Source: Halopseudomonas phragmitis (GTDB lineage: Bacteria > Pseudomonadota > Gammaproteobacteria > Pseudomonadales > Pseudomonadaceae). From it: 64,000 nt of DNA. A model generated the notes under the pieces. It was not told where the DNA came from. It did no database searches and worked only from the letters and a program-made list of their open reading frames with translations. This document shows positions 1-64,000 of this stretch, in pieces (the first letter of the stretch is position 1; the number at the start of each line of letters is the position of its first letter). The stretch is taken from NCBI RefSeq assembly GCF_002056295.1, contig NZ_CP020100.1, forward strand, positions 1,759,501-1,823,500, read 5' to 3'. The translations under genes and the position numbers were made by a program.

Positions 1-999
1 AACCCGATGCTTGAAGCGGTGCTGGCTGATGGCGCGGCAGACGAGGAGCTGGAACTGGATGCCGATGGTCAGCCACTGCCGCGTGAGCGCAAGGTGGTCG
101 AGCCGATCGGGACCAAGATCGCGGTGATTGGCCGGCCCAATGTCGGCAAGTCAACCCTGGTCAATCGCATGCTCGGTGAGGATCGGGTGGTGGTGTTCGA
201 TCAGGCCGGAACCACCCGCGACAGCATTTATATCCCCTATCACCGCCACGACAAGCCCTACACCCTGATCGATACCGCAGGGGTGCGCAAGCGTGGCAAG
301 ATTTTCGAGGCGATCGAGAAGTTCTCGGTGGTCAAGACACTGCAGGCGATTCAGGACGCCAACGTGGTGATCTTCGTGGTCGATGCCCGTGAAGGGATCG
401 TCGAGCATGACCTCAATCTGCTGGGCTTTGTGCTGGATGCCGGGCGGGCGCTGGTGATTGCGGTCAACAAGTGGGACGGCTTGGCCGAGGAGCAGAAGGA
501 TTACGTCAAGACTGAGCTGCAGCGGCGGCTGATCTTCGCCCAGTTTGCCGACATTCACTTCATTTCCGCCCTGCACGGCAGTGGTGTGGGGCTGCTCTAC
601 AAATCGGTCGACCAGGCCTTTGCCAGTGCCATGACCAAGGTTCCGACCCGGCGCATGACCGAGATTCTCGAAGATGCCGTCACCGAGCACCAGCCGCCGA
701 TGGTCAACGGGCGGCGGATCAAGCTGCGTTACGCTCACCTGGGCGGTTCCAACCCGCCGATTATCGTAATCCACGGTAACCAGGTAGACAGCGTGCCGCG
801 CTCCTATACCCGTTATCTGGAGAACACCTACCGCAAGGTGTTGAAGATGGTCGGCACGCCGCTACGGGTCGAGTACAAGAGCAGCGACAACCCCTACGCC
901 GAGCGCAAGAACACCCTGACCGAGCGTCAGGTCAACAAGAAGCGCCGGTTGATGAGTCACCACAAGAAGGCCAAGAAAAAGAGCAAGGACAAGCGCTGA
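1..999 (+). CDS. der: Ribosome-assembly GTPase Der (EngA), 3' part
   Basis: Der is an essential tandem GTPase that acts in maturation of the 50S ribosomal subunit. The reading frame is open from the first base of the window, so the first GTPase domain lies upstream and only the acidic linker, second GTPase domain and C-terminal KH-like domain are present (332 residues). The second G domain shows the P-loop GRPNVGKST (about 130-156), a TTRDS switch I, DTAG, NKWD and an SAL motif. The tail is strongly basic ([11 protein letters not shown]), as is usual for Der. It converges on leuA with a 49-bp gap. The only oddity is truncation by the window edge. Confidence 0.97.
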
Positions 1000-1034
1000 C
1001 CGAACGCAGGCCGCACCTGGCTTATCAGCCGGAG

Positions 1035-1056
1035 CGGCCTATTGGTTTCTAGGCCG
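1035..1056. terminator. Small hairpin between convergent der and leuA
   Basis: A perfect 7-bp inverted repeat (CGGCCTA / TAGGCCG) with an 8-nt loop lies across the end of leuA, between two convergent genes. There is no clear T-tract on either side, so a termination role is inferred from position only. Confidence 0.3.
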
Positions 1057-2719
1057 CCTGTTCATCGGCGCTGCGCAGGGCCCGATTGAGGGCGCTGAGC
1101 AGGGCGCGGAAGCTGGCCGTGGTCAGATTCTCGTCGATACCGATCCCGTGCAGCGGACGCTGACCGTCCAGACGCAACTCGATATAAGCCGCCGCCTTGG
1201 CGTTGGTACCCGAGCCAATCGCGTGCTCATGATAGTCCATCACCTCAACCTGGACCGGCAGGGCGGCCACCAGCGCCTCCAGCGGACCCTTGCCGATGCC
1301 GCGCCAATGCAGGGTTTCACCATGACTGAGTACTTCGATATCTACCGCCGAAGTGCCGTTCTCTTCCTGCAGACGGTGACGAATCAGTGCATAGGGCGTG
1401 GTCGCCTGCAGATATTCACGGTCGAGCAGTTCATGAATCTGTAAGGCGGTCATCTCCAGGCCCAGACGGTCGGTCTCACCCTGGACCACTTGGCTGAATT
1501 CGATCTGCAGACGACGTGGCAGACTGATCCCGTATTCCTGCTCAAGCAGGTAAGTAATGCCGCCCTTGCCGGACTGGCTGTTGACCCGGATCACCGCCTC
1601 GTAGCTGCGGCCAATATCGGCCGGATCGATAGGCAGGTAGGGGACTTCCCAGATGCCGTTCGGATCCTGCTGGACGAAACCCTTGCGGATCGCATCCTGG
1701 TGCGACCCGGAAAAGGCAGTGTGAACCAGATCGCCGACATAGGGATGACGTGGGTGCACTGGCAACTGGTTGCACTCTTCAACCACCTTGCGCACCGCGT
1801 CGATGTCGGAGAAGTCCAACCCCGGGTGCAGGCCCTGGGTGTACATGTTCAGCGCCAGGGTTACCAGGTCGACATTACCGGTGCGCTCGCCATTGCCGAA
1901 CAGGCAGCCTTCGACCCGGTCGGCACCGGCCAGCAGGCCCAGTTCGGTGGCGGCTACACCGGTGCCACGGTCGTTGTGGGTGTGCAGGCTGATCAACACG
2001 CTGTCGCGGCGGCTGATATGGCGGCAGAACCACTCGATCTGGTCGGCGTAGATGTTCGGGGTGGCAACTTCCACGGTGGCCGGCAGGTTGAGGATCACCT
2101 TGTGCTCAGGCGTCGGTTGCCAGACACCCAGCACGGCGTCACAGACTTCAACGGCAAACTCCAGTTCGGTGGAGGTAAAAATCTCCGGCGAGTACTGGAA
2201 GATCCACTCGGTCTCGGGCTGCTGCGCCGCCAACTCGCGGATGCGCTTGGCAGCATTTACCGCAATGGCGACCACGCCAGCCTTGTCCTGATTGAAGACG
2301 ATGCGCCGGAAGCTCGGTGCGGTGGCGTTGTAGACATGCACAATTGCCCGTTTGGCACCGCGCAGTGACTCAAAGGTACGGGTAATCAGGTCGTCGCGGG
2401 CCTGGGTCAGAACCTGGATGGTTACATCGTCAGGAATATGACCATCTTCAATCAGGGTGCGGACGAAGTCGAAGTCGGTTTGAGAGGCTGACGGAAAGGC
2501 CACTTCGATCTGCTTGACTCCAACCTTGACCAACGTCTGAAAGAACCGCAGTTTCTTGGCCGGGTCCATCGGTTCGATCAGCGACTGGTTACCGTCGCGC
2601 AGATCCGAACTGCACCAGACAGGCACTTCGGTGATGGTCTTCGACGGCCAGGTACGGTCGGGGATGTCGACCGGCTGGAACGCACGGTATTTGCTGGACG
2701 GGTCTGTGAGCATGGTCAT
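1049..2719 (-). CDS. leuA: 2-isopropylmalate synthase
   Basis: LeuA condenses acetyl-CoA with 2-oxoisovalerate, the first committed step of leucine synthesis, in the cytoplasm. The 556-residue protein is the long form found in pseudomonads. It carries the HMGL-like TIM barrel with the DLRDGNQSL active-site motif near residue 41, the metal-binding [10 protein letters not shown] segment and GNGERTGN, followed by the C-terminal LeuA regulatory domain that usually binds leucine. The start is the ATG at 2719, preceded by an AGGAAG ribosome binding site. A terminator-like hairpin with a T-run sits 14 bases before the start codon, so the leader may be an attenuator. No leucine-rich leader peptide is evident. 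Confidence 0.97.
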
Positions 2720-2732
2720 GGCCGGGCTTCCT

Positions 2733-2766
2733 GAAAAAAATAGAAACCTCGTTTTTCAGAGGTTCC
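2733..2766 (-). terminator. Terminator-like hairpin in the leuA leader (candidate attenuator)
   Basis: Read on the minus strand, GGAACCTC pairs with GAGGTTTC across an 8-nt loop and is followed by TATTTTTTT, a textbook intrinsic terminator. It ends about 14 nt before the leuA start codon, leaving no room for a promoter between it and the gene. Transcription into leuA therefore has to pass it. The outer arm matches the end of the dispersed repeat at 13351-13490. Confidence 0.6.
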
Positions 2767-2954
2767 ATAGCGCCTTGTGGGCGTGACTGAAACGGGTGTA
2801 TTTGAGGTTTTGTTGCAGTAGAAGGTAATTCTGCTGAAGTTTGATTTCAATAGTGTTTTAAAAAATGGTGATTTGTAGCGCTGTTATGGCTGTTGGTGGA
2901 TTTTATTGCTTTTGAGGCCGGGTTTGCGCATCAGGCTTGCGCGGCCCGGCAGGC
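2767..2954. other. leuA upstream region, AT-rich, with a hairpin after the M23 gene
   Basis: This spacer separates the end of the M23 peptidase gene from leuA, both on the minus strand. A stem-loop at 2917-2950 (GCCGGG/CCCGGC plus an inner GCGCA/TGCGC) lies just after the peptidase stop codon and may end that transcript, although it lacks a T-tract. Between it and the leuA hairpin the sequence is AT-rich and must hold the leuA promoter. A TTGAAA hexamer on the minus strand near 2850 is a weak -35 candidate without a good -10. A short minus-strand frame of 15 codons near 2930 has a single Leu codon and is not a convincing leader peptide. Confidence 0.4.
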
Positions 2955-3794
2955 TCAAGGCATGAAGGCGCCAATGAAAATCGCCGGATCGACCCGGGCG
3001 TTGTTCAGGCTTACATTCCAGTGCAGGTGTGGTCCAGTGGCGCGCCCGGTGGCGCCAACCTTGCCGATATGCCCGCCACGGGGCAGTTCGTCACCGACCT
3101 TGACGTCGATCGCCGACAGGTGACAGAACATGCTGATCAGCCCCTGGCCGTGATCGACGAACACCGTCTTGCCATTGAAAAAGTAATCGCCGACCAGAAT
3201 GACCGTGCCCGCTGCCGGGGCCTTGATCGGGGTGCCGGCCGGGACCGCAAAATCAAGCCCGGAATGCGGGTTGCGCTCCTCGCCATTGAAGAATCGGCGC
3301 ACGCCGAACGGGCTCGACAGACGCCCGTCTACCGGCCGATCGAACAGCAGGTTGCTGGGTTGGCGCGGGCTGAAGCTCTGGTAACCCTGAATTTGCTCGT
3401 CGAGTTCGCGCTGAATGCGCCGTTGGTGGGCCGGGTCAGGAGTAACGTGCTGCTGATTGCGCAGGGTGATGTGTTGGGCCGGGTAATGACGATCATTGAC
3501 CTGGAAGTTCAGATGCTGGCCGTCGCCCAGTTCAATCTGTTGCTGACCAGGTTGCACCGACAGCGGGATGCCGACGATGGCGATCCAGCGCTTGCCGTCC
3601 TCGCGAATCACCAGTACCGGGTGGTCCTGATAGCGCACGCGCGGCGCCTGGGGTTGTTCTGGCAGGGCTATTACCGCCACGCCGCCGGGAACCGGCTTGT
3701 TCAGCAGGCGGGTAATAAATCCGCCTTCGGCCAGGGCCGGCAGGCTCAGGGAGCACAGCAGAATCAGGGCAAACAGGTGGCGCATGGGCATCAA
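2955..3794 (-). CDS. Exported M23-family peptidoglycan endopeptidase
   Basis: This is a 279-residue secreted metallopeptidase with a signal peptide (MRHLFALILLCSLSLPALA). An N-terminal beta-rich M23-associated domain is followed by the LytM/M23 catalytic domain with HSGLDFAVPAGTP and HLHW, which supply the zinc-binding His and Asp residues. M23 enzymes cut peptide crosslinks in peptidoglycan, here in the periplasm. Three in-frame ATGs lie within the first four codons. The one at 3785 gives the most typical signal peptide, while the one at 3794 overlaps the xseA stop codon by 4 bases (ATGA), indicating translational coupling. The exact cleavage specificity cannot be read from sequence. Confidence 0.9.
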   Translation of the reverse strand: MMPMRHLFALILLCSLSLPALAEGGFITRLLNKPVPGGVAVIALPEQPQAPRVRYQDHPVLVIREDGKRWIAIVGIPLSVQPGQQQIELGDGQHLNFQVNDRHYPAQHITLRNQQHVTPDPAHQRRIQRELDEQIQGYQSFSPRQPSNLLFDRPVDGRLSSPFGVRRFFNGEERNPHSGLDFAVPAGTPIKAPAAGTVILVGDYFFNGKTVFVDHGQGLISMFCHLSAIDVKVGDELPRGGHIGKVGATGRATGPHLHWNVSLNNARVDPAIFIGAFMP

Positions 3795-5167
3795 TCCAGC
3801 AGAGATAAGGTGTGCGGGGTGGGGGCTTCGACTCTGAGATCGAGCTGGCCATCGTGCAGGCGGGCTTTCAGGTGCTGGCCAGCCCGGGTCTGTGCGGCGC
3901 TGCGAATGGCTTGGCCCTGATCGTCGAGCAAAATGCTGTAGCCACGCCCCAAGGTTGCCAGCGGGCTGACCAGATGCAGGGTCTGGGCCAGGCTGCTGAA
4001 GCGTTGGCGGCGCTGTTGCAGACTCTGCTGCATGGCACGTGGCAGGCGTTGGCGCAGGTGTTCCAACTGCTGGCTCAGCAGCCCCAGCTGGCGGCCGGGG
4101 TGTTGCAACTGCAAGCGCGCGCCCAAGCGTTCCAGGCGCTGCTGCTGGTGGGCCAGAAATTGCTTGTGGGCGCGCCGCAGGCGCAGTTCCAGGTCATCCA
4201 GGCGCTGGGCCTGTTGTGCCAGACGCTCGCCGGGGTGGCGCAGGCGCCGGCGCAGGCTATCAAGTCGCAAGTGGTCGCGGGCCAGACGTTCGTGCAGGCG
4301 CTGCTGCAACTGGCGTTGATACAGCTGAAACTGGCGCAACATGGCCTGACCGTCGGGGCTCAGCAATTCGGCGGCGGCTGATGGGGTAGGCGCGCGCGCA
4401 TCGGCGACAAAATCGCTGATGGAAAAATCGGTCTCGTGACCGACGGCGCTGACCGTTGGCGTCTGGCAGGCGGCCAGTGCCCGGGCGACGATTTCCTCAT
4501 TGAACGGCCACAGGTCTTCCAGCGAGCCGCCGCCGCGGGCCACGATCAACGCATCGAAGCCGGCACGCTCGGCACGCTCGATGGCGCGGACGATCTGCGG
4601 CGCGGCTTCACGGCCCTGAACGGCGGTGGGAACGATCACCAACTCGATATAGGGTGCCCGACGGCCGAATACGCTGATGATGTCGCGAATCGCCGCGCCG
4701 CTGGGGGAGGTGATCACTCCGATCCGACGCGGGTGGCTGGGGAGCGGGCGCTTGCGTTCCGCGGCGAATAACCCCTCAGCCTGAAGCTGGGCCTTGAGCG
4801 CCTCGAAGGCCTGGCGCAGGGCGCCGTCGCCGGCTGGTTCCAGGCTATCGAGAATCAACTGATAGTCACCGCGGCCCTCATACAGGCTCACCCGGCCGCG
4901 GGCACGGACCTGCAGACCGTCGCGCAGATCCATGCGTACGCGCTGGGCATGCTGGCGGAACAGTGCGCAGCGGACCTGGGCCTTGGCATCCTTGAGGGTG
5001 AAATACAGGTGACCCGACGACGGGCGGGCCAGATTCGACAGCTCGCCCTCAACCCAGATCTGCGGGAATACCTCTTCCAGCAGGCTGCGGGCCCTGGCGT
5101 TGAGTTGGCTGATGGTAAGTACTTCGCGCTCGCGACTGAGGCGCTGAAAAAGCTGGTCATCATTCAT
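3791..5167 (-). CDS. xseA: Exodeoxyribonuclease VII large subunit
   Basis: XseA is the catalytic subunit of exonuclease VII, which degrades single-stranded DNA from both ends together with the small subunit XseB. The 458-residue protein has an N-terminal OB fold (WVEGELSNLARPSSGHLYFTLKD), the catalytic domain with VARGGGSLEDLW and the GHETDFSISDFVAD motif, and a long Gln/Arg-rich coiled coil before the C-terminus, which in the family binds XseB copies. It is divergent from guaB across a 149-bp promoter region and forms a two-gene unit with the overlapping M23 gene. xseB is not in the window. Confidence 0.97.
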   Translation of the reverse strand: MNDDQLFQRLSREREVLTISQLNARARSLLEEVFPQIWVEGELSNLARPSSGHLYFTLKDAKAQVRCALFRQHAQRVRMDLRDGLQVRARGRVSLYEGRGDYQLILDSLEPAGDGALRQAFEALKAQLQAEGLFAAERKRPLPSHPRRIGVITSPSGAAIRDIISVFGRRAPYIELVIVPTAVQGREAAPQIVRAIERAERAGFDALIVARGGGSLEDLWPFNEEIVARALAACQTPTVSAVGHETDFSISDFVADARAPTPSAAAELLSPDGQAMLRQFQLYQRQLQQRLHERLARDHLRLDSLRRRLRHPGERLAQQAQRLDDLELRLRRAHKQFLAHQQQRLERLGARLQLQHPGRQLGLLSQQLEHLRQRLPRAMQQSLQQRRQRFSSLAQTLHLVSPLATLGRGYSILLDDQGQAIRSAAQTRAGQHLKARLHDGQLDLRVEAPTPHTLSLLD

Positions 5168-5238
5168 GCCGCTATCTTAGGGGTTGTTGCCCTGCGCTCA
5201 CAACCGCCGCAAGGGGGCAAAAATCTCTGTGATCATGA

Positions 5239-6789
<1,551 letters not shown>

Positions 6790-6798
6790 GGTTCTTTT

Positions 6799-6877
6799 GC
6801 TGAAAGCTTGAGGCTGAAGGCTGGAAGACAAGCTCCTGCGTGCACGGAGACGGGTCTTCCAGCCTTCAGCTTTCAGC
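6799..6877. repeat. Long inverted repeat between guaB and guaA
   Basis: GCTGAAAGCT...GAAGGCTGGAAGAC on the left is repeated in inverted orientation on the right (GTCTTCCAGCCTTC...AGCTTTCAGC), except that the left arm carries about 7 extra bases. The arms enclose a 24-nt loop. Transcribed, this is a stable hairpin of the REP type found between pseudomonad genes. It may stabilise guaB mRNA or reduce read-through into guaA. Confidence 0.75.
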
Positions 6878-6909
6878 GCAGCCATATGTCATTTTCCAGA
6901 GGAAAGCTC

Positions 6910-8490
6910 ATGTCTCAGCACGACATCCACGCCCACCGTATCCTGATTCTGGACTTCGGTTCGCAGTACACCCAACTGATTGCCCGCCGGGTGCGGGAAA
7001 TCGGCGTCTATTGCGAAATCCATCCCTGGGACATGGACGCAGCGGCGATTCGTGAGTTCGCCCCGCGTGGCATCATTCTCGCTGGTGGCCCCGAGTCGGT
7101 GACCCTGGACGACACCCCGCGTGCGCCGCAGGTAGTATTCGAGCTGGGTCTGCCGGTGCTGGGCATCTGCTACGGCATGCAGACCATGGCCGAGCAGTTG
7201 GGTGGCAAGGTTGAGGGCTCCGAGGAGCGCGAGTTCGGCTATGCGCGGGTCGATATTGTCGGCAAGAGCCCGTTCCTGTCGGGTATCGAAGATCATATCG
7301 ATGATGATGGCGTACTGTCGCTGGACGTGTGGATGAGCCACGGCGACAAGGTGGCCAACCTGCCCGAAGGCTTCCACATCCTGGCCAGTACTCCGAGCTG
7401 CCCGATTGCCGCGATGGGCGACGAAAGCCGGAACTTCTACGGCGTGCAGTTCCACCCCGAGGTGACCCACACCAAGCAGGGGCTGCGGATTCTGTCGCGT
7501 TTCATCCTTGACCTGTGTGGCTGTGAAGCGCTGTGGACACCGTCGAATATCGTTGAGGATGCCATCGCCCAGGTGCGTGCCCAGGTTGGCGACGCCAAGG
7601 TGCTGCTTGGCCTGTCCGGTGGAGTCGACTCCTCTGTGGTGGCGGCCCTGCTGCACCGGGCCATAGGCGATCAACTGACCTGCGTATTCGTTGACAACGG
7701 TCTTCTGCGTCTGCATGAAGGCGAACAGGTCATGGCCATGTTTGCCGAGAACATGGGCGTCAAGGTGATCCGCGCCAACGCTGAAGACAAGTTCTTGTCA
7801 CGCCTGCTCGGAGTCACCGACCCGGAAGACAAACGCAAGATCATTGGCCGCACTTTCATCGAGGTGTTCGATGAGGAAGCCACCAAGCTGCAGGGCATCA
7901 AGTATCTGGCTCAAGGCACTATCTACCCCGACGTCATCGAATCGGCCGGGGCCAAGACCGGCAAGGCCCATGTGATCAAGTCGCACCACAATGTCGGCGG
8001 CCTGCCCGAAGATATGCAGTTCGAACTGGTCGAGCCGCTGCGTGAACTGTTCAAGGACGAAGTGCGCAAGATCGGCCTGGAACTGGGTCTGCCCTACGAT
8101 ATGGTCTATCGCCACCCGTTCCCGGGCCCGGGCCTGGGCGTGCGGATCCTGGCCGAAGTGCGCAAGGAATACGCCGATATTCTGCGCCGCGCCGACTATA
8201 TCTTCATCGAAGAGCTGCGCAAGGCCGATCTGTACCACAAGACCAGCCAGGCCTTCGCCGTGTTCCTGCCGGTCAAATCGGTTGGTGTGGTCGGTGACGG
8301 CCGCCGCTACGAATGGGTCATCGCCCTGCGCGCGGTGGAGACCATCGACTTCATGACCGCCCGCTGGGCGCACCTGCCCTACGAGTTTCTGGAAACCGTA
8401 TCGAACCGGATCATCAATGAAATTGCCGGGGTCTCGCGGGTAACCTACGACATCTCCAGCAAGCCGCCGGCAACGATTGAGTGGGAATGA
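6910..8490 (+). CDS. guaA: GMP synthase (glutamine-hydrolysing)
   Basis: GuaA converts XMP to GMP using ATP and ammonia from glutamine. The 526-residue protein begins with a class I glutamine amidotransferase domain (nucleophile C87 in GICYGMQ; His and Glu in FHPEVTHT), followed by the ATP pyrophosphatase domain with the P-loop LSGGVDSS and the C-terminal dimerisation domain ending in PPATIEWE. The ATG at 6910, with AGGAAAG upstream, was chosen because homologous N-termini start at [16 protein letters not shown]; an open extension back to 6808 runs into the inverted repeat and is not credible. Confidence 0.98.
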
Positions 8491-8505
8491 TCCTGCTGCT
8501 GGTTT

Positions 8506-8535
8506 GACAAGGCCCGCCAATTGGCGGGCCTTGTC
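8506..8535. terminator. Bidirectional terminator, 30-bp perfect palindrome
   Basis: GACAAGGCCCGCCAA is followed immediately by its exact reverse complement, giving a 30-bp perfect palindrome between convergent guaA and the MCE-operon lipoprotein gene. Short T/A stretches flank it (GGTTT on the left, CGTTT on the right). Position and shape fit a shared terminator. Confidence 0.75.
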
Positions 8536-8545
8536 GTTTGGTGGT

Positions 8546-9178
8546 TCAGGGCCGGTGCTGTTGGTAGTCCTGCAGTTGCGGTAGAGCCCAGTCGAGCAGT
8601 TGGCTGGAGAGCTGGTCCAGGGCCAGGCCATAGGCCTTGACCGCGCCGGCTGGTTGGTGGTCATCAAGGGGCTGTTCGACCAGGAAGGTGCGGCTGGCGA
8701 TGACGTGGCGGTTGCCGGGTTCGATCAGGCGGGCTACCAGTTCGACCGTGGCTTGTGGGCCTTGCTCGCCGTAAATGACTTGGAAGCGCTGCAGATCACT
8801 ACCCAAGTGAAGGTCGGCGTGCAGGCCGTGCTCGTCACTGGTGACACTTTCCAGGCCGCTGCGCAGGCTGAAGCTGCGGACCAGGTGTTCGCGCACCAGT
8901 GCTGGCGCCGGGTCGCTCCAGCGTGCTCCCTTGTAGGTGCTGAGTTGGTCGCCCTGGGGGTTGACCAGCATCCTTGGGCCGCTTTGTGCAAAGCCGGCCT
9001 GTGGAGTGTTGATCCGCAACGACAGGCTCAGTGGCTGAACCTGGGGATTGCTGCCCAATGTCGAGGCGGGCAACTGATAGACCCGTACTGGCTCGCTTTC
9101 CGGAATCAGGGTGCAGGCGCTGAGCCAGAGCAGGCCGCTGGCTGCCAGTAGAGGGCGCAGAGTGGTTGCACGGATCAC
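8546..9178 (-). CDS. ABC-type transport auxiliary lipoprotein (PqiC/DUF330-like)
   Basis: This 210-residue lipoprotein ends the MCE transport operon. The signal peptide ends in a lipobox (LLWLSAC, Cys at about residue 22), so the protein is predicted to be anchored in the outer membrane. The body matches the ABC_trans_aux/PqiC family, with an early VYQLPAST segment and a C-terminal stretch predicted to pack against the membrane. Such proteins partner MCE proteins in moving lipids between membranes. It overlaps the MCE gene by 4 bases, so it is translated as part of the same unit. Confidence 0.85.
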   Translation of the reverse strand: MIRATTLRPLLAASGLLWLSACTLIPESEPVRVYQLPASTLGSNPQVQPLSLSLRINTPQAGFAQSGPRMLVNPQGDQLSTYKGARWSDPAPALVREHLVRSFSLRSGLESVTSDEHGLHADLHLGSDLQRFQVIYGEQGPQATVELVARLIEPGNRHVIASRTFLVEQPLDDHQPAGAVKAYGLALDQLSSQLLDWALPQLQDYQQHRP

Positions 9179-10113
9179 GGTTCAAACTCCTCCATGGTGT
9201 CGCGGCCCAGCAGGAAGCGGGTTGGGTTGTCTTCCAGACGGCGGCTGATGTTGCGTAGTGAATTCAGGCTGCTGCGCAGTTCATTCACGGCCGGCTCCAG
9301 CTGCCCAAGTCCTTGCATGCCGGAGGCGAAGGCCTCGCTGTTGTTGCTCAGTAGCTCTTCCAGCAGACCACTGGTGCGGGCGATTGAGGCCAGTGCCTGT
9401 TCGGCGTTGTCGAGTGTGCGGGTGCCCTGCTCGTTGAGCAGGGTATCGGCGTCACGCATCAGGTTGCTAGTGTAGTTCAGAGTTTCGCTGGCCTGGCGGC
9501 TGATCTTGGTCAGTTCGCTGACCAGTATCTGCAGGTTGTCGCCCTGACCGGCAATGGCCTGGGTGGCCTGATCGATTGAAGACAGGGTGCGGCTGATGCT
9601 GGCAGCGTTTTCTTCGGACAGAATGGTACGGGCGTTGGCGACCAACTGGTTGATGTTGGTCACCAGATCTTCTCCGTTGGCCAACAGCGTGGAAATCGGC
9701 GAGGGGGTGGCGATAATCACCGGGTCCTGACCGTTCTTGCCGCGCAGCAGTGGGCTTTCGGGATTGCCATGGCTGAGTTCTATGACCGAGGTGCCGGTGA
9801 TGCCGGTAAATGACAGCCGGGCGCGAGTGTCTTCCTTGATAGGGACTTCGCTACCAACTCTAATCCGTGCCAGAACCCTGCGGGGGTCGTTGGGGTCGAG
9901 GCTCAATTCACTGATGTCACCGATTCGGATGCCACTGTATTGCACCGAGCTGCCACGCGACAGGCCGGTCACCGCTTCGTTGAAGACGACCAGATAGTAG
10001 TTGTACTCCCGGCTGGTGCTGGAGTGGCTAAGCCAGATGGCGAAGAAGATCCCGGCCGCGCCGGCCAGCAGAGTGAACAAACCGATCAGAACGTGATGGG
10101 CACGGGTTTCCAT
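9175..10113 (-). CDS. MCE-domain (MlaD-like) substrate-binding protein
   Basis: A 312-residue periplasmic protein anchored by one N-terminal transmembrane helix (about residues 8-28, VLIGLFTLLAGAAGIFFAIWL), followed by a single MCE domain (about 38-120, with SSVQYSGIRIGDI) and a long helical C-terminal region. MCE proteins form hexameric rings that channel hydrophobic substrates such as phospholipids. The start is the ATG at 10113, inside the stop of the ATPase gene (TAATG); an open extension upstream would overlap the ATPase gene and has no family support. The cargo of this paralogous system is not known to me. Confidence 0.88.
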   Translation of the reverse strand: METRAHHVLIGLFTLLAGAAGIFFAIWLSHSSTSREYNYYLVVFNEAVTGLSRGSSVQYSGIRIGDISELSLDPNDPRRVLARIRVGSEVPIKEDTRARLSFTGITGTSVIELSHGNPESPLLRGKNGQDPVIIATPSPISTLLANGEDLVTNINQLVANARTILSEENAASISRTLSSIDQATQAIAGQGDNLQILVSELTKISRQASETLNYTSNLMRDADTLLNEQGTRTLDNAEQALASIARTSGLLEELLSNNSEAFASGMQGLGQLEPAVNELRSSLNSLRNISRRLEDNPTRFLLGRDTMEEFEP

Positions 10114-10925
10114 TAGCTTTGCAACTCCCCAGGGGCGCTGGAATGGGCACTGAATGCGGCAGCTCGACCGCGCGGGCCATGAAAGTAATCCTGAATCCAG
10201 GCGTTGTCGGTGGCGGCGACTCGCTCCAGAGTGTCGGCGACCAGCACCTTGCGGTTGGACAGGACGGCAATTCGGTCGCAAATGGCGTACAGGGTGTCGA
10301 GGTCATGGGTGACCAGAAACACGCTCAGCCCCAAGGCATCGCGCAGGGTCTTGATCAACTGGTCGAAGGCGGCGGCGCCGATCGGGTCGAGTCCGGCGGT
10401 CGGCTCGTCCAGAAACAGGATGTCCGGGTCCAGCGCCAGGGCTCGCGCCAGGGCGGCGCGTTTGACCATGCCGCCGGACAGCTCGGACGGATACTTGTCA
10501 CCGGCACCGGGCGGGAGTCCGGCCAGTGCCAGTTTGATCGAGGCCAGGTGCTCGGCATCATCGCGGCTGAGGCCGGCATGTTCGATCAGTGGTAGGGCGA
10601 CATTTTCGGTTACGGTCAGTGAAGAAAACAGTGCGCCTTGCTGAAACAGCACGCCAAAGCGTCGTTCATATTGCGAGCGCTGGGTTTCGGGCAGCGTTTG
10701 CAGGTCCTGACCGAATACTTTGACGCTGCCGGCGTTGGGCCGGCGCAGGCCGACGATGGAGCGCAGCAGTACCGACTTGCCGGTGCCTGAGCCGCCGACC
10801 ACGCCGAGAATTTCCCCCGCCTTGATATCCAGGTCGAGGTTCTCGTGAATGGTTTGGGTGCCGAAACGGTTGACCAGGCCGCGGACTTCGACCAGAGGAG
10901 TCGCCTTGGTGGTATCCATGCTCAC
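10113..10925 (-). CDS. MCE transporter ATP-binding protein (MlaF-like)
   Basis: A 270-residue ABC ATPase that powers the MCE lipid transporter. It shows Walker A GGSGTGKS, a Q-loop, the signature LSGGMVKRAALARALA, Walker B ILFLDEPTAGLDP and the H-loop VTHD. Sequence and context (permease upstream, MCE gene downstream) place it in the MlaF/MKL family rather than with solute importers. It overlaps the permease gene by 4 bases and the MCE gene by 1. Confidence 0.92.
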   Translation of the reverse strand: MSMDTTKATPLVEVRGLVNRFGTQTIHENLDLDIKAGEILGVVGGSGTGKSVLLRSIVGLRRPNAGSVKVFGQDLQTLPETQRSQYERRFGVLFQQGALFSSLTVTENVALPLIEHAGLSRDDAEHLASIKLALAGLPPGAGDKYPSELSGGMVKRAALARALALDPDILFLDEPTAGLDPIGAAAFDQLIKTLRDALGLSVFLVTHDLDTLYAICDRIAVLSNRKVLVADTLERVAATDNAWIQDYFHGPRGRAAAFSAHSSAPGELQS

Positions 10926-12058
10926 CAGCCCATCTCCATGTAGAACAGTGCTGCCAGGGCGTCGATCAGGATCACGACGAAGATCGACTGTACCACGCTG
11001 GAGGTGGTGTGCTCACCGACCGATTCCGCACTGCCACTAACCTTGAAGCCTTCCAGACAGCCGATGATGGCAATCAGGAAAGCAAACAGCGGCGCCTTGG
11101 CCATACCCAGCAGGAAGTGGCGGACCTCGACATTGTTCTGCAGGATGCTGAGAAACATGGTCGGTGAAATGTCCAGGGACAGCGCGCAAACCATGGCTCC
11201 GCCAAACAGACCGGAGATCATGGCCACGAAGGTCAGCAGCGGCAGGGCGACCAGCATGGCCAGCACCCGGGGTAGCACCAAAATGTCCAGCGGGTTGAGA
11301 CCCAGGGCCCGGATCGCGTCGATTTCCTCGTTGGCTTTCATTGAGCCGATCTGGGCGGTAAAGGCGCTGGCGGTGCGGCCGGCCATCAGGATGGCAGTCA
11401 GCAGCACAGCGAATTCGCGCAGGAACGAAAAAGCGATCAAGTCGACGGTATAGATGCTGGCGCCAAACTCTGACAGCACGGTGGCGCCGAGAAAGGCGAT
11501 TACAGCACCGACCATGAAGGTCAGCAAGGCCACGATCGGTACCGCATTCAAGGCGGTTTGTTCGATCTGGGCGACTACGGCGGTTACCCGCCAGTTGCCT
11601 GGGCGCAGCAGGTTGCGGGCAAACCCGGCCAAGGTCAGGCCGATGAAGCCGAGCAAGTCGGTGGTGTGTTGCCAAAATACGGCCATGGCTTTGCCGACCC
11701 GCTCCAGCAGCTCAAGTAGCGTGGCGCGTGGAGGCAGATGTTCTGGGGCAGTTTCCTGCTGGCTGTCGACAATCCGCTTGAGCAGGGCGCGGCGTTCCCG
11801 GGGCAATTCGCTGGAGTCACTCAGGCGCAGAAGAAGGTCATGGCCGAGCAGTTCGGCCAGCAATTGTCCGCCAGCGGTGTCGAGCTTGCCGAGTTGGCTG
11901 AGATCAGCGTCGCTCCAGGCCGATTTGCCGCTGCGGGCCTTGAGTATCAGGCGTCGCAGTTCGGCGTAATGGGGAAGAGTCCAGTCACCCTGGATAATCA
12001 GTTGCTCGGGATTGCCTGGTGCGTCTCGGACGAAGTCGTTAGCAGGTAAGGCCGGCAT
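10922..12058 (-). CDS. MlaE-family permease with N-terminal STAS domain
   Basis: A 378-residue inner-membrane permease. The first 110 or so residues form a soluble STAS-like domain (LDTAGGQLLAELLG), and the rest is an MlaE/YrbE domain with several membrane helices and the conserved segment EIDAIRALGLNPLDILVLPR. In E. coli the STAS function is the separate MlaB protein; here it is fused to the permease. It is the first gene of the four-gene operon. The start at 12058 lacks a strong Shine-Dalgarno sequence. The arrangement resembles a cluster I recall in P. aeruginosa (around PA3211-PA3214), distinct from the mla operon proper. Confidence 0.88.
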   Translation of the reverse strand: MPALPANDFVRDAPGNPEQLIIQGDWTLPHYAELRRLILKARSGKSAWSDADLSQLGKLDTAGGQLLAELLGHDLLLRLSDSSELPRERRALLKRIVDSQQETAPEHLPPRATLLELLERVGKAMAVFWQHTTDLLGFIGLTLAGFARNLLRPGNWRVTAVVAQIEQTALNAVPIVALLTFMVGAVIAFLGATVLSEFGASIYTVDLIAFSFLREFAVLLTAILMAGRTASAFTAQIGSMKANEEIDAIRALGLNPLDILVLPRVLAMLVALPLLTFVAMISGLFGGAMVCALSLDISPTMFLSILQNNVEVRHFLLGMAKAPLFAFLIAIIGCLEGFKVSGSAESVGEHTTSSVVQSIFVVILIDALAALFYMEMGW

Positions 12059-12103
12059 GCTGGTCGGTTCCGGGTGGGGCTGCCGGTAGCCGGCAGCCAG
12101 GGC

Positions 12104-12556
12104 TCAGGACTTGCGCTTGAGACCGAACTCTTCGGACAGGGTGCCCGGGCTGTCTTCGGTCTTGGGCGCATAGTCGCGCGGAGGCTCAAGGGTATCGAAG
12201 ACCGCGTTGGCACGCTCGCTTTCAACCGGTGCGGCTTCCTGTTCAAGGGCAGCCAGCAGGCGTTGACGAGTCATGTCGTCAGGGGCCAGTTCCATGGCGC
12301 CGTGGGTCAGATGTTCCTGAATCTCCTGATAGTTGCGGTTGAGCCGGGCGACCAGAGTTGCGGTGGTCTTGAAATGGCTGGAAACTTCTTGTTGATATTC
12401 TTCGAAACGCAGTTGCAGGCTTTCCAGTTGAGCCTGGGTGTTGGTCGACTGGCCGCCGCTCACACGCCGCGCTACCTGGGTCAGAACAATACCCAGGACA
12501 ATGCCGATGGCCAGTGCGATGATGACCGCAATCCACAGATTTTCGCTTGATTCCAC
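12104..12556 (-). CDS. zapG: ZapG/YhcB (DUF1043) cell-envelope protein
   Basis: A 150-residue inner-membrane protein with one N-terminal helix (LWIAVIIALAIGIVLGIVL) followed by a cytoplasmic coiled coil (QLESLQLRFEEYQQEVSSHF) and an acidic tail. YhcB/ZapG of E. coli associates with the division and elongation machinery. I chose the GTG at 12556 because AAGGGAG lies 6 bases before it and the family protein begins just ahead of the membrane helix; an upstream ATG at 12601 would add 15 residues without family support. It lies 45 bp upstream of the MCE permease gene on the same strand. Confidence 0.85.
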   Translation of the reverse strand: MESSENLWIAVIIALAIGIVLGIVLTQVARRVSGGQSTNTQAQLESLQLRFEEYQQEVSSHFKTTATLVARLNRNYQEIQEHLTHGAMELAPDDMTRQRLLAALEQEAAPVESERANAVFDTLEPPRDYAPKTEDSPGTLSEEFGLKRKS

Positions 12557-12723
12557 CTTCGGCTCCCTTCTTGATTCGATTGTAGGACAGTGCAACAGCA
12601 CGTCCCTGACAGCTATGTCTTAACGGTAGCGACATTTCATGTACAAGGCTAGTACCCTTAGCCTTATCGCTAATACAGCCATGCGACGTCAGTCCGAAAG
12701 TTACAGTCACGGAGAAAATGCAA

Positions 12724-13350
12724 ATGAGTCAAAGCCGTCCCGAGGAGCAGTCGTTGATCGAGGGGCCGGCGGGTCCGCTGGAGGTAGTGTTGACCCGGGC
12801 CGAGCAGCCTACTGCGCTGGCGGTGATCTGCCATCCGCATCCGCTGCATGGCGGCACCCTGCACAACAAGGTAGTGCATACCCTGATGCGGGCCGCGCGC
12901 GATCAGGGTGCCAGCACCGTACGGTTCAATTTTCGCGGAGTTGGCAAAAGTATTGGCGAACATGACGATGGGCGTGGCGAAACCGCTGACTGTCTGGCCG
13001 TGATCGATTGGGCGCGGCGCGAGTTGGGTGATTTGCCGCTGTGGGTGATGGGCTTTTCGTTCGGCGGTTATGTTGCGGCCGCAGCGGCCAGCCAGTTGCA
13101 GCAGTGGCCGCAGCGCTTGGTGTTGGTGGCTCCCTCGGTTGAGCGTATGCCCTTCGCCGACCTGATGCCGCTGGCTGGCCCGGCAACGGTGCTGATGGGC
13201 GAGGCCGACGAGGTCGTGGCCTCCGAGGCGGTGTTCGACATGTTGGAAGGGCAGCCAGGAGTCGATATGCAGCGCTTTGCGGCTACCGGGCACTTCTTTC
13301 ACGGCAAACTGGTGGAGCTTAAGGCAGTGGCCGAGCGTTCGCTGGCCTAG
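12724..13350 (+). CDS. Alpha/beta-hydrolase (COG2945 type)
   Basis: A small cytoplasmic alpha/beta-hydrolase of about 208 residues. Seen in the sequence are the N-terminal HPHPLHGGTLHNKVV motif, RFNFRGVGKS, the nucleophile elbow GFSFGG with its serine, and a late GHFFHGK that probably supplies the catalytic His. The family is conserved in proteobacteria, but the natural substrate is not established. GGAG lies 9 bases before the ATG at 12724 and only 3 before the ATG at 12718, so the former is preferred. The dispersed inverted-repeat element begins at the base after its TAG stop. Confidence 0.88.
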   Translation: MSQSRPEEQSLIEGPAGPLEVVLTRAEQPTALAVICHPHPLHGGTLHNKVVHTLMRAARDQGASTVRFNFRGVGKSIGEHDDGRGETADCLAVIDWARRELGDLPLWVMGFSFGGYVAAAAASQLQQWPQRLVLVAPSVERMPFADLMPLAGPATVLMGEADEVVASEAVFDMLEGQPGVDMQRFAATGHFFHGKLVELKAVAERSLA

Positions 13351-13490
13351 GGAACTTCTGAAAAACTACCTGCGTTGGCAATACTGCGTTAAAAACAGCC
13401 TCCAAATGCTCATTTACACCGCGTAAACTGCGCTTTGTCGGCTGTTTTTGCCTTGTCTTGCCGGCCTCGCCTACGTTTTTCAGAGGTTCC
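13351..13490 (+). mobile_element. 140-bp MITE-like inverted-repeat element
   Basis: The ends are near-perfect terminal inverted repeats: the left end GGAACTTCTGAAAAAC matches the reverse complement of the right end, GGAACCTCTGAAAAAC, at 15 of 16 bases. A second nested pair (AAAAACAGCC / GGCTGTTTTT) and a weaker inner palindrome mean the whole element can fold into a cruciform. It encodes no protein. It starts at the first base after the hydrolase stop codon and lies 70 bp before zapE. An internally deleted copy is at 58375-58427 and an end fragment is at 2750-2766. Confidence 0.75.
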
Positions 13491-13560
13491 CTTCTGATTG
13501 CCAAGGGCTACTGCCGGCGGGTACAGTATCGCCCCCGTCGATATCCCTTGGTACACCAGC

Positions 13561-14661
13561 ATGACGCCCCTTGAACGCTATCAGGCGGACCTCAAGCGTC
13601 CGGACTTTTTCCATGACCCGGCTCAGGAGCAGGCGGTCCGGCATTTGCAGCGCCTGTATGATGATCTGGTTGCCGGTGAGCTGAACCAGCGAACCGGTAG
13701 TGGGTTGTTCGGCAAGCTGCGCAAGCGCCGTCCCGAACTGATCAAGGGCCTGTATTTCTGGGGCGGAGTGGGCCGGGGCAAGACCTATCTGGTTGATACT
13801 TTCTTCGATGCGCTGCCGTTCGAGCGCAAGATGCGTACTCACTTCCATCGCTTCATGCAACGCGTGCATCAGGAGTTGAAGACGCTCAAAGGCGAGAAGA
13901 ACCCGCTGACGGTCATTGCCAAGCGTTTCGCCAACGAGGCTCGGGTTATCTGCTTCGACGAGTTCTTCGTTTCCGATATCACTGACGCCATGATTCTTGC
14001 CACTTTGCTTGAAGAGTTGTTCAAGAACGGCGTGAGCCTGGTGGCGACCTCGAATATTGTCCCGGATGGTCTGTACAAGGATGGTTTGCAGCGCGCCCGC
14101 TTTTTGCCGGCGATTGCGCTGCTCAATCAGCACACCGACGTTGTGAATGTCGATAACGGGGTCGACTATCGCCTGCGCGCCCTGGAGCAGGCTGAGTTGT
14201 ACCACTGGCCGCTGGACGCCGAGGCCGAGGTGAGCCTGCGTCGCAGCTTCGAAAGCCTGGTGCCGGATATCGTTGAGGTGGTCGAGGCCGAGGTGCTGAC
14301 TATCGAGAATCGGCCAATTCGCTCGGTTCGGGTTTGTGAAGACGTAGCCTGGTTCGAGTTTCGCGAGCTTTGCGACGGGCCGCGCAGCCAGAACGACTAC
14401 ATCGAGCTGGCCAAGGAATTTCACGCCGTGCTGCTGGCCAATGTCGAGCAGATGGGCGTCAGCAAGGATGACATGGCTCGACGCTTCATCAATCTGGTCG
14501 ATGAGTTCTACGATCGCAGCGTCAAGCTGATCATTTCCGCCGAGGTTGATCTCAAGGATCTCTACAGCGGTGGCCGGCTGGAGTTTGAATTTCAACGGAC
14601 CCTGAGCCGGTTACTGGAAATGCAGTCGCACGAGTTCCTGGCGCGACCGCACCGCCCCTAG
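13561..14661 (+). CDS. zapE: Cell division protein ZapE (AFG1-family ATPase)
   Basis: A 366-residue AFG1/LACE1-type P-loop ATPase. ZapE in E. coli joins the Z-ring late in constriction, and its mitochondrial relatives act in protein quality control. Walker A is GGVGRGKT (about residues 68-75) and Walker B is VICFDEFFV, with a sensor-like ATSN motif after it. The ATG at 13561 matches the typical family N-terminus (MTPLERYQADL); the open frame extends 21 codons upstream towards the repeat element without a better start. Convergent with the GlxA-type gene. Confidence 0.95.
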   Translation: MTPLERYQADLKRPDFFHDPAQEQAVRHLQRLYDDLVAGELNQRTGSGLFGKLRKRRPELIKGLYFWGGVGRGKTYLVDTFFDALPFERKMRTHFHRFMQRVHQELKTLKGEKNPLTVIAKRFANEARVICFDEFFVSDITDAMILATLLEELFKNGVSLVATSNIVPDGLYKDGLQRARFLPAIALLNQHTDVVNVDNGVDYRLRALEQAELYHWPLDAEAEVSLRRSFESLVPDIVEVVEAEVLTIENRPIRSVRVCEDVAWFEFRELCDGPRSQNDYIELAKEFHAVLLANVEQMGVSKDDMARRFINLVDEFYDRSVKLIISAEVDLKDLYSGGRLEFEFQRTLSRLLEMQSHEFLARPHRP

Positions 14662-14734
14662 GGAAGCACGGATTCAATCAGTTCGGTGTTGGCCCAGTTG
14701 GCGCTGAGCTTGTGTGCTGCCATAGACGCCAGGT

Positions 14735-15739
14735 TCAGCCAGTGTTCTGCTGGAACTGGCGGCGGAACTGGTTGGGTGACAGGCCGGTGTGTTGACGGAA
14801 CAGTCGGGCAAAGAAGCTGGCGTCATCGTAGCCGATGTCATAACTGATGGTCTTGATGCTGCGCCGGGTAGTACTGAGCAGGTTCTTCGCGGTTTCTATG
14901 CGTAGCCGCTGCAGGTAGTGCAGCGGTTTATCGCCGGTGGCACTCTGGAAGCGGCGCATGAAGTTGCGAATGCTCATGCCGTGCTGACTGGCCACATCTT
15001 CAAAGCGAAACTTCTCCGAAAAATGTTCTTCCAGCCAATGCTGGATCTGCAGGATGGCGACGTCCTGGTGCAGCTTCTGGCCGCCAAAACCGATCATCCC
15101 CGGAGTGTAGCTGCGCTGGACCTCGTACAGGGTGTCGCGGGCTACCGCCTGGGCGACCTGGCTGCCGCAGAAGTGCTCAATCAGGTGGATATGCAGGTCG
15201 CAGGCCGAAGTCACGCCAGCGGCGCAGAAAATCCGGTCGGCGTCGGTGATGTGCTTGTCGCGGTTGAGCAGCACCTGAGGGAAGCGTCGGCTGAACTCGT
15301 CAAACAAGCGCCAGTAGGTGGTGGCTTCGCGATCATCCAGCAAGCCGGCGGCGGCAATCCAGAACACTCCACTGGCCTCGGCGCTGATCAGGGCGCCACG
15401 GGCGTGTTCACGCCGCAGCCAGGCCGGTACCCCGGGATAGCGTTCAAGCAACTGATCGAAGTCGCCCCAGAAGGCCGGTAGCACGATCAATTGTGGATGC
15501 AGGGCATCGATGGTTGCTTCGATCGCGAGTCGGTCCTGGCTGAAGCTGGTGACAGGCTGGTCGTCAGCGGCGACGATTGAGGTGCGAAATCCGGGGGTCA
15601 GCCCCAGGCCACGTTGACGACCGTCACGCAGGCTGGCCATGTGAAAGAAATCCTTGGCCTGCATCAGGGTTGAGGCAATAACCCCATCGGTGGCGAGAAT
15701 GGCAACCTGGCGAAGGGGTGTGGGTGAGGTTGTGAGCAT
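14735..15739 (-). CDS. GlxA-family AraC-type transcriptional regulator
   Basis: A 334-residue regulator with an N-terminal DJ-1/PfpI-like amidotransferase fold (about residues 10-185) and a C-terminal AraC/XylS double helix-turn-helix (about 225-330, with KTISYDIGYDDASFFARLFRQHTGLSP). The position of the DJ-1 nucleophilic cysteine is occupied by ISAEASGVFW, so the domain is probably a ligand sensor and not an enzyme. Relatives respond to amino-group compounds such as glycine betaine, carnitine or arginine. The ligand and targets here are unknown. The neighbouring tas-like gene is on the same strand but separated by 135 bp and a strong hairpin. Confidence 0.88.
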   Translation of the reverse strand: MLTTSPTPLRQVAILATDGVIASTLMQAKDFFHMASLRDGRQRGLGLTPGFRTSIVAADDQPVTSFSQDRLAIEATIDALHPQLIVLPAFWGDFDQLLERYPGVPAWLRREHARGALISAEASGVFWIAAAGLLDDREATTYWRLFDEFSRRFPQVLLNRDKHITDADRIFCAAGVTSACDLHIHLIEHFCGSQVAQAVARDTLYEVQRSYTPGMIGFGGQKLHQDVAILQIQHWLEEHFSEKFRFEDVASQHGMSIRNFMRRFQSATGDKPLHYLQRLRIETAKNLLSTTRRSIKTISYDIGYDDASFFARLFRQHTGLSPNQFRRQFQQNTG

Positions 15740-15841
15740 GGCTGAGCCTGTTATTGTCGGTCTGTTCGGCCATGTTATGACTAAAGCATCTTGTTCGGTG
15801 GCGCAAGTGTCCTGTTTGGCGGATAAGTCATGCGAATGTCG

Positions 15842-15870
15842 CTACCCGGCCGGCAGGGCCGGCCGGGTAG
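15842..15870. terminator. Strong GC hairpin downstream of the tas-like gene
   Basis: CTACCCGGCCGG and its exact reverse complement are separated by a 5-nt loop, giving a 12-bp GC-rich stem just after the aldo/keto reductase stop codon on the minus strand. No T-tract follows, so it may stall transcription or protect the mRNA 3' end and not act as a classic intrinsic terminator. Confidence 0.5.
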
Positions 15871-15874
15871 ATAG

Positions 15875-16915
15875 TCAGGGTGCGGGGTTGGGCTGGTTGC
15901 GGTGGATGGCGGCGATGCTTTCCAGCACCTTGTCGGTCAGCCCCATGTTGATGCTGGTCAGGTTGCGGTTGAGTTGATCCATGTTGGTGGCGCCGATGAT
16001 GTTGCTGGTCACGAACGGCTGGCGAGTGACGAAGGCCAAAGCCATCTGGGCCGGGTCCATGCCATGTTCGCGGGCCAGTTGTACGTAGCGGGCACAGGCT
16101 TTCTGGGCTTCGGGGTTGGTATAGCGGGCGAAGCGCTCAAACAACGTCAGGCGGGCTTTTTCCGGGCGCAGGCCGTTTAGGTACTTGCCGGTCAGGGTGC
16201 CGAACGCCAGCGGCGAGTAGGCTAGCAGGCCGACTTTCTCGCGGATCGAGATTTCTGCCAGACCGACTTCATAGCTGCGGTTGAGCAGGTTGTAGGGGTT
16301 CTGCACCGACACGATGCGCGGCCAGCCACGACTTTCGGCCAGTTGCAGGAAGCGACTGACGCCCCAGGGTGTTTCGTTGGACAGGCCGATGTGGCGAATT
16401 TTGCCTGCCTTGATCTGTTCGTCGAGCACTTCCAGGGTGTCTTCGATCGGAGTGAACTGCTCGTCCGCGCTGTGTTCGTAGCCGAGCTTGCCGAAAAAGT
16501 TGGTGTTGCGGTCCGGCCAGTGCAGTTGATACAGATCGATATAGTCGGTTTGCAGGCGGCGCAGGCTGGCGTCCAGAGCGCTGGTGATGTGTTCGCGGGT
16601 AAAGCGGGTGAGGCCGTCGCGGATGTGTGGGAGCCAGTCGCCGGGACCTGCCACCTTGCTGGCAATTACCCATTTGTCACGTTGACCGTGCTGCTTGAAG
16701 TAGTTGCCGATGATGGTTTCAGTGGCGCCATAGGTTTCGCCGCGCGGCGGGACCGGGTACATCTCGGCGGTATCGATGAAGTTGACCCCGGCATCGCGGG
16801 CCCGATCGATCTGGGCAAAGGCCTCCTTCTCGGTATTCTGTTCGCCCCAGGTCATGGTGCCCAGACAGAGGGCGCTGACCTTGAGCGGGCTACGGCCCAG
16901 CGGGCGGTATTGCAT
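15875..16915 (-). CDS. tas: Tas-like NADP(H)-dependent aldo/keto reductase
   Basis: A 346-residue aldo/keto reductase with a TIM-barrel fold. The catalytic tetrad is visible: Asp and Tyr in FIDTAEMYP, Lys in ASKV and His in LYQLHWPDRN. The long loop after the Tyr (PVPPRGETYGATE) and the overall length are typical of the E. coli Tas subgroup. The physiological substrate is not known. A TTG-to-ATG ambiguity is absent: the ATG at 16915 follows an AAGGAGA ribosome binding site. It is divergent from rplM, and an orthologous gene sits near rplM in the P. aeruginosa order I recall. Confidence 0.9.
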   Translation of the reverse strand: MQYRPLGRSPLKVSALCLGTMTWGEQNTEKEAFAQIDRARDAGVNFIDTAEMYPVPPRGETYGATETIIGNYFKQHGQRDKWVIASKVAGPGDWLPHIRDGLTRFTREHITSALDASLRRLQTDYIDLYQLHWPDRNTNFFGKLGYEHSADEQFTPIEDTLEVLDEQIKAGKIRHIGLSNETPWGVSRFLQLAESRGWPRIVSVQNPYNLLNRSYEVGLAEISIREKVGLLAYSPLAFGTLTGKYLNGLRPEKARLTLFERFARYTNPEAQKACARYVQLAREHGMDPAQMALAFVTRQPFVTSNIIGATNMDQLNRNLTSINMGLTDKVLESIAAIHRNQPNPAP

Positions 16916-16996
16916 GGTGATCTCCTTGGGTTGTGATGCGGCACCTCATTATTGACCACGCGCGGGGCCAATGTTCAATGGCTGCTTAAATAAAGG

Positions 16997-17059
16997 TTGT
17001 AATTTTTTTCGCCATTGGCATAATGCCGGTCCACTTTCGACAGGATGCCTAGCCTGTCG
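16997..17059 (+). promoter_or_regulatory. Upstream rplM promoter candidate followed by a hairpin
   Basis: TTGTAA (16997-17002) and CATAAT (17019-17024) are 16 bp apart. About 14 bp after the -10, CGACAGG and CCTGTCG form a 7-bp stem at 17038-17059, followed by TTGTTGTT. The pair could give a longer rplM leader or a short transcript ending at the hairpin. Confidence 0.4.
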
Positions 17060-17131
17060 TTGTTGTTACAGCACAGATGCCACCCAGACCCACAGAGCCC
17101 CCACCTGAGTGTCTGTCTAGGCTTTGTTGGC

Positions 17132-17160
17132 TTGTAAAAACACATTTCATTCTGTAAGAT
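17132..17160 (+). promoter_or_regulatory. Proximal rplM-rpsI promoter
   Basis: TTGTAA (17132-17137) and TAAGAT (17155-17160) are separated by 17 bp and place transcription start about 30 nt before rplM. The surrounding sequence is AT-rich, as expected for a strong ribosomal protein promoter. Confidence 0.6.
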
Positions 17161-17198
17161 TCGCCCTCTTATTTAGTGGGCCTCTGAGGCTAGGATTA

Positions 17199-17627
17199 AT
17201 GAAAACCTTCAGCGCCAAACCGGAAACCGTAAAACGCGATTGGTATGTCGTAGATGCCGCGGGTCTGACCCTGGGTCGTCTGGCTACCGAAGTTGCTTCC
17301 CGTCTGCGTGGCAAGCACAAGCCCGAATACACCCCGCATGTCGATACCGGTGATTACATCGTTATCGTCAATGCCGAGAAAATTCAGGTAACCGGTGCCA
17401 AGGCACAAGACAAGATCTACTACAGCCACTCCGGTTTTCCGGGCGGCATCAAGTCGATCAACTTCGAAAAGCTGATCCAGCGCGCTCCTGAGCGCGTGAT
17501 CGAGACCGCCGTCAAGGGCATGCTGCCGAAGAACCCTCTGGGTCGTGCCATGTACCGCAAGCTGAAAGTGTATGCCGGTGCTGCTCACCCGCATGCTGCC
17601 CAGCAACCCCAAGAACTGAAGATCTAA
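17199..17627 (+). CDS. rplM: 50S ribosomal protein L13
   Basis: L13 is a 142-residue protein needed early in 50S assembly. The sequence shows the typical start [20 protein letters not shown], the [13 protein letters not shown] segment and [11 protein letters not shown]. The ATG at 17199 was chosen for the expected length; the frame extends upstream through the promoter and is not coding there. rpsI follows 12 bp downstream in the usual two-gene operon. In E. coli L13 controls its own mRNA; whether this leader does so cannot be read directly. Confidence 0.98.
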
Positions 17628-17639
17628 CAGGAGCTCACT

Positions 17640-18032
17640 ATGTCGGCGACTCAAAACTACGGTACTGGCCGTCGTAAAACCGCCACCGCTCGCGTGTTCC
17701 TGCGTCCGGGTACTGGCAACATCTCTATCAACAATCGTTCGCTGGAGAATTTCTTCGGTCGCGAAACCGCCCGCATGGTGGTTCGTCAGCCGCTTGAGCT
17801 GACCCAGAGCACCGAGAAGTTCGATGTCTACGTTACCGTCAAGGGCGGTGGTATCTCCGGTCAGGCCGGTGCCATCCGTCACGGCATCACTCGTGCCCTG
17901 ATGGAATACGACGAGACTCTGCGTGGCGAACTGCGCAAGGCTGGTTACGTAACTCGCGATGCTCGTGAAGTTGAGCGTAAGAAAGTCGGTCTGCGCAAGG
18001 CGCGTAAGCGTCCGCAGTACTCCAAGCGTTAA
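17640..18032 (+). CDS. rpsI: 30S ribosomal protein S9
   Basis: S9 is a 130-residue protein of the 30S head whose C-terminal tail reaches the P-site tRNA. The sequence shows [15 protein letters not shown] at the N-terminus, the [15 protein letters not shown] core and the basic tail [18 protein letters not shown] lies 6-7 bases before the ATG. It ends the rplM operon and is followed by an intrinsic terminator at 18054-18086. Confidence 0.99.
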
Positions 18033-18053
18033 GTCGAAAGGCGAATCGCTCAG

Positions 18054-18086
18054 CGCCCGGTTTCCGTATGGACTCCGGGCGTTTTT
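18054..18086 (+). terminator. rplM-rpsI operon terminator
   Basis: CGCCCGG (18054-18060) pairs with CCGGGCG (18075-18081) across a 14-nt loop and is followed by five T residues (18082-18086). It lies 22 bp after the rpsI stop codon. Confidence 0.88.
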
Positions 18087-18186
18087 GTATCTGCGACAAC
18101 CTGTCGCGCTCCTTCCTTTGGGCTGAAAGTCGCGTCGGGCGTGGCTTGCGCCTTTCCTTGAAACCTCTCGCGGGATGACTATCGCC

Positions 18187-18215
18187 TTGTCAAAAAAGGG
18201 GTTTTTCATTACCAT
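18187..18215 (+). promoter_or_regulatory. Candidate petABC promoter
   Basis: TTGTCA (18187-18192) and TACCAT (18210-18215) are 17 bp apart, about 80 bp before petA. The remainder of the 200-bp gap holds a short inverted repeat (GGCCTT/AAGGCC) just before the petA ribosome binding site; I see nothing else in it. Confidence 0.4.
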
Positions 18216-18293
18216 CTGATTCATTTTGTGCAAGCTGTTTAATACTTGAAAAGGCCTTGGAAAAGGCCTGTTTAGCTGATGGGAGACGACTGG

Positions 18294-18887
18294 ATGAGTA
18301 ATGACGGCGTGAATAATGGCCGGCGTCGCTTCCTGGTAGCAGCCACGAGTGTCGTGGGTGCTGCCGGAGCCGTAGGGGCTGCAGTGCCCTTCGTGGGATC
18401 TTGGTTCCCAAGCGCCAGAGCCAAGGCAGCAGGGGCGCCGGTACGGGTGAATATCAGCAAGCTGGAGGCCGGGCAGCAACTTGTTGCCGAGTGGCGCGGT
18501 CAGCCGGTATTCGTATCCCGCCGTACCGAAGAGGCCCTGCGTCTGCTTGAGGAGATGGATAGCGTGGTCGCCGACCCGGATTCCAAGTCATCTGATCAGC
18601 CGGATTACGTGGATCCACGTACTCGGGCGATCAAGCCGGAAGTTCTGGTGGTGATCGGTATCTGTACTCACTTGGGTTGCTCGCCGCTGTTCCGTCCGGA
18701 AGTAGCTTCTGCCGATATGGGCGCAGACTGGAAGGGTGGTTACTTCTGCCCGTGTCACGGTTCCCACTACGATATGTCGGGTCGAGTCTGGCGTGCCCAG
18801 CCGGCGCCGCTGAACCTGCCGGTGCCCCCGCATCACTACGAAACTGATGATGTCATCGTCATTGGTCTGGATCCGGAGACTGCCTGA
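18294..18887 (+). CDS. petA: Ubiquinol-cytochrome c reductase Rieske iron-sulfur subunit
   Basis: The Rieske protein of the cytochrome bc1 complex takes electrons from ubiquinol and passes them to cytochrome c1. The 197-residue protein has a twin-arginine-like GRRRFLVAATSVVGAAG leader that also forms its membrane anchor, and the 2Fe-2S motifs CTHLGC and CPCHGS with their Cys and His ligands. The ATG at 18294 fits GGGAG upstream and the family N-terminus (MSNDGVN). It overlaps petB by one base (TGATG), so the three pet genes are translationally coupled. Confidence 0.98.
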   Translation: MSNDGVNNGRRRFLVAATSVVGAAGAVGAAVPFVGSWFPSARAKAAGAPVRVNISKLEAGQQLVAEWRGQPVFVSRRTEEALRLLEEMDSVVADPDSKSSDQPDYVDPRTRAIKPEVLVVIGICTHLGCSPLFRPEVASADMGADWKGGYFCPCHGSHYDMSGRVWRAQPAPLNLPVPPHHYETDDVIVIGLDPETA

Positions 18888-20110
18888 TGAGCAAACTGAT
18901 GAACTGGGTCAATGAGCGCATGGCCGTCACCAAGGTGATGGAAGACCATCTGACCAAATACTATGCGCCCAAGAACTTCAACTTCTTCTACTTTTTCGGC
19001 TCTCTGGCCATGCTGGTGCTGGTCAATCAGATTGTTACCGGTATCTGGCTGACCATGAGCTACGAGCCTTCTGCTGAAGGCGCTTTCGCTTCGATCGAAT
19101 ACATCATGCGTGATGTCGAGTACGGCTGGCTGCTGCGCTATCTGCACTCCACCGGCGCCTCGATGTTCTTTGTCGTGGTTTACCTGCACATGCTGCGTGG
19201 CCTGATGTACGGCTCCTACCAGAAGCCGCGCGAGCTGGTCTGGCTGTTCGGTATGCTGATCTATCTGATCCTGATGGCCGAGGCTTTCATGGGCTACCTG
19301 CTGCCCTGGGGTCAGATGTCCTACTGGGGTGCTCAGGTAATTATCTCGCTGTTCGGTGCCATTCCGTTCATTGGTCCGGATCTGGCCCAGTGGGTGCGTG
19401 GTGACTACCTGATCTCCGGGATTACCCTGAACCGCTTCTTCGCCCTGCATGTGATTGCGCTGCCGATCGTACTGCTGGGTCTGGTGGTGCTGCATATCAT
19501 CGCGCTGCACGAAGTGGGTTCCAACAACCCGGATGGTATCGACATCAAGAAGCTGAAGGACGAGAACGGCAAGCCGCTGGACGGCATCGCCTTCCACCCG
19601 TACTACACCGTCAAGGATATTGTCGGCGTGGTGGTGTTCCTGTTCGTGTTCTGCACCATCGTGTTCTTCTTCCCGGAAATGGGTGGTTTCTTCCTCGAGC
19701 ATCCGAACTTTGAAGTGGCCAACCCGCTGAAGACGCCTGACCATATCGCCCCGGTCTGGTACTTCACACCGTTCTACGCGATTCTGCGTGCGGTTCCGGC
19801 CATCGCTGGCTCGGCCTTCCCGGGTGTGCTGGCGATGGGTGCTGCGATTGCCGTGCTGTTCGTATTGCCCTGGCTGGACCGTAGTCCGGTGCGCTCGATC
19901 CGCTACAAAGGCTGGATGAGCAAGCTGTGGCTGGTGATCTTCTGCGTCTGCTTCGTGATCCTTGGCGTGCTGGGTGCCATCCCGGCGACTCCAGGTCGTA
20001 CGCTGCTGTCGCAGGTCTGCACCGTTCTGTATTTCGCCTTCTTCATCCTGATGCCGTTCTACACCCGGATGGAGAAGACCAAACCGGTTCCGGAGAGGGT
20101 TACTGGCTAA
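18887..20110 (+). CDS. petB: Cytochrome b subunit of the bc1 complex
   Basis: The 407-residue membrane subunit binds two b-type haems and forms the quinol oxidation and quinone reduction sites. Haem-ligand histidines are visible in YLHSTGASMFFVVVYLHMLRG and in LHVIALPIVLLGLVVLHII, and the PVWYFTPFYA stretch carries the conserved PEWY-like quinol-site position, here PVWY. About eight to nine transmembrane helices are evident. It overlaps petA and petC by one base each. Confidence 0.98.
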   Translation: MSKLMNWVNERMAVTKVMEDHLTKYYAPKNFNFFYFFGSLAMLVLVNQIVTGIWLTMSYEPSAEGAFASIEYIMRDVEYGWLLRYLHSTGASMFFVVVYLHMLRGLMYGSYQKPRELVWLFGMLIYLILMAEAFMGYLLPWGQMSYWGAQVIISLFGAIPFIGPDLAQWVRGDYLISGITLNRFFALHVIALPIVLLGLVVLHIIALHEVGSNNPDGIDIKKLKDENGKPLDGIAFHPYYTVKDIVGVVVFLFVFCTIVFFFPEMGGFFLEHPNFEVANPLKTPDHIAPVWYFTPFYAILRAVPAIAGSAFPGVLAMGAAIAVLFVLPWLDRSPVRSIRYKGWMSKLWLVIFCVCFVILGVLGAIPATPGRTLLSQVCTVLYFAFFILMPFYTRMEKTKPVPERVTG

Positions 20111-20892
20111 TGAAAAAGCAACTGATTGCTCTGTGTTTTGCGCTGTTGCCCTGCGTGGTTCTGGCGGCGCCCAGCAACTACCCGCTGGAAAAGGCTAATA
20201 TCGATCTGCGTGACAAGGCTGCTCTGCAGGATGGTGCGCGCACTTTCGTCAACTACTGCATGGGCTGCCACTCCGCTCAGTTCCAGCGTTATGAGCGCGT
20301 AGCCAACGATCTGGGGATTCCGGATGAGCTGATGCTGGAGAACCTGGTGTTCACCGAGGGCACGCTTATCGGTGACCACATGAAGATCGGCATGCGTCCT
20401 CAGGACTCCAAGGTTTGGTTTGGTGGTGCGCCGCCGGATCTGACCATGGTTGCCCGGGTGCGTGGCAACGACTGGCTGTATACCTACCTGAAGACCTTCT
20501 ACGAGGATCCTTCGCGTCCGTTCGGTGCCAACAACATGCTGTTCCCGAACGTGGGTATGCCCAATGTGCTGATGGAGCTGCAAGGTCGTCAGGTGATTGG
20601 CTGCAAGGCCATGCCGGTGATGGATGGCAATACCCCCAAGCGTGATCCGCTGACCGGTGAAACCATCAAGGACGAGCAGTGTGATGTGCTGACTGTGCTG
20701 CCGGACACTGGCACCCAGACCGAGGCCGAGTTCGATACCACTGTGCGTAACCTGGTTGCGTTCCTGGCTTATTCGGCTGACCCGATCAAGCTGGAGCGTC
20801 ACCGCATCGGTGTGTACGTGCTGCTGTATCTGGCCTTCCTGTTCGTCTTTGCCTTCCTGCTCAAGCGCGAGTACTGGAAAGACGTTCACTGA
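20110..20892 (+). CDS. petC: Cytochrome c1
   Basis: The 260-residue haem-containing subunit hands electrons from the Rieske centre to soluble cytochrome c or directly to oxidases. An N-terminal signal peptide (MKKQLIALCFALLPCVVLAAP) is followed by the haem c motif CMGCH at about residue 55, a later Met-containing region supplying the axial ligand, and a C-terminal membrane anchor (YVLLYLAFLFVFAFLLKREYW). The ATG at 20110 overlaps the petB TAA stop. An intrinsic terminator follows. Confidence 0.97.
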   Translation: MKKQLIALCFALLPCVVLAAPSNYPLEKANIDLRDKAALQDGARTFVNYCMGCHSAQFQRYERVANDLGIPDELMLENLVFTEGTLIGDHMKIGMRPQDSKVWFGGAPPDLTMVARVRGNDWLYTYLKTFYEDPSRPFGANNMLFPNVGMPNVLMELQGRQVIGCKAMPVMDGNTPKRDPLTGETIKDEQCDVLTVLPDTGTQTEAEFDTTVRNLVAFLAYSADPIKLERHRIGVYVLLYLAFLFVFAFLLKREYWKDVH

Positions 20893-20916
20893 TCCTAGTT
20901 CTGCGGATCAAAACAG

Positions 20917-20943
20917 CGCGCCCTTTGGGGCGCGTTGTTGTTT
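20917..20943 (+). terminator. petABC terminator
   Basis: CGCGCCC (20917-20923) pairs with GGGCGCG (20928-20934) across TTTG, followed by the T-rich TTGTTGTTT. A TATACT at 20950-20955 directly after it is a likely -10 for sspA, although no good -35 is present. Confidence 0.75.
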
Positions 20944-21055
20944 CTGGGGTATACTACGCACTTTGTTCTCAGGCAGTTGTCGGTTGTGGCTGATGCCAGT
21001 CATTCGACCGTGCAACCTGTGTTACCGCAATCCGCGAGAGGATGAGGGTTGATTT

Positions 21056-21688
21056 ATGGGCGTTACCACCGCCAGCAAGCGTTCCTCCATGGCTTTCTTT
21101 TCTGACCCCCGTGACCATTACTGTCATCGTGTGCGCATCGTCCTGGCTGAAAAGGGCGTGACAGTCGATGTGGTCAATGTCGAGCCAGGCAATCCGCCGC
21201 AGGAACTGGTGGAAACCAACCCCTACAGCAGCGTGCCGACCCTGCTTGATCGTGATCTGGTGCTCTATGAGCCGAATATCATGATGGAGTACCTGGATGA
21301 GCGCTTCCCGCATCCGCCGCTGCTGCCGGTCTATCCGGTGGCCCGGGCCAATAGCCGTTTGCTGATGTACCGGGTGCAGCGCGACTGGTGCTCGCTGGTT
21401 GATGTGATCGGCAACCCGAAAAGTTCCGAGGCCGCCGTTACCAAGGCGCGCAAGGAGCTGCGTGAGAGTCTGATCGGTGTGGCGCCGGTATTCGCTGAGA
21501 TGCCGTTCTTCATGAGTGATGAGTTCAGTCTGGTCGACTGCTGTATTGCTCCCATCCTCTGGCGCTTGCCGCTATTCGGGATTGAGCTGCCCAAGCAGGC
21601 CAAGCCGCTGCTCGACTATATGGATCGTATCTTTGCCCGTGAAGGCTTTATCGCCAGCCTGTCAGCGGCGGAAAAGGATATGCAGTAA
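21056..21688 (+). CDS. sspA: Stringent starvation protein A
   Basis: SspA is a glutathione-S-transferase-fold protein that binds RNA polymerase and alters transcription under starvation and stress; in Pseudomonas and Francisella relatives it also affects virulence genes. The 210-residue sequence shows the thioredoxin-like N-terminal domain ([14 protein letters not shown]) and the [32 protein letters not shown] region split across the domain. It lacks catalytic GST residues, as do characterised SspA proteins. sspB follows 25 bp downstream. Confidence 0.96.
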
Positions 21689-21713
21689 ACGCTTTAACCG
21701 TTCGGAGTACCGC

Positions 21714-22115
21714 ATGGCCGTAATGAGTCCAAGCCGCCCTTATCTGATCCGTGCGTTGTACGAGTGGATTTTGGATAACAACTGCACGCCGTACCTGCTG
21801 GTCAATGCCGGATTTCCCGGGACCCGGGTGCCGGAGGGCTTTGTCGAGGATGACCAGATCGTCCTGAATCTGTCCCCCAGTGCTATCCGTCAGCTCGAAA
21901 TGGATAATGACGCGATCAGCTTTGATGGGCGTTTTGGTGGCGTGGCGCAGCAGGTCTGGATTCCTGCCCTGGCGGTGATGGCTATCTATGCCCGGGAGAA
22001 TGGTCAGGGGATGGTGTTCGAGATCGATCCGGTCAGCCCGCCGCCAGCCGATGACCCGGCCCCGGACGGCGACAACAAGCCGAGTGGTCGGCCATCGTTG
22101 AAGGTGGTCAAGTAA
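21714..22115 (+). CDS. sspB: ClpXP protease specificity-enhancing factor SspB
   Basis: SspB tethers ssrA-tagged proteins to the ClpXP protease. The 133-residue protein shows the family core SPSRPYLIRALYEWILDN, TPYLLVNA and LNLSPSAIRQL, and the acidic, flexible tail ends in a short basic/hydrophobic peptide (RPSLKVVK) that docks on ClpX. The ATG at 21714 follows CGGAG and matches the family N-terminus. It is co-oriented with sspA and converges on dolP across a hairpin. Confidence 0.96.
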   Translation: MAVMSPSRPYLIRALYEWILDNNCTPYLLVNAGFPGTRVPEGFVEDDQIVLNLSPSAIRQLEMDNDAISFDGRFGGVAQQVWIPALAVMAIYARENGQGMVFEIDPVSPPPADDPAPDGDNKPSGRPSLKVVK

Positions 22116-22130
22116 AACTAAGGGAAGTGT

Positions 22131-22158
22131 GGTGGCTGGACCTGATCATCCAGCCACC
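22131..22158. terminator. Terminator between convergent sspB and dolP
   Basis: GGTGGCTGGA and its perfect complement TCCAGCCACC enclose an 8-nt loop, forming a 10-bp stem in the 56-bp gap. It is likely used by both convergent operons. Confidence 0.7.
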
Positions 22159-22171
22159 AGTTTCAGGTCAT

Positions 22172-23343
<1,172 letters not shown>

Positions 23344-23718
23344 CTAGCAAGTGAATGCTTCTCGGATCCAGCGATAAGCGTCTGGGTCCTCAGGGTTGCC
23401 ATCAGCGGCAACGACATCGAAGCGACAGGGATGGTTTGCCAGGTGCGGGTGGGTCAGGAGGTAGTGCTGGGCGGCTATCTGGACACGTTTCTGTTTGCGC
23501 CAGTCCACCGTTTCCGCTGCGCTTCCCCACTGGCTCTTTCGCCGGTAACGCACTTCGACAAATACTACTGTATCCCTGTCACGCATGACCAGATCGAGTT
23601 CGCCTTGCTTGCAGCGGTAATTGCGTGCCAGCAGGCGCAATCCGGCCTTGAGCAGCAGGCGTTCGGCCTGGCGTTCAGCCAGATTGCCGAGCAACTGCTT
23701 GCTGGTCAATTGACTCAT
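23344..23718 (-). CDS. yraN: YraN/UPF0102 nuclease-fold protein
   Basis: A 124-residue protein of the UPF0102 family, which has a restriction-endonuclease-like fold. The expected motif is present: GNLAERQAERLLLKAG, then QGELDLVM (Glu/Asp), VFVEVRYRR in place of the more common VEVK, and a basic C-terminal part. No activity is firmly established; a role in DNA processing is inferred from the fold. It overlaps lpoA by 4 bases. Confidence 0.92.
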   Translation of the reverse strand: MSQLTSKQLLGNLAERQAERLLLKAGLRLLARNYRCKQGELDLVMRDRDTVVFVEVRYRRKSQWGSAAETVDWRKQKRVQIAAQHYLLTHPHLANHPCRFDVVAADGNPEDPDAYRWIREAFTC

Positions 23719-25538
23719 GGGGCGGGAATAAGTTCGGGAGCCGGTTGCAGTTGGCCATTGCTGATCAGGCCCCAGTGCAGCTCACGTTGAATCCGGCCGT
23801 TGTCCCCCAGGCTCAGGGTACCGGTTGCGCCCTCGATACGGGTGCCCGGGAACTGCTGCAGTTGCCGCAGCCGGCTGAAAATGCGCTGGGCGTCGATCCC
23901 CATGGCGTACAGCCGACCCATGGCACCGCCGGCTTGCGGCCAGCTTTGACTGACGGCCTGGTACAGGCTGTCCGAGCGCTCCAGCAGCCAGGGGATTTCG
24001 GCTATGTACAGGCCGTCCAGGTCGGCATTTTGCAGGTTGTCGCCAACCTGATAGGCATGAGAAGTGGCGTATACCGGCAAATCGCCGGCGTACTGGAAGG
24101 CCAGAGTCGGCTTGATTTGTCGGGCCTGTAATGGGTTAGCCGCCAGGAACAGCGCATCGATATCCTGGCGTGGGGTCGGCTGAACCACAATGCCTTGGCC
24201 AAGCAACTGCTGAATGCGGTTGCCGCGTTGCTCGCTCTGGCGAATCTGCAACAAGTCGCCAATCTGCTGAGCCATGCTGGCGGGTTGGTCAATCACTTCC
24301 CTGCCAACCAGGACCCCACCGAGGCTTTCCCAGGTTTCGCGGAAGGCCTGAAAGGCGCGCTGTCCCCAGTCGGTCTGGGCGGTCAGGGCAGCCATGCTGC
24401 GATGGCCGTCGGCCCAGGCCCGGTGAGCAGCGGAGCGGGCTTCATCCTCGGGGGCCAGGCCGAACTGGTACAGCGGCTGTTCCGAGACTCGCCGCTGCTC
24501 GCTGTAGTTCAAGGCCAGGGTCGGCAGGGGCAGTTCGCCGAGGTTGGCCAGACGGCCGACCTGATCGCGCTCTAGTGGGCCGATGACCCACTGCACACCA
24601 TCCTGTTGGGCCTGAGCATAGAACTGCTGGAGGTTGCTGTAGGCAGTACTGTCGTACAGGCTGACCTGAGGCTGCTCAAGTCCCTGGCTGTGAGCCTGAT
24701 ACTGAGCGGCTAGAAAGCCATCACGCAGGGCCTGTGCGGCACTGGCCAGAGGTCCCTGGAAGGGCAGCAGCAGGGCGATGTGCTGTGGGCGGCTGGCGTG
24801 CAGCTGGAATAGCTGCATCAGCGAGTCGGGCAGCGGGTTGGCTGCCGGGTGATCGGCATTGGCTTCCTGCCACTGGCGCAAGGCGCGTACCTGCAGATCG
24901 AGGTTGCCGTGCTGGCGTTCGATCAGAGCCAGACTCAGCCAGCCCTCCAGGCCGCCGGCGCTCTGGTCACGGGCCTGCTGGAGTTGCGGTGTGGACAACT
25001 GGCCAAGACTGTCCCAGATCGCCAGCCGGTTACTGGTCTGACGTTCACTGGGCAGCAGCCCGTCGATGAAAATCCGTTCCTTGGCGGCGTCCAGGTGCTG
25101 ACCGGCAGCATCGAATATATCTGCCCGCAACTGCTGAATGTCCAGTTGATCTTCGACCGGCAGAATGTCGAGTTGGCCGATCGAGGGGTGGCGTATTGCT
25201 CGCAGAGCCTGCGGCACCTGATCCAGAGCCAGAGCGCTTTGGGCTTGTAGTTGACTGAAGACGATCTGTTGGTCGGTTGGCAGGTCGCTCTGTGGAATGT
25301 CGCGCAGAATGCTTTGGACCCGCTCGGGCTGACCGCCGATCCAGGCGGCCCGGGCCGCGTGCAGGCGCAGCAGGTTGGCTTCAGCGCCGGAACGGCGGTT
25401 GGCATCCTGCAGAATCTGGTCGACACTGGCCTGCGGGGTACGTGGCAGGTCGGATAGCTCGCGCGGGGCTGTCGAGCAGCCGCTGATCAGCGCAGCGAGG
25501 GTCAAGGCAACGAACGGCAGGCGAAGCATGCGGGGCAT
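23715..25538 (-). CDS. lpoA: Penicillin-binding protein activator LpoA
   Basis: LpoA is an outer-membrane lipoprotein that reaches through peptidoglycan to activate PBP1a-type synthases. The 607-residue sequence has a lipobox (LISGC, Cys at residue 21), an N-terminal TPR-like helical domain (about 35-250) and a C-terminal periplasmic-binding-protein-like domain beginning at [23 protein letters not shown] (residues split over the domain). It starts the minus-strand operon lpoA-yraN-gmhA-dolP and is divergent from rsmI; the 155-bp gap has TTACAAT on the minus strand as a possible -10. Confidence 0.93.
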
Positions 25539-25655
25539 CGGACAGTATCCTTACGCGATGGGCGCCCACGTGGCACCCTGGGGCGGACTCATCCGGCATT
25601 GTAACCAAGGGGGTAGGCAATCTCCACAGCGTCGGCGGAATAGGATCACGTCCTG

Positions 25656-25661
25656 TACAAT
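25656..25661 (+). promoter_or_regulatory. Candidate -10 element for rsmI
   Basis: TACAAT lies about 33 bp before the rsmI start codon in the gap between lpoA and rsmI. No convincing -35 is present at 16-18 bp spacing, so this is tentative. Confidence 0.35.
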
Positions 25662-25693
25662 ATCGGGCAACTACGCTTGCAACAGGATTTGTC

Positions 25694-26545
25694 ATGTCCA
25701 GCCCGGTCGGTACCCTTTATGTCGTTGCCACGCCGATAGGCAATTTGCAGGATCTGACGCCGCGGGCGCTTGATGTCCTGCGTTCGGTCAGTCTGATCGC
25801 CGCCGAAGACACCCGTCACAGTGCCCGGCTATTGCAGCATTTTGGCATCAACACCCCGACCACTGCCTGTCACGATCACAACGAGCGTGACAAGAGTGTG
25901 CGGCTGGTTGAGCGGTTGCTGGCCGGTGATGACCTGGCCCTGATTTCCGATGCCGGTACTCCGCTGATTTCCGATCCGGGTTTCCATCTGGTGCGCCAGG
26001 CCCGCGAGGCCGGGGTACGGGTCTGCCCAGTGCCAGGCGCCTGTGCGCTGATTGCGGCACTGAGTGCGGCAGGATTGCCATCCGACCGTTTTGCCTTCGA
26101 GGGCTTTTTGCCGGCCAAGACCCAGGGCCGGCGTCAGCGCTTGCAGGCGCTGGCCGGTGAGTCGCGGACCTGGATGGTCTACGAGGCCCCGCACCGCCTG
26201 CTTGAGTGTCTGCAGGACATGCTTGAGGTGCTGGGCGGCGAGCGTCAGGTGGTTCTGGCCCGGGAGTTGACCAAAACCTTCGAGACCATCAAAGGTGCGC
26301 CTCTTGCTGAACTGGTCGATTGGGTGGCTGGTGATAGCGATCAGCAGCGCGGCGAGTGCGTGCTGGTAGTGGAGGGTGCGCCGGTGCGTGATGATGCCGA
26401 AGCGCTCGACCCGGCGGTGGAGCGCACTCTGGAGGTTCTGCTGGAAGAATTGCCTGTCAAACAGGCCGCCGCCCTGGCGGCCAAGCTGACTGGAGTGAAG
26501 AAGAACCGTTTGTATCAACTGGCGCTGAGCAAGAGCGGGAACTAA
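25694..26545 (+). CDS. rsmI: 16S rRNA (cytidine1402-2'-O)-methyltransferase
   Basis: RsmI methylates the ribose of C1402 in the decoding centre of 16S rRNA using S-adenosylmethionine. The 283-residue protein shows the TP_methylase fold: [51 protein letters not shown] (each within family-conserved positions) and a C-terminal DNA-binding-like helical domain. Its divergent neighbour is lpoA. It converges on allophanate hydrolase of the guanidine operon with only a 39-bp gap; in the Pseudomonas order I know, rnpB comes next instead. Confidence 0.97.
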
Positions 26546-26584
26546 ACATGCAGGCTCTCAGGTCCTTGCTGGTGGTCCGGCTGC

Positions 26585-28387
26585 TTAGCGGCTCGCCAGC
26601 CAGGCTTTCCAGCCACCAAACTCGGTAATGTCGGTGGCGCCTTCCAGGCCGTAGGGGTCGCAGATAAAGCCGGTTTCCCAGCGCCCATCAGCCAATTGCA
26701 CTTTGCCCAGCCCCAGCGGCGCCGGAATACCGGTAAGGAAAGAGCCCAGTTCGCGGCTCGGCAATTCCCAGACTTCGACCTGAATCGCCTGACCTCCTTC
26801 GGCCACCCGCAGCATGCCCGGGCGCATCGGTGGGCCGCCGGCCAGGGCATAGAGCTTGTAATCGGCAGAGCTTGCAGTAGCCTCCAGCAACCGGCCGCCG
26901 CGTTGACGCAATTGCCAGTTCAGCGGCAGGCCATCCAGGTGCGCGCCGCAGACTACTACCCGGGCCATGTCGTTGCGGGCTGGTGTGGCCGGCAGGCTGC
27001 TGCTCAGCGGTTGCTCGCCGACCAGCGGCAATCCGCTGTGTTGCTGTAGCGCGGCGCCCAGGCTGAGCAGGTACTGATCGGTGAAGGCGCGACCGAACAG
27101 GGTGACGCCCCACGGCAGGCCGTTGGCCATGAAGCCGCTCGGCACGGCAACGGCAGCGTAATCGAGCAGGTTCATGAAGTTGGTGTAATAGCCCAGGTCG
27201 CTGTTGCGCGCGACCGGCTCGGCCTCCAGTTCGGCCAGGGTCACCGGGCGTGGGATGGTCGGGGTCAGGACACAATCCATATCAGCCAGCAACTGATCGC
27301 AGAGGGTCTTGTAGCCCTGCAGCCGGTACTGGTATTCGAAGGCATCCTGGGCGCTGAACTGTGGCGCCTTGTCCAGCACCGCACGAATCACTGGCAGTAC
27401 CGCTTCGGGATCGCGCTCGATCAGCTCGCCGGCGACGCTGTAGCGTTCGGCGACCCAGGGCCCCTCGTAAAGTAGTTTGGCGGCCTGCATAAAGGGATCA
27501 AGATCGATTTCCACCGGCGTACCGCCGATGGCCTTGAGCTGCTCGATAGCGGCAGCGAATAACCCGGGGCTTTCCGGGCACCCAAGAAATTCAGGTGTTT
27601 TTGGTACCCCGAAGCGGAATGGGCGTGGGCTGCCGAAGGCGTCAGCGGCATTCCACAGCGGGTTGGCCCGGCTGTAATCGTCGCTGGGGTCGCGCTTGGC
27701 GGTCAGGGCCAGCAGTTTCGAGCACTCGGCTGCACTGGCGGCGAAATAGGTGATGCAGTCCAGCGTTCGACAGGCCGGTACCAGACCGCTGGCCGACAAC
27801 AGGCCCCGGGTTTGCTTGAGTCCGACCAGATTGTTCAGCGCCGCCGGCACCCGGCCGGAACCGGCGGTATCGGTGCCCAGGGCAAAACTGCACAGACCCA
27901 GGGCCACGCTCAGGGCTGAACCTGAACTAGAACCACCCGATGGGTATTGCGGATGGGTGGCATTGTGGCAGGCGCCGTAGGGCGAGCGAGTGCCGTTCAA
28001 CCCGGTAGCGAACTGGTCGAGATTGGTCTTGCCCAACGGCACGGCACCCAGCTCGATCAGTTGCTGTACCAGGGTTGCCGAGCAATTCGGAGTATAGGAA
28101 AAAGCCGGACAGGCAGCAGTGGTTGGAATGCCGGCCAGGTCAATGTTGTCCTTTATGGCGAACGGCACGCCGAACAGCGGCAATTGCTCCGGGCTCTTGC
28201 CATCCAGCGCAGCCAGATAGGGCTCCAGTTCGGTCTCGCTGAGCAGGTGGATGAACAGCGGATTATCGCTGTTGAGCGTGGCGGCGCGTTGGCGCAGTTC
28301 AACAAGCAGTTGGCGAGGGGTGAATGCGCCTTCCTTGTAGGCGGCCTGCAGTGCGTCGAGACGCAGATCGTGGTCAAAGCGTGTCAT
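26585..28387 (-). CDS. atzF: Allophanate hydrolase
   Basis: AtzF hydrolyses allophanate to two ammonia and two CO2, the last step of guanidine or urea assimilation here. The 600-residue protein has the amidase-signature domain (about 1-450) with catalytic K79 (AIKDNID), cis-Ser S153 in GGSSSGSA and nucleophile S177 in GTDTAGSGR, and the smaller C-terminal domain typical of allophanate hydrolases (about 460-600, GGPPMRPGML). It overlaps the carboxylase gene by 4 bases (ATGA), so the two are coupled. Last gene of the riboswitch-controlled operon. Confidence 0.95.
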   Translation of the reverse strand: MTRFDHDLRLDALQAAYKEGAFTPRQLLVELRQRAATLNSDNPLFIHLLSETELEPYLAALDGKSPEQLPLFGVPFAIKDNIDLAGIPTTAACPAFSYTPNCSATLVQQLIELGAVPLGKTNLDQFATGLNGTRSPYGACHNATHPQYPSGGSSSGSALSVALGLCSFALGTDTAGSGRVPAALNNLVGLKQTRGLLSASGLVPACRTLDCITYFAASAAECSKLLALTAKRDPSDDYSRANPLWNAADAFGSPRPFRFGVPKTPEFLGCPESPGLFAAAIEQLKAIGGTPVEIDLDPFMQAAKLLYEGPWVAERYSVAGELIERDPEAVLPVIRAVLDKAPQFSAQDAFEYQYRLQGYKTLCDQLLADMDCVLTPTIPRPVTLAELEAEPVARNSDLGYYTNFMNLLDYAAVAVPSGFMANGLPWGVTLFGRAFTDQYLLSLGAALQQHSGLPLVGEQPLSSSLPATPARNDMARVVVCGAHLDGLPLNWQLRQRGGRLLEATASSADYKLYALAGGPPMRPGMLRVAEGGQAIQVEVWELPSRELGSFLTGIPAPLGLGKVQLADGRWETGFICDPYGLEGATDITEFGGWKAWLASR

Positions 28388-31300
28388 GCGGCGTGTTCCT
28401 CCAGAACGATCACCCGCTGTCCGGCACGTACCGGAGAGCCTGGTTGGACATGGACTGATGCGACCACCCCGGCACAGGGGGCGGTCAGGGGGATTTCCAT
28501 TTTCATGGATTCGAGTACCACCAGCACGTCGCCGGCCTGGACTTGGGCACCTGGGGTGACCTGAACCTGCCAGAGATTGCCGGCGATGTGACTGTCGATG
28601 CTGTACTGACCGGCTTCGAGCGGCTGCTCCTCAGTGGGTTCACCTGCGAGTTCTTCGCTCTGATAGTCGGCCTGGCCGTTGGTGATCCAGCGCTGGCGCT
28701 CGGCATCGAAGGCGGCCTGCTGGCGACTGCGAGCGGCAGCGATACTGTCGGCCTCGGTCGCGAGAAACTGCTGGTAGTCGGCCAGTGCCAGCTCGCTGTG
28801 TTCGATATGCAGCGGATAGCGCCCGAGTGGAAAGTCGCGGCGAATCTGTTGCAGTTCGTCAGCCGATACCGGATAGAAGCGGATCTGATCAAAGAACCGC
28901 AGCAGCCAGGGCTTGCCATCGTAGGCGGCAACCTCGCGGTAGCGGTTCCACATCTGCAGGGTACGCCCGACGAACTGGTAGCCACCGGGGCCTTCCATGC
29001 CGTAGATGCACATGTAGGCGCCACCGATACCCACCGAGTTTTCCGCCGTCCAGGTGCGTGCCGGGTTGTACTTGGTGGTCACCAGGCGGTGGCGGGGGTC
29101 GAGTGGGGTGGCCACCGGGGCGCCGAGATAAACGTCGCCCAGACCCATGACCAGGTAGCTGGCGTCAAACACGGTGCGCTGAACGGCCGTCAGATCCGGC
29201 AGATCGTTGATCCGGCGGATGAACTCCAGGTTGCTCGGGCACCAGGGGGCATCCTTGCGCACGGTGGTCATGTACTTTTCGATCGCCAACTGGCAGGCCG
29301 GGTCATCCCAGGACAGGGGCAGGTGCACTACCCGTGAAGGAACGCGCAGGTCTTCGGCACTGCAGACGGCTTGCCAGAGACGCTCGACGGTGGCGAGCAA
29401 GTGATCAAGGGCGAGGGTTTCCGGCTGGTAGTGTACTTGCAGAGAACGGATACCCGGGGTCAGATCGATCACACCGGCCAGTTGCTCGGCCTCCATCGCC
29501 TGCATCAAGGCATGGCCGCGGAAGCGCAGTACCAGATCCAGTTCCGGCGGGCCGATCTCCAGCAACAGATGGGTATCGCCGGACAGCCGTGCGACCAGCC
29601 GGGTATCGGCTTTGCCCATGTCCAGTATGATCGGTGATGCCAGCGCAACGCCTTCGCTTTGGCTCGGGCAGCAGGGCTGTAGGGTGTTGATTTCGTCCTG
29701 CTGTAAGCGGGCCAGTTCCCGTGCGGTAGCGAGGTTGACCGGGGTGAAGCGGATCTTGTCGCCGGCCTTGAGCTGGCCGAGTTGCCACAGGTCCGCCTCG
29801 ATAATGGTTACCGGGCACACAAAGCCACCCAGACTGGGACCGTCCGGGCCAAGAATCACCGGCATGTCGCCGGTAAAGTCAACGGCGCCGACGGCGTAGG
29901 GGTTGTCATGGATGTTTGATGGATGCAGGCCCGCCTCGCCGCCATCCTCGCGCGCCCATTCCGGTTTTGGCCCGATCAGGCGCACCCCGGTGCGGCTGGA
30001 GTTGAAATGCACCTCCCACTCGGTGGTAAAGAAGCGTTCGATGTAATCGGCGGTGAAATACTCGGGTGCGCCATGCGGACCATAGATCACTCGCAGTTCG
30101 CGGACCTCGGCCAGCGACGTGTGTAGGGCGGCTGGCAGGCTGGCTGGTGTGGCTGGTGCCAGCGGCAGCAGCCGCAGCACATCGCCTGCGCGCAGCGCCC
30201 GGCCGGCATGACCACCAAACTGACCGAGGGTGAAGGTGCTCTTGCTGCCGAGGTAATCCGGTACCTGAAGCCCTCCCTGAACCGCCAGATAGCTGCGCGC
30301 ACCGGCACCTTCGATGGTTCCCAGGCTGAGGGTGCTGCCAGCGGGTATATCGAGCACCTGATTCATGGGTTGGGTCGCCCCGTCCAGCTTCACCGGCAGG
30401 CTGGCGCCACTGACGACCACCTGGGTGGCGCTGTTGAAGCTCAGGGTCGGGCCGCTCATGGTGATTTCCAGGCCGGCGGCGTCGGTGGCGTTGCCCAACA
30501 GGCGGTTGGCCAGCGCCAGCGCCCGACTGTCCATGGGCCCGGAGGGCGGTACGCCGACTGCCCAGTAGCCGAGTCGGCCGGGCAAGTCCTGTACGGTGGT
30601 TTGGGTGCCAGGAATCAGCACTTCACAGGTTGTGGCCTGATAGGTCAGGTTTTCCAGGCAGCGGGTCCAGGGCTCTCCACTGGCAAAGGGGGCGTCATTG
30701 AGAATCTGGCGCAAATAGCCCAAGTTGGTTTCCACCCCGTAGAGCCGGGTCTCGGCCAGCAGTTGATCCAGAGCGGCACTGGCCGTTGCACGGTCGGGCT
30801 GCCAGCAGATCAGTTTGGCGATCATCGGATCGAAGTAGGGGGCAATTTCACAGCCGGCTTCCACCCAGGTATCGATGCGCACCGCTTGCCCGTCAGCCGG
30901 CGGAAACTCGACCTGGGTCAGCAGACCCGGGCTGGGTTGGAAGTCGCGCCCCGGGTCTTCAGCATACAGCCGCGCCTGGATGGCATGGCCACGTGGTTGC
31001 AGGGTCTTGCCCAGCTCGGCCAGCGGCGGCAGATCGCCTGCTGCCAGGCGGACCATCCATTCAACGATATCGACCCCCCAGACCTGCTCGGTGACGCCGT
31101 GCTCGACCTGCAGGCGGGTATTGACTTCAAGGAAGTAGAACTGCTCGGCGGCGCTGTCATAGACAAACTCGACGGTGCCGGCACTGCGGTATTTGATCGC
31201 ACTGGCCAGCTGGATCGCGGCCTGACAGAGTGCATCGGCCATGCCGGCGGGCAGGTTGGGTGCCGGGGTTTCCTCGAGTACCTTCTGGTTGCGCCGCTGC

Positions 31301-31989
31301 ACCGAGCAATCGCGCACGCCCAGCGCCAGGACCTCGCCCTGGCCATCGCCAAACACCTGGACTTCCAGGTGTCGTGCGCGCTGGATGTACTTCTCGATAA
31401 ACACCCCGGCATCACTGAAGTTGTTCTGTCCGAGGCGTTTCACCGCATCGAAGGCGTCGCCCAGTTCGGCGGCATTGTGACAGACGCGCATGCCGATGCC
31501 GCCACCGCCGGCGGTACTTTTCAGCATCACCGGGTAACCCACCTGATCGGCCGCGCACAAGGCATCGGCCAGGCTGTCCAGCAGCTCGGTGCCCTCAAGC
31601 ATGGGCACGCCATGGGCCTTGGCCAGGGCGCGGGCGGTGTGCTTGAGGCCAAACACTCGCAGTTGTTCCGGCGTTGGCCCGACAAAGGCTATGCCGGCGG
31701 CTTCACAGGCTTCGGCAAAGGCGGCGTTTTCCGACAAAAAGCCGTAGCCCGGATGGATCGCCTGGGCACCGCTGGCACGGGCGGCGGCGAGGATCTTGTC
31801 GACATCCAGGTAGGTGGCACTGGCCGCGCCCTCACCTAGGGCAATAGCCTGATCGGCCTGTTGTACATGCAGGCTGCCGGCATCGGCCTCGGCATACACG
31901 GCGACACCCTGCACCTCGAGGGTTCTCAAGGTACGCAGGATGCGGCAGGCAATGGCGCCACGGTTGGCAATCAGCAGGGTGTTGAACAT
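28384..31989 (-). CDS. Biotin-dependent urea/guanidine carboxylase
   Basis: A 1201-residue biotin-dependent carboxylase of the urea carboxylase family. Domains in order are biotin carboxylase (about 1-450, ATP-grasp STAGGGGIGMRV), KipA-like carboxyltransferase (about 470-770, GVPPSGPMDSRALALANRLL), KipI-like domain (about 810-1020, with GMEGPGGYQFVGRTLQMWN) and a C-terminal biotinyl domain with biotin-accepting K1163 in ESMKME. Enzymes of this family found behind guanidine-I riboswitches with paired DUF1989 proteins carboxylate guanidine to carboxyguanidine. The riboswitch and the DUF1989 pair favour that over urea; the substrate-selecting residue was not identified here. A 166-bp repeat-bearing gap separates it from the gene upstream. 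Confidence 0.93.
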   Translation of the reverse strand: MFNTLLIANRGAIACRILRTLRTLEVQGVAVYAEADAGSLHVQQADQAIALGEGAASATYLDVDKILAAARASGAQAIHPGYGFLSENAAFAEACEAAGIAFVGPTPEQLRVFGLKHTARALAKAHGVPMLEGTELLDSLADALCAADQVGYPVMLKSTAGGGGIGMRVCHNAAELGDAFDAVKRLGQNNFSDAGVFIEKYIQRARHLEVQVFGDGQGEVLALGVRDCSVQRRNQKVLEETPAPNLPAGMADALCQAAIQLASAIKYRSAGTVEFVYDSAAEQFYFLEVNTRLQVEHGVTEQVWGVDIVEWMVRLAAGDLPPLAELGKTLQPRGHAIQARLYAEDPGRDFQPSPGLLTQVEFPPADGQAVRIDTWVEAGCEIAPYFDPMIAKLICWQPDRATASAALDQLLAETRLYGVETNLGYLRQILNDAPFASGEPWTRCLENLTYQATTCEVLIPGTQTTVQDLPGRLGYWAVGVPPSGPMDSRALALANRLLGNATDAAGLEITMSGPTLSFNSATQVVVSGASLPVKLDGATQPMNQVLDIPAGSTLSLGTIEGAGARSYLAVQGGLQVPDYLGSKSTFTLGQFGGHAGRALRAGDVLRLLPLAPATPASLPAALHTSLAEVRELRVIYGPHGAPEYFTADYIERFFTTEWEVHFNSSRTGVRLIGPKPEWAREDGGEAGLHPSNIHDNPYAVGAVDFTGDMPVILGPDGPSLGGFVCPVTIIEADLWQLGQLKAGDKIRFTPVNLATARELARLQQDEINTLQPCCPSQSEGVALASPIILDMGKADTRLVARLSGDTHLLLEIGPPELDLVLRFRGHALMQAMEAEQLAGVIDLTPGIRSLQVHYQPETLALDHLLATVERLWQAVCSAEDLRVPSRVVHLPLSWDDPACQLAIEKYMTTVRKDAPWCPSNLEFIRRINDLPDLTAVQRTVFDASYLVMGLGDVYLGAPVATPLDPRHRLVTTKYNPARTWTAENSVGIGGAYMCIYGMEGPGGYQFVGRTLQMWNRYREVAAYDGKPWLLRFFDQIRFYPVSADELQQIRRDFPLGRYPLHIEHSELALADYQQFLATEADSIAAARSRQQAAFDAERQRWITNGQADYQSEELAGEPTEEQPLEAGQYSIDSHIAGNLWQVQVTPGAQVQAGDVLVVLESMKMEIPLTAPCAGVVASVHVQPGSPVRAGQRVIVLEEHAA

Positions 31990-32155
31990 GGTCTTTCCTC
32001 GATCGGGTCGTCCCGGAAAGCACGTCTGGTCCAGACGGGTCGTCCCGGCTGGGTGATCTTGTCATGGGCTATGGTTTGCCTGACCGTGTCATTGCGAGGA
32101 GCGCAGCGACGTGGCAATCCATGCAGGTTGGGGAAGTCGCTAGGCATAAGCCAGT
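31990..32155. repeat. Repeat-filled gap inside the guanidine operon
   Basis: This 166-bp gap between two operon genes is unusual because all other junctions are 2-12 bp or overlaps. It holds two copies of CGGGTCGTCCCGG (32004-32016 and 32036-32048), a palindrome GTCTGG-T-CCAGAC between them (32024-32036), and one GTCATTGCGAGG-type unit at 32088-32121 related to the pair after argJ. No coding sequence is evident. Confidence 0.7.
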
Positions 32156-32791
32156 TCAATCCCATACCAGGTACTGCGCCGGGGTTGGGTTGTAGCCGTT
32201 GCACGGGTTGTTCAGCTGCGGGCAGTTGGAGATCAGAACGATGATGTCCATGTGGGCGACCAGTTCGACATACTTGCCGGCGGCTGAGATGCCGTCTTCA
32301 AAGGTCAGGCCGCCCTCCGGGGTGACCGGAACGTTCATGAAGAAGTTGATGTTGTGGCTGATGTCAGCCTTGCGCAGCCGACCATCATGCAGCGCGGCGC
32401 GCAGGAAATTGTCGCGGCAGCTGTGCATGTAGCGAGTGCTCAGGGCATAGCGCACGGTATTGCTTTCCTGCGCGCAGGCGCCGCCCAGGGTGTCATGCCG
32501 GCCGCAGGTGTCGGCGGTGATGGTCAGCATGGGGTGGCCCAGGTTGCTGTACAGCACACTGCCGGTGGTCAGGTAAACGCTGTTCTGCTTGCGCAGGGTG
32601 CGTTGCACGTCGTAACGCTCACGCGGGTTGCGGGCGCTGAAAAACAGCGTGTCCACCGCCTGATTGCCTTCCAGGTCCAGCAGGCGCAGGGTCTGGCCGG
32701 CCTTGAGGTCATGCAGGAAGGGTTCACCTGCGCCGATGGTAGCGCGGTACACGGCCTGTTCGGGCTGCTTGTCACTGTGGGTCAATGGCAT
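32156..32791 (-). CDS. DUF1989 urea-amidolyase-associated protein 2 (carboxyguanidine deiminase subunit)
   Basis: A 211-residue DUF1989 protein (urea carboxylase-associated, UAAP2 type). Visible family motifs are LLDLEGNQAVDTLFF, TADTCGRHDTLGGAC with a Cys and His pair likely to bind metal, and the C-terminal CNGYNPTP. In guanidine-utilising bacteria the two DUF1989 proteins form carboxyguanidine deiminase (CgdAB), which converts carboxyguanidine to allophanate plus ammonia. I am not certain which subunit letter applies. It lies 12 bp after the other DUF1989 gene. Confidence 0.9.
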   Translation of the reverse strand: MPLTHSDKQPEQAVYRATIGAGEPFLHDLKAGQTLRLLDLEGNQAVDTLFFSARNPRERYDVQRTLRKQNSVYLTTGSVLYSNLGHPMLTITADTCGRHDTLGGACAQESNTVRYALSTRYMHSCRDNFLRAALHDGRLRKADISHNINFFMNVPVTPEGGLTFEDGISAAGKYVELVAHMDIIVLISNCPQLNNPCNGYNPTPAQYLVWD

Positions 32792-32803
32792 GTTCGGCCC
32801 TCC

Positions 32804-33532
32804 TTACAGAAAGATGCGGTCGGTGTTGTGCAGTCCGCGCACGTTTTCTTCGCGGGTGCGGCGACACAGCACGGTGACGCCGTCATCGGCCGCCTGGTGC
32901 CAGCTCAACTGCACGGGTTTCGGAGCGTATACGGGGTTCGGGTCCATGGGGTGCTGCAGGGCGGTGAGCACCACCAGGGTATCCATCGGCGCATACAGTT
33001 CGATGTAATCGCCGCTCTGGCTGTTGCCGGCTTCAAAGGCAAAACGGCCTTCGGTATCCACGCTGACCTTGCTGAACAGGTTGAGGGTCATCAGCAGGTC
33101 CTGCAGTTGCATATCCCACTTGCCCAGTTCCACCAGCAGGTTGTCGAAGCCGTTGCGGAAAAAGCTGTTGCGCAGCTGTTGGTAGCTGCCGGCACCGTAC
33201 TTTTCTGTGACTTCCTCGGCATTCAGCACGCCACCAAAGCTGTCGTGCCAGCCGCAGGTATCGCTGACGATGGCCGCCAGTACCTTGCCCATGTCCGAAT
33301 ACAGGCAGTGGCCAGCGGTAAGTTTGGCGGTGTGCTGGCATTTCAGGCTGTCCGGCAGGTTGAGGCGTTCGCTTTTCTCCTGGGCGTTGAACAGCAACAG
33401 ACTGACATTGGCGTCGCCCTCAAGGTCGGTGATACGCAGCAGCTGGCCACGCTTGAGTACGAATGAGGTATGGCCGCCGCCGGGGACGGTTTCCTGGTAC
33501 AGGGTTGGGCGAAGGGGGGCAGGCAGAGTCAT
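32804..33532 (-). CDS. DUF1989 urea-amidolyase-associated protein 1 (carboxyguanidine deiminase subunit)
   Basis: A 242-residue DUF1989 protein (UAAP1 type), the longer partner of the pair. It shows ITDLEGDANVSLLLFNA, SDTCGWHDSFGG and YIELYAPMDTLVVLTAL. At the position where the partner has CNGYNPTP this protein has MDPNPVYAPKP, so the two subunits are not equivalent and only one may carry the complete active site. By family knowledge the pair deiminates carboxyguanidine to allophanate. It starts 2 bp after the ABC ATPase gene ends. Confidence 0.9.
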   Translation of the reverse strand: MTLPAPLRPTLYQETVPGGGHTSFVLKRGQLLRITDLEGDANVSLLLFNAQEKSERLNLPDSLKCQHTAKLTAGHCLYSDMGKVLAAIVSDTCGWHDSFGGVLNAEEVTEKYGAGSYQQLRNSFFRNGFDNLLVELGKWDMQLQDLLMTLNLFSKVSVDTEGRFAFEAGNSQSGDYIELYAPMDTLVVLTALQHPMDPNPVYAPKPVQLSWHQAADDGVTVLCRRTREENVRGLHNTDRIFL

Positions 33533-33534
33533 GC

Positions 33535-34338
33535 TCAGGCTCCTTGCAATTGTGGGGCAGTAAGGTCGCGGGTCAGGCGTTCGGGCAGTGCCGCGACGGC
33601 GGCCCGGGCCACCTTGCGGTCGGTGTTGAGCGGAATGTCGTAGGTGATCCGGGCGCCGTAGGCACCGGGCGCCTGTGGATCGATCCGGGTCTTGTCGAAC
33701 ACCAGCAGGCGGGTGCCAAGACTGAAGCCCTCGGCCAGATCGTGGGTGACCATGAATACGGTCAGCCCGGTCTGCTGCCAGAGTTCCAGCAGCAGCGCGT
33801 GCATGTCCTTGCGGATGCCTGGGTCGAGGGCGCCGAACGGCTCATCCAGCAGCAGGATGCGCGGCGCCTTGACCAGTGCCTGGGCAATCGCCAGACGCTG
33901 TTGCATGCCACCGGACAGGGCGTGCGGGTATTTGTTCAGTGCCTGGCCCAGACCAACTTTTTCCAGCATGGCCATCGCCTGCTCGCGGGCTTCGCGGCGG
34001 GCTTGGCCGAACAGCCGGCCGAGCAGTCGTGAGCCTTGCAGCTCGAGCCCGAGCATGACGTTGCCGAGTACCGTCAGGTGCGGAAATACCGAATAGCGCT
34101 GGAATACCACACCGCGCTCTGGCCCTGGCTCGCTGGCCAGGGGTTGGCCGTCGATCAGCAACTGGCCGCGGCTCGGTGTCTCCTGCCCCAGCAATAGGCG
34201 CAAGAAGGTCGATTTGCCGCAACCGGAGGCGCCGACCATGGTGATGAATTCGCCGTTGGCCACCTCCATGTTGAGGTTCTCCAGGACCACCTGGTCAGCG
34301 TACTGCTGCCAGACGCCCTTGATCGAAATGGCGCTCAT
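33535..34338 (-). CDS. ABC transporter ATP-binding protein (guanidine-operon importer)
   Basis: A 267-residue ABC ATPase of the SsuB/TauB type. Motifs are Walker A GASGCGKS, signature LSGGMQQRLAIAQAL, Walker B ILLLDEPFGALDP and H-loop VTHD. The ATG at 34338 begins MSAISIKGVWQQY and sits one base after the permease stop codon; an earlier start at 34389 would overlap the permease gene and lacks family support. With the permease it forms the core of a predicted importer for guanidine or a related compound. No substrate-binding protein gene accompanies it. Confidence 0.92.
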   Translation of the reverse strand: MSAISIKGVWQQYADQVVLENLNMEVANGEFITMVGASGCGKSTFLRLLLGQETPSRGQLLIDGQPLASEPGPERGVVFQRYSVFPHLTVLGNVMLGLELQGSRLLGRLFGQARREAREQAMAMLEKVGLGQALNKYPHALSGGMQQRLAIAQALVKAPRILLLDEPFGALDPGIRKDMHALLLELWQQTGLTVFMVTHDLAEGFSLGTRLLVFDKTRIDPQAPGAYGARITYDIPLNTDRKVARAAVAALPERLTRDLTAPQLQGA

Positions 34339-34339
34339 A

Positions 34340-35158
34340 TCAGTGGCCTCCTTTGGGTTCGAACCAGGGGAACAGCAGGCGGCAGGCACCTTTGAGCAGG
34401 CGGTCCATGCAGAAAGCCAGTAGGGTTATCCAGGCTACGTAGGGCAGGATCACGTCCATCGCCAGGTAGCGGCGGACCAGGAATATGCGGTATCCCAGGC
34501 CCTCGGTCGAAGCGATCGCCTCGGCGGCGATCAGAAACAGCCAGGCTGGGCCCAGTGCCAGACACAGGCCCTGCAGCAAACGCGGCAGCAGTTGCGGCAA
34601 AACTACCCGGATCAGCACCTGCCAGCTGTTGGCGCCCAGGGTTTGGGCCTTGATCAGCAGTTCGGCAGGAATCTCCGCGACTCGCTGCTGCAGATCGCGA
34701 ATCAATACCGGGGTAATACCGATGACGATCAGCATTACCTTCGATAGCTCACCCAGGCCCATGACAATGAACAGGATCGGCAGTATCGCCAGCGGTGGGA
34801 TCATCGATATCACCGTAACCAGTGGTGACAGCGGCGTGCGTAGCAGCGGAATCAGCATCGCCAGGCCCAGCACCAGGCTGATCGCTGCGCTGATGGCAAG
34901 GCCGCTACCCAGGCGTTTGAGGCTGGCGGCGCTGTCGTCCCACCACAGGTAGGCGCCACTGCGCCGGTCTTCCGTGAAGGCCATGCGTTCGACCGCCTCG
35001 CTCATCTGGCTGAAACTGGGCAGTAGCTTGTCATTTGGGTTTTCGGCCAGACGTGCCTGTGAGCTGAACAGGTACAGCAACAACAGGATGGCAAACGGGA
35101 GCAGGATCAGCCCAAGGCGCAGGGGGCGACCGGGGTGCCGGTTCATCAAGCGGGGCAT
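34340..35158 (-). CDS. ABC transporter permease (guanidine-operon importer)
   Basis: A 272-residue inner-membrane permease of the BPD_transp_1 (SsuC/TauC-like) family with about six membrane helices and an EAA-type loop (ELLIKAQTLGANSWQVLIRV) that contacts the ATPase. It is the first gene of the operon: the guanidine-I riboswitch lies immediately upstream, and GGAG sits 7 bases before the ATG at 35158. In the guanidine operons I know of, a periplasmic substrate-binding protein gene precedes the permease; here it is absent. Confidence 0.92.
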   Translation of the reverse strand: MPRLMNRHPGRPLRLGLILLPFAILLLLYLFSSQARLAENPNDKLLPSFSQMSEAVERMAFTEDRRSGAYLWWDDSAASLKRLGSGLAISAAISLVLGLAMLIPLLRTPLSPLVTVISMIPPLAILPILFIVMGLGELSKVMLIVIGITPVLIRDLQQRVAEIPAELLIKAQTLGANSWQVLIRVVLPQLLPRLLQGLCLALGPAWLFLIAAEAIASTEGLGYRIFLVRRYLAMDVILPYVAWITLLAFCMDRLLKGACRLLFPWFEPKGGH

Positions 35159-35172
35159 GGCAAGTCTCCATT

Positions 35173-35300
35173 GGTTACACGGGCCGAGATCTCAGCAGTC
35201 TGAGCGTCTCCCGGGCTTTTATCCCGCCGTGTAACCTCCGGAGGAGGTCGACAACTCTCGGACCAGTCACCTTCTGCGAAGGTCGGAACCCTAGTCGTCC
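35173..35300 (-). promoter_or_regulatory. Guanidine-I (ykkC) riboswitch
   Basis: On the minus strand three conserved blocks of the ykkC class I aptamer appear in order: CTAGGGTTCCG (35284-35294), CTGGTCCGAGAG (35255-35266), and ACACGG followed by CGGGATAAAAGCCCGGGAGA (35207-35232). Aptamers of this class bind free guanidinium and switch genes on. Downstream, CCGTGTAACC (35173-35182) is perfectly complementary to GGTTACACGG (35227-35236), which contains the conserved ACACGG core, and the GGAG ribosome binding site starts 3 nt after it. No intrinsic terminator is visible, so control is probably translational. Confidence 0.95.
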
Positions 35301-35388
35301 ATTTGCGTTGAGTTGTAGTAGGTCATGATGCGACCGGCAACACGCAAGGGGTCAGTCAGACCCGGATCTCGGATGCTGCTGAGGCTAA

Positions 35389-35404
35389 TGCAGGGGGCGT
35401 GCCA
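35389..35404 (-). promoter_or_regulatory. Sigma-54 promoter of the guanidine operon
   Basis: On the minus strand TGGCACG-CCCC-CTGCA matches the RpoN consensus (TGGCACG-N4-TTGCA) at all positions except one, with the GG and GC dinucleotides exactly 10 bases apart. Transcription would start near 35378, giving a leader of about 220 nt that contains the whole riboswitch. Confidence 0.8.
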
Positions 35405-35419
35405 GAATGGGTCGACCAG

Positions 35420-35431
35420 CTTGTATACAAG
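35420..35431. promoter_or_regulatory. Perfect palindrome CTTGTATACAAG, putative operator
   Basis: This 12-bp perfect palindrome lies 15 bp upstream of the -24 element of the sigma-54 promoter. TTGTATACAA-type palindromes are often bound by GntR-family regulators, but no such gene is in the window, so the binding protein is unknown. Confidence 0.4.
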
Positions 35432-35481
35432 ATGTGCGCTGCGGTTGATGAGGCGATTGCGGGTTTGTGCGGGGTAATATG

Positions 35482-35497
35482 TGCTCGTTTATGGTGC
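35482..35497. promoter_or_regulatory. NtrC-like enhancer site
   Basis: TGCTC-N5-TGGTGC differs from the NtrC consensus (TGCAC-N5-TGGTGCA) at one core position. Its centre is about 111 bp upstream of the predicted sigma-54 start site, a usual enhancer distance. Confidence 0.55.
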
Positions 35498-35555
35498 GCG
35501 CCGTGTGCCGGCTGGCGTATTTTGGGGCGGCTGGCGCTTGAATATCACGTCAAGC

Positions 35556-35585
35556 TTGCCGCTATGGGGCAAACAAGGCTAACCT
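35556..35585 (+). promoter_or_regulatory. Candidate rnpB promoter
   Basis: TTGCCG (35556-35561) and TAACCT (35580-35585) are 18 bp apart and place the start near 35592, matching the predicted 5' end of RNase P RNA. The hexamers are only moderately close to consensus. Confidence 0.45.
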
Positions 35586-35591
35586 TGCAGC

Positions 35592-35945
<354 letters not shown>

Positions 35946-36137
35946 TTTCTTCCTTTTGTCGGAATCCCAATTTTCAGAGCAAAAAAATATAACTCCTCAT
36001 ACTTTACTTTAAGTTGTGAGGAGAACGCTTTGTTGTGTTTGTTATTTGTAATTTGCTTTTCAGCTGATTTCTGGAAAAACACCCCTCTTTTTGCGCTAAC
36101 TCCCCGTCCTGCAAGGCTTTTTTCGTGAGTTACTCAC
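35946..36137. other. AT-rich spacer between rnpB and the dcw promoter
   Basis: About 190 bp clearly richer in A/T than the surrounding genes. It contains an inverted repeat CTCCTCA/TGAGGAG with a 17-nt loop near 35993-36023, T-rich stretches, and CCTGCAAGGCTTTTTT near 36110-36125, which could end a transcript. No coding frame with a ribosome binding site was recognised. A small RNA or upstream regulatory DNA for the dcw cluster is possible. Confidence 0.4.
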
Positions 36138-36167
36138 TTGACGCTGTGTGCGTGGCATTTCTATAGT
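36138..36167 (+). promoter_or_regulatory. dcw cluster promoter (Pmra)
   Basis: TTGACG (36138-36143) and TATAGT (36162-36167) are 18 bp apart, about 80 bp before mraZ. This is a strong sigma-70 promoter and the expected site of the mra promoter. Confidence 0.8.
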
Positions 36168-36176
36168 GTGCCAAAG

Positions 36177-36210
36177 TGGTATGAAGTGGGTAAAAGTGGG
36201 AAATATTGGC
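36177..36210 (+). promoter_or_regulatory. MraZ operator: four TGG(G) repeats with 10-bp period
   Basis: TGGT (36177), TGGG (36187), TGGG (36197) and TGGC (36207) recur exactly every 10 bp just after the predicted start of transcription. MraZ is known to bind direct TGGG-type repeats on one face of the helix and repress its own operon, so this is the autoregulatory site. Confidence 0.85.
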
Positions 36211-36244
36211 ACGGACAGCCACCTAATCAGGGGAAGCCAGCAGC

Positions 36245-36700
36245 GTGTTTCGAGGAGCGAATGCCATCAATCTGGACGCCAAGGGGCGGCTTGCGATGCC
36301 GGCGCGTTATCGCGACCGTCTCGTGGAGCTGTGCGCCGGCCAGTTGGTGGCAACCATTGCGCTGGAAGAACGCTGCCTGTGGATCTATCCGTTGCCGGAG
36401 TGGGAAGCAGTTGAAATGCAACTGAAGAAAGCTCCGAATCTCAACCCTGCGGTCAAGCGGCTCAATCGTCTGCTGATCGGTAATGCCAATGAAATCGAGC
36501 TCGACAGCAATGGCCGCTTCGTTGTGCCGCCGTTGCTGCGTGATCACGCCGGCCTGGACAAGAAAGTCATGCTGGTCGGCCAATTGAATAAATTCGAGCT
36601 CTGGAGTGAAGAGGCCTGGGAGGCCACCACCAGCGCCTATCTGGAAGAAGTGCAGGAAGTTGGCGAGCTGCCGGCTGAACTGCACTCCTTGAGTCTATGA
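36245..36700 (+). CDS. mraZ: Transcriptional regulator MraZ
   Basis: MraZ is a DNA-binding protein that forms rings and represses the dcw cluster. The 151-residue protein has two SpoVT-AbrB-like repeats, each with the family's DxxxGR motif ([12 protein letters not shown] near residue 11; [12 protein letters not shown] near 83). The start is the GTG at 36245, since the family N-terminus [11 protein letters not shown] begins there and no nearby ATG fits. It overlaps rsmH by 4 bases (ATGA). Its operator lies directly upstream. Confidence 0.96.
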
Positions 36701-37634
36701 CCCGGCAAACCGATTACTCACACATCAGCGTATTGCTTGATGAAGCGCTTGAGGGCCTGGCGGTGCGTCCCGACGGACTCTATGTGGATGGCACCTTTGG
36801 GCGCGGGGGGCACAGCCGGGCGATTCTGGCCCGACTCTCACGAGAGGGCAGGCTGATCGGCTTTGACAAGGACCCGGAGGCGATCCGGGCCGGAACAGAG
36901 CTGGCGGCCGAAGACGGCCGCTTTGTCGTTGTAAAAAGGTCATTTGCCGAGCTGGCCGAAGAGCTGCGCGCGCGCTCTCTGGATGGCCAGGTTAACGGTA
37001 TTCTGCTGGATCTGGGGGTGTCCTCGCCGCAACTGGACGACCCCGCCCGTGGCTTCAGTTTTCTCAATGATGGCCCGCTGGACATGCGTATGGACCCGGA
37101 TAGTGGCCAAAGCGCAGCCGACTGGGTCAATAGCGCCAGCGAATCCGACATTGCCACCGTGCTCAAGGAATACGGTGAAGAACGCTTCTCCCGGCGCATG
37201 GCTCGCGCGATTGTTGAGCGTCGGGCCCAGACCCCGTTCACCCGCACGGCTGATCTGGCCGAGGTGATCAAGCAGGCCAATCCAGCCTGGGAAAAGCACA
37301 AGCATCCGGCCACTCGGGCTTTCCAGGGTATTCGCATCTTCATCAACCGTGAGCTGGCCGATCTTGAGCAGGGCCTCAAGGCTGCGGTCGAGATGCTTGC
37401 GCCTGGTGGTCGGCTGGCGGTGATCAGCTTCCACTCGCTGGAAGATCGGCTGGTCAAACAGTTCATGCGCCGCGAGGCCAAGGGTGAGCCGTTGCCGCGT
37501 GATCTGCCGGTGCGCGATGTCGATATTCCCACCCGGTTGAAACTGCAAGGCAAAGCTATTAAGCCCAGTGCCGCTGAAGTAGCCGCCAATCCCCGTGCGC
37601 GCAGTGCGGTACTGCGTATTGCGGAGCGGCGTTG

Positions 37635-37635
<1 letters not shown>
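36697..37635 (+). CDS. rsmH: 16S rRNA (cytosine1402-N4)-methyltransferase
   Basis: RsmH (MraW) methylates the N4 of C1402 in 16S rRNA, the same nucleotide that RsmI methylates on the ribose; both genes are in this window. The 312-residue protein shows [13 protein letters not shown], the SAM-binding [43 protein letters not shown] and [10 protein letters not shown]. It is coupled to mraZ and ftsL by overlaps. Confidence 0.98.
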
Positions 37636-41116
<3,481 letters not shown>

Positions 41117-41124
<8 letters not shown>

Positions 41125-42493
41125 AGCGCTGCGTTTGTCGGAACTGGTCAAACCGCTGGCGGCCAGCCTCAAGGGCGAGGATGTCAGCTTTGACAGCGTC
41201 AGCATTGACTCGCGCCAGGTTCAGGCTGGCGGCCTGTTTGTCGCATTACCCGGCAGCCGGGTAGATGGCCACGACTTCATCGCTCAGGCCCGTCTGCACG
41301 GTGCCGTAGCGGCGCTGGTCGAGCATCTGGTTGATGACCCGTTGCCGCAACTGCTGGTGCATGACTGCCAACTGGCCTTGGGGCAGCTGGCTGCCCTGTC
41401 GCGCCAGGCGTTTAAGGGGCGGATGGTGGCGATCACCGGCTCCAGTGGCAAGACCACGGTCAAGGAAATGCTGGCCTCGATTCTGCGCGAGCAGGGTAGT
41501 GTTCTGGCCACTCAGGGCAATCTCAACAACGAGCTCGGCGTGCCGCTGACCCTGTTGGCGTTGCAGCCGGAACACCAGTTTGCGGTGATCGAGATGGGAG
41601 CCGCCAAGGTTGGTGACATCGCCTACAGCATGGGGATCGCCAAACCCGATATCAGCATCCTGACCAATGCCGGCATGGCTCACGTCGGGCGTTTTGGCAG
41701 TCCGGAAAACATCGCCAAGGCCAAGGGCGAGATCATCACCGCGCTCAAGAGTGATGGCCATGTGGTGCTGAATCTGGACAGCCCCTGGTTTGAGCAGTGG
41801 TACCAAAGCCTTGGCAAGCGCAAGTCGCATGCATTCAGCCTGGAAAATCCGACTGCTGAGTTGCGTGGCGAGTCGGTCGAGATCGATGAGCGTGGTTGCC
41901 CGGGCTTCCTGCTGGTGACCCCCAAGGGCTCGATCACCGTGCAGCTCAACCTGCTGGGCCGGCACAACATCGCCAACGCCCTGGCCGCGACCGGTGCAGC
42001 GCTGGCGCTGGGCCTTGAGCTGGAACAGATTCGCCGTGGCCTGGCCCGGCTGCAACCTGTGGCCGGGCGGGCCCAGGGTAAGCCCGGCCATGCCGGTGCG
42101 CTGGTCATTGACGACAGCTATAACGCCAACCCGAGTTCGGTCAAGGCCGCCATCGACCTGCTGGCCGGGTTCGACGGTCAGCGCATTCTGGTGTTGGGTG
42201 ATATGGGTGAGCTGGGTGACTGGGAGGCTGCCGGTCACCGTGAGGTGGGTGAGCATGCCCGCCAGCAGGGGCTGGATGCCCTGTACGCCGTTGGCCGCCT
42301 GTCGGCCCTGGCGGTTGAGGCCTTTGGCGAGGGCGGACGACTGTTCGCCAGCAAGACCGAGTTGATCAATGCACTGCGCCCGCAATTGCAGGCGCAGACC
42401 CGGGTATTGGTCAAGGGATCGCGTAGTGCCGGCATGGAAGAGGTGGTTGCCGGTCTGGTGGACACAACTAATAACGAAAACAAGGCCCACTGA
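41117..42493 (+). CDS. murF: UDP-MurNAc-tripeptide:D-Ala-D-Ala ligase
   Basis: MurF adds D-Ala-D-Ala to complete the UDP-MurNAc-pentapeptide. The 458-residue protein shows the ATP-binding loop [33 protein letters not shown] and [12 protein letters not shown] chose the ATG at 41117 ([12 protein letters not shown]), preceded by GGGAGG and overlapping murE by 8 bases; the longer open frame runs deep into murE. mraY starts 2 bp after its stop. Confidence 0.97.
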
Positions 42494-42495
42494 CA

Positions 42496-43578
42496 ATGTT
42501 GCTGCTACTGGCTCAATACCTCCAACAGTTCCACACCGGCTTCGGTGTATTCCAGTACCTGACCCTGCGCGGGATTCTCGGGGTACTGACGGCGCTGGCC
42601 ATTGCACTGTTCCTCGGGCCCTGGATGATCCGTACCCTGCAGGTGCGGCAGATCGGTCAGGCGGTACGCAATGACGGCCCGCAGTCGCATCTGTCCAAGA
42701 AAGGCACTCCGACCATGGGTGGGGCGCTGATCCTGGTGGCGATCGCCATCAGCACACTGCTCTGGGCCGACCTGTCCAATCTGTATGTCTGGGTCGTACT
42801 CGGGGTGACAATCAGTTTCGGGGCGATTGGCTGGGTCGATGACTACCGCAAGGTGATCGAGAAGAACTCGCGTGGTTTGCCGTCGCGCTGGAAGTACTTC
42901 TGGCAGTCGGTGTTCGGTTTGATTGCGGCGATTGTCCTTTACGTATCGGCCAAGACCCCGGTCGAAACCACCCTGATCGTGCCGTTCTTCAAGCAACTGG
43001 AATTCCAGCTCGGCATCCTGTTCGTGGTGCTGACCTATTTCGTCATCGTCGGCTCCAGCAATGCAGTGAACCTGACCGACGGCCTTGATGGTCTGGCGAT
43101 CATGCCGACCGTGATGGTCGGGGCGGCACTGGGCATTTTCGCCTACCTGTCGGGCAACATCCGCTTTGCCGAATACCTGTTGATCCCCTATGTGCCGGGT
43201 TCGGGGGAACTGATCATCTTCTGTGGCGCGCTGATCGGTGCCGGCCTGGGCTTTCTCTGGTTCAACACTTACCCGGCCCAAGTGTTCATGGGGGATGTCG
43301 GTGCCCTGTCGCTGGGCGCGGCACTGGGGGTGATTGCGGTAATCGTTCGCCAGGAAATCGTGCTGTTCATCATGGGCGGGATTTTCGTGGTTGAGACCCT
43401 GTCGGTGATCATTCAGGTCGCGTCCTTCAAGTTGACCGGCCGGCGAGTGTTCCGTATGGCGCCGATTCATCACCATTTCGAATTGAAAGGCTGGCCCGAG
43501 CCTCGGGTCATTGTGCGCTTCTGGATCATCACCGTGGTACTGGTGCTGATCGGACTGGCAACCCTGAAACTGCGTTGA
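42496..43578 (+). CDS. mraY: Phospho-MurNAc-pentapeptide transferase MraY
   Basis: MraY transfers phospho-MurNAc-pentapeptide to undecaprenyl phosphate at the inner membrane, forming lipid I. The 360-residue protein has about ten membrane helices and the family motifs [17 protein letters not shown] (Mg2+-binding Asp pair), [24 protein letters not shown] and [11 protein letters not shown]. Every feature is ordinary for the family and for this place in the dcw cluster. Confidence 0.99.
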
Positions 43579-43588
43579 GGATGGCAAG

Positions 43589-44953
43589 GTGGCACTGATT
43601 ACCACGGACAAGCAGCGGATCATCGTCGGGCTCGGTAGCACCGGGCTGTCGGTTGCCCGTTATCTGGTCGGCCGTGGTCTGCCCTTTGCCGTGTGCGATA
43701 CCCGCAGCAACCCGCCGGGTCTTGATCAGCTCAAGCGTTTTGCACCGATGGCCGATGTCTATCTGGGTGAACTGGACGAGCAACTGCTGTGCGCTGCCGG
43801 TGAGTTGGTGGTCAGTCCTGGTATCGCCATCGCCACGCCGGCGATTGCTGCTGCCAAGGCTGCCGGGGTCTCGGTGGTAGGGGATATCGAGCTGTTTGCC
43901 CGCGAGCTGATTGCGCGTGAGGCCAGGCCGCAACTGGTGGCCATCACCGGTTCCAACGCCAAGAGCACGGTGACCACCCTGGTGGCCGAGATGGCAGCCG
44001 ACGCTGGCCGGCAGGTGGCGGTGGGTGGCAATCTGGGCACCCCGGCACTGGATCTGCTCGACCAGCAGGCCGAACTGTACGTACTGGAGTTGTCCAGCTT
44101 CCAACTGGAAACCACCGAGCGGCTGAATGCCGAAGTCGCTACCGTACTCAACATCAGTGAAGACCACATGGACCGCTATAGCGGTTTGGCAGCCTATCAT
44201 CTGGCCAAGCACCGGATTTTCCGCGGTGCTCGTCAGGTGGTGTTCAACCGGGACGACGCGCTGTCGCGGCCGCTGGTGGCCGACCAGTTGCCGTGCCTGA
44301 GTTTTGGCCTGTCGCGCCCGGATTTCAAGGGTTTTGGCCTGACCGAGAAGGACGGTGAGGCCTGGCTGGCCTTCGAGTTTGCGGCGCTAATGCCGGTGCG
44401 CGAACTGAAAATCCGTGGCGCCCATAACCAGGCCAATGCTCTGGCGGCTTTGGCGCTGGGGCATGCGGTGGGCTTGCCGCTCGACAGCATGCTGACCACT
44501 CTGCGCCGGTTTGCCGGTCTGCCGCATCGTTGCCAATGGGTAGGCCAGCATCAGGGCGTGGATTACTACGACGACTCCAAGGCCACCAATGTTGGTGCCG
44601 CGCTGGCCGCGATTGAAGGCTTTGCTGCCGATCTGGCTGGCAAGCAGGTGCTGATTGCCGGCGGCGATGGTAAGGGCGCGGATTTTGCGCCGCTGCGCCA
44701 GCCAGTGGCGCGCCACTGCCGGGCAGTGGTGTTGCTGGGCCGCGATGCAGCGTTGCTGGAGCAGACGCTGGCGGGTAGTGTGCCACTGCTGCGCGTCGAC
44801 ACGCTGGAGCAGGCAGTGAACTGTGCGGCCGCCCAGGCCCAGCCCGGCGATGTGGTGCTGCTGTCGCCGGCCTGCGCCAGTCTCGACATGTTCCGCAATT
44901 TTGAAGAGCGCGGTCGACTGTTTGCCGAAGCGGTTGCGAGGCTGCCGGCATGA
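43589..44953 (+). CDS. murD: UDP-MurNAc-L-Ala:D-Glu ligase
   Basis: MurD adds D-glutamate to UDP-MurNAc-L-alanine. The 454-residue protein has a Rossmann-like N-terminal domain (IIVGLGSTGLSVARYL), a P-loop ITGSNAKSTVTTL (the pseudomonad variant of GTNGKST), NISEDHMDRY and DDSKATNVGAA. It starts with GTG at 43589, preceded by GAGGATGG; this matches the family N-terminus. It overlaps ftsW by 4 bases. Confidence 0.97.
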   Translation: MALITTDKQRIIVGLGSTGLSVARYLVGRGLPFAVCDTRSNPPGLDQLKRFAPMADVYLGELDEQLLCAAGELVVSPGIAIATPAIAAAKAAGVSVVGDIELFARELIAREARPQLVAITGSNAKSTVTTLVAEMAADAGRQVAVGGNLGTPALDLLDQQAELYVLELSSFQLETTERLNAEVATVLNISEDHMDRYSGLAAYHLAKHRIFRGARQVVFNRDDALSRPLVADQLPCLSFGLSRPDFKGFGLTEKDGEAWLAFEFAALMPVRELKIRGAHNQANALAALALGHAVGLPLDSMLTTLRRFAGLPHRCQWVGQHQGVDYYDDSKATNVGAALAAIEGFAADLAGKQVLIAGGDGKGADFAPLRQPVARHCRAVVLLGRDAALLEQTLAGSVPLLRVDTLEQAVNCAAAQAQPGDVVLLSPACASLDMFRNFEERGRLFAEAVARLPA

Positions 44954-46137
44954 ACGCGCTGAACCGGATTCCGACCCTGACCCAGTTCGTTGAGCCGCTC
45001 GCCGGTGCACGCCGCTTCGACCTGGATCTGCCGCTGCTGGCGGCGGCGTTGGCGCTGCTCGGGCTGGGTCTGGTGATGGTCAGCTCGGCGTCCATGGAAG
45101 TGGCGGCCGGGCAATTAGGCAATCCCTTCTATTACATGGTCCGCCAACTGATCTATCTGGGGATCGGCCTGGGGGCGATGGCCACCGCACTGTCGATTCC
45201 GCTGAAACTCTGGGAGCAGTTCCGCTTTCCGCTGCTGTTTCTGGGGATTGCTCTGCTGATCGCGGTACTGATTCCGGGGATTGGGCGTGAGGTCAATGGT
45301 AGCTGGCGCTGGATCGCGGTCGGGCCGATCAATATTCAGCCCTCGGAGCTGGCCAAGCTGTTTGCCGTGGTGTTTCTGGCTGGTTATCTGGTGCATCGCC
45401 AGGATGAAGTCAAGGAGCGCTGGTTTGGCTTTATCAAACCGTTCATGGTGCTGTTCCCGATGGCCTGGCTGCTGATCATTGAGCCTGACTTTGGCGCCAC
45501 CGTGGTGTTGATGGGCGCGGCGGTGGGCATGCTGTTCCTCGGTGGGGTGGGGCTGTTCCGCTTCATCCTGCTGTTCGGCTCGTTGGCTGGGGCCGCCGGC
45601 CTGCTGATTTTGTTCGAGCCCTATCGCCTGCAGCGTCTGACCGGTTTTCTCAACCCCTGGGATGACCCGTTCGGCAGTGGTTATCAGTTGACTCAGGCCC
45701 TGATCGCCTTTGGCCGTGGTGAGTGGCTGGGCGTCGGGCTGGGTAACAGCATCCAGAAGCAGTTCTATCTGCCCGAGGCGCATACCGACTTCGTGTTCGC
45801 TGTACTGGCCGAGGAGATGGGGCTGATCGGTGCGCTGGCAGCCTTTGCCCTGTTGATCTTCGTTGCCGTACGCAGCCTGTACCTGGGGCTGTGGGCCGAG
45901 CGCGACGGGCAGTTGTTTTCAGCCTATCTGGCCTATGGGATTGCGTTGATGTGGTGTGGTCAGATCCTGATCAACGTCGGTGTGAATGTTGGCCTGCTGC
46001 CGACCAAAGGTTTGACCCTGCCATTCCTCAGTTATGGCGGTAGTTCGTTGGTAGTGTGCTGCATCAGTCTGGGCATCCTGTTGCGCATTGATTGGGAGCG
46101 TCGACAAGCGCTACGGGAGGTAAGCAATGAGCAATAA
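44950..46137 (+). CDS. ftsW: Septal peptidoglycan glycosyltransferase FtsW
   Basis: FtsW is the SEDS-family polymerase that works with FtsI at the septum. The 395-residue protein has about ten membrane helices and the SEDS motifs GSWRWIAVGPINIQPSELAK, EAHTDFVFAVLAEE and LTLPFLSYGGSS. The conserved Asp in the large periplasmic loop lies in the HTDF segment. Its 3' end overlaps murG by 11 bases. Confidence 0.98.
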   Translation: MNALNRIPTLTQFVEPLAGARRFDLDLPLLAAALALLGLGLVMVSSASMEVAAGQLGNPFYYMVRQLIYLGIGLGAMATALSIPLKLWEQFRFPLLFLGIALLIAVLIPGIGREVNGSWRWIAVGPINIQPSELAKLFAVVFLAGYLVHRQDEVKERWFGFIKPFMVLFPMAWLLIIEPDFGATVVLMGAAVGMLFLGGVGLFRFILLFGSLAGAAGLLILFEPYRLQRLTGFLNPWDDPFGSGYQLTQALIAFGRGEWLGVGLGNSIQKQFYLPEAHTDFVFAVLAEEMGLIGALAAFALLIFVAVRSLYLGLWAERDGQLFSAYLAYGIALMWCGQILINVGVNVGLLPTKGLTLPFLSYGGSSLVVCCISLGILLRIDWERRQALREVSNEQ

Positions 46138-47189
46138 GGTATTGGTGATGGCAGGCGGCACCGGCGGTCATGTGTTCCCGGCGCTGGCTTGCGCGCGAAT
46201 GCTGCGCGATCAGGGCTTCGAAGTGCACTGGTTGGGTACCCGGCGGGGCATCGAGGCTGAGCTGGTGCCCGATGCCGGGTTCCCGATCCACTATATCGAC
46301 ATTCAGGGTGTGCGCGGCAAGGGTAAGCTGGATCTGCTCAAGGCACCGGTGCGGATTCTGCGTGCGTTGCTGCAGTCGCTGAAGCTACTGGACCGGCTCA
46401 AGCCGATCTGCGTGCTTGGTGCCGGTGGCTATGTCACCGGTCCTGGTGGATTGGCTGCCCGGATCAAGCGGATTCCGCTGGTTATCCATGAGCAAAATGC
46501 AGTGGTCGGCACCGCCAACCGGTTGCTGGCGCGCTGGGCTGATCGCTGCTGTGAGGGTTTCCCGGGCAGCTTCGTTAATCCGGCCAAACGCCTGAGTACT
46601 GGCAACCCTGTGCGTGAAGATATTTTCCAGACCCCGGAACTGAGCTGGGACGGCAGCCGCCGGCCACGCCTGTTGATTCTGGGTGGCAGTCTGGGCGCTG
46701 CGCCGCTGAACCGTCTGCTGCCGCTGGGGCTGGCGCTGGTCGATCATGACAAGCGCCCGGAAATCGTTCATCAGTGCGGCAAACAGCATGTCGAGGATAC
46801 CCGCGAGGCTTATCAGATGGCCGGTGTGGCGGCGATTGTGGAGCCGTTCATTGCTGATATGGCTGGCGCCTATGAGTGGGCCGATCTGGTGGTGTGCCGG
46901 GCCGGCGCGCTGACTGTCTGCGAACTGGCGGCCGCTGGCCGGCCGTCGCTGCTGGTGCCACTGCCGCATGCCATTGATGACCATCAGAGCGCCAATGCCC
47001 GGTTCCTGGCTGATCGCGGAGCCGCAGAACTGCTGCCGCAAGCCAGTCTGACCCCGGAGCTACTGGCGCAGCGGCTGAATTTTCTTTTCTCGCAACCGGA
47101 GAAACTGCAACAGATGGCAGAACTTGCTCGTAAACAGGCGACCCCGAACGCTACGGCGGATGTGGTGCGCGCCTGCCTGGAGGTGGCCC

Positions 47190-47200
<11 letters not shown>
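46127..47200 (+). CDS. murG: Lipid II synthase MurG
   Basis: MurG adds GlcNAc from UDP-GlcNAc to lipid I on the cytoplasmic face of the inner membrane. The 357-residue GT-B enzyme shows the glycine-rich [46 protein letters not shown] and the C-terminal [14 protein letters not shown] that binds the donor. It overlaps ftsW and, by 11 bases, murC. Confidence 0.98.
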
Positions 47201-49555
<2,355 letters not shown>

Positions 49556-49567
49556 GGAGTCTGTTAG

Positions 49568-50422
49568 ATGTTGGGGCTGATGATCAGGGATCCGCGAGCA
49601 GGCAAGCCTGCGACTCGACGCCAGGCGTCGGGTCGTGGCGCCGTGCGCGTGACCCCGCCAGCCCCGCGCAGCCGGCCGCGGCTGAGCTTCAGCCTGCCTG
49701 CCATGAACGGTCTGGGGATGCGTCTGCAGCAGGTACTTTGGCCGTTGTTGCTGGTGGCCCTGGGCATGGGGCTGTACGAGTTGGGCAGTCGGCTGTGGCC
49801 GCTGGCCGACCGGCCGATTGCGCTGATCAGCGTACAGGGCGAGTTGCAGTACATCGACCACGACGCGGTGCAGGGAGTGATCCAGCCTTATCTGCAGGAC
49901 AGCTTCCTGAGCATCAACCTGCGGGGCCTGCAAAGCGATCTGGCGGCCATGCCCTGGGTCGCCAAAGCGTCGGTACAGCGGGTCTGGCCGGATCAGCTGG
50001 TGATTCATCTGGACGAACAGCTGCCGGTTGCCCGCTGGGGTAGCAATGCGCTGCTCAATAACGAAGGGCGGGCCTTTGAGCCGGATGAGATCGCGAGATT
50101 TGCCGATCTGCCCCAGTTGAACGGGCCGCAGCGAGCCAAACAGCGGGTGATGCAGCAGTACCAGCAGTTCAATCGACTGCTGAGGCCCTATGGCCACGGT
50201 GTGGCGCAGTTGGAGCTGCGTGATCGCGGGAGCTGGTTTCTGACCACCCAGGACGGGATTCAGATTCTGCTCGGACGCGACAACGTAGTGGAGAAGATGC
50301 AGCGGTTTCTGACCATCGATCAACTGGTGTTGTCCGAGCGTCGGGAACAAATAGCGCGGGTCGATCTGCGCTACAGCAACAGCATGGCGGTGGCCTGGCG
50401 CACGCCGGCCAACGTGGATTAA
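49568..50422 (+). CDS. ftsQ: Cell division protein FtsQ
   Basis: FtsQ is a bitopic divisome protein that recruits FtsL and FtsB. The 284-residue protein has a basic, proline-rich cytoplasmic tail, one membrane helix (about 46-66, LLPLLLVALGMGLYEL region), a POTRA domain (PIALISVQGELQYID onward) and the FtsQ beta domain. The first ATG at 49568 is used; a start further in (MNGLGMRLQQVLWP) would remove the basic tail and cannot be excluded. ftsA follows 20 bp downstream. Confidence 0.94.
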   Translation: MLGLMIRDPRAGKPATRRQASGRGAVRVTPPAPRSRPRLSFSLPAMNGLGMRLQQVLWPLLLVALGMGLYELGSRLWPLADRPIALISVQGELQYIDHDAVQGVIQPYLQDSFLSINLRGLQSDLAAMPWVAKASVQRVWPDQLVIHLDEQLPVARWGSNALLNNEGRAFEPDEIARFADLPQLNGPQRAKQRVMQQYQQFNRLLRPYGHGVAQLELRDRGSWFLTTQDGIQILLGRDNVVEKMQRFLTIDQLVLSERREQIARVDLRYSNSMAVAWRTPANVD

Positions 50423-50442
50423 TCGGGGAGTGACACAGGCTT

Positions 50443-51672
50443 ATGGCAAGCAAGCAGGGTAGCAGGATGATCGTCGGGCTGGATATCGGCACCTCCAAGG
50501 TGGTGGCGCTGGTCGGCGAGATCGGAGCGAACGGCGAACTGGAAATCGTCGGTATCGGCTCGCATCCCTCGCGTGGCCTGAAAAAAGGCGTGGTGGTCAA
50601 TATCGAATCCACCGTGCAGTCGATCCAGCGCGCGATCGAAGAAGCCGAACTGATGGCTGGCTGCCAGATTCACTCGGTCTTTGCCGGCATTGCCGGTAAC
50701 CACATTCGCAGCCTGAACTCGCATGGCATCGTCGCCATCCGAGATCGCGAAGTGGTGCCGGCCGATATTGATCGGGTACTGGATGCCGGCCAGGCGGTGG
50801 CGATTCCCGCTGACCAGAAGGTGCTGCACATTCTGCCGCAGGAGTATGTGATCGATAACCAGGAAGGCGTACGTGAGCCTTTGGGCATGTCCGGGGTACG
50901 CCTGGAGGCCAAGGTGCATCTGGTGACCTGTGCGTTGAACGCGGTACAGAACATCGAGAAGTGCATTCGCCGCTGCGGCCTGGAAGTTGAGGACGTGATC
51001 CTCGAACAGTTGGCCTCCAGTTATGCCGTGCTGACCGAGGATGAAAAGGAACTGGGCGTCTGCCTGGTGGACATCGGTGGCGGTACCACCGACATCGCCA
51101 TTTTCACCGAAGGCGCGATCCGCCACACCTCGGTGATTCCGATTGCTGGCGATCAGGTGACCAACGATATCGCCATGGCGCTACGGACTCCAACCCAGTA
51201 CGCCGAAGAGATCAAGATTCGCTATGCCTGTGCGCTGGCCAAGCTGGCTGGCCCGGAAGAAACCATCAAGGTGCCCAGTGTTGGTGAGCGCCCGCCGCGT
51301 GACCTGTCACGCCAGGCTCTGGCTGAAGTGGTTGAGCCGCGCTACGACGAGCTGTTCACCCTGATCCAGGCCGAGCTGCGCCGTTCCGGTTACGAGGACA
51401 TGATCCCGGCCGGAATAGTCCTGACCGGCGGCACCTCGAAAATGGAAGGAGCTGTCGAGCTTGCCGAGGAGATCTTCCATATGCCGGTACGCCTGGGCGT
51501 GCCGCAGGAATTCAAGGGGCTGACCGATGTGGTGCGTAACCCGATCTACGCCACCAGCGTAGGTCTTCTGCACTACGGCATCAAACATCAGGGCGAGTCC
51601 AGTCCGGGCTCGGAGTCGAACCGCGAATCGACCCTTGAACGGGTCAAGCGCTGGTTCAAGGGCAATTTTTAA
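50443..51672 (+). CDS. ftsA: Cell division protein FtsA
   Basis: FtsA is an actin-like ATPase that tethers FtsZ to the membrane. The 409-residue protein shows MIVGLDIGTSKVVALVGE, LVDIGGGTTDIAIF, GIVLTGGTSKMEG and the C-terminal amphipathic membrane-targeting helix (LERVKRWFKGNF). A 74-bp gap to ftsZ contains a small hairpin (ACCCGC/GCGGGT-like) and may hold an ftsZ-proximal promoter. Confidence 0.98.
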   Translation: MASKQGSRMIVGLDIGTSKVVALVGEIGANGELEIVGIGSHPSRGLKKGVVVNIESTVQSIQRAIEEAELMAGCQIHSVFAGIAGNHIRSLNSHGIVAIRDREVVPADIDRVLDAGQAVAIPADQKVLHILPQEYVIDNQEGVREPLGMSGVRLEAKVHLVTCALNAVQNIEKCIRRCGLEVEDVILEQLASSYAVLTEDEKELGVCLVDIGGGTTDIAIFTEGAIRHTSVIPIAGDQVTNDIAMALRTPTQYAEEIKIRYACALAKLAGPEETIKVPSVGERPPRDLSRQALAEVVEPRYDELFTLIQAELRRSGYEDMIPAGIVLTGGTSKMEGAVELAEEIFHMPVRLGVPQEFKGLTDVVRNPIYATSVGLLHYGIKHQGESSPGSESNRESTLERVKRWFKGNF

Positions 51673-51746
51673 AGAAGCCCGCCTCAAGCGGGTCGTAGCA
51701 ACGAAACGAAGCAATACAACGAGTACAAACTCAAGGAGATGGGACC

Positions 51747-52922
51747 ATGTTCGAATTGATCGATAACGTACCGCAAAATGCAGTTATCAAGGTTGTTGGC
51801 GTCGGCGGCGGTGGCGGTAATGCGCTGCAGCACATGGTGGTGAACAACGTTGAAGGCGTCGATTTCATCTGCGCCAATACCGATGCTCAGGCACTGAAGA
51901 ACGTCAGTGCGCGTACCGTGTTGCAGCTCGGCTCGGCAGTGACCAAGGGCCTGGGTGCCGGGGCTAACCCGTTGATCGGCCGGGAAGCGGCGATCGAAGA
52001 TCGCGAGCGCATTGCTGAAGTACTGCAAGGCTCCGACATGGTGTTCATCACCGCCGGCATGGGTGGTGGTACCGGTACCGGTGCCGCGCCGATCGTTGCC
52101 GAAGTGGCGCGTGAACTGGGCATCCTGACTGTGGCCGTGGTAACCAAGCCGTTCCCGTTCGAAGGCCGCAAGCGCATGCAGGTCGCTGATGAAGGTATCC
52201 GCGAACTGAGCCAGCATGTCGACTCGCTGATCACCATTCCCAACGAAAAACTGTTGACCGTACTGGGTAAGGACGCCAGCTTGCTGGCTGCCTTCAGCAA
52301 GGCCAATGATGTACTGCTCGGTGCTGTACAGGGCATCGCCGACCTGATCATGCGTCCGGGTATGATCAACGTTGACTTTGCTGACGTTAAAACCGTCATG
52401 AGCGAAATGGGCATGGCCATGATGGGAACCGGTCACGCCAGCGGCCCGAACCGCGCCCGTGAGGCGGCTGAAGCGGCGATCCGCAGCCCGCTGCTGGAAG
52501 ATGTCAACCTGATGGGCGCACGCGGCATCCTGGTTAACATCACCGCTGGTCCGGATCTGTCACTGGGTGAGTTCTCCGAAGTCGGTAGCACCGTCGAGGA
52601 GTTTGCCTCCGAGTCAGCCACTGTGGTGGTTGGTACTGTGATTGATCCTGAGCTGCGTGATGAACTGCGCGTGACCGTCGTAGCTACCGGACTGGGCAGT
52701 CGCGCCGACAAGCCGGTCAAGGTGGTCGACAATACCGCGGCTCCAGCTGCCACTCGCCAGGTGGAGAACAGCAGTGCGCCGAACTACCGGGATCTGGATC
52801 GTCCGACCGTCATGCGCAATCAGGCTCCGGCCGGCAATGCTGCTGCCGCACGCCTGAGCCAGCCGGCTGAAGATCTGGATTATCTGGATATCCCGGCGTT
52901 CCTGCGGCGTCAGGCTGATTGA
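51747..52922 (+). CDS. ftsZ: Cell division protein FtsZ
   Basis: FtsZ is the tubulin-like GTPase that forms the Z-ring. The 391-residue protein shows VGVGGGGGNALQHM, the tubulin signature GGGTGTGAAP, the synergy-loop NVDFADVKTVMSEMG, a variable linker and the conserved C-terminal peptide DYLDIPAFLRRQ that binds FtsA and ZipA. CAAGGAGA lies 8 bases before the ATG. It ends the dcw cluster, with lpxC 111 bp downstream. Confidence 0.99.
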   Translation: MFELIDNVPQNAVIKVVGVGGGGGNALQHMVVNNVEGVDFICANTDAQALKNVSARTVLQLGSAVTKGLGAGANPLIGREAAIEDRERIAEVLQGSDMVFITAGMGGGTGTGAAPIVAEVARELGILTVAVVTKPFPFEGRKRMQVADEGIRELSQHVDSLITIPNEKLLTVLGKDASLLAAFSKANDVLLGAVQGIADLIMRPGMINVDFADVKTVMSEMGMAMMGTGHASGPNRAREAAEAAIRSPLLEDVNLMGARGILVNITAGPDLSLGEFSEVGSTVEEFASESATVVVGTVIDPELRDELRVTVVATGLGSRADKPVKVVDNTAAPAATRQVENSSAPNYRDLDRPTVMRNQAPAGNAAAARLSQPAEDLDYLDIPAFLRRQAD

Positions 52923-52976
52923 TTGGATCAATCGACGGCATAGGGCTGATTGGTATTCAACGGAGGCATGCTTTGC

Positions 52977-52982
52977 TATCAT
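52977..52982 (+). promoter_or_regulatory. Candidate -10 for lpxC
   Basis: TATCAT lies about 50 bp before lpxC, inside a small inverted repeat (GCATG...CATGC). No good -35 is seen at the right spacing, so this is tentative. Confidence 0.35.
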
Positions 52983-53033
52983 GCACGCCAATTGTTGAAA
53001 ATTATTCGCAACTAAGCGGAAGCCAGGTCACAC

Positions 53034-53945
53034 ATGATCAGACAGCGCACACTGAAGAACGTAATCCGGGCCACCGGTGTGGGCCTACATTCGGGTGAGA
53101 AGGTTTATCTCACCCTGAAACCGGCTCCTGTGGACACCGGGATTGTGTTCTGCCGGACCGATCTCGACCCTATGGTCGAGATCCCGGCGCGTGCCGAGTT
53201 TGTGGGTGAAACCACCATGTCCACCACCCTGGTAAAGGATGGTGCCAAGGTGGATACCGTCGAGCACCTGTTGTCGGCCATGGCCGGCCTGGGCATCGAC
53301 AACGCCTATGTTGAACTGAGTGCTCCGGAAGTGCCGATCATGGATGGCAGTGCCGGTCCGTTCGTGTTCCTGATCCAGTCCGCTGGTATTGAGGAGCAGG
53401 ACGCGCCCAAGCAGTTCATTCGGATCAAGCGCGAAATCAGCGTGGAAGAGCCGGGCAAGCGTGCCACCTTCGTACCTTTCGAGGGCTTCAAGGTGTCCTT
53501 TGCCATTGATTTCGATCACCCGGTATTTCGTGGCCGCAGCCAGTTTGCCAGCGTCGATTTTTCCAGTACCTCGTTCGTCAAGGAAGTCAGCCGGGCCCGG
53601 ACCTTTGGGTTCATGCGCGATATCGAATACCTGCGCTCGCAGAATCTGGCGCTGGGCGGCAGTGTCGATAACGCCATCGTGGTTGACGAGTACCGGGTTC
53701 TGAACGAAGACGGCCTGCGTTACGAAGACGAATTCGTTCGGCACAAGATCCTTGATGCCATCGGTGATCTCTATCTGCTGGGCAAGAGCCTGGTTGGCGA
53801 GTTCCGTGGCGAGAAATCGGGTCACGCTCTGAACAACAAGCTTCTGCGTACGCTACTGGCGAACAAGGATGCTTGGGAAATTGTCACCTTTGAAGACGCC
53901 GGCACCGCACCCATCTCCTTTATGCGTCCTGCCGCTGCTGTCTGA
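53034..53945 (+). CDS. lpxC: UDP-3-O-acyl-GlcNAc deacetylase LpxC
   Basis: LpxC catalyses the committed, zinc-dependent step of lipid A synthesis. The 303-residue protein has the expected metal ligands H78 (VEHLLSA), H237 and D241 ([10 protein letters not shown]), plus the [13 protein letters not shown]-terminus and the ENP-like hydrophobic passage residues. Numbering coincides with the P. aeruginosa enzyme. A strong terminator follows at 53971-53997. The C-terminus ends soon after the conserved core, without the LARRAVLA-type FtsH degron of E. coli, as usual in pseudomonads. Confidence 0.99.
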
Positions 53946-53970
53946 TAGAACACTCGTTTCGTTGTTTTGG

Positions 53971-53997
53971 ACGGCTGCCTCGGCAGCCGTTTTTTTA
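53971..53997 (+). terminator. lpxC terminator
   Basis: CGGCTGC-CTCG-GCAGCCG forms a 7-bp stem (53972-53989) followed by seven T residues (53990-53996). A classic intrinsic terminator marking the end of the mraZ-lpxC region. Confidence 0.93.
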
Positions 53998-54039
53998 TTT
54001 ATCAAAACCCTGTAATCGCAGTGGCCTAGGATCGGCTTG

Positions 54040-54492
54040 CTAGGACTCGCGATGGTGCCGCGCCAGACGCTCAAGCGCAGCTTTTAGTGCTGGGTCGCTT
54101 ACCACTTCGGCGGTCTCTTCCAAGCTTTGAGCCGCCACGATCGAATGCTTCATTTTGTGAAGTGGTGGTGATTTTTTGACCAACGGCGGTTGTACCTTGC
54201 AGTAGATTTTAGTTAAGGTTGCGAATTCCGTGTAGACCTGCAATTGGCGGATCAGGCGTTTTTGTTGGTAACGCAGGCGTGTGGCCCAGTGGCTGTCGCT
54301 GACCACCAGACGCAAGACTCCGTCGCGCAGCGAGGCTACCCGGCAATGTTCGCGCGCCGCCGGCTCCAGTTGGGTTTCCACCAGGGCCTGGAGGCGCTTG
54401 ACGGTACTGGCTCCGGCAAACAACCCCTTGAGGGTGGTATGGGTGCGAAGTAGATCGCCTGGACGGCGAGCATCCAGCGGAGTAAACGACAT
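54040..54492 (-). CDS. DUF721 (DciA-like) protein
   Basis: A 150-residue protein of the DUF721/DciA family, conserved between lpxC and secA in pseudomonads. DciA proteins load the replicative helicase DnaB in bacteria that lack DnaC. Here the N-terminal part (LKGLFAGASTVKRLQALVETQLEPAAR region) and the KH-like RLVVSDSHWATRLRYQQKRLI segment fit the family. The ATG at 54492 is preferred to an earlier one at 54525 that adds eleven residues without support. Whether this short paralogue has the helicase-loading role is not proven by the sequence. Divergent from the M23 gene. Confidence 0.8.
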   Translation of the reverse strand: MSFTPLDARRPGDLLRTHTTLKGLFAGASTVKRLQALVETQLEPAAREHCRVASLRDGVLRLVVSDSHWATRLRYQQKRLIRQLQVYTEFATLTKIYCKVQPPLVKKSPPLHKMKHSIVAAQSLEETAEVVSDPALKAALERLARHHRES

Positions 54493-54565
54493 GACAGTGC
54501 CTGTGGAGTGATACACAGCGGTCATCCTAGCAGAACCGCGTATTTAGGTGTTTGGGGATTATTCT

Positions 54566-55486
54566 GTGAATATCATTATCTTGACCGGCCGCCACGGAGC
54601 GGCCCGGGCGTTGACCTTGAGTCCGCCCTGGGTGATTGGGACGGTACTGACCGTGCTGGCCCTGCCGATCATCGCCGCGCTATTGACCTGGAAAGTCATG
54701 GCGCCGACCACTGAAGTGGTAGTCAGTGCCCAGGACTATGACAGGGTCTGGCAGCGTACTCTGGACGAAATGGCCAGCCATTCGGCCAGTGATGAATCCC
54801 AGTCCCAGCTCGAGCGGATGACTCAGCAGCTGGCCCGGTTGCAAACCCGGCTGACCCGGCTTGATGCCCTGGGTGAGCGGTTGACCGAAATGGCCGAGCT
54901 GTCGGATGGCGAATTCGACTTCAACAGCGACCCTGGCATGGGTGGACCGGAGCTTCGCAAGGAATCGCTGCGCTACGAAACACCGGATGTCCAGACCGTG
55001 ATCGACCAACTGGCTGAGCGGATCGACAATCGCACCCAGCAGCTCAAGCTGCTTGAAGAGCTGATGCTAAACCGCCAGACCGATGCCAATGCCCTGTTGG
55101 ACTTCAAACCAGTGCAGGTAGGTCACATTTCCTCCGGCTTTGGCCGTCGGGTCGATCCGATTACCGGGCGCATGGCCCTGCACACCGGGCTGGACTTTGC
55201 CGCTCCGCGTGGCACCCCGATCTATGCGGTGGGTGCCGGGGTGGTGACCTTCTCCGGGCGCAATGGCGCCTACGGCAATATGGTCGAAATCACCCATGGT
55301 GGTGGTTACAAGACTCGCTACGCCCATGCTCATACGCTGGGTGTGAAGAAAGGTGATCTGGTTCAGAAGGGCCAGCAGATCGCCACAGTGGGCTCCACTG
55401 GCCGCTCCACAGGGCCGCATCTGCATCTGGAAATCTACCGCAACGGCATGGCGGTTAATCCGGCTCGCTATATTGCCCTGAAGTGA
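54566..55486 (+). CDS. Membrane-anchored M23-family peptidase
   Basis: A 306-residue bitopic protein: a short cytoplasmic start, one membrane helix (about 24-44), a coiled coil (SQLERMTQQLARLQTRLTRL) and a C-terminal LytM/M23 domain with zinc-site residues in HTGLDFAAPRGTP and HLHLEIYRNG. All catalytic residues appear to be present, so it may be an active endopeptidase rather than a degenerate activator such as EnvC. The GTG at 54566 with GGGGA upstream fits the family start (MNIIILTGRHG). It sits in the conserved lpxC-secA interval. Confidence 0.88.
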   Translation: MNIIILTGRHGAARALTLSPPWVIGTVLTVLALPIIAALLTWKVMAPTTEVVVSAQDYDRVWQRTLDEMASHSASDESQSQLERMTQQLARLQTRLTRLDALGERLTEMAELSDGEFDFNSDPGMGGPELRKESLRYETPDVQTVIDQLAERIDNRTQQLKLLEELMLNRQTDANALLDFKPVQVGHISSGFGRRVDPITGRMALHTGLDFAAPRGTPIYAVGAGVVTFSGRNGAYGNMVEITHGGGYKTRYAHAHTLGVKKGDLVQKGQQIATVGSTGRSTGPHLHLEIYRNGMAVNPARYIALK

Positions 55487-55531
55487 TTCGGGGCCCCGCC
55501 TTCCCATATCGCGTCGATACCTGTCCGGCGG

Positions 55532-55561
55532 TTTATTGTGGCGCGATATTCAGAGTAGAAT
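55532..55561 (+). promoter_or_regulatory. Candidate secA promoter
   Basis: TTTATT (55532-55537) and TAGAAT (55556-55561) are 18 bp apart, about 75 bp before secA. The -10 is good, the -35 weak. No secM-like leader gene is present. Confidence 0.45.
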
Positions 55562-55635
55562 GACCCCTTTTATGTCGTCATGGCCGGATAATCTCAGCCG
55601 GCCCTGGCCTCCATCAAACGGAAATCAGGTCGACT

Positions 55636-58374
55636 ATGTTTGCGCCTTTATTGAAGAAACTGTTTGGAAGCAAAAACGAGCGTGAGTTGAAGCGCATGGG
55701 CAAGATGGTCGCATCGGTCAATGCCCTCGAAGAAAAACTGAACGCCCTGAGCGATGAACAGTTGAAGGCCCAGACCCAGGTGCTCAAGGACCGGCTGGCC
55801 AAAGGCGAAACTCTTGACGATATCCTCCCTGATGCGTTTGCCGTAGTGCGTGAGGCGAGCAAGCGGGTACTGGGCATGCGCCATTTCGACGTCCAGTTGA
55901 TCGGTGGTCTGGTGCTGCATGAAGGCAAGATCGCCGAGATGAAGACCGGTGAGGGCAAGACTCTGGTGGCGACCTTGCCATCCTACCTGAATGCACTGTC
56001 CGGCAAGGGCGTGCATGTGGTCACAGTCAATGATTATCTGGCGCGCCGTGATGCCAATAACGTCCGTCCGCTGCATGAGTTCCTGGGGCTGAGCGTAGGC
56101 GTGGTGGTGCCGTTCCAGGACCCCGAGGAAAAGCGCAAGGCCTACCAGTGCGATATCACCTACGGGACCAACAACGAGTTCGGCTTCGACTATCTGCGCG
56201 ACAACATGGCGTTCCGGCTCGAAGACAAGTTCCAGCGCGGCCAGAACTTCGCCATCGTCGACGAAGTCGACTCGATTCTGATCGACGAGGCACGCACGCC
56301 GCTGATCATCTCCGGGCCGGCTGAAGACAGTTCGCAGATGTACATGACCATCAACAAGCTGATTCCCAGCCTCAAGCGGGCGATCCCGGCTGAAGAGGCC
56401 GAAGCTGAAGTTGAGGGTCATTACGTTATCGATGAGAAGACCCGTCAGGTCGAACTCAACGAAGAAGGTTTCCAGTACGTCGAGGATCTGCTGGTCCAGC
56501 AGGGTCTGCTACCTGAGGGTGACAGCCTGTACGCGGCTCAAAACCTCGGTCTGTTGCATCATGTGAATTCGGCGTTGCGGGCGCATACCCTGTTCCACCG
56601 TAATGTCGAGTACATCGTCCAGAACAACCAGGTCATTCTGGTGGATGAGCATACTGGGCGGACCATGCCGGGCCGTCGTCTGTCCGAGGGCCTGCATCAG
56701 GCCATCGAGGCTAAGGAAGGGTTACAGATTCAGGCCGAAAGCCAGACGCTGGCTTCGACCACCTTCCAGAACTACTTCCGTCTGTATGACAAGCTGTCCG
56801 GCATGACTGGTACTGCTGATACCGAGGCCTTCGAGTTTCGCCAGATCTATGGCCTTGACGTGGTGGTTATTCCTACCAACAAGCCGATGATCCGCAAGGA
56901 CTATAACGACTTGGTCTATCTGACCATCGAGGAAAAGTTTGCAGCAATCGCTGCCGACATCAAGGACTGCATGGAAAAGCAGCGCCCGGTACTGGTAGGT
57001 ACGGCTTCGATCGAGTCTTCTGAGGTGGTTTCGCAACTGCTGCAGCAGAAGGGTGTTCCGCATCAGGTACTGAATGCCAAGTACCACGAGAAAGAAGCGG
57101 AAATCGTTGCCCAGGCTGGTCGCCCTGGGGCCGTGACCATCGCCACCAACATGGCTGGTCGTGGTACCGATATTATTCTTGGCGGTAGCTGGGAAGCCGA
57201 GGTTGCCAGCCTGGAAAACCCGACTGAAGATCAGATTGCGCAGATCAAGGATGAGTGGCAGCAGCGCCACCAGCAGGTACTGAATGCCGGTGGTCTGCAT
57301 ATCATCGCCTGCGAGCGGCACGAATCGCGTCGTATCGACAACCAGTTGCGTGGTCGCGCCGGTCGTCAGGGTGATCCGGGTTCCAGCCGTTTCTACCTTT
57401 CGCTGGAAGATAATCTGATGCGGATCTTCGCCTCCGACCGGGTGAAGAATTTCATGAAGGCCCTGGGTATGGAGAAGGGCGAGGCAATTGAGCACCGCAT
57501 GGTGACCAACGCCATCGAGAAGGCCCAGCGCAAGGTTGAAGGGCGCAACTTCGACATCCGTAAGCAGTTGTTGGAATACGACGACGTCGCCAACGAACAG
57601 CGCAAGGTGGTGTACCGCCAGCGCAATGACATTTTGGCCGCCGACTCGGTTGAAGAAACCATCAAGGCCATCCGTGCAGATGTGGTGGCTGACGCAATCA
57701 GCCAGTTCATTCCGCCCCAGAGCCTGCCTGAGCAGTGGGACATCCCTGGGCTTGAGCAGCATCTGGCCAGCGAGCTGGCGCTCAAACTGCCGATCCAGCA
57801 ATGGCTCGACGAGGACGATCATCTGCACGAGGAAGGGCTGCGCCAGCGCATCCTCGATGAACTGGTTAAGGCCTACGCCGAGAAAGAAGAGATGGCCGGC
57901 GCCGAGGCACTGCGCACCTTCGAGAAACAGATGTTGCTGCGGGTATTGGATGATCGCTGGAAGGAGCATCTGGCGACCATGGATCATCTGCGTCAGGGTA
58001 TCCACTTGCGCGGTTATGCCCAGAAGAACCCCAAGCAGGAATACAAGCGCGAGGCGTTCAACCTGTTCGAGCAACTGCTGGACTCGCTCAAGCATGACAC
58101 CATTCGCATTCTCAGCCATGTTCAGGTTCGCCGTGAAGACCCGGCCGAAGAGGAGGCGCGGATGCGTCGTCAGGCTGAGGAAATGGCCCGGCGCATGCAG
58201 TTCAAGCATGACCAGAGCAGCGCGTTGGATGCCGCCCCTGAGGCCGAAGGCGGTGCAGCACAACCCGCCAGCGCGGCACCGATAACCCGTGACGGCCCGA
58301 AAGTAGGACGCAATGATCCTTGCCCCTGTGGTTCGGGCAAGAAGTACAAGCACTGTCACGGTCAGATCGGCTAA
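55636..58374 (+). CDS. secA: Protein translocase ATPase SecA
   Basis: SecA drives export of unfolded proteins through SecYEG. The 912-residue protein shows Walker A MKTGEGKT, the DEAD-like [32 protein letters not shown] and [15 protein letters not shown] of motor domain 2, and a C-terminal SEC-C zinc finger ([18 protein letters not shown]) that binds SecB and lipid. Immediately after its TAA a short copy of the dispersed repeat begins. mutT, which follows argJ in some relatives, is not here. Confidence 0.99.
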
Positions 58375-58427
58375 GGAACCACTGAAAAACTACCTGCGTT
58401 GGCAATACTGCGTTTTTCAGAGGTTTT
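58375..58427 (+). mobile_element. Internally deleted copy of the MITE-like element
   Basis: It begins at the first base after the secA stop codon with GGAACCACTGAAAAACTACC, continues through GTTGGCAATACTGCG as in the 140-bp copy at 13351, then jumps directly to the right end TTTTTCAGAGGTT. About 87 bp of the centre is missing. Confidence 0.75.
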
Positions 58428-58431
58428 AATC

Positions 58432-58509
58432 GGTAGGAGCGGCCTGTGGCCGCGAATGGGCTTTGCAGCCAGCGCCAGCAGTCGTTCACGTCTGCAGGAC
58501 GCTCCTACC
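58432..58509. repeat. REP-type inverted repeat between secA and argJ
   Basis: GGTAGGAGCG at the left end is repeated inverted as CGCTCCTACC at the right end. The left arm continues GGCCTGTGGCCGCGAA, the typical pseudomonad REP sequence, which itself forms a small hairpin. A related unit lies at 59956-59977. Confidence 0.8.
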
Positions 58510-58550
58510 AGCTAGAATCAGTTGTTATTCATTCCTTTGGAGTCCTTCCC

Positions 58551-59768
58551 ATGCCTGTTGGTCTCGGTCCTTTGCCTGTGTTGCATCCTGTTCCCGGTTT
58601 TCGTCTGGGTATTGCGTCGGCCGGAATCAAGCGGGCAGGGCGCAAGGATGTGGTGGTCATGGAAGCGGCTCCGGGCTCGGTGATTGCCGGGGTATTCACC
58701 ACCAACGCCTTCTGCGCGGCACCGGTTACCCTGTGCAAGCAGCATCTGGCCCATCACCCACGCTATCTGCTGGTCAATACCGGCAATGCCAATGCCGGAA
58801 CCGGCAAGCCGGGCATGCAGGCAGCGGTGCGAACCTGTGAAGCGTTGGCCGAGCTGGTCCAAGTTGGTCCAGAGCAGGTGTTGCCGTTCAGTACCGGTGT
58901 AATTGGTGAGCTGCTGCCGGCCGACAAAATCATCGCGGTATTGCCGCAGGCCTTGGCAAACCTGGCTGAAGGCAACTGGGTCGAGGCCGCCGAGGGCATC
59001 ATGACCACCGACACCCTGCCCAAGGGCTGTAGCCGGCAGATCAGCCTTGGTGGGCAGACCGTGACCATTACCGGTATCTCCAAGGGGGCCGGCATGATTC
59101 GTCCGAACATGGCGACCATGCTCGGTTATATTGCCACCGACGCCAAGATTGCTCCGCCGTTGCTGCAGCGTCTGGTCAAGGAGGCGGCCGACCTGTCCTT
59201 CAACCGCATCACCATCGACGGTGACACCAGCACCAACGATTCCTGCATGCTGATTGCCACCGGTCAGGCCGATATGGTCGAGATCATCGACTACGCCAGT
59301 GCCGATTACCGGGCTCTGAGTGATGCGGTCAAGGGCGTGATGCTGGAGCTGGCCCAGGCGATCGTGCGTGATGGCGAGGGGGCGACCAAGTTCGTCACCA
59401 TTCAGGTCAATGGCGGTGGCAATCAGGACGAGTGTCTTGATGTGGCCTACGCGGTGGCCCATTCACCACTGATCAAGACGGCACTGTTCGCCTCTGATCC
59501 GAACTGGGGACGCATTCTTGCTGCGGTCGGCTATGCCGGTGTGCCGGAATTGAATGTCGAAAAGATCGATGTCTATCTGGATGAAGTCTGCATTACCCGT
59601 CAGGGTGGCCGGGCGGCGGACTATACCGAGGAGCAGGGTGCCCGGGTGATGGCCCAGGAGGAAATCACCATCCGCATCGAACTTGGGCGCGGCCAACACA
59701 GTGAAACGCTGTGGACTACCGATCTGTCCCATGAGTATGTGCGGATCAATGCTGAGTACCGTACCTGA
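58551..59768 (+). CDS. argJ: Ornithine acetyltransferase / N-acetylglutamate synthase
   Basis: ArgJ transfers the acetyl group from N-acetylornithine to glutamate, recycling acetyl in arginine synthesis; some versions also use acetyl-CoA. The 405-residue precursor is self-cleaved before the nucleophilic Thr in the motif [16 protein letters not shown] (cleavage between Ala and Thr). [13 protein letters not shown] and [10 protein letters not shown] are also conserved. The ATG at 58551 fits the family N-terminus ([16 protein letters not shown]), with TTTGGAG upstream; a longer frame reads through the REP element and is not coding. Confidence 0.97.
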
Positions 59769-59973
59769 TCTGCGTTCGTCATCGTATCGCTTAATGGATT
59801 GCCGCGGGCCTTCGGCCCTCGCAATGACAAGACATGATGCGGATACCCGGTGCCTGTAACCCGGCTCTCCTTTCCGTCATCGCGAGGCGCGCAGCGTCGT
59901 GGCGATCCATGCTGAGTCCGGCTGGAACAGTTGTGTAGTTCATACCCCAGCAGTAGCGACCGCAGGCCTGCTC
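59769..59973. repeat. Repeat-rich gap between argJ and the pilin genes
   Basis: This gap holds two units of the GTCATTGCGAGG...GGCAATCCA-type repeat in opposite orientation (59795-59828 inverted; 59876-59910 direct), so the region can form a large hairpin, and a REP unit on the minus strand at 59956-59977 (GTAGGAGCAGGCCTGCGGTC). It separates convergent argJ and fimT-like genes. No gene is seen in it. Confidence 0.75.
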
Positions 59974-60489
59974 CTACGGGCAATACTGCGCCTCGATCTG
60001 GCCGCGTTCCACCCGATGGCGGCCAACCCGGTTGAGAATTACACGCCGGCCCTCCAGCTCGCTACGGGCTGGGCAGAGGCGGAATGTTCCAGCCAGAAAA
60101 CCACCGTTCAGCATTTCTGTCTCGCCCAGCGCGTTGAACCGCACATACTGGGCCAGTACCCCATTGGCGTGTATGCCTCTGACTCGGCTGGGTTTCAGCT
60201 CTCTGAGGAGCTGTTCGCCCGAATCGTAGCGGCCATTATTGTTGCTATCGAGAAACATCTGCCAACCCTGGCTCCAGTCGCCATCGATCGGGGCCAGAGT
60301 AACCGGGCGGTTGCGTAGAATCGCTTCCTGACGAGCAGCATTCAGACTGCCGGTCAGGTAACTGATGCTGCTGTCGAGCCGCTGGCGATCAATCGCTGCG
60401 CCAACGCCGGGAATGGCGATGGCCAGCAGTATGGCGGTCAGGGCAATGGCAGCCAACAGCTCAAGCAAGGTGAAACCTTGGGTGGGCAT
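59974..60489 (-). CDS. Type IV pilus minor pseudopilin, GspH/FimT family
   Basis: A 171-residue minor pseudopilin. A short leader ending in Gly precedes the prepilin cleavage site and N-methylated Phe (PTQG/FTLLELLAAIALTAILLAIAIPG is split over residues 3-27), with the conserved Glu at position +5. The rest matches the GspH/FimT domain (LTGSLNAARQEAILRNRPVT). Minor pilins of this family prime pilus assembly. The stop codon lies inside a REP sequence, so the last residues may have been altered by the repeat. It is the third pilus gene after pilY1 and pilE. Confidence 0.87.
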   Translation of the reverse strand: MPTQGFTLLELLAAIALTAILLAIAIPGVGAAIDRQRLDSSISYLTGSLNAARQEAILRNRPVTLAPIDGDWSQGWQMFLDSNNNGRYDSGEQLLRELKPSRVRGIHANGVLAQYVRFNALGETEMLNGGFLAGTFRLCPARSELEGRRVILNRVGRHRVERGQIEAQYCP

Positions 60490-60521
60490 GGCATCTTCTT
60501 CCGTGAAATGAATACTGAAAA

Positions 60522-60555
60522 TAAAAAAGCCGGGCTACGATCCTGTGCCCGGCTT
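60522..60555 (-). terminator. Terminator after pilE
   Basis: On the minus strand GCCGGGC and GCCCGGC form a stem (60529-60535 with 60547-60553) followed by TTTTTTATTTT. It lies between pilE and the fimT-like gene, so the latter may have its own promoter or depend on read-through. Confidence 0.85.
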
Positions 60556-60575
60556 GATGATAGATCAGTGATGGA

Positions 60576-61001
60576 TCAGCGCCAGCATTCTTCCTGGGTT
60601 TTGCCCGAACCTGTGCGCCCCTTCTCACCTCTGGCGTTCAGGGTCAGGTTGCCACAGGCGCTGTCACCGAACTGCTGGGTGGCGGTCAGCGTATAGCCTC
60701 CGTCATTGGCAGCCTGGCCGACGCTGAGGGTGTAGTACTTGGCGTACTTGCTTTCACCCACGTTCAGTTGGCTGCGGTTGGTATCGCTGGTGACGTAGCT
60801 GTTGTTCTGGGCATAAAAGCGTTCCTGCCGTGCCGCAGCCTCCATCAGCAGCGCCTGGCCTTCAACCCGGTTGCCGCGCAGTACATGCTCGCGGTAGGAC
60901 GGGTAGGCGATACTGGCCAGAATTCCGACGATGACCACTACGATCATGACCTCCAGCAAGCTGAAACCACGGTTGGATTTGATAGCGACCAAAGACATCA
61001 A
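60576..61001 (-). CDS. pilE: Type IV pilus minor pilin PilE
   Basis: A 141-residue type IV pilin-like protein with leader MSLVAIKSNRG, cleavage before Phe (GFSLLEVMIVVVIVGILAS) and Glu at +5. A pair of cysteines near the C-terminus (SACGNL and EECW) forms the D-loop typical of PilE-class minor pilins. It overlaps pilY1 by 4 bases (ATGA), which matches the pseudomonad order fimU-pilV-pilW-pilX-pilY1-pilE. Two adjacent ATGs (61001 and 60998) are possible starts. Confidence 0.92.
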   Translation of the reverse strand: MMSLVAIKSNRGFSLLEVMIVVVIVGILASIAYPSYREHVLRGNRVEGQALLMEAAARQERFYAQNNSYVTSDTNRSQLNVGESKYAKYYTLSVGQAANDGGYTLTATQQFGDSACGNLTLNARGEKGRTGSGKTQEECWR

Positions 61002-64000
61002 TTGTCCTCCAGGGGGATGACCTGCCAGCTCTGGCGGCCTTCAAGTTCGGGAGAGGGGCTGAAGCCAACCGGCGTCGGGTCGGCGCCAAAGATGGAACCA
61101 TCACCCGAGAGCGCAATGCCGCCAGGGGAGTTCTGCTTGTAACCCGAGGCGACCAGGCCATCAATGGTATCGTTGGCATCAAAGCGGCCATCGGCATTGA
61201 AGTCCAGTGCCGGGTGGAAAGTGCGTGCTCCGGTTTGGGCGTTGAGCGCATAGATCCAACCGGAGGTGCCGTCGGCACAGGGGTCCTCGTTGGGAATCAG
61301 TGAGCTGAACAGCACGGTGTCACCACGTACCTCCATGCGGTTGACCATCATCTCGCCTTCCAGGGCCTGGCCCTGTACTCGCAGGTCGATAAACCAGCCC
61401 CAGTCCTGCACCCGGTTGTCATACTCTTCCTGGGCCGGAGTGGTGTTGTCCTGGTACCACTGTGGTGGGGTCTGGCTGACCACCCGCACACTATGTGTTG
61501 TGCCGTCGAAGCCATGCACCTGCTCGGCACTGATGCTTTGCTCATGCAGATTGCTACGGCTGATGCTGGGCCGGTCCGAGGTGCTGGTGGACTGTGCACG
61601 GGTCTTGCGATCCCAGATGCCGTATACGGTCATCGCTCTGCTGGTGTCAGGGGCTGCATCCTGGGTCTCGAAGTACTTGCCGGTGCCAAAGATCACGATG
61701 TAGCCCCGACGGGTTGGGTGGCGCACCAGTGACGGAATGGCGGTAATTGGCTGGATCTGGTTGCCGGCGTCATCCGATACCGCGCGAGCGGTATACAGCG
61801 GCTGGCCACCATAGGATATGGCAAAACTGGATGCCTGAACGTTACCCTGGACTGAACGGGCAAAGGGATCGGGAACCTCCTGATTGGTCGTAGTGGTGTT
61901 GATCAGGTCGAAGCGCCAGAGGTTGCCCCGCAGGTCGCCGGCATAGGCGTAGTCCACCACACCGTCGCCGTTATTGTCGGCACCGCGTACGCTGGAAAGG
62001 CCATTGGCACCACTGCTGCCGTCATCGACGACCAACTCTTTGAGCAGATTACCGTTCTGAATATCAATGACGAACAGCGAGGCCGCATCATTCTCGCTGT
62101 CATAGCCGTTGCCCAGCAGAATCCCCCATTGACCACTGTGCAAGCGGACGATCTCAGGCTCGGCAAAGGTATAACCCAGATTTCCGTAGCCTTGGGTCTG
62201 ATTGCTGATCTCCCAGAGGAGCTGGACGTTACCCGGATCGGTAATATCCAGGGCGAACAGGCCCTTGCCGCCAGCGCGCAGGGTGCCGACCAGCACGGTA
62301 CGCCACTGACTGTTGATGTACACATCGCGAACTACCGGAGTGCCATCGACAAAATAGCGGTGGGCACCGCCCTGGTAGCTTTGAGCCGTCAATCTTGGCA
62401 GGTTGGGCAGCACTGCACTGGGGATAAAGGCGAACTCCTCAGCCCCGGTCTTGGCGTTAAAGGCATGAAGCATGCCGTCGTTGGCGCCGACATAGACCAG
62501 CTCCTTGCGCCCACCGGTGCTTTCCTCAGCGTCTTCCGATGGAGCCCGGTTAGCTTGCTGGAAAGTCAGGTAATCACCTGGGCGGCCATCAATTCTGTCA
62601 GCCAGGTAAGGCAGGTAACTCGGGGTACCGACCACCACTGGACTGGAGTTGATGATATCGCCCAGGGGGCTGGAGCGGCGGCGGAAACTGCCATCGGAAT
62701 CACCTTCCTTACTGCGGTCGCCGCGGATATAACTGGCTCGCTCGCCACCGCGATCATCGAGGGCGCCGCTCAGGCTGTCAGGGTTAGTGTTGAAGATAGT
62801 CCTCAAGTCACTGCTAAGGTTGTTGTAACTGAATGCTTGAAGGCCGCTGGCGCCACCGCCGCCAGCCATCATGATCGTGCGGCTGCCAGCCGCCGGTAGT
62901 TGCTCGCGGGCTGACCATGCCTGTTCCTGGGTGACTGCTCCGTTGGAGAAGCGCTTGCTGTTGTAACGCACCAGATCGCCACTCCAGTCGGCACTGTCAT
63001 AAGATGAGTAGAACAGCCGGTTGGTTACGGTGAAGCTGTCGATATCCTGATCGCCAATAGAAGTGGAGACCCCGGGTTTGGCGGCTGTGGCGGTGCGCTC
63101 GGCGATACGGTTGAGAACACTTTCGAAGGCCTTGACCAGATCCTCGGGGCTATCGGCGCTGAAAAACTCGCCGCGCGAGTTGATTGCCGCATGCCATAGG
63201 TCATATACGTTGTTGCTGTTGTCGGAAGAAGCCGCAGGCCAGTTGACCGTGCCGCCAGCCAAGGCTTGATAACCAGCACCCTTAAAAGTGTCGCCGGTCC
63301 AGGGAATATTGGCGTTATTTAGAGCGCTACTCAGGCCAAGACCAACCATGAAGTTGCTCATATGCTGCCAGGTTGCCGGATTATTGCGAGGGTCCCAGTA
63401 TTGGGTGCTGGCGTTGGCATTACTGTGGCGGATGTAGGGTTTGAGCTCATTATCCAGATTAGGGTTCAGGTCGGTAGCCCAATAATGCATGGCAACGTCG
63501 GCCAGCGTACTTTCGGTGCTGTCAGCAAAAGGTGCCAAGCTGCCGGAATATTCAGTTCCATCAGGCAGGGTAAAACTGTTGTCATCGGCTCTGTTTGGAT
63601 GAGTAAAGCCGCTGTCCTGGTTCCACATGCCGTCGGTCATCAGAATATGAAAGCTGGGGCGGCAGGTGTAGCGCGGTTCGACCTGAGTCGATCCGGTAAT
63701 GGGGTTGGGATTGTAAGCCCAGGCGTCGGAGTCGGTACGCAGAAACTCTCCGGCCCGAGTCAGTGAACCGCGTAGAGGCGTCCCGCCAACAAACTGGAAG
63801 CCGCGTAGCCAGCTGTAAAAATTGCCCTTGTGCTGATTGCCGAACGCCCGGAAACGGTTGTCCTGGCATTTGGCCGTGTTGTTGTTCGAGTTCAGGGTGG
63901 TGCAGTCAGTCAGGCCCTGCCAGGTGATGCGCACGGCGGCCGACATATCGTAGAAAGCCTGGTGGCTGGCTGAAATGGTGGCCAATCCGCGATCCCGATA
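60998..64000 (-). CDS. pilY1: Type IV pilus tip/assembly protein PilY1, C-terminal part
   Basis: The frame is open to the window edge, so the N-terminal part (signal peptide and start of the von Willebrand A-like region) lies outside; about 1000 residues are seen. The C-terminal half is the PilY1 beta-propeller (residues matching YVGANDGMLHAFNAKTGAEEFAFIP region), with the calcium-binding loop DNNGDGVVDYAYAGDL encoded near 61921-61980. A second EF-hand/dockerin-like loop (DFNADGRFDANDTID) lies near 61157-61206. PilY1 sits at the pilus tip and controls extension, adhesion and surface sensing. Coupled to pilE by overlap. Confidence 0.94.
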   Translation of the reverse strand, partial: YRDRGLATISASHQAFYDMSAAVRITWQGLTDCTTLNSNNNTAKCQDNRFRAFGNQHKGNFYSWLRGFQFVGGTPLRGSLTRAGEFLRTDSDAWAYNPNPITGSTQVEPRYTCRPSFHILMTDGMWNQDSGFTHPNRADDNSFTLPDGTEYSGSLAPFADSTESTLADVAMHYWATDLNPNLDNELKPYIRHSNANASTQYWDPRNNPATWQHMSNFMVGLGLSSALNNANIPWTGDTFKGAGYQALAGGTVNWPAASSDNSNNVYDLWHAAINSRGEFFSADSPEDLVKAFESVLNRIAERTATAAKPGVSTSIGDQDIDSFTVTNRLFYSSYDSADWSGDLVRYNSKRFSNGAVTQEQAWSAREQLPAAGSRTIMMAGGGGASGLQAFSYNNLSSDLRTIFNTNPDSLSGALDDRGGERASYIRGDRSKEGDSDGSFRRRSSPLGDIINSSPVVVGTPSYLPYLADRIDGRPGDYLTFQQANRAPSEDAEESTGGRKELVYVGANDGMLHAFNAKTGAEEFAFIPSAVLPNLPRLTAQSYQGGAHRYFVDGTPVVRDVYINSQWRTVLVGTLRAGGKGLFALDITDPGNVQLLWEISNQTQGYGNLGYTFAEPEIVRLHSGQWGILLGNGYDSENDAASLFVIDIQNGNLLKELVVDDGSSGANGLSSVRGADNNGDGVVDYAYAGDLRGNLWRFDLINTTTTNQEVPDPFARSVQGNVQASSFAISYGGQPLYTARAVSDDAGNQIQPITAIPSLVRHPTRRGYIVIFGTGKYFETQDAAPDTSRAMTVYGIWDRKTRAQSTSTSDRPSISRSNLHEQSISAEQVHGFDGTTHSVRVVSQTPPQWYQDNTTPAQEEYDNRVQDWGWFIDLRVQGQALEGEMMVNRMEVRGDTVLFSSLIPNEDPCADGTSGWIYALNAQTGARTFHPALDFNADGRFDANDTIDGLVASGYKQNSPGGIALSGDGSIFGADPTPVGFSPSPELEGRQSWQVIPLEDN

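Follow-up and report, generated by a model that had tools for sequence, protein, structure and literature searches.

Within 325 bp on the minus strand of the window (the whole 64,000-nt stretch of Halopseudomonas phragmitis DNA that was analysed), an NtrC-like site, a predicted sigma-54 promoter and a guanidine-I riboswitch aptamer lie in series and are followed by a guanidine-carboxylase operon; the leader that carries them and the RNase P RNA gene (rnpB) diverge. The operon, all of it on the minus strand, opens with a gene for a TauC/SsuC-like ABC transporter permease (34340-35158), whose NCBIfam matches are all under the curated cut-offs. It continues with a transporter ATPase (NCBIfam match; the stretch searched was 33535-34347, and the reading frame opens at 34389), UAAP1 (32804-33532; TIGR03425, 319.9 bits), UAAP2 (32156-32791; TIGR03424, 325.3 bits), a urea/guanidine carboxylase (28384-31989; TIGR02712, 1871.8 bits) and an allophanate hydrolase (26585-28387; TIGR02713, 787.7 bits). 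UAAP1 and UAAP2 are presumably the subunits of a carboxyguanidine deiminase. Many relatives place a binding-protein gene first; here, unlike in those relatives, no such gene lies between the leader and the permease. Just 5' of the carboxylase gene there is a guanidine-II riboswitch (32003-32051, minus strand; RF01068, 36.3 bits against a gathering score of 32), so that two classes of guanidine riboswitch occur in the same operon. A guanidine-I leader followed by guanidine-II on the same strand was found in 42 of 59 guanidine-I genomes, the source genome included, in a tally that was built from guanidine-II places able to match only and in which four class-II matches fall below the Rfam cut-off.

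The candidate sigma-54 (-24/-12) promoter, TGGCACgccccCTGC / TGGCACGCCCCCTGC, occupies 35404-35390 on the minus strand and has a single mismatch to TGGCAC-N5-TTGC, with the GG and GC intact; this consensus is also given in PMC2573895. Boxes of equal quality turn up in 150 bp of shuffled window leader at a frequency of 0.006, and the genome encodes RpoN (TIGR02395, 531.7 bits, the single match above cut-off). The near-perfect RpoN promoter proposed in the initial annotation is very likely a real gate. The box predicts a transcription start at about 35379 and the first gene has its ATG at 35158, which gives a leader of about 220 nt, the length that had been claimed. Between the NtrC site and the promoter there is also a perfect 12-bp palindrome, CTTGTATACAAG (35420-35431), which occurs in four of the 11 orthologous leaders aligned and has no other exact copy in the genome. 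It bears what we take to be a resemblance to GntR-type operators and is a possible operator for some protein; with a single genomic copy no regulon could be built, and its candidacy as a regulon operator was rejected.

The guanidine-I aptamer claimed for this leader was recovered at 35305-35206 on the minus strand, where RF00442 matches with 93.5 bits (gathering score 63) over model positions 1-107 of 107. From its conserved core and predicted folds, it would be expected to bind guanidine and to switch expression on. In the minimum-energy folds of the window leader, CUCCG and GGUUACACGG (35227-35243, minus strand), which belong to the loop, 3' strand and core of aptamer helix P3, pair with CCGUGUAACC and the UGGAG that follows it (35166-35182, minus strand), the latter strand containing the Shine-Dalgarno sequence GGAG (35169-35166). 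Such an OFF hairpin would act on translation by covering the Shine-Dalgarno sequence. A ligand-like state, with the aptamer helices imposed and the core and tail left free, was used as a stand-in for bound ligand; two of the four Shine-Dalgarno bases are paired in it, versus four of four in the OFF fold, and it lies 10 kcal/mol above OFF with the ligand energy not yet added.

A scan for TGGCAC-N5-TTGC upstream of other guanidine aptamers, suggested in the initial annotation, was strongly positive. Guanidine-I aptamers were found in 59 of the 144 genomes searched, at 84 places, of which 83 were used; L070 was left out for want of upstream sequence. Allowing at most one mismatch and a distance of up to 150 bp, 63 of these 83 aptamers in relatives have a sigma-54 element upstream, where shuffles expect 0.9 and the controls gave one on the opposite strand and one downstream. 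A mixed-species sample, obtained by a pattern scan of species genomes, comprised at least 120 loci: a first part of 80 loci with 83 aptamers, and a second part of 40 loci with 42 aptamers that was held out till last. Among the first 80 loci listed, the box was present in 15/19 gammaproteobacterial, 14/18 betaproteobacterial and 12/17 alphaproteobacterial leaders (the last count including L216, which has no upstream sequence), and in 0/29 non-proteobacterial ones (Firmicutes 0/19, cyanobacteria 0/6, actinobacteria 0/3, Campylobacterota 0/1). The held-out loci, two of which (L232 and L258) have just 40 and 23 nt upstream, gave 18/25 proteobacterial and 0/17 other leaders; for the whole sample, among the loci listed, the box precedes 59 of 79 proteobacterial aptamers versus 0 of 46 others. 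Firmicutes leaders mostly stand before SMR exporter genes (15/19 among the first 80 loci listed), and a hand count of the loci listed found the box in 0/15 non-proteobacterial leaders that precede binding-protein, UAAP or carboxylase genes. A phylum-wide draw of 398 genomes, from which three sub-cut-off places were left out, added 10/12 other gammaproteobacterial and 7/14 other proteobacterial leaders with the box. Named loci were placed in phylum and order by hand, from database descriptions; the leader sets overlap partly (e.g. G272 with L173, and G006 with L239), and near-duplicates were removed for the NtrC spacer, helix and phasing statistics given below. On these sequences, the stack of a predicted sigma-54 promoter and a guanidine-I aptamer is widespread in Proteobacteria. 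Proteobacterial leaders that lack the box include those of Nitrosomonas/Nitrosospira (L174, L176, L208) and Rhodobacteraceae (L172, L183, L224), perhaps because nitrogen control differs in these groups. They might use guanidine for energy, or have an NtrC that works without sigma-54, the numbers being tiny.

The predicted start also defines a 5' end whose sequence is complementary to the expression platform. In the ortholog alignment a second conserved block lies right after the start, reading CGAGATC in most rows, and this is the reverse complement of GATCTCG in the platform. In the window leader the 5' strand CCGAGATC (35372-35365, minus strand; about +8 to +15 of the predicted transcript) is complementary to GATCTCGG in the expression platform (35191-35184, minus strand), and the helix that they would form is here called P0. 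Its occurrence elsewhere was surveyed in 127 leaders with a box of at most two mismatches and at least 45 nt upstream, of which 93 non-redundant ones were kept, by taking the longest Watson-Crick match between the first 20 nt of the predicted transcript and the 47 nt past the aptamer. The mean was 6.75 bp versus 4.93 bp for swapped partners, a value reached in 0 of 10,000 permutations; the other controls gave 4.36 bp for upstream DNA and 5.26 bp for the 20 nt preceding the aptamer. Matches of at least 8 bp occurred in 28 of the 93 leaders, the maximum over 10,000 permutations being 12, and a strict subset of 33 highly dissimilar leaders kept a mean of 6.67 bp (0/10,000 permutations). The paired strings vary widely among leaders (38 listed), so the pairing is preserved while the sequence changes. 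Thirteen held-out leaders gave 6.15 versus 4.69 bp (0/10,000 random partner sets), with at least 7 bp in 2/13.

When a 16-nt frame was slid along the leaders, the score went from 4.4 at -12 to 6.6 at 0, was still 6.5 at +4 and fell to 4.7 at +12, and a further, smaller rise to 5.6 followed at +24 to +28; the maximum at the predicted start gives indirect support to that start. Among the orthologs of the window leader (nine rows, eight distinct), 88.9% of the P0 cells pair, versus 25-46% in slid registers, and three pairs have changed on both sides; the covariation score was reached by 14 of 500 shuffles, and by 13 to 145 of 500 across measures. Of 39 box-less aptamers (at most 120 nt upstream searched, L216 being without upstream sequence), seven reach at least 8 bp: L034, L044 and L047, from Pseudomonadales, carry a degenerate sigma-54-like box, and L060, L139, L148 and L186 are unexplained or due to chance. 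The averaged profile of 38 box-less leaders has a bump too, 32-40 nt ahead of the aptamer and reaching 5.3-5.6 bp. The -24 box lies 31-133 nt upstream of the aptamer in Gamma- and Betaproteobacteria; in Alphaproteobacteria it lies 23-28 nt before it (e.g. L192, L194, L217, L244), which would put the RNA start on the first bases of the aptamer itself and leave no space for P0. As a preserved complementarity, P0 is well supported by these comparisons.

As to function, P0 may be an ON-state switch that captures the platform strand freed when guanidine is bound. The complementarity might instead have no part in guanidine switching, and either serve RNA stability or a default fold or be incidental to a likeness between 5' strands and the aptamer tail; we regard this as rather unlikely, and the fold models bear on both sides. 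Forcing P0 costs a median of 5.4 kcal/mol in 45 leaders, and an energy cost in most models suits a helix that does not switch, as do the GGAG- or GAGA-like motifs that many 5' strands share with the tail; yet swapped partners retain this tail resemblance and score far lower. The stretch that best complements the aptamer tail shares positions with the platform strand in just 10/45 leaders, again in favour of a non-switching role. Against it, the unconstrained minimum-energy folds of the 45 leaders pair the platform strand locally, with aptamer or platform, in 34 cases, and six have it paired to the 5' leader; moreover, in the window model all eight P0 pairs form unenforced once the aptamer helices are set and the core and tail left free, that is, once the aptamer is ligand-like. 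With the whole aptamer masked, P0 was at least half formed in 38 of 47 leaders, and in the window 0/8 pairs formed. The P0 and OFF pairings cross, and they are mutually exclusive only if pseudoknots are excluded; a pseudoknot might hold both, and such coexistence would also suit a non-switching P0. The platform strand is followed by at least four T in 7/45 leaders and carries an anti-Shine-Dalgarno-like string in 20/45; as these features differ between leaders, expression platforms vary. On balance the ON-state switch is the reading that we prefer for P0.

The nitrogen input is suggested by the NtrC-like enhancer site GCACcataaacGAGC / GCACCATAAACGAGC at 35497-35483 on the minus strand, 93 bp upstream of the -24 box. 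The site is present as had been claimed, with one core mismatch, but taken alone it is at chance level and proves nothing, since in 220 bp of shuffled sequence a core match this good arises with a probability of 0.19, and such a 12-mer match with a probability of 0.16. Sigma-54 promoters can be served by enhancer-binding proteins other than NtrC, in which case the first input would not be nitrogen status, and the weakness of the window site on its own is one point for that reading; on the other side, the half-site GCACCA is invariant in 11/11 aligned orthologous leaders beside rnpB, where it forms the longest such block between rnpB and the promoter. The genome encodes NtrC (TIGR01818, 783.7 bits versus a cut-off of 558.6, the single match above cut-off); the many partial matches to the NtrC model, about 15 of which include the activator domain by match range, leave room for another activator. 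The genome's own glnA has upstream a perfect NtrC motif and a perfect sigma-54 box, and the identity of this motif speaks for NtrC; a sigma-54 box paired with an NtrC site was absent at the three amt loci of this genome.

Across leaders, the motif GCACCA-N3-TGGTGC was sought, two mismatches being allowed, in a non-redundant set of 119 sigma-54 leaders that excludes L070. It occurs at the correct spacer of 3 in 53/119, and at the wrong spacers of 0, 1, 2, 4, 5, 6, 7 and 8 in 9, 2, 4, 1, 10, 1, 1 and 3 leaders, respectively, a spacer specificity that argues against a different activator. By set, it was found in 35/67 leaders of the Pseudomonadales set, 5/10 other gammaproteobacterial, 6/11 mixed-sample gammaproteobacterial and 7/12 betaproteobacterial leaders; split by order, Pseudomonadales have 39/76 and other leaders 14/43. 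At the same tolerance there were 0/12 in Alphaproteobacteria and 0/7 in other non-gamma leaders, all of them with sigma-54 boxes, so that an NtrC motif was discarded for the 12 alphaproteobacterial leaders, which counts in favour of an activator other than NtrC. Distances from site to -24 box form a comb in Pseudomonadales (about 69, 80, 91, 102, 112, 123 and 134), with R of 0.82-0.85 at 10.5-11 bp for 41 sites and of 0.76-0.89 for 21 sites after strict thinning; the window site, at 93 bp, is close to this comb. Phasing was absent beyond Pseudomonadales (R 0.17-0.18, 15 sites), and helical phasing as a general rule was dropped, being confined to that order. Mutant data point to NtrC as well: in the excerpted text of PMC5491218, a 'urea carboxylase' is 6.0-fold lower in an ntrC mutant of Burkholderia cenocepacia, and na(m) is entered for a binding protein linked to it and for a UAAP-type gene. 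Taking both sides together, a non-NtrC activator seems improbable, and NtrC is the likely activator in this strain. The series of NtrC site, sigma-54 promoter and riboswitch described in the initial annotation gains support from the recurrence of the box, the enrichment of the NtrC motif at the exact spacing, the presence of both rpoN and ntrC, and the motif at glnA.

A weak sigma-70 promoter as the true start, with the sigma-54 box as decoration or chance, is very improbable: weak, unusual or non-consensus sigma-70 sites do escape a consensus scan, but the scan of 34800-35900 gave 0 sigma-70-type sites versus 0.4 expected, for which a sigma-70 start was rejected as the main reading, and both the enrichment of sigma-54 boxes before aptamers and the peak of the P0 profile at the sigma-54 start oppose it.

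The preferred reading, in which we have considerable confidence, is that this part of the window controls a guanidine-assimilation operon through two serial gates, a nitrogen-controlled promoter and a guanidine riboswitch with P0. Under nitrogen limitation, NtrC-phosphate would bind some 90 bp ahead of the -24 box and open the sigma-54 promoter, so that RNA would begin at about 35379. In the absence of guanidine, the loop and 3' strand of P3 (CUCCG...GGUUACACGG) would be base-paired to CCGUGUAACC...UGGAG, masking the ribosome-binding site. When guanidine is present, P3 and the aptamer core would fold and the OFF hairpin would be lost; the 5' end of the transcript, CCGAGAUC, would then pair with the freed platform strand, GAUCUCGG, forming P0 and favouring the ON state. 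From this anatomy we infer an AND logic of nitrogen and guanidine. A broader proposal, to which we give an even chance, is that the sigma-54 promoter and the guanidine-I riboswitch of Gamma- and Betaproteobacteria have evolved together as a single device, in which the first 15 or so bases set by the promoter form an ON-state helix with the platform. If the two-gate reading is right, guanidine use in many Proteobacteria would be governed by general nitrogen control acting at the promoter and by guanidine acting on the RNA; with both controls, the operons should be silent with plentiful ammonium or without guanidine. If P0 is real, guanidine-I leaders that are examined without their native 5' ends miss a switching strand.

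Several described systems share parts of this arrangement. The carboxylase operon of Vreelandella boliviensis, which grows on guanidine as nitrogen source, likewise begins with a guanidine-I riboswitch and has guanidine-II ahead of its carboxylase gene; unlike for the window, a sigma-54 promoter, an NtrC site and a P0 helix are not mentioned in the excerpts of that report (PMC12508155). In the NtrC regulon of B. cenocepacia H111, as excerpted, a carboxylase, a UAAP-type gene and an ABC binding protein are listed as ntrC-dependent under nitrogen limitation, as would be expected for the window operon, but the genes are named as urea genes and a riboswitch is not mentioned (PMC5491218). Predicted sigma-54 regulons include COG3665, and the partial text of that study has no mention of guanidine and draws no link to guanidine riboswitches (PMC12316311). 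The present reading would thus bridge two literatures, that of urea carboxylase in NtrC and sigma-54 work and that of guanidine carboxylase in riboswitch work. For P0, the nearest likeness is in the PRPP and ppGpp aptamers of the ykkC class, where, in the portion of PMC6031431 available, a P0 end helix joins the aptamer ends and shares in the expression platform, and is said to be absent from the guanidine aptamer; the window P0 differs in that its 5' strand is at the transcript start, tens of bases ahead of the aptamer. Two inputs in a single leader are also known from a T-box/ppGpp tandem AND gate and a guanine/PRPP IMPLY gate, in both of which, as far as the excerpted account goes, the inputs are RNA elements (PMC5912903), whereas in the window one input would be a protein-activated promoter.

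NtrC and sigma factors are not mentioned in the excerpted parts of a review of guanidine biology (PMC12186494), and an RNA map of Alcanivorax, in its excerpted text, reports guanidine-I transcripts and does not give a start position (PMC9788540). No paper joining sigma-54 or NtrC with a guanidine riboswitch was found among the matches listed in the literature searched, the main guanidine-utilisation papers lying outside its coverage. Within that literature the component parts are known and their stacking appears undescribed; P0 appears to be new for guanidine-I, such a switching element having been described for related aptamers. A second guanidine-I aptamer was observed at L085 (8136-8242; G000:C1:948135-948241). 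Downstream of it are binding-protein, short-chain dehydrogenase-like and creatininase-like genes, recognized by eye, and transporter genes; the aptamer has a sigma-54 box 79 nt upstream and lies about 0.7 kb past an amt gene.
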